Below, piece by piece: positions 1 through 20,280 of a stretch of 20,280 nt of DNA (position 1 is the stretch's first letter; the number at the start of each line of letters is the position of its first letter). Under the pieces are notes generated by a model, which was not told the DNA's origin, did no database searches, and saw only the letters and a program-made list of their open reading frames with translations. The translations under genes and the position numbers were made by a program. Origin of the DNA: a virus; the IMG/VR virus record IMGVR_UViG_3300008107_001370, positions 1 through 20,280 of that record, one strand, 5' to 3'.

Positions 1-948
1 GGCAAATATGGTGTATTGGATTTGGGTAATATTGTCAGAGCCACATTAGAATCTGGCAGCGTTGTAGACAATCTCGATGTATTTGCCTTTGACACAACAG
101 AGCAAATGGGTAGTGATCAGTTTTGGACTGAATACGATGTAAGGTATGGTGAGGTGAGTGGTGGTGTTACAACTACAAATATAGCGTCTGGCACATATCG
201 AGTTTATAACAATTACAGCCGCAATTCTTGGGATCGAAAAGCATCTGATTTATTAAGTGCAATGATTCTTAGCAATAGACCGACAGATTCATATTGGTAT
301 GCCGGTGAGCCTGTGGTGTTATCTGTTTTCCTTCCTTCAGGTCAAACGTATGCAAGACAGGAAAAGTATAATGGATCGGTGCAAAATGAATATACGCATA
401 CTGGCAATGGCAATGCCTTTGTATTCGGTTGGACGCCTGCAAATGATGACATTACCTTTCAATTATCTGGCAGCGTTTCAGGTGTTATAGGTACGCGAAA
501 CATTAAAAAGAGGTGTGCGAAATACGATACGCATACACTTGTTTTTCTAAATGCTTTTGGTGCTTTTGATTCATATACTTTCATACATGGAAAGCTATTT
601 AATGACAATGAGAAAAAGAGATTCGAGCAAATGAGATGGTCTTTGTCAGGTGGTCAAATGGTTGACAAAGTAGGTTATGCTTACAATGAAGGATCAAAGG
701 TTTACGCTGGCAGCTATAAAGAAAAGATGCAGTTAACAACTGATATTTTAAGCACAGGTGAATATGACTGGTTATCTGAATTGATTAACAGCCCACTTGT
801 TTATTTACTTAATTCAACTACTCAGGATTTTTACCCTGTAATTATAACCGATACAAACTATGAGTTTAAAGATGATCGAATAAATAAAACAGATACTTTG
901 ACGGTAAATATTGAATTTTCAGTAGATAACAACGTTCAATTCAGATAA
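1..948 (+). CDS. Tail/baseplate-associated phage protein, 5'-truncated by window edge
   Basis: The reading frame is open from base 1 (it begins GKYGVLDLGN), so the true start lies upstream; the TTG at 16 is only an internal alternative. About 315 residues are visible. I know no enzymatic motif in it. The C-terminal half has a KKRCAKYDTHTLVFLNAFG segment followed by DSYTFIHGK, a pattern I recall from uncharacterised tail proteins of Bacteroidota phages, and the end (TLTVNIEFSVDNN) is beta-strand rich. It is followed after one base by the 950 gene through a TAAtATG junction, so the two are probably co-translated. Being next to a second large beta-rich protein and the tape measure suggests a tail-tip or baseplate role; this is inference from context. 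Specific function unknown. Confidence 0.8.
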   Translation, partial: GKYGVLDLGNIVRATLESGSVVDNLDVFAFDTTEQMGSDQFWTEYDVRYGEVSGGVTTTNIASGTYRVYNNYSRNSWDRKASDLLSAMILSNRPTDSYWYAGEPVVLSVFLPSGQTYARQEKYNGSVQNEYTHTGNGNAFVFGWTPANDDITFQLSGSVSGVIGTRNIKKRCAKYDTHTLVFLNAFGAFDSYTFIHGKLFNDNEKKRFEQMRWSLSGGQMVDKVGYAYNEGSKVYAGSYKEKMQLTTDILSTGEYDWLSELINSPLVYLLNSTTQDFYPVIITDTNYEFKDDRINKTDTLTVNIEFSVDNNVQFR

Positions 949-949
949 T

Positions 950-2785
950 ATGTATGAACTGTTCATAGAAGGGCAAAGGGCTGATATTAACGATCAGATC
1001 AGCGTGCAGCTTACATTCGCTATTGATGATGTGGCGAACTTTGCTTCACGTGAAACGACATTTAGCAAACAGATAGTTTTACCCGGTACCGGAAACAATA
1101 ATACCATATTCGGACATATTGCGGAGATGGGTAGCAACAATCCGTATTCACCTGGGCAGCCTAACATTGGTGCTGCTTTCAATGTAGCGCAAACAAGCAG
1201 AGCGGAATTAAGATTAAATGGTTTGTTAATACTTAGGGGTGTTTTTAGATTGACGGGTATAATAAAGGAAGGAGAAATGCTTGAATATGAAGGTGCTTTG
1301 TTCGGTGAGCTTTCCGGGTTAATGGCTGAGATCAGTAATAAGAAATTGGAGGATATAGATTTTAGTGATTACGATCATGTTTGGAATCATACTAATATTT
1401 CGGATAGTTGGGATGCGGAAAAGGGTAGCGGTTACTTTTATCCTCTTATTGATTATGGATTATATCGAGAAACTGAGATAGTAGCAAATTTAGGGGATTA
1501 CGACATGGGTACTTTTCGTCCTGCATTTTATGTGAAGGAATATATTGATAAAATGTTTGCAGCGGCTGGATATAGTTATTCATCCACTTTTTTTAATACC
1601 GATTATTTTAAGTCTTTAATCATCCCGCACAACGCAAAGGAGTTAACGAATAACAATCCTATTGCTTTGAATAGGGATGCAGATGAAACATTTACAGCTT
1701 CAGCACGTACATATCAGATTACTTTTAATACAGGTGATATAGGTTTATTTACCACATCAGATAGCAAAACGTTTACATTAGGTGGCTCTGTTGCTATCAA
1801 TGCAAATATAACGGCTCAAATAGACATTTCTAATTACAATGGTTTTGTCAATGATGCACGTTTGCAAATACGAAAAGGAACCACTACTTTAAAAGAAATA
1901 ACTATTGGTGCCGTAGGATCGCACATCGTTTCTATTGAGAATGTTTCTTTGTCTGTTGGCGATACTATTAGCATCAGATTTGCAGACCTTACTATAGGTG
2001 CTGACATTGAATATACCGGCAATGTACTTGTAATAACAACAACTCCAATTACCGTACCTGCTCAAATAGGATCACAGCTATATGTTAATGATAGTATTCC
2101 TAAGGGTATATTTCAAAAAGACTTTTTAGCTTCAATAATCAAAATGTTTAATCTTTATGTTTATGAGGATAAAGAGAATGAAAAGAAGTTGAATATTGAA
2201 CCATATATTGATTTTATGAGTGCTACAGATGTCGATTGGACTTATAAGGTAGCAAGAGATAAAAGTTGGCAGATAGTACCTATGGGCAATTTGAATGCAA
2301 GAATATTTGAATATAAATACAAAGATGATTCCGATTATTATAATGAAAGCTATCGGAAAAAATTTAATCAGAATTACGGCGATAGGCAATTTGATACTGG
2401 TTTTCAGTTTTCAAACGACAAACAAACAACAGAGATAATCTTTGCATCTTCGCCATTGATTCAATACGATAGCTCTGACAAATACGTGGTTCCTGTTTAC
2501 AAAAAGTCTAATGAGTTATCTGCTGAAGATAGGATGGATTCAAACATTAGGATTTTATTCAGCAAAAAACTTTCATGTGATAGTTACAATATTACAGGCG
2601 GGGAAACACCATACGCAAAAACTGCTTATGGCTATGCAGGTCATTTAGACGATCCGATCAATCCTACTCAAGATTTGAATTTTGGCGCACCTTCAGAGGT
2701 TTACTTTACAGTAAGCACATACCCTTCAAATAATCTATTTAATAGGTTTTGGAGCAATTACATTGCTGAAATAGCTATGATGTGA
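950..2785 (+). CDS. Large tail-tip/baseplate-like phage protein, C-terminus probably frameshifted
   Basis: The 611-residue product starts at ATG 950, one base after the previous stop. It opens MYELFIEGQRADINDQ and continues with beta-rich sequence (ASRETTFSKQIVLPGTGNN), a layout I recall from a conserved Bacteroidota phage tail protein; a middle region (about residues 245-370) looks like an inserted beta-sandwich. The end in this frame is ...WSNYIAEIAMM and stop at 2783. Reading the -1 frame from about 2770 instead gives SYDVTNNELVKVELLKIIDNG and stops at 2838, overlapping the start of the tape-measure gene by 8 bases, like the other tight junctions here. That continuation looks more natural and fills the otherwise empty 2786-2830 gap. 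A lost base near 2771-2776 is the simplest explanation. Baseplate hub or tail-tip function is inferred from position only. Confidence 0.82.
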   Translation: MYELFIEGQRADINDQISVQLTFAIDDVANFASRETTFSKQIVLPGTGNNNTIFGHIAEMGSNNPYSPGQPNIGAAFNVAQTSRAELRLNGLLILRGVFRLTGIIKEGEMLEYEGALFGELSGLMAEISNKKLEDIDFSDYDHVWNHTNISDSWDAEKGSGYFYPLIDYGLYRETEIVANLGDYDMGTFRPAFYVKEYIDKMFAAAGYSYSSTFFNTDYFKSLIIPHNAKELTNNNPIALNRDADETFTASARTYQITFNTGDIGLFTTSDSKTFTLGGSVAINANITAQIDISNYNGFVNDARLQIRKGTTTLKEITIGAVGSHIVSIENVSLSVGDTISIRFADLTIGADIEYTGNVLVITTTPITVPAQIGSQLYVNDSIPKGIFQKDFLASIIKMFNLYVYEDKENEKKLNIEPYIDFMSATDVDWTYKVARDKSWQIVPMGNLNARIFEYKYKDDSDYYNESYRKKFNQNYGDRQFDTGFQFSNDKQTTEIIFASSPLIQYDSSDKYVVPVYKKSNELSAEDRMDSNIRILFSKKLSCDSYNITGGETPYAKTAYGYAGHLDDPINPTQDLNFGAPSEVYFTVSTYPSNNLFNRFWSNYIAEIAMM

Positions 2786-2830
2786 CGAATAATGAATTGG
2801 TAAAAGTTGAACTTTTAAAAATAATTGATA

Positions 2831-4495
2831 ATGGCTAATACGGTTATTGGGGCAAGTGTACAGGTAGATTTTAAGTCGGTTGGTAATATGCGAAAAGCTT
2901 TGAAAGAAGCTAATCAGGAACTAATTGCCATGCAGGATAAATTTGGTGATGCATCTGATCAGGCATTTGCGGCGGCAAAAAAAGTAGCTGAATTAAAAGA
3001 CAAAATACAAGATGCAAGGGAGACGGCTGATTTATTTGACCCCGGTAAAAAGTTTCAGGCATTTGTTGATGTTGGCGCAACTATAGCAGCTGGTTTTAGT
3101 GCGGTGCAAGGCGCAATGGCATTAGTAGGTACAGAAAGTGAGGACGTACAAAGGGCTCTTTTAAAAGTACAGGGCGCAATGGCATTTGCTCAAGGTTTAG
3201 GGCAATTAAGGCAATTCGGTGAATCTTGGGATAGGATGATAGGTATTGTGAAAAAAGCAACAGCAGGTGTAAGTGCATTCGGCAAAGCTCTTATGGCTAC
3301 TGGTATTGGGTTATTTATTGCCGCTATAGGAACTCTTGTCGCTTATTGGGATGATTTAAAAGATGCTATTTCAGGAACAAGTGAAATGGCGAAGGCGTAT
3401 GCTGAAGCACAAAAAGAGGTTACAAAAGCCGTTACGGATGCAAGGACTAAATTAACGGAGGTAACGACTGCTTTTAAATTAGCAAAAGAAGGTAAAATTT
3501 CAGCAAGTGAAGCACTTGAAATTTATAATGAAAACTTAGGAGATACCTTAGGCAAAACAACCGATTTAAGTGATGCTGAAGCTACAGTTGCTAATAATAC
3601 AAAGGCATATTTAAAAGCTATTGAATTAAGAACAAAAGCACAGGTTTTTTATGCAAAAGCGGCTGAAGCGGCTGTAAAAGCTCAATCAGGTGAAGAGGTG
3701 GAGGCTTCATTTACTCAATCAGTTGAAAACTTCTTTACTACATGGGGCGTCTTGGGTGCTGTCACCGGTGATATTTTTGAGGCACAGGAAAAGTCAAGAC
3801 AGGAAAATATAAATAAGTTTTTGGAAATGGAGGGGCAATTAACTGAGGAAGCGAATAAGCTTGTTGCGCAGGCTATTGAAGCAGAATCAGAATTGAATGT
3901 AGTAAAAGAAAAAAATAATAAAAAATATGAGCAAGAGGAAAAAAGAAGAAGTGAAGAGGAAAAAAGAAGAAGTGATTTACAGAAAAAGTTGAATGATGAT
4001 CAAATAAAAAGAACTGAGGAACTTAATAAGGCAATAGAAACACAATTTGAAGTAACTGAAAGTTTATTATCTTTTAACCTTTCTGCTAAAGATAAAGAGA
4101 TACTTGAATTAGGTAAAAAATATAATGAGCAAAAGAAAATACTTGAAAAAGGAGGACAAAGCACTGTTGCACTAACTGCATTATTTGAAAAACAAAAGCA
4201 AGAGATAATTGACAAATATGCAAAAGAAGAAAGGGAAAAAGAAAAACAATTTTTAGAAGATCTTAATAAATTAAATGAGGAAATAACCATTGCCGGTATA
4301 ACTGATTTAAGAGAAAAAGAAAGAGCTGAATTAGCTATTTCATATTCTGAAAAATTAGCAGAATTAGAAAAAAATGAAAAATATAACGAAGATCAAAAAG
4401 CAAAATTAAGAGCTGCTTTACTGATCAAACAAAAAATAGATGAAGATGCTTTAACTGAAAAATTCAGGCAAGAGGACTTACAAAAAAGAGCATGA
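2831..4495 (+). CDS. Tail tape measure protein, N-terminal part (frame interrupted)
   Basis: I chose ATG 2831 (MANTVIGASVQVDFK) over the TTG at 2825. It encodes about 554 residues: an N-terminal VDFKSVGNMRKALKEANQEL segment typical of tape measures, hydrophobic stretches (FVDVGATIAAGFSAVQGAMA and ATGIGLFIAAIGTLVAYW), then long charged alpha-helical coiled coil with K/E-rich heptads from about residue 350 on. Tape measures span the tail lumen, set its length and help DNA enter the cell. The frame ends at TGA 4493 just after an A6 run (4482-4487); the sequence continues in another frame to 5177 with the same coiled-coil character, so this is the front part of one gene. A 21-bp tandem duplication lies at 3935-3976. 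Confidence 0.85.
   Translation: MANTVIGASVQVDFKSVGNMRKALKEANQELIAMQDKFGDASDQAFAAAKKVAELKDKIQDARETADLFDPGKKFQAFVDVGATIAAGFSAVQGAMALVGTESEDVQRALLKVQGAMAFAQGLGQLRQFGESWDRMIGIVKKATAGVSAFGKALMATGIGLFIAAIGTLVAYWDDLKDAISGTSEMAKAYAEAQKEVTKAVTDARTKLTEVTTAFKLAKEGKISASEALEIYNENLGDTLGKTTDLSDAEATVANNTKAYLKAIELRTKAQVFYAKAAEAAVKAQSGEEVEASFTQSVENFFTTWGVLGAVTGDIFEAQEKSRQENINKFLEMEGQLTEEANKLVAQAIEAESELNVVKEKNNKKYEQEEKRRSEEEKRRSDLQKKLNDDQIKRTEELNKAIETQFEVTESLLSFNLSAKDKEILELGKKYNEQKKILEKGGQSTVALTALFEKQKQEIIDKYAKEEREKEKQFLEDLNKLNEEITIAGITDLREKERAELAISYSEKLAELEKNEKYNEDQKAKLRAALLIKQKIDEDALTEKFRQEDLQKRA
3935..3976 (+). repeat. 21-bp in-frame tandem duplication in tape measure
   Basis: Two adjacent 21-bp units (3935-3955 and 3956-3976) are identical in their first 20 bases, beginning GAGGAAAAAAGAAG, and encode EEKRRSE then EEKRRSD. 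The unit keeps the frame and adds one heptad of the coiled coil. It looks like a recent slippage duplication, which in a tape measure could add slightly to tail length. Confidence 0.9.
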
Positions 4496-5177
4496 AAGTG
4501 AAGATGAAAGAAAAAATTATATTCAAAACATCAATAATCAGATTGATGCAATAAATAAACAAAGCCATGATAAAAAAATTGCAGATCTTAATCAATTACT
4601 TGATTTAACATTAGGTGTATTGTCAACACTAAGGCAGGCTAATGATACTGATCTAAATACAAAAAAACAGCAATATGATCGGGATCAAAAAAACTTGCAA
4701 CAAATGCTCAATAATAAACAAATATCTGAAGAGCAATATGCTGCAAAAAGAAAACAACTGGACGAAGAGCAAAATGAAGTATTAAAAAAATCATTTAAAA
4801 GAAATCAGATTATAGCTATTGCTGAAGCGATAATGAATACAGCAAAAGGTGTTACAAATGCTTTGGGTAGTCTTCCTCCTCCTTTCAGTTTTATACAAGC
4901 CGCTGCAACTGCTTTGTTAGGTGGTTTACAAGTTAATATGATTAGGAAACAAAAGCCTGATTTAATCGAATCTGGACGTATTCCGATAAGTGGCGGCGCT
5001 GGTGGTGCTGCACCTATGACACCTGCATTATCTGCAGCCGTACAGGGACAGGCTTTAAACGCTGAGGCAATAAACAACTTAAGCAATCAGGCTGTAAGAG
5101 CATACGTAATGAATTCAGATATTCAAAACAATAATCAAAGAAACGCATATTTGCAGCGAAATGCAAGATTAGGATAA
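4488..5177 (+). CDS. Tail tape measure protein, C-terminal part (shifted frame)
   Basis: The frame is open across the stop of the previous segment and carries on its helical sequence (EHESEDERKNYIQNI...). No ATG occurs in it before 4620, where only a TTG exists, so an independent start is unlikely. It encodes a coiled coil (KKQQYDRDQKNLQQMLNNKQ), then a hydrophobic stretch (IAIAEAIMNTAKGVTNALG...AAATALLGGLQVNMI) and a Gly/Ala-rich segment, which is how Bacteroidota phage tape measures often end as I recall them. Removing one A from the run at 4482-4487 (CAA AAA GAG) joins both parts into one protein of about 780 residues. I cannot tell sequencing error, true mutation or programmed slippage apart. 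The stop joins the next gene by TAAtATG. Confidence 0.78.
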   Translation, partial: EHESEDERKNYIQNINNQIDAINKQSHDKKIADLNQLLDLTLGVLSTLRQANDTDLNTKKQQYDRDQKNLQQMLNNKQISEEQYAAKRKQLDEEQNEVLKKSFKRNQIIAIAEAIMNTAKGVTNALGSLPPPFSFIQAAATALLGGLQVNMIRKQKPDLIESGRIPISGGAGGAAPMTPALSAAVQGQALNAEAINNLSNQAVRAYVMNSDIQNNNQRNAYLQRNARLG

Positions 5178-5178
5178 T

Positions 5179-6210
5179 ATGGAAAAGTTACCACTATTCA
5201 AATTGACAATAAAAGAAGACGAAAATTCAATTCAGGAAGTTAACGCGGTAGCGTTGGTTGACATACCGGCAATAGGTGAAAACTTCTTTGCATTTGAAAA
5301 ACAGATATTTGTTGAGCCGAAAGCAGACGAATCAGAAGAGGAGTTTATACCACGCTGCATTTCGTATATGATAGGTGAAGGCAAAGAGCAGGATCAAGCG
5401 GCTGCTATCTGTTACAGCAAATGGAGTTCTCGAAATGAGAACTTTCAGGAAAGCTACAGCGATTATCCAAAAGAAGCAAGTGAGAACGCAAAGGTTGCTT
5501 TAAGATGGGCCGAAGAAAATGGGTGGGGTGAATGTGGCACGCCTGTAGGCAAGGCAAGGGCGAATCAATTAGCAAAAGGTGAAGCCATAACGCGCGATAC
5601 TATAGCACGTATGGCAGCTTTTGAAAGGCACCGGCAAAACAGTCAAAAGGAATTAGGGGACGGTTGCGGTAGGCTTATGTGGTTAGCGTGGGGCGGTGAT
5701 GCTGGCATAGAGTGGGCGCAAAGGAAACTTGAGCAGATAGATCGTCAAAAGATGCATGCTTTTTCTGTAGTCAATAATGAAGAACGTATTGTAGTCGGCC
5801 CTGCAATGATCCCTGATATGCCTATTTACAGAAGAGACGAAACAGGCGAATATTATGTTTTCTTTGACAAAAAGACTATTGAAACAATCGCTTTAAAATT
5901 TTATGCAAAAGGGTTTCAGCAAAGCGCAAACGAAATGCATACAAAGCCTGTAGAAGGAATTACATTCTTTATGTCTTGGATAGCAGATGAAAGTAAAGGC
6001 ATTCCGAAAATGAAGCAATTTGAAGACCTACCAGATGGCACATGGTTTTTGGGTGCAAAGGTTATGAATGATGAAACTTGGTCTAAGGTTAAGGATGGCA
6101 CGTTCAAAGGCTTCAGCGTTGAAGGTATGTTCGATATGACAGAGGTAAAAATGAGAATGAAAGAAGAAGAGATAATTGAAAAGCTAAGAGATTTGTTAAG
6201 AGATTTTTAA
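5179..6210 (+). CDS. XkdF-like prohead protease with inserted domains
   Basis: The 343-residue protein resembles phage PBSX XkdF-type putative serine proteases, which process the capsid/scaffold during head assembly. Visible parts in order: an N-terminal start (VNAVALVDIPAIGENFFAF, about 20-40); a small Cys-containing segment with RCISYMIGEGKEQDQAAAIC (59-78); a block at about 95-188 with YPKEASENAKVALRW, ARANQLAKGEAITRDTIARM and LMWLAWGGDAGIEWA; then the protease core from about 193. His254 (NEMHTKP) and Ser313 (FKGFSVEGMF) are the best candidates for the catalytic pair; assigning them is inference. The two inserted modules interrupt the fold between its first strand and the catalytic part. 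The gene follows the tape measure by one base and ends just ahead of a strong terminator, so it closes the upstream transcription unit rather than opening the capsid unit. Confidence 0.83.
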   Translation: MEKLPLFKLTIKEDENSIQEVNAVALVDIPAIGENFFAFEKQIFVEPKADESEEEFIPRCISYMIGEGKEQDQAAAICYSKWSSRNENFQESYSDYPKEASENAKVALRWAEENGWGECGTPVGKARANQLAKGEAITRDTIARMAAFERHRQNSQKELGDGCGRLMWLAWGGDAGIEWAQRKLEQIDRQKMHAFSVVNNEERIVVGPAMIPDMPIYRRDETGEYYVFFDKKTIETIALKFYAKGFQQSANEMHTKPVEGITFFMSWIADESKGIPKMKQFEDLPDGTWFLGAKVMNDETWSKVKDGTFKGFSVEGMFDMTEVKMRMKEEEIIEKLRDLLRDF

Positions 6211-6243
6211 TTCGGTTTTTGTGTTTGATTTAGGTTTACAACT

Positions 6244-6274
6244 CCCCTGCCTGTTTTTACGGGCGGGGTTTTTT
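6244..6274 (+). terminator. Intrinsic terminator after the protease gene
   Basis: CCCC-(T)-GCCTG at 6244-6253 pairs with CGGGCGGGG at 6260-6268, giving nine pairs with one bulged T and one G-U, a 6-nt loop, and then six T (6269-6274). It sits 34 bases after the protease stop and 11 bases before the glycosyltransferase start. It resembles the terminator at 9641 in stem sequence (CTGCCTG). Confidence 0.9.
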
Positions 6275-6284
6275 ATTCGTATTT

Positions 6285-7295
6285 ATGTTTATGAAAATCC
6301 TAACACTAACACAAAAATTCAGCGGCTGTGGATATCACAGGCTTATGATTCCGATCTCTTTAATGGAAAAAGAATACGGCAGAATTACCGATTCAATGAC
6401 AGAAGATCAATGGGATGAAAACAATTACGACATTGTTTTTATTAATCGCATCTGGGAACTTGAAAACCTAATTGAAAGACGTAAACAGAAAGGTTTTAAA
6501 TTAGTTGTGGATGTAGATGATTATTGGATTCTTTCTCATGATCATTTGATGTACGAAGGGTATAATGCCTCAAATTTTGCGGCTAAGTTAATTCACCACA
6601 TGAGGGAGGCTGATCTTGTTACTTGTACTCATGAAAGGCTTGCAGACGCTATTTACCAACACAATAAGAATGTTGAAATATTACCGAATGCCATACCTTA
6701 TGGGCAGGCACAATTCAATGGTGAAAGGGTTATAACAGATTCGGTAAAATTGTTTTGGGCAGGTGGGATAACACACGAACAGGATTTAAAATTATTACAA
6801 GCACCATTAAAAAAGTTGTCAGGTAACATCCAAATGGTAATGGGTGGCTTTGCAGATTCTAACGATACGGAGCGTTATTACTGGCATCGTATGGCTAATT
6901 ATTTCACATCTGATCAGACTTTGCCGCACATGTTAATTCGTGGCATGGATGTGTTTAATTACTACGAAATGTTCAAACATTCGGACATTATGTTAGTGCC
7001 TTTGGTGAAAAATAATTTTAACGGATTTAAGTCAAATATTAAACTTTTGGAGGCGGCTGGTAAGGCTATTCCTGTCATTGTTTCTCATGTCGATCCTTAC
7101 TTAGGTTTTCCTGAAGATGTCGTAAAATATGTCAAAAAAAGCAGTGATTGGATTCGATATATTAACGATTTGGTCAACGATAAAGATATGCGCGATGAAC
7201 TTGGAGTTTTATTGCATACATACTGCGCTAAGTATTTCAATTTCAATGAGATAAACAAAAAAAGAAAATCAGCTTTTTTAAAATTATTGAATTGA
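6285..7295 (+). CDS. GT-B family glycosyltransferase (GT4-like)
   Basis: A 336-residue (or 334 from the second ATG at 6291, MKILTLTQKFSGCGYHR) glycosyltransferase of GT-B fold. The N-terminal Rossmann half has a SGCGYHR loop, YDIVFINRIW and the VVDVDDYW motif; a LVTCTHERLAD segment and EILPNAIPY lead into the C-terminal half, with KLFWAGGITHEQDL and a donor-site region GFKSNIKLLEAAGKAIPVIV whose Glu matches the conserved acidic residue of GT4-type enzymes. It would move a sugar from a nucleotide-sugar to an unknown acceptor: a virion protein, host surface glycan or DNA base. No signal peptide or membrane segment is seen, so it should be cytoplasmic. It starts right behind a terminator and is followed by 262 non-coding bases, so it looks like a moron inserted in the morphogenesis region. 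Acceptor not predictable from sequence. Confidence 0.88.
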   Translation: MFMKILTLTQKFSGCGYHRLMIPISLMEKEYGRITDSMTEDQWDENNYDIVFINRIWELENLIERRKQKGFKLVVDVDDYWILSHDHLMYEGYNASNFAAKLIHHMREADLVTCTHERLADAIYQHNKNVEILPNAIPYGQAQFNGERVITDSVKLFWAGGITHEQDLKLLQAPLKKLSGNIQMVMGGFADSNDTERYYWHRMANYFTSDQTLPHMLIRGMDVFNYYEMFKHSDIMLVPLVKNNFNGFKSNIKLLEAAGKAIPVIVSHVDPYLGFPEDVVKYVKKSSDWIRYINDLVNDKDMRDELGVLLHTYCAKYFNFNEINKKRKSAFLKLLN

Positions 7296-7302
7296 CTAAA
7301 AT

Positions 7303-7350
7303 AGGGGGGCTAATAGGGAGGCTATTAGGGAGGGCAATGGGGAGGCTTAT
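7303..7350 (+). repeat. Four tandem 12-bp G-rich repeats
   Basis: Four contiguous 12-mers: AGGGGGGCTAAT (7303), AGGGAGGCTATT (7315), AGGGAGGGCAAT (7327) and GGGGAGGCTTAT (7339). The array starts 8 bases after the glycosyltransferase stop. It contains four or more runs of at least three G on the + strand with short loops, so a G-quadruplex is possible, and a perfect inverted pair CTAATAG/CTATTAG (7310-7316, 7322-7328). The role is unknown. Confidence 0.9.
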
Positions 7351-7372
7351 GCAAAGAAAAGGAAAGGAAAGT

Positions 7373-7398
7373 AAATAAAGTAAAGAAATAAAGTAAAG
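7373..7398 (+). repeat. 13-bp perfect tandem duplication
   Basis: AAATAAAGTAAAG is present twice back to back (7373-7385, 7386-7398) in a nearly all-purine stretch that follows the G-rich array. It is non-coding, between the glycosyltransferase and the scaffold gene. Confidence 0.88.
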
Positions 7399-7404
7399 TA
7401 TAGT

Positions 7405-7482
7405 ATGCGTTTTCACGCATCTCAATTCAGTTTAATTTTTTTTTAGTTTGTACGGTCAATGTACGTACAAAAAAACGTACAT
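7405..7482 (+). promoter_or_regulatory. Putative regulatory region ahead of capsid operon
   Basis: Elements seen: a 6-bp hairpin ATGCGT-TTTC-ACGCAT (7405-7420), a T9 run (7436-7444), and a cluster of four GTAC words (7450-7480) that includes the perfect palindrome TGTACGTACA (7460-7469) and the inverted pair ATGTACGT / ACGTACAT (7459-7466, 7475-7482). A Bacteroidota-type promoter (TTTG, about 19 nt, TAnnTTTG) is only loosely matched by TTAGTTTG at 7443, so I do not place one. Palindromes upstream of a highly expressed structural operon suggest operator sites, as inference. The rest of 7483-7557 is AT-rich with no further structure I can see. Confidence 0.4.
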
Positions 7483-7557
7483 AAAAACTACTTTTTGCTT
7501 TTACAAAATGCCGCTTTTTCATTGGTAAATGTCTAGTTTTTTTCGGTTTAGGTATAT

Positions 7558-8157
7558 ATGTGCATGATGAATCCCATTGAACTTTTAGCACAGGTTAAAA
7601 AACTTGTTTTTCAAGAAGAGACAGCAGCCGCTCCAGGTTACACTTTGGCAGACGGAACTAAAATCATGATTTCAGCCTTAGAGGTTGGCGGAATCGTTAC
7701 ACTCGAAGACGGCTCACCCGCACCGGCAGGATCACACACTTTAGCAGACGGTACTGAAATCGTACTTTCCGAAGGTGGTGTAATCGCTGAAATCAAACCA
7801 AAAGAAGTTGAAGCCCCTGAGGTTAGTGTTGAGATTGAAAGCGGAAAGGATATGGAAAAGAAAGACGAAGAAGAGAAAGCAAAAATGGCTGCAAAGTTTG
7901 CGGAGATTGAAAACAGAATTGCAGCAAGTGAGCAAAGTTTTTCTGCTTTACAATCTGATTACGAAGGTTTAAAAGCTGCATTCGGTAAGCAAAGCGAAGC
8001 AATGCAAGGATTGATTCAGCTTGTAGATACTTTGGTTAACGTACCTTCTCAAGCACCGGCTGAAGTTCCCAACAACTTTAAAAAAGTTAGCATTGAAAGC
8101 AAAGCTGACAAAATAAAATCTTATTCACAATTCGTTTCACAATTTAAAAACAAATAA
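7558..8157 (+). CDS. Capsid scaffold-like protein
   Basis: Up to 199 residues; ATG at 7558, 7564 and 7567 are all possible starts, and 7564/7567 give MMNPIELLAQVKKL, which looks most natural. Two copies of a TLADGTxI motif (GYTLADGTKIMI and HTLADGTEIVL) form a small beta-rich N-terminal part; the middle and C-terminal parts are charged and helical (EKKDEEEKAKMAAKFAEIENRIAA), a likely coiled coil. Lying directly upstream of the major capsid gene (2-base gap), having low complexity and being acidic all fit a scaffold or capsid-assembly chaperone, and similar proteins precede capsid genes in Bacteroidota phages as I recall them. It could be cut by the protease at 5179. The scaffold function is inferred from position and composition. 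Confidence 0.72.
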   Translation: MCMMNPIELLAQVKKLVFQEETAAAPGYTLADGTKIMISALEVGGIVTLEDGSPAPAGSHTLADGTEIVLSEGGVIAEIKPKEVEAPEVSVEIESGKDMEKKDEEEKAKMAAKFAEIENRIAASEQSFSALQSDYEGLKAAFGKQSEAMQGLIQLVDTLVNVPSQAPAEVPNNFKKVSIESKADKIKSYSQFVSQFKNK

Positions 8158-8159
8158 AG

Positions 8160-9044
8160 ATGGCGTTTTTGGTTACAGGCCTTACGGCTTACACAGAACA
8201 AAATGAGCAACAGCTCGTTAGTGCTTCGCTGTTTGAGGCACGTACTCAACAGCTTTCCTGCGGTTTTCAGTCAAGTGGTACAACTGAGTTCACTCAGCGC
8301 ACTTTGACTGTAGGTAAAATCAAAGTTCAGGAAACTTTATGTCCGAAAGACCTCGAAACTGTTTACCTCCAAAAGGCATTACCTGCAGGTGGCAATTACG
8401 ATACAATAGCATTTGCCGCTGAATACACAGGTCGCAAAGCTGGTAAGATCGCTGAGGCTTTGGAAACAGCTATTTGGACTGCAACAGGTTCTGGATATGG
8501 TGGCACAAACGGACTTTTAAATAAGTTCAAAGGTATTCGTCAACACATCGCAGACGCTGGCACATCTGTAAATGCAAACGTTACAGGATTCTACGGAACA
8601 GGCGCACCTATCACAGGTATTGACACAATGGAAAAAGCACAGAAAGCTGTTCTTGCAGTTATCAATGCTCTTCCTGCTGCTGTGAAAGGAAAGTCTGATG
8701 TTCGCATTTTCTGCGGTTGGGATGTTTACACTCTTCTCATTCAGAAGTATGTTGATCTTAATTTGTTCCATTACAATCCAGGTTCTACAAATAATGCTGC
8801 TGATTCTGAGTTCCTTGTTCCTGGTACTTCTTATAAAGTAGTTCCTGTTCATGGTTTGAATGCTACTAACGACATATATGCAATGAGAATGTCAAATGTA
8901 TTTTTAGGAACCGATATCGAAGGGGAAGAATCTCGTTTTGAAATGTGGTACAGTCAGGATGATCGCAATGTGAAATATAGCACTTCTCTGAAAATTGGTG
9001 TGCAGCTCGCTTTTCCTGATGAAGTTGTACGTTTCGAAGCGTAA
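8160..9044 (+). CDS. Major capsid protein (probable)
   Basis: A 294-residue protein starting MAFLVTGLTAYTEQNEQQL. Features consistent with a phage major capsid protein: a mid-protein helix-rich part (IAFAAEYTGRKAGKIAEALETAIW), a segment with an IFCGWDVYTLLIQ pattern often seen in capsid folds, and a beta-rich C-terminus (NVKYSTSLKIGVQLAFPDEVVRF). Size is near that of small HK97-fold capsid proteins. Its position between a scaffold-like gene and a tail-tube-like gene, and the hairpin after it that could leave it as the most abundant product of the unit, support the call. The fold itself cannot be shown from sequence alone. Confidence 0.75.
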   Translation: MAFLVTGLTAYTEQNEQQLVSASLFEARTQQLSCGFQSSGTTEFTQRTLTVGKIKVQETLCPKDLETVYLQKALPAGGNYDTIAFAAEYTGRKAGKIAEALETAIWTATGSGYGGTNGLLNKFKGIRQHIADAGTSVNANVTGFYGTGAPITGIDTMEKAQKAVLAVINALPAAVKGKSDVRIFCGWDVYTLLIQKYVDLNLFHYNPGSTNNAADSEFLVPGTSYKVVPVHGLNATNDIYAMRMSNVFLGTDIEGEESRFEMWYSQDDRNVKYSTSLKIGVQLAFPDEVVRFEA

Positions 9045-9056
9045 TTAATTAATCAC

Positions 9057-9078
9057 AGGGAGGGGTAAAACTCTCCCT
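9057..9078 (+). terminator. Weak hairpin between capsid and tail-tube genes (attenuator-like)
   Basis: AGGGAG (9057-9062) pairs with CTCCCT (9073-9078), leaving a 10-nt loop; only TTCTT-like sequence follows, so it is not a full intrinsic terminator. Placed just after the capsid stop it may stabilise the capsid message or lower read-through into the next gene. Confidence 0.45.
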
Positions 9079-9095
9079 TCTTAAAACAATATATC

Positions 9096-9617
9096 ATGCC
9101 TTGTGCTTTGACCTCCGGATATACACTTGACTGTAAAGACAGCGCAGGTGGTATTACCGAAGTTTATTTTATAGAAAAAGGGAATGTTTCATCTATTGCT
9201 GCAAATGCTTCCGGCGTAGTTACAGGAATCACAAAAGCAAGTGGTAAGCGTTTCTGGAAATATGAACTGCCAAAAGAAACAGGTAATTTCACACACAACC
9301 CTCAAGTTTCAACCGAAAACGGAACATTGTTCTTTGAGCAAAACTTGACTATTGTAGTGAATAAACTTTCTGCGGCTGTAAATACAGAGCTTAAATTGTT
9401 AGCTCAAAATATTCTGATTGCTGTGGTAAAAGATAACAACAATAAATTCTGGATGCTCGGAAAGGAAAGAGGTTTAGACATGGGTGCATCTGAAAGCGGA
9501 AGCGGAACAGCCTTCGGAGATCGTTCAGGTTACACTTTGAATTTCATGGGTAAAGAGCCTGATCTTCTTTATGAAGTAAATAGTTCTGTAGCTTCAGCAC
9601 TTGAAACAGCCGGTTGA
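9096..9617 (+). CDS. Tail-tube-like structural protein
   Basis: A 173-residue protein beginning MPCALTSGYTLDCKDSAGGI. Alternating beta-strand sequence (ITEVYFIEKGNVSSI, KRFWKYELPKETG, TLFFEQNLTIVVNKL) ends with GDRSGYTLNFMGKEP. I recall this family as a conserved Bacteroidota phage structural protein encoded just behind the capsid gene. Its length and beta content fit a tail-tube (major tail) protein, but a head-decoration protein would look similar. It lies in one unit with scaffold and capsid genes and is followed by a clean terminator at 9641, as expected for an abundant virion component. Confidence 0.65.
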   Translation: MPCALTSGYTLDCKDSAGGITEVYFIEKGNVSSIAANASGVVTGITKASGKRFWKYELPKETGNFTHNPQVSTENGTLFFEQNLTIVVNKLSAAVNTELKLLAQNILIAVVKDNNNKFWMLGKERGLDMGASESGSGTAFGDRSGYTLNFMGKEPDLLYEVNSSVASALETAG

Positions 9618-9640
9618 TAATTAGTGAAGAATAGGTAAAG

Positions 9641-9670
9641 CGCCTGCCTGCATTTAGGCGGGCGTTTTTT
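9641..9670 (+). terminator. Intrinsic terminator closing the capsid unit
   Basis: CGCCTGCCT (9641-9649) pairs over nine bases (one G-U) with AGGCGGGCG (9656-9664) across a 6-nt loop, followed directly by T6 (9665-9670). It lies 23 bases after the tail-tube-like gene. Confidence 0.93.
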
Positions 9671-9693
9671 GTTAATAGGTATTTATAAAAGGA

Positions 9694-9873
9694 ATGATAA
9701 AGCTCACAAAAGGAAATACTGAAACTTTGAAGCAGGCAAGCTCTTCAAATACGAATGAAGCGAATGCAGGTGCGGTTGTTGAAACTGGTTTAATGTTTCT
9801 TTCAGACGGTCAGGATGTGACCACTACTAAATATAATAACCCAACAAGTTACAAAGTATATGATGCAGAATAG
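9694..9873 (+). CDS. Small hypothetical phage protein, 59 aa
   Basis: ATG 9694 opens a 59-residue frame (MIKLTKGNTETLKQASSS ... TSYKVYDAE) that ends at TAG 9871, overlapping the portal start at 9860 by 14 bases. It fills the 240-base space between the terminator at 9641 and the portal. No motif is recognised. Composition is ordinary for a phage protein and the overlap suggests translational coupling to the portal. Confidence 0.55.
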   Translation: MIKLTKGNTETLKQASSSNTNEANAGAVVETGLMFLSDGQDVTTTKYNNPTSYKVYDAE

Positions 9874-11830
9874 AGTATCTTTTATAAAGTTTGCCGATGT
9901 GAAAGTGCCTGTAATGAAAGAGGTGCCAAACAAAGGATGGGTGCTATTCGGTGAAGATAATAAGTTCCCGAATATGCTGCTTAATATGTTTAACAAAAGC
10001 AGTAAGCATAACGGTATTGTTTTGGGAAAGGTAAATTACATTGTTGGTAAAGGCTTTGACAATGTCACAAAAGCGAATGCTTATGAAAATTCAAATGAGA
10101 TATTAAAAAAACTTAGTTTAGATATTGAGGTTTTTGGAGGGTGTTATATTGAGGTGCAATACAATGAACTCGGTAAAATAGGTGCTTATTATCATGTACC
10201 TTATCACAAAGTAAGAAGCAATAAAGATAATACACAGTTTTTTGTAAAGGACTGGGAGAGCTACAAAAAGAATGATGAACCAAAAGTATTTTTAGCTTAC
10301 AATCCTAACCAGGATGTGAAGATGCTTAGAAATCAGACGCAGATTTTATACTACAAAGAATATAGACCGGGTGTTGAGACTTACAGCTATCCTGGATATA
10401 TGGGTGCTTTGAATGCGATACAAACGGATATTGAAATAAGCAAATACCATTTGTCAACTATTACAAACGGGATGTTTGCTTCAAAGATGATAAGCTTTTT
10501 TGAAGGCATACCAAGTGAGGAAGAGAAAAGAGAAATTGAGAAAGGATTTAAAAGCAAGTTTACAGGTAGTGAGAATGCCGGCAATATCGTTTTGAATTTC
10601 GGTAAAGATCCTGCAAAGCGTCCGCAATTAGATGACCTTAGCAGTACTGAATTAGATAAGCATTTTGACATACTTGCAAAGAGTATTCAACAGGAATTGT
10701 TTTCCGGTCACCAGGTTGTCAGTCCGATGTTATTCGGTGTACGTGTTGAGGGGCAATTAGGCGGGCGTAGTGAGATTCGTGAGGCTTATGAGATATTTAA
10801 GGCTACGTATGCAAATGACAAGCAGCAAGCCTTAGAATTGCTTTTTAAAGAGATCACAGGCATTGATTCAAAGATTATTCCTGTTGAACCGATAGGCTTT
10901 GAATTTAGTGAGGCTACCTTATTACAGATTGCACCTAAAAAGTGGTTACTTGAAAAGATCGGTATTGATCCTAACCAATATCCTGAAAGCCTGCCAACAG
11001 AGGCTATTCCTTCACAGGCTTCTGCTGAAGTGAAAGCAGTTAATGAGAATCTGAAGAACTTAACAGGCCGCCAATGGCAAAGCCTAACACGTATTATACG
11101 CAAATTTGAGAAAGGGGAGATCAGTCAGGAACAGGCTAAATTACTTTTAAAAAGTAGCTTAGGGTTGAATGATGAAGAAGTGAATACGATGCTTTCTATT
11201 GATAACGCAATGGAATTTAGCGCACAGGAAAAGGATGAACTTTTACTTGCTGAATTTGCAAAGTACGGGGTGAAAAAATCTGATTACCTTATAGTAAAGA
11301 CATTGCCGGCTAAATTTACATCTCAAGAATTTAACGAAGTGAACCAGCTTGAGGCAAACGTTTTGGATCTGCTTAGAAAAGATAAAAGGATAACACCTGA
11401 AATTATTGCCGAAACATTAGATATCGAGGTTGACAGCGCAAAGCAAATAATCAAAAGGCTAACAGAAGAAGGGAGGATAAAGATTAAAGTTGTGAAGGTA
11501 GGTATTGATGAAGTGATAGAGCGCACACTTACTGAGCCATTAGCAAAGCAAACAGATATTAGACCTGAAACATTGAACTTTAAGATATTTTATGAATACA
11601 CTTGGAAGCCTGGTTTCTCCGATGCTGACAAAGATACAAGGCGCAATTTCTGCGCTCGTTTACAAGATTTAGATAAGTTATGGTCACGTGCTGAAATTGA
11701 AACTATGAGCCGTAGAATGGGTTACAGCGTATGGGATCGTAAAGGCGGATGGTACACAGAGCCGGACGGGTTTCGCTCAAAGGAATGTAGACATCAATGG
11801 GTACGTCAAATTGTAATGAAAAAAAAGTAA
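9860..11830 (+). CDS. Portal protein with long C-terminal extension
   Basis: 656 residues. About 1-390 look like a phage portal (GWVLFGEDNKFPNMLL, YYHVPYHKVR, ISKYHLSTITNGMFASKMISF, then LFSGHQVVSPMLFGV and RSEIREAYEIFK), the dodecameric gate for DNA packaging. A linker with SLTRIIRKFEKGEISQEQAK follows at about 420. Residues about 499-549 (VLDLLRKDKRITPEIIAE...AKQIIKRLTEEGRI) read as a winged-helix domain. The last about 85 residues contain FCARLQDLDKLWSRAEIE, RMGYSVWDRKGGWY and CRHQW, a conserved block I recall from minor head proteins of Bacteroidota phages. It thus combines portal, helix-turn-helix-like and minor-head parts in one chain, whereas minor head proteins are usually separate. 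ATG 9863 is an equally possible start. Confidence 0.82.
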   Translation: MMQNRVSFIKFADVKVPVMKEVPNKGWVLFGEDNKFPNMLLNMFNKSSKHNGIVLGKVNYIVGKGFDNVTKANAYENSNEILKKLSLDIEVFGGCYIEVQYNELGKIGAYYHVPYHKVRSNKDNTQFFVKDWESYKKNDEPKVFLAYNPNQDVKMLRNQTQILYYKEYRPGVETYSYPGYMGALNAIQTDIEISKYHLSTITNGMFASKMISFFEGIPSEEEKREIEKGFKSKFTGSENAGNIVLNFGKDPAKRPQLDDLSSTELDKHFDILAKSIQQELFSGHQVVSPMLFGVRVEGQLGGRSEIREAYEIFKATYANDKQQALELLFKEITGIDSKIIPVEPIGFEFSEATLLQIAPKKWLLEKIGIDPNQYPESLPTEAIPSQASAEVKAVNENLKNLTGRQWQSLTRIIRKFEKGEISQEQAKLLLKSSLGLNDEEVNTMLSIDNAMEFSAQEKDELLLAEFAKYGVKKSDYLIVKTLPAKFTSQEFNEVNQLEANVLDLLRKDKRITPEIIAETLDIEVDSAKQIIKRLTEEGRIKIKVVKVGIDEVIERTLTEPLAKQTDIRPETLNFKIFYEYTWKPGFSDADKDTRRNFCARLQDLDKLWSRAEIETMSRRMGYSVWDRKGGWYTEPDGFRSKECRHQWVRQIVMKKK

Positions 11831-11833
11831 TAA

Positions 11834-12418
11834 ATGAGAGATATCCTTTTTATCAGTCCTGAAAATATTTATGAGCGTTCGCCTGTTCATAAAAACATAG
11901 ATAGTAAAATGATCGTTTCTGAAATAAAGACTGTTCAGGAAATGCAGTTGCTTCCTGTTTTGGGAACAGCTCTTTATGAAAGGTTGCAGGACGGAATAGA
12001 TGATAATGATCTAACGGCGGACGAAGAGACATTGCTTAAAGATTATATTCGAGATGCAATGATTCATTATACTATTTCAGAGCTTGCAGATGGGTTGTCA
12101 TATCAGATTTGGAATAAGGGACTTACAAGAAAAACAACTGAAAATAGCGAAGCGGTAAGCTCTTCAGAAATTGACGATTACAAAGCAAAATATAAAAATA
12201 GGGCTGAATGGTATCTGGAAAGACTGATTAATTACCTTATTGAAGAAGCAGGAACAGGATCAAAGTTTCAAGAATATATTAATCCTGGCAGCCGGGTAGA
12301 TACTTTTGTCCCGAAGCGTTCAGCTTATGAAATTGGTATTTATTTGGGTAAAACTGCGATGCCAAAAGAGGACGTTCCGAAATGGTATCGCTATGAATTC
12401 TTATCCTGTTGCCAATGA
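11834..12418 (+). CDS. Head-tail connector-like protein (DUF6712-like)
   Basis: 194 residues, opening MRDILFISPENIYERSPVHKNIDSKMI, then IKTVQEMQLLPVLGTALYERL and a helical segment (LLKDYIRDAMIHYTISEL). This pattern recalls the Bacteroidota phage family I know as DUF6712, usually encoded after capsid or portal genes and helical like head-tail adaptors; the name is from memory. It starts 3 bases after the portal stop, and its TGA overlaps an ATG (ATGA at 12415). A connector or adaptor role is inferred from position and size. Confidence 0.68.
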   Translation: MRDILFISPENIYERSPVHKNIDSKMIVSEIKTVQEMQLLPVLGTALYERLQDGIDDNDLTADEETLLKDYIRDAMIHYTISELADGLSYQIWNKGLTRKTTENSEAVSSSEIDDYKAKYKNRAEWYLERLINYLIEEAGTGSKFQEYINPGSRVDTFVPKRSAYEIGIYLGKTAMPKEDVPKWYRYEFLSCCQ

Positions 12419-12558
12419 GTTATACAAAGAAAACCGAAAAGCTTTTAAAAGCATATTTAAAAAAACATGAGTCCAACACTCAATCAAATAATAAAAAAGC
12501 TCATAACGATCGCAGCCGCTCACAAACAAGTGAGAACGGCAAAGCACGTAAAAGCTGA
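12415..12558 (+). CDS. Possible small coupled ORF, 47 aa
   Basis: An ATG overlapping the upstream stop (ATGA) opens a 47-residue basic frame (MSYTKKTEKLLKAYLKK...) that ends inside the next gene, overlapping it by 92 bases. The first half is helical and amphipathic, but the second half is low-complexity (Asn, Lys, Ser) and could simply be a shadow of the 12467 gene. Its main support is the coupled start and the 48-base gap it fills. Confidence 0.3.
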   Translation: MSYTKKTEKLLKAYLKKHESNTQSNNKKAHNDRSRSQTSENGKARKS

Positions 12559-13189
12559 AGACTTTGTAGTTTTTGATTACAAAGATGTGGATTATCCTGC
12601 TGTTTGGTACACTTTGAATACAAGTGCAATAAACGGGAAGGAAAAGACTTACAGCATCATTGTGACTATTGCCGACATTCATCACGTTGAGAATATGGAT
12701 GAACTTGAAATGCAAAGCGATTGTGAGTTAATTGCTCATGATCTTTTGGCACAGGTAGGATGGGATAAGCACGAATGGACAATGCAGCGAAATACTAATT
12801 TTGAATATTTCAGACAAGGTCAAGAGGATGTGCTTGCAGGTGTTACTTTTCAGATAGATCTGAAAGTGCCAATAATTTACGATAATTGTCAGGTACCAAC
12901 TGATTATATTTTACCTGAAAGTGATTTTATTATAGTTCAGGATTATCTTGTTAAGCGTACTAATAAAATTATAGATTTTATTGTTGGGCCAACGGCACCA
13001 ATGCAACAAGGTTCGACACAATATCAGAATAATATGCTTGAGGTTCCGCCTTTAGTATTTATAGACGGATTGATATTAACTTATCAAATAAGAAGTGATA
13101 GAAGATATGTTTCTCATAACGCAACAACAAAAACAATAACAATAAACGGAGGGGTAAATGAAGGCGAAAATGTACAGATATATTTATAG
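12467..13189 (+). CDS. Tail-completion/neck-like phage protein
   Basis: 240 residues starting MSPTLNQIIKKLITIAAAHKQV. The first about 145 residues (YPAVWYTLNTSAINGKEKTYSIIVTIADIHH, then SDCELIAHDLLAQV and TFQIDLKVPIIYDNCQVP) match a pattern I recall from short Bacteroidota phage neck or tail-completion proteins of about 130-150 residues. Here a further roughly 95 residues are added, ending in a beta-rich segment (LEVPPLVFIDGLILTYQIRS). The gene follows the connector and precedes the fibre, whose start overlaps its last 32 bases. Function is inferred from family memory and order. Confidence 0.62.
   Translation: MSPTLNQIIKKLITIAAAHKQVRTAKHVKAEDFVVFDYKDVDYPAVWYTLNTSAINGKEKTYSIIVTIADIHHVENMDELEMQSDCELIAHDLLAQVGWDKHEWTMQRNTNFEYFRQGQEDVLAGVTFQIDLKVPIIYDNCQVPTDYILPESDFIIVQDYLVKRTNKIIDFIVGPTAPMQQGSTQYQNNMLEVPPLVFIDGLILTYQIRSDRRYVSHNATTKTITINGGVNEGENVQIYL
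13148..13154 (+). promoter_or_regulatory. Strong Shine-Dalgarno before the tail fibre
   Basis: GGAGGGG ends three bases before ATG 13158. Most starts in this window lack such a site, so this one stands out and supports choosing 13158 even though it overlaps the upstream gene; the only nearby alternative is ATG 13170. Confidence 0.6.
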
Positions 13190-14732
13190 TTTTATTTTAA
13201 TATTTATTTGTTTGACTGGTAAGTCTCAAACAACAGATGGTGTTCTTTACACAAACTTTAATAATTATTATAAATGGCGTGGCGGTGCTTTTGATTCTAC
13301 TTTATTGCTTCCTACTATTGCTGCTTCGATTGGTCGCAGGCCGGGAGCGTTACGTTACAATACAACAGATAGTTCGGTGTATTCGTGGACTGGTACGCAA
13401 TGGCAAAAGATAGGTCAATCGACTGCAAGCGACACTGCAACGGTGGTCAAAGCGTATGTAACAAACGCTGAAGCGGTTACGATTACAAAAGGGCAGGTGG
13501 TTTATATCTTTGGCGCAAGCGGTGACAGGGCAAGCGTAAAATTAGCAAAGAATACAAGCGACACATTCAGCTCAAAGACTTTAGGTATTGTAAGAGAAAA
13601 TATCGCATCGGGTGCGGCGGGATGGATTACAACACAGGGGCAGGTTAGCGGAATAAATTTAGGTGCATATACGGCAGGGGATATTTTATGGCTCGATAGT
13701 ATTCCGGGTGGGTTTACTAAGACAAAGCCTCAAGCACCTTACCACGCGGTATTTGTTGGCGTAGTAGAGCGTGCAAATGCAGGGAACGGCTTAATTTATG
13801 TAAAGCCACAAAATGGAGTTGAATTAGACGAGCTTCACGACGTAAGAATTACAAGCGTGGCGAATAATGACATTATAAGATACAATTCATCATTAGGCTA
13901 TTGGGAAAATAAAAGCATAACAAATACATTAGGTTACACCCCTTTAAATGTTACTGATACTTCGGCAATGCTTTCGCCTTATTTAAGATCTAATTCTGCA
14001 GGTGTTAGATGGGCAGGGAACGATAGCACATTCTCATATCAAATGGCAAGAAATGGAAAGCACGTTAACGGTGATTTTGATTTTTTAGCGTCTGCAAATA
14101 TATTAGGGGGCAATGGCGATGCTATTAACTTTTTTGCAACTATTGGAGCATCTGCCGGTACTTTTACTGCCTTAAATTCAAGTGGTATTAACGGTGTAAC
14201 ATTAAGCACATCGAATTCATCCACAGGTCAGGCGAATATTGGATATGGTTACACTACAACTTTAAAGCCGTTTTCTTTTGCAACCACAGACCCTGCATTA
14301 AGTACGTATAGGGTTAAATTAAATAACCTAAATGATGGCACAGATAGGTTCTTTATTCAGATTGGATTTATAGATGCTTTCGGTACAAATATAGCAAATG
14401 GGTATTATTTCACGTATGATTTGTCAGGTACACAAACAGGATCTGCAACATCTGCTAACTGGCAATGTGTTACGGCTAACGGCTCAACAAGAACATGGAC
14501 AACTACAAGCACAGCAGTTGCAACCGGATCATGGGCTACATTTGCAATAAGAGTTACTACAAGCAAAGTAATATTTTATATAAATAATTCAATAGTAGCC
14601 GAACATACAACGAATATAACTACAAATAATACTGCAATGAGTACGAGAATAATAAAAACAAACGGTACAAATGCACGTACTATGGATGTGGACTATATTA
14701 CATTTGATCAATGGTATTCAACACTAAGATAA
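13158..14732 (+). CDS. Tail fibre/receptor-binding protein with N-terminal signal peptide
   Basis: 524 residues. Residues 1-24 (basic start, YSFILIFICLTGKSQ) form a Sec-type signal peptide of Bacteroidota style. About 95-230 hold a fibre module (AVTITKGQVVYIFGASG, TLGIVRENIASGAAGW, AYTAGDILWLDSIPGGF, LIYVKPQNGVELDELHDV) that I know from fibres of many aquatic phages, followed by a DIIRYNSSLGYWENK segment. The last about 150 residues are beta-rich (RFFIQIGFIDAFG, GSWATFAIRVTTSKVIFYIN) and resemble a concanavalin/LamG-like jelly-roll that could bind glycans. The role would be host recognition. A signal peptide on a fibre is odd because virions assemble in the cytoplasm; the protein might instead be exported or the leader might be a relic. 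Confidence 0.8.
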   Translation: MKAKMYRYIYSFILIFICLTGKSQTTDGVLYTNFNNYYKWRGGAFDSTLLLPTIAASIGRRPGALRYNTTDSSVYSWTGTQWQKIGQSTASDTATVVKAYVTNAEAVTITKGQVVYIFGASGDRASVKLAKNTSDTFSSKTLGIVRENIASGAAGWITTQGQVSGINLGAYTAGDILWLDSIPGGFTKTKPQAPYHAVFVGVVERANAGNGLIYVKPQNGVELDELHDVRITSVANNDIIRYNSSLGYWENKSITNTLGYTPLNVTDTSAMLSPYLRSNSAGVRWAGNDSTFSYQMARNGKHVNGDFDFLASANILGGNGDAINFFATIGASAGTFTALNSSGINGVTLSTSNSSTGQANIGYGYTTTLKPFSFATTDPALSTYRVKLNNLNDGTDRFFIQIGFIDAFGTNIANGYYFTYDLSGTQTGSATSANWQCVTANGSTRTWTTTSTAVATGSWATFAIRVTTSKVIFYINNSIVAEHTTNITTNNTAMSTRIIKTNGTNARTMDVDYITFDQWYSTLR

Positions 14733-14733
14733 T

Positions 14734-15129
14734 ATGATAACAAAATACAAAATAACAAAAGACGGTGTAACTATTGAATTTTTAACATTCAATGATGCGC
14801 AAAGTTTTATTCTTGCAAATCCTAGTTGGACAGGTGTAGCGATTATAGAATTTCAGGAAGAAATACCAACTCCCGAAATAATAGTTCCTTTTGAAGTACC
14901 TACGTGGCGTCTTCGTGCAATTCTTGCAATTAATAATCTTGAACAATCTGTAACAGATGCATTGGATCAGTTATCAGATCCACAAAAAACAATAGCAAAA
15001 AGAGCGTGGGATTTTGGTAGTAAAACTGAAAGAAGAAGCCCTACAGTTGAATTTATTAAAGGTGTTTTGAGTTTAACAGATTCAGAGGTTGACAATTTTT
15101 TTATACAAGCTGAAGCGATACAAATATGA
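14734..15129 (+). CDS. Fibre-associated/tail-assembly-like protein
   Basis: 131 residues, joined to the fibre by TAAtATG. An N-terminal beta segment (MITKYKITKDGVTIEFLTF) leads to a Pro/Glu linker and a helical C-terminus (VPTWRLRAILAINNLEQSV, ERRSPTVEFIKGVLSLTDSEVDNFF) of a type often found in small proteins encoded next to phage tail fibres. A chaperone or attachment role for the fibre is plausible from context only. Confidence 0.62.
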   Translation: MITKYKITKDGVTIEFLTFNDAQSFILANPSWTGVAIIEFQEEIPTPEIIVPFEVPTWRLRAILAINNLEQSVTDALDQLSDPQKTIAKRAWDFGSKTERRSPTVEFIKGVLSLTDSEVDNFFIQAEAIQI

Positions 15130-15482
15130 GAGGGTTTATATTACTATTAATCGCTTTGATCCTATCGGTTATTTTGATTCCGGTAGGATTCGCATTTCAA
15201 TTAATAGTAACTTCATCCAGATCGCTTAACAGCTATCTTTTCACCATTGCAAAGTCAATCGACCAGCTAGGTAATGTGATATGTGCTGAATTTTTCAACT
15301 ATATTTTAATAAAAAGAAACGGCTATAACTTCGGTAATGAAGACGTGACAATCAGTCACGTTTTGGGTGTAAACAAAGAATTTAAAAATTTAACTTATAC
15401 TGGCAAAGCATTAGCATGGTTATTAAATAAAATAGAAAAAGATCACTTAGAAAAAGCGATAGAATATGAGTGCAAAGATTGA
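15126..15482 (+). CDS. Conserved phage membrane-anchored protein
   Basis: 118 residues, start overlapping the previous stop (ATGA). An N-terminal hydrophobic helix (FILLLIALILSVILIPVGFAF) anchors a soluble part with a conserved-looking SIDQLGNVICAEFFNYILI and GYNFGNEDVTISHVLG block. I recall this arrangement (D-QLGN-C-E-FN, then GNEDxTIS-VLG) from unnamed Bacteroidota phage proteins encoded near lysis genes. Its function is not known; the location at the head of the lysis region suggests membrane or host-takeover activity. Confidence 0.75.
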   Translation: MRGFILLLIALILSVILIPVGFAFQLIVTSSRSLNSYLFTIAKSIDQLGNVICAEFFNYILIKRNGYNFGNEDVTISHVLGVNKEFKNLTYTGKALAWLLNKIEKDHLEKAIEYECKD

Positions 15483-15630
15483 GCCTTTAATGATGTCAAT
15501 GCTTAGTATAATGGCATTGTTGACGAAAAATGACATTGTTTTCGTATTTACAATAACTGGTTATTCAGTTTGGATTTTACGAAATCTACCTGCAGCCATT
15601 AAAGTAATTAAATCAATTAAAAAGAAATAA
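15466..15630 (+). CDS. Small membrane protein, 54 aa
   Basis: ATG 15466 starts inside the end of the previous gene (17-base overlap), and the 54-residue frame fills the gap to the holin candidate, joined by TAAtATG. The protein has one clear membrane segment (DIVFVFTITGYSVWIL), a weaker one (MMSMLSIMALL) and a basic tail (IKSIKKK), like many small holins or anti-holins. The tight packing on both sides supports it being real. Function is not recognised. Confidence 0.7.
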   Translation: MSAKIEPLMMSMLSIMALLTKNDIVFVFTITGYSVWILRNLPAAIKVIKSIKKK

Positions 15631-15631
15631 T

Positions 15632-15871
15632 ATGCCTGAATGGTTGAAAAGACTTACAAAAGCAGATATAAGAAATAGCCTTGCGATCATTATTGTTTTG
15701 GGTTGTTTTGGTTTGATGTATTTATTGCAAGTGAAAGCAATACCAAAAGAAAATCATGACATTGTTAATATAGTAGCTGGTTTTATTTTTGGCGGTGCGT
15801 TAGCCGGTGTGGTAGGTTTTTATTTTGGTGCAACAAAAGCCGATAGTTCAAAAAAGAACGATAATGAATAA
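15632..15871 (+). CDS. Holin candidate
   Basis: 79 residues with two membrane segments: SLAIIIVLGCFGLMYLL and IVNIVAGFIFGGALAGVVGFYFG, ending in a short charged tail (SKKNDNE). Two transmembrane helices, about 80 residues and a Gly-rich second helix fit a small class II holin, a type I recall from Bacteroidota phages (ending GFYFGAT/S-K-S). A holin forms inner-membrane lesions that release the endolysin. It is encoded directly before the spanin candidate (8-base overlap), and the endolysin lies 2.7 kb downstream. Confidence 0.68.
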   Translation: MPEWLKRLTKADIRNSLAIIIVLGCFGLMYLLQVKAIPKENHDIVNIVAGFIFGGALAGVVGFYFGATKADSSKKNDNE

Positions 15872-16457
15872 TATCAAATTCAAACACATCATTTTTTTCG
15901 CTTTTTTGGTTGTATTATTTGCAGCTTGTAACACACCGAAAAAGCTTAACAAGGTAATGAATAAACTACCTGAAGCAGCCGCAAAAGAATGTGCTGTAAG
16001 GTTTCCAATAAAGGAAACTATTGATACGGTTATAGTGGTAGATTCGACCACTTTACAAGCATACGAAATGGAGTTTGTATATCTTTATTCAATGCTTGAT
16101 AGTTTGTTAGGTAGTGATGTTAACGATTCGATAAAACGTGAAATAGTTACCGTGTTTCAGGAAAAGAAAGTACCTGTTATCAAATATAAGTACATTACAA
16201 AGACGGTTGAAAATACAGCGAAGTATCAAGTATTACTTGACAGCTGCAATAAAATTTCAAAATATAATTTGTCAAAAATTGACAAAATAACTAATGAAAA
16301 AGAGGACTTTAATAAAAAGTATAATGACGCTAAATATAACGCAGATAAATATAAAAAGGAACGTAACAAATCTTATTGGTGGATTTTGCTTCTTTTAATA
16401 TTACTTTTTAGAAAACCATTAATAAGAGTTGCAAGTAAATTAATCACAAAATCATAA
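15864..16457 (+). CDS. Candidate unimolecular spanin (u-spanin): lipoprotein with C-terminal membrane helix
   Basis: Starting at ATG 15864 (the longer frame from 15825 would bury the leader) gives 197 residues. Residues 1-21 are a lipoprotein leader with an LFAAC lipobox and Cys22; a charged, helical periplasmic part follows (about 23-168, including KITNEKEDFNKKYND), and a C-terminal membrane helix SYWWILLLLILLF (about 170-182) with basic residues behind it. Outer-membrane lipid anchor plus inner-membrane helix in one chain is the known u-spanin design (phage T1 gp11 type), which fuses outer and inner membranes at the last step of lysis. The order holin, then this gene supports that role. The lipobox has Phe rather than Leu at -3. 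Identification is by architecture, not by similarity. Confidence 0.72.
   Translation: MNNIKFKHIIFFAFLVVLFAACNTPKKLNKVMNKLPEAAAKECAVRFPIKETIDTVIVVDSTTLQAYEMEFVYLYSMLDSLLGSDVNDSIKREIVTVFQEKKVPVIKYKYITKTVENTAKYQVLLDSCNKISKYNLSKIDKITNEKEDFNKKYNDAKYNADKYKKERNKSYWWILLLLILLFRKPLIRVASKLITKS
16269..16287. repeat. 19-nt palindromic repeat, copy 1
   Basis: TTGTCAAAAATTGACAAAA, inside the spanin candidate gene. Its first 17 bases are a perfect inverted repeat (7 bp arms TTGTCAA/TTGACAA around AAA). An identical copy lies at 16759-16777. Confidence 0.85.
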
Positions 16458-16460
16458 AAT

Positions 16461-16754
16461 ATGTTAGCACCATTTTCTCAAAGTTTTGATATGTTTATTG
16501 CACTTGTTTTCTGCTATCTTCCCCCATTTATTTGGTTTTATTTTGGTTACAAAGCATCAAAATCAGGTAGCCTTGTAAAAAAGCAAAAATCAGGATTTCC
16601 TACAGGTTATTACGAATATGTTGAATCAGATGAAAATGTTTCTTTTTGGAAAACTGGTCAATTTTATATAGGTATATTGTGGCTCTTTTTAGGTACATTG
16701 TTTTTTTGGGCGTTCCTATGGCCTGATCATTCGGACGTTTGGTTTGTCAAGTAA
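16461..16754 (+). CDS. Small membrane protein of unknown function, 97 aa
   Basis: 97 residues with two membrane segments: FIALVFCYLPPFIWFYFG near the N-terminus and FYIGILWLFLGTLFFWAFLW near the C-terminus, separated by a basic, Gly/Tyr-containing loop (about 30-65). I do not recognise the family. Placed between the spanin candidate and another membrane protein; such genes in phages can act in lysis timing or superinfection exclusion, which is speculation here. Confidence 0.7.
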   Translation: MLAPFSQSFDMFIALVFCYLPPFIWFYFGYKASKSGSLVKKQKSGFPTGYYEYVESDENVSFWKTGQFYIGILWLFLGTLFFWAFLWPDHSDVWFVK

Positions 16755-16758
16755 TGAC

Positions 16759-16777
16759 TTGTCAAAAATTGACAAAA
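16759..16777. promoter_or_regulatory. 19-nt palindromic repeat, copy 2, ahead of a membrane-protein gene
   Basis: Identical in all 19 bases to 16269-16287 and lying 11 bases before ATG 16789. The palindrome could be a DNA operator or, in RNA, a 7-bp hairpin next to the start codon. Its base just upstream, TGACTTGTCA, and the GTTTGTCAAG at 16741-16751 add further related half-sites. Confidence 0.5.
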
Positions 16778-16788
16778 AGTAAAGTTAT

Positions 16789-17205
16789 ATGCTGACTTTT
16801 ATTTTGCCTGTAATATCTGCAATCATTTGTGCCGGAATTGAATATTTCCGCATCAAAGCGGCTCATGGCAAGGTGGATAATGTAAATAAATTTTGGTCTG
16901 TTAATATTGCTTTTGTCTTTTTCGGCTTATGCTTGGCTTTGTCGGTTGACTATTACGATTACATTCTTCCGCACCACGTTTTATTTTATGCTTTGTACTT
17001 TATCGGGTGCCGGGGTTTATTTTATGATGTGTGTTTAAACATATTTAGAGGCTTGCCATTCGATTATTTTTCAGACGATACAAACAGCTTTATAGATAAT
17101 TTGAGCAGAAATTTAGGCGGTTTCTGGGCTTTACGTGCGGTTTCTCTTTTTACTTATTTAATTTTCGGCTATTTATGGCTATTGTCAACATTAAATATGA
17201 TCTGA
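16789..17205 (+). CDS. Multi-pass membrane protein of unknown function, 138 aa
   Basis: 138 residues with about four hydrophobic segments: TFILPVISAIICAGIEYF, SVNIAFVFFGLCLALSV, HVLFYALYFIGCRGLFYDV and LRAVSLFTYLIFGYLWLL. No family is recognised. The next gene starts 31 bases before its stop, so the two are likely coupled. A palindromic repeat sits just before the start. It has no signal beyond its membrane segments; could be a superinfection-exclusion or host-takeover protein, untested. Confidence 0.7.
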   Translation: MLTFILPVISAIICAGIEYFRIKAAHGKVDNVNKFWSVNIAFVFFGLCLALSVDYYDYILPHHVLFYALYFIGCRGLFYDVCLNIFRGLPFDYFSDDTNSFIDNLSRNLGGFWALRAVSLFTYLIFGYLWLLSTLNMI

Positions 17206-17405
17206 GTGATTCGGAGGATAGGATGGCTTTGCATCGTGCAATGTATAGCCTTGACATGGCAGCTTTCATATTTGAGGTGTTGTTGAATGGCAAAAAGCGG
17301 TGTGAATCTATTTACGGCGAAAATGCAACAATAGATGACGTTTGGCAGTATTTATGGGAGGTGTCCAAAAACAATAAAATAGATATCGATAACCTCATAC
17401 AATGA
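17175..17405 (+). CDS. Small conserved phage protein, 76 aa
   Basis: 76 residues (MAIVNIKYDLSDSEDRMALHRAMYSLDMAAFIFEVLLNGKK...). The pattern DLSDSEDRMALHRAMYSLDMA, then a helix ending in basic residues, recalls a short Bacteroidota phage family that I know only as hypothetical. It begins inside the previous gene and its TGA overlaps the next start (ATGA at 17402), so it is embedded in an operon with the metallophosphoesterase. Confidence 0.72.
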   Translation: MAIVNIKYDLSDSEDRMALHRAMYSLDMAAFIFEVLLNGKKRCESIYGENATIDDVWQYLWEVSKNNKIDIDNLIQ

Positions 17406-18388
17406 ATAAAGCAGACATTGCCAGAGAATATAGAAAAAAGCATGGCATGAATATGCCTACTAATCAGCTTGCTCGAATAATGTACGAAGAAAATAAAGAG
17501 GCTTTTAAAGATAAAGAAGACGCAAGGGAACGGCTCAGATATATTGAAGGGAAATCAGGAAAACTAAACAAAACTAAATTCATAGAAAAAAGCGATTTTT
17601 TTAAAGAAGAAAATAGGCCATATAATCCTTATAAACTTCCTGAATCAGATGAAAGTAAATATGAGCCGTTTATTTTAAAAGCAAAGCGTTTAGCGGTTCT
17701 TTCTGATATTCACGTTCCTTATCATTCTATCGAGGCCGTTACGGCTGCGCTTGATAAGATCAAAGAAGAGAAGCCGGATGCGATCCTTTTAAACGGAGAT
17801 ACGGTGGATTTTTACGGTCTTTCACGTTTCCAAAAAGATCCACGTAAAAGATCAGTAGCGCACGAACTACAGGCTTTAAATGAGTTTTTAGACGTATTGC
17901 AGCAATTCGAAGCAAAAATTATTTATAAGCTAGGCAATCACGATGAAAGATACGAACATTATTTGCAACATAAAGCTCCCGAACTTTTATCTATTCCAGA
18001 ATTTAGATTTGAGAATCTGCTAAAGGCAAAGGAAAGGGGAATGGAAGTGATCGGCGAAAAGCGGATAATAAAGGCGAATAAGCTTAACATTATTCACGGT
18101 CACGAATACCCATCCGTTTTCAGTCCGGTAAACATTGCACGAGGTCTTTATATGAAAGGTAAAGTTTCAGCAATGCAGGGCCATAATCACCAAGTCTCGG
18201 AACATACAGAAACGGATATGAATGGTGAGATAGTTACAACGTGGTCGCTCGGTTGTTTGTGTGAGCTTAATCCTGCTTACATGCCTCTTAATCGCTGGGG
18301 ACATGGTATGGCAATAGTAGACTTATCAGATAACGCAAAGGATTTTGAGGTTAGGAACTACCGAATCTATAAAGGTAAAGTCTTATGA
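17402..18388 (+). CDS. Calcineurin-like metallophosphoesterase
   Basis: 328 residues with a full metal-binding set of the calcineurin-like superfamily: Asp102 and His104 in SDIHVPYH, Asp133 in NGDTVD, Asn179-His180 in GNHDER, His232/His234 in IIHGHE and His261/His263 in GHNHQ. Such enzymes hydrolyse phosphodiesters or phosphomonoesters using two metal ions. The N-terminal about 60 residues (EYRKKHGMNMPTNQLARIMYEE) are helical and basic and could be a nucleic-acid or protein-binding part. Phages carry similar proteins without a settled role; host-nucleic-acid processing, removal of a nucleotide signal or second-messenger breakdown are possible. It overlaps both neighbours by ATGA and lies between small genes and the endolysin. 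Confidence 0.88.
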   Translation: MNKADIAREYRKKHGMNMPTNQLARIMYEENKEAFKDKEDARERLRYIEGKSGKLNKTKFIEKSDFFKEENRPYNPYKLPESDESKYEPFILKAKRLAVLSDIHVPYHSIEAVTAALDKIKEEKPDAILLNGDTVDFYGLSRFQKDPRKRSVAHELQALNEFLDVLQQFEAKIIYKLGNHDERYEHYLQHKAPELLSIPEFRFENLLKAKERGMEVIGEKRIIKANKLNIIHGHEYPSVFSPVNIARGLYMKGKVSAMQGHNHQVSEHTETDMNGEIVTTWSLGCLCELNPAYMPLNRWGHGMAIVDLSDNAKDFEVRNYRIYKGKVL

Positions 18389-18639
18389 GTGACGAAATAC
18401 AAATACCTGAATTTCCAGAATATACAGGCTTTGAGTTGCTCGATATTATTAGCAATCAGCTTGAGGTAATTGCTACACTTGCCGAATTATCAGAAGCGCA
18501 ATACCGTACCTATGATGACGAACTGGATGACGTAAACACAGTCAAAAGAAACACATTCAGGATAATATTTGCGGCACAAAGGAAACTACTTAAACACGTT
18601 AAAGAATATGAGCAACGAAATACTGATAAAGAAACTTGA
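18385..18639 (+). CDS. Small acidic phage protein, 84 aa
   Basis: 84 residues, acidic and helical (FELLDIISNQLEVIATLAEL, TVKRNTFRIIFAAQRKLLKHV), starting on the previous stop (ATGA) and overlapping the endolysin start by 32 bases. No family recognised. Tight coupling on both sides suggests it is translated with the phosphoesterase and endolysin. Confidence 0.68.
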   Translation: MSDEIQIPEFPEYTGFELLDIISNQLEVIATLAELSEAQYRTYDDELDDVNTVKRNTFRIIFAAQRKLLKHVKEYEQRNTDKET

Positions 18640-19216
18640 GAATAAAATTCCTGTTTCCGTTTATAATCACTTAGCTAACAGCAAGAACCTTGCAAACATT
18701 ACCAATAAAACAAGGCTTGCTCATTTCCTTGCTCAAGTTGCTCATGAAAGCGGAAATTTTAAATTAGTTTATGAGAATTTAAGATACTCCGCAAATGGCT
18801 TGAGAAAAACATTCCCGAAATATTTTACAACAGATACTATTGCAAATCAATATGCAATGCAGCCTGAGTTAATTGGAAACAGGGTATATGCTAACAGAAT
18901 GGGGAACGGAAACGAAGCAAGCTGTGAAGGTTACTTATTTCGTGGTCGCGGTTATCTGCAATTAACAGGCAAAAGCAATTACCAATTATTTAGTCAATAC
19001 GTAGGAGAAAACTTAGTTGATAGTCCAGATAAAGTTGCTACCAAGTACCCAATGGATTCAGCTCTGTGGTTTTTTGATAGGAATAAACTTTGGGAGCTTT
19101 GCGATTTAAGTACACCAGAATCAGTTGCAGCTGTAACACGAAGAATAAACGGAGGTTTTAACGGCCTTGCAGATAGACAGTCTAAATTCAAAGCCTTTAT
19201 GTCTTTCCTTGCTTAA
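18608..19216 (+). CDS. GH19-family endolysin
   Basis: I take ATG 18608 (MSNEILIKKLENKIP), giving 202 residues; a longer frame from 18569 would lie inside the previous gene. Glycoside hydrolase 19 hallmarks: catalytic Glu47 in FLAQVAHESGNF, the NLRYSANGL segment (58-65), RGRGYLQLTG (112-121) and INGGFNGLADR (180-190). GH19 enzymes include chitinases and phage lysozymes; in a phage operon it would cut the glycan strands of peptidoglycan. There is no signal peptide, so release should depend on a holin, probably the 15632 product. No separate cell-wall-binding domain is seen. It is the last + strand gene of the lysis group. Confidence 0.9.
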   Translation: MSNEILIKKLENKIPVSVYNHLANSKNLANITNKTRLAHFLAQVAHESGNFKLVYENLRYSANGLRKTFPKYFTTDTIANQYAMQPELIGNRVYANRMGNGNEASCEGYLFRGRGYLQLTGKSNYQLFSQYVGENLVDSPDKVATKYPMDSALWFFDRNKLWELCDLSTPESVAAVTRRINGGFNGLADRQSKFKAFMSFLA

Positions 19217-19247
19217 TATTTCAGCTAACTTCATTTTGTAGTCAACT

Positions 19248-19264
19248 GGTTACAATTTGTAACC
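19248..19264. repeat. Perfect inverted repeat after the endolysin
   Basis: GGTTACA-ATT-TGTAACC, 7-bp arms with a 3-base centre, 31 bases after the endolysin stop. GACTAA just behind it (19265-19270) is complementary to TTAGTC at 19303-19308, so alternative pairings with the following element are possible. Confidence 0.85.
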
Positions 19265-19276
19265 GACTAAATTTTA

Positions 19277-19368
19277 AAAGTTTACCGACAATCTTTTTAG
19301 CCTTAGTCATTCAGGTAGTCCGGCTTGAAGCCGTACCGTTGTGTATGCCTGAACCATTGGTAAACTTT
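19277..19368. other. Nested inverted-repeat element, possible structured RNA or recombination site
   Basis: Outer arms AAAGTTTACC (19277-19286) and GGTAAACTTT (19359-19368) are perfectly complementary over 10 bp. Inside, TTCAGGTA (19310-19317) can pair with TGCCTGAA (19346-19353), and CGGCT-TGA-AGCCG (19321-19333) forms a short hairpin; GGTA (19314) with TACC (19334) offers an alternative to the middle stem. It is non-coding on both strands. It does not fit a tRNA: no T-loop GTTCGA-like motif and no acceptor end. Whether it works as RNA, as a protein-binding DNA site or as an attachment site is unknown. Confidence 0.5.
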
Positions 19369-19437
19369 ATTTTAATTCATCGCAAAGTTTCCGAATTTAA
19401 GTGTATTTTTTTGCATAAAGTAACATTTTTTGTCAGT

Positions 19438-19506
19438 TATTTTCCATTATATCCTTTTAAGTATAATACTGAAATTTTATTTTACTTTATATCTTTTTAA
19501 ATATAA
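19438..19506. repeat. Two AT-rich 29-bp direct repeats at 40-bp period
   Basis: 19438-19466 and 19478-19506 match at 25 of 29 positions (shared core TTATATC, TTTTAA, TATAA). They are non-coding and lie in an AT-rich stretch between the nested inverted repeats and the hairpin at 19508. They could be protein-binding sites or a decayed tandem duplication. Confidence 0.75.
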
Positions 19507-19507
19507 C

Positions 19508-19537
19508 CGACTGCTTCTTACGGGAAGCAGCCGGGTT
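19508..19537. terminator. Hairpin in the convergent gap, weak terminator candidate
   Basis: CTGCTTC (19511-19517) pairs with GAAGCAG (19524-19530) across TTACGG; flanking CG/CG adds two pairs around an A-C mismatch. On the + strand it is followed by GGTTTT, a short T-run; on the minus strand no clear U-tract follows. It lies between converging genes, about 290 bases after the endolysin, and may end either transcript or a small RNA from this region. Confidence 0.5.
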
Positions 19538-19598
19538 TTGCCGAGTCTTCATTGATTGAAACTAACTTTTAATTTTAATCTAAACGGCAAAGATTTTA

Positions 19599-20280
19599 TT
19601 AAACTAAATCAAATAATGTAGGAACTGATAATTTGTGCATCATTGCTTTTATGTAATAAATGCCATCGTTGAAATATTCGCTGTTCAATTCAACACTTAC
19701 AGATTTTCTTTGCATTTCAATAGCTTTATAAGCTGTAGAAAATAAACCCCCGAAAGGATCATCTACAATTTCACCTTTCATAGTATATCTATTTATAAGC
19801 CTTTCAATGATATCAAATTGCAAAGGGCAAATGTGTTTTTCTTTTTTAGAGTGAACTTGGTGAGCATTTAAGGTATTCATTCTATTTACATCTGTCCATA
19901 CTAAATCACTATTAGAATGTACTGGCAATGTCATAAATGTAGAGCTTCTTTGGTAAGCATGCGCATCTAATTGCCAAAGTGCTTTTTTATAATCTGATTT
20001 TTCTTTTTGCACAGGCTCATCTCCGTAGGCGTTATTCATTTCGGTAGGCGCTTTCCTAAATAATAAAACATATTCAGGTAAACCTACGCCCATCTTTGTA
20101 GCATCTTTACATTGTTCGCTCCATCCTAATCTATATGTTTGATTATTTTCAGCTACCACATCCGTAGTAACTGTTATTTTACCCATAAGATAAAACCCAT
20201 GCTTCAAAAAATGCTGAACGGTTTGCCCGCTGAAATCTGAAATAGTAGTAAATGATGTGCCGTTTTGATAACTGTAGCGA
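19599..20280 (-). CDS. DNA methyltransferase, C-terminal part (runs off window)
   Basis: The minus-strand frame is open to the window edge, so the start lies beyond 20280; about 226 C-terminal residues are visible. CPLQFDIIERLINRY followed by DDPFGGLFSTAYKAIEM and SVSVELNSEYF is the S-adenosylmethionine-binding motif I region of N4-cytosine/N6-adenine methyltransferases with motif order catalytic motif first (beta/gamma type); the catalytic (D/N)PPY motif must be upstream, outside the window. Segments LPEYVLLFRKAP and WQLDAHAYQRSS match phage methylases I recall, which may be fused to other domains. The third Gly of DPFxGxGST is Phe here. Probable role: protecting phage DNA from restriction. 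It is the only minus-strand gene and faces the lysis operon, so it belongs to a different transcription unit. Confidence 0.85.
   Translation of the reverse strand, partial: RYSYQNGTSFTTISDFSGQTVQHFLKHGFYLMGKITVTTDVVAENNQTYRLGWSEQCKDATKMGVGLPEYVLLFRKAPTEMNNAYGDEPVQKEKSDYKKALWQLDAHAYQRSSTFMTLPVHSNSDLVWTDVNRMNTLNAHQVHSKKEKHICPLQFDIIERLINRYTMKGEIVDDPFGGLFSTAYKAIEMQRKSVSVELNSEYFNDGIYYIKAMMHKLSVPTLFDLV

Follow-up and report, generated by a model that had tools for sequence, protein, structure and literature searches.

Rickettsia palindromic elements are read in frame within coding sequences, and copies are also found outside genes. REP sequences are described as palindromes tagged with GTAG or CGTC (PMC3733652). 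In this study, we analyzed a palindrome-rich gap in IMGVR_UViG_3300008107_001370. The window, that is, the whole stretch of DNA analyzed (20,280 bases), comes from a tailed phage that carries genes for a portal, a head protease and an endolysin. It is most closely related to uncultivated contigs, and Flavobacterium phages show approximately 71% DNA identity to its methyltransferase region. The methyltransferase of the window lacks 51 residues in frame between R87 and S88 that are present in three close relatives. Approximately 380 bases separate the endolysin and methyltransferase genes, and the GC skew turns in this gap. This makes the gap a convergent junction, as the left-hand genes run rightward up to the endolysin and the methyltransferase gene is read leftward to its end at 19599. 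The account that we favor, with somewhat more confidence than doubt, is that the junction is a mosaic, in which a hairpin of the Bro-N palindrome type and a second hairpin would act as stops and a 92-nt hairpin (the 92-mer) would be the cargo of one sub-lineage between them. The features are listed in Table 1.

Table 1. Features in and around the convergent gap of the window.
Feature	Position	Strand	Remarks
GH19-type endolysin gene	18608–19216	+	PF00182, E 4.5e-8; PHROG endolysin, E 7e-62; closes the rightward block
Palindrome b, degenerate Bro-N type	19222–19248	-	CAGTTGACTACAAAATGAAGTTAGCTG; 23/27 against the palindrome carried by a truncated L202 Bro gene
First hairpin, terminator-like	19239–19269	+	12 bp with a 4-nt bulge (TAGTC-AACT-GGTTACA / TGTAACC-GACTA), then AATTTT; rightward block
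Palindrome a, Bro-N type	19243–19269	-	TAGTCGGTTACAAATTGTAACCAGTTG; reads SVTNCNQL; 24/27 to an intact Bro gene
92-nt hairpin (92-mer)	19277–19368		10-bp outer stem; inner stems 19310–19317/19346–19353 and 19321–19325/19329–19333
AT-rich conserved element with a small palindrome	19383–19420	-	CGCAAAGTTTCCG (relatives, CGGAAAGTTTCCG); promoter-like position for leftward transcription
Operator-like inverted repeat 1	19437–19466		direct repeat of 19477–19506, 87%, 40-bp spacing
Operator-like inverted repeat 2	19477–19506		partner of 19437–19466
Second hairpin, terminator-like	19507–19534	-	11 bp; leftward block; loop kept and stem varying in relatives
DNA methyltransferase gene (portion that the window covers)	19599–20207	-	PF01555, E 1.1e-13; end of the leftward block

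An earlier note on this DNA had described at least four complementary pairs in the non-coding gap. All of the named arms were located, and no credible gene covers the hairpin region. GGTTACA (19248–19254) faces TGTAACC (19258–19264), and GACTAA (19265–19270) faces TTAGTC (19303–19308). The 10-bp outer stem of the 92-mer is perfect (AAAGTTTACC, 19277–19286; GGTAAACTTT, 19359–19368) and encloses an inner stem (TTCAGGTA with TGCCTGAA) and an innermost stem (CGGCT with AGCCG). The 151-nt fold reaches −36.9 kcal/mol (z −3.8), with 0 of 200 shuffles as strong. For a 140-nt stretch, a perfect stem of at least 10 bp is present in 2.7% of shuffles, and the count of short stems (at least 6 bp) is ordinary, as 22% of shuffles reach as many. 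GACTA pairs better with TAGTC at 19239–19243 than with the distant TTAGTC, and relatives carry TGAGCC at the position of the latter. The GACTAA/TTAGTC match looks like a chance pair, and its lack of conservation leaves the long-range switch that would depend on it without support. The switch-like alternatives that had been proposed do exist, mainly within 19222–19269, where either AGTCAACTG pairs with CAGCTAACT or TAGTC pairs with GACTA. The repeats comprise two distinct elements and, it appears, one accidental match. The statement that no known RNA family comes to mind held, in that Rfam searches in two modes returned nothing above chance and no family match for the 92-mer. Collectively, the earlier observation is partly confirmed and its interpretation is supported in part, with the covariation and conservation results giving no support to an RNA or a switch.

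The first hairpin lies directly after the endolysin gene (fold z −3.6), and its sequence is related to a palindrome within Bro-N genes. Palindrome b matches a second type of Bro palindrome (CAGTTGACTACAAATTGTAGTCAACTG) at 23 of 27 positions, so the phage holds two palindromes, with CAACTG common to both, and the minus strand from 19269 to 19222 is a tandem of the two. For this second palindrome, the match reaches 24 of 27 positions in two phages, L083 and L079. Twenty-four consecutive bases (19242–19265) are identical in three of 395 Bacteroidia genomes; two of these matches lie in Bro-reading frames (the one tested matches PF02498), and the third lies in a degenerate copy. Weak plasmid matches to the first-hairpin stretch are likewise located within Bro-N genes. 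On its minus strand, the phage reads SVTNCNQL-TTK-stop, comprising SVTNCNQL and QLTTK-stop with the VTNCxQL motif, and the Bro genes read ETVTNCNQLK or QSVTNCNQLK. Based on these similarities, the first hairpins and the palindrome inside Bacteroidota Bro-N genes most likely have a common source, or the former are descended from the latter. Counting against a Bro-N-derived hairpin, 17 related viral records yielded neither an intact Bro-N gene nor a PF02498 match, and the open reading frames of the window around 19222–19269 are not Bro-N. A Bro-N scan of the viral contigs found five loci only. The stretch 19222–19269 is kept at 94–96% beside different cargo in L051 and L083, although both have a weaker stem in the first hairpin, and at 90% in L034–L036, where the adjacent lysozyme differs. 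Moreover, the endolysin stop codon of L034 and L083, as read from the sequence, lies inside the second palindrome.

The covarying palindrome inside the Bro-N genes is the by-product of greatest interest in this analysis. In 15 distinct 27-mers from intact Bro frames, 113 of 135 arm positions are paired, compared with 82.8 for shuffled arms and 63.0 after synonymous recoding. In a further count, 88% of cells are paired, compared with 75% in shuffled and 26–42% in slid controls. Double changes affect 7 of 12 pairs and amount to 26 cells, compared with an expectation of 10.8; the sequences are related and the events are not independent. These co-changes alter the amino acids (QLV..NQL, QLA..SQL, QSV..HRL and ETV..NGL), which goes beyond what synonymous codon choice can account for. 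Additionally, several Bro copies end no more than about ten codons after the palindrome (L250, L241 and L178), and partial matches to Bro proteins are concentrated on residues 1 to 69–76. Bro-N genes with the covarying internal palindrome were observed at L202 750–2166 (L250 is the same locus), L241, L244, L178/L186 and L214. Stand-alone Bro palindromes also occur between genes, and L202 carries an array upstream of its intact Bro gene. We tentatively entertain, as a possibility with the balance against it, that the palindrome is itself a nucleic-acid element, serving for recombination, breakage or binding. On this reading, the arms would covary against the amino-acid constraint, genes would break just after it, free copies would lie outside intact genes, and phages would have reused it as a boundary for module exchange behind endolysins. 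If so, it would offer a testable example of selection acting on DNA or RNA inside a protein gene, and of a shared site for the exchange of phage lysis modules. The literature searched contained no paper on a covarying Bro-N palindrome, an absence that is no proof of novelty.

Comparison with relatives reveals a conserved junction with exchanged neighbors. L034–L036 keep the block 19216–19600 (91% identity over the first 226 bases and 86% over the last 198), and the swap is directly visible, as a GH24 lysozyme precedes the block in place of the GH19 enzyme of the window and a different gene follows it. Because the shared upstream genes are approximately 90% identical, conservation of the block does not exceed that of the genome overall. 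L002 has an endolysin protein with 94% identity, but its homology to the window stops no later than about 19280, where another gene takes over. In L003, L004 and L007, small minus-strand genes lie in the gap, one of which is HTH-like by weak matches. The slot holds tRNA-like genes in L042, L043 and others and 2.4 kb of minus-strand genes in L083, and in L051 the first palindrome is joined directly to the last hairpin. The AT-rich element is common to L034–L036 and L083, and in L083 it lies upstream of a minus-strand tRNA-like gene; a consensus promoter was not found at this element.

Several further observations concern the content of the gap. Minus-strand tRNA-like genes were found in or near it in L042 (3831–3920), L043 (2528–2617), L113, L115, L116 and L120–L122, as well as in L105, L119, L124 and L125. 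Several of them have undetermined or odd anticodons (ARAGORN '???' with a two-base anticodon). L083 has a tRNA-like sequence of the Leu type at about 7507–7620 that ARAGORN did not call. The gaps of L003 and L004 contain similar pairs of operator-like repeats, approximately 40 bp apart and adjoining small HTH-like genes; the window keeps its paired repeats (19437–19506) although its gap lacks the HTH-like gene of these relatives.

A stable stem-loop stands at the end of each transcription unit, and two terminator-like hairpins were observed compared with 0.4 in shuffles. Their T-tails (ACTAAATTTT and TTATATTTAA) are weak and pass a loose scan only. Transcription arriving from each side is most likely halted by these hairpins, the first acting on the rightward block and the second on the leftward block; their position and sequence suggest this terminator action and the boundary function, and the direction of transcription is likewise inferred. 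The loop of the leftward hairpin (CTGATCTTACGG or CTTACGG) is nearly constant while the stem differs among the window, L034, L050, L084, L096 and L134. In relatives, this hairpin often adjoins a tRNA-like gene.

In the favored account of a mosaic convergent junction, a rightward late block would meet a leftward block in a gap assembled from swapped modules, and the end hairpins would stop transcription arriving from either side. The first hairpin, composed of two overlapping Bro-N-type palindromes, would have been retained at the boundary where endolysin genes exchange. The space between the stops would serve as a cargo slot, which relatives would fill with tRNA-like, HTH-like or other minus-strand genes, and the sub-lineage of the window with two operator-like repeats, the AT-rich element and the 92-mer. 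A striking cluster of hairpins can thus combine a palindrome derived from a gene with cargo specific to a lineage, as a patchwork instead of one RNA.

The distribution of the 92-mer is narrow. Its outer arms, used as a search pattern, recovered L034, L035 and L036, three viral contigs that represent a single phage type, and two unrelated loci. In these three contigs, 88 of 92 positions are identical, although both neighboring genes differ. L002 and L051 do not contain the 92-mer, and it was not found in the sampled host genomes or in any other relative searched. A covariance model built from two sequences recovered only the known copies in 89 loci, 12 viral records and approximately 300 Bacteroidia genomes, and blastn of the hairpin block against phage and plasmid records gave chance matches only. 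A loosened core pattern gave ten new loci in the viral contigs, all unrelated, and ARAGORN was negative for a tRNA. The minus-strand frame KVYQWFRHTQRYGFKPDYLND looks protein-like; because it has no convincing relative and is shortened in L036, reading the 92-mer as a gene relic is unsupported. The 92-mer is most likely a lineage-specific insert, the cargo of one sub-lineage, and the identity of 88/92 leaves room for a function that it may have of its own.

Such a function would be provided if the 92-mer were a small non-coding phage RNA, as had been suggested, probably transcribed leftward from the AT-rich element under both operator-like repeats. The 92-mer alone folds at a z of about −3 on either strand (about −2 in L036), it persists despite the swap of both neighbors, it lies between the two terminator-like hairpins, and it shares its slot and orientation with the tRNA-like genes of relatives, L083 having the same upstream element. 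However, none of its four changes is compensatory and one breaks a pair in L036, a weak test given two distinct sequences; the shared upstream coding genes are about equally conserved (89.6%), no further copy was found in the viral contigs, sampled host genomes or Rfam, and the expected place has no consensus promoter. We regard a small RNA as rather unlikely. Less probable still is a miniature inverted-repeat element (MITE) with 10-bp terminal inverted repeats and ATTTTA direct repeat flanks. The terminal repeats are perfect and the 6-bp ATTTTA directly abuts both sides in the window, but the flank is AT-rich, which makes this repeat weak evidence, and in L036 it is not kept (ATCTAT). Furthermore, no second copy came to light elsewhere: beyond the phage type of L034–L036, the pattern scan returned only the two unrelated loci, and the sampled genomes contained none.

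The palindromes, the AT-rich flanks, the imperfect direct repeats TAACCGACT at 19260 and 19504, and the convergent gap with its skew turn would also suit an attachment, packaging or replication site, a reading that we consider very unlikely. Close relatives have no tyrosine recombinase (matches occur only in two distant records), 12 related records have no serine recombinase, and neither type is present in the contigs of the closest relatives, which are incomplete. The 92-mer has no counterpart in the sampled host genomes and is dispensed with in L002 and L051. Comparison with host genomes, which had been proposed for attachment-site identity, left the 92-mer unmatched and yielded the first hairpin as the sole clear match, within Bro-N genes or their relics. 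The attachment-site reading is thereby weakened.

Compared with known systems, the Bro-N palindrome resembles the Rickettsia palindromic elements in being located in frame within coding sequence with copies outside genes. In contrast, it is shorter (27 bp), is confined to one gene family and has a low copy number, and no case of its insertion into unrelated genes was observed. REP sequences are likewise palindromes of 20–40 bp (PMC3733652); unlike them, the Bro palindrome is not high-copy (its core pattern is present in 17 of 247 genomes), is mainly inside or next to Bro genes, and shows no terminal GTAG or CGTC tag. As in Bro-N family proteins (PF02498), the minus-strand readings of the phage palindromes match the VTNCxQL motif, whereas neither the region of the window nor the 17 related records contain a Bro-N gene that is intact. 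Finally, the junction is similar to intrinsic (rho-independent) terminators between convergent operons, with GC-containing hairpins that immediately follow the final gene of either block and have T-rich tails. It differs from them in that the tails are weak and the first hairpin is probably derived from, or related to, a palindrome in a protein gene family.
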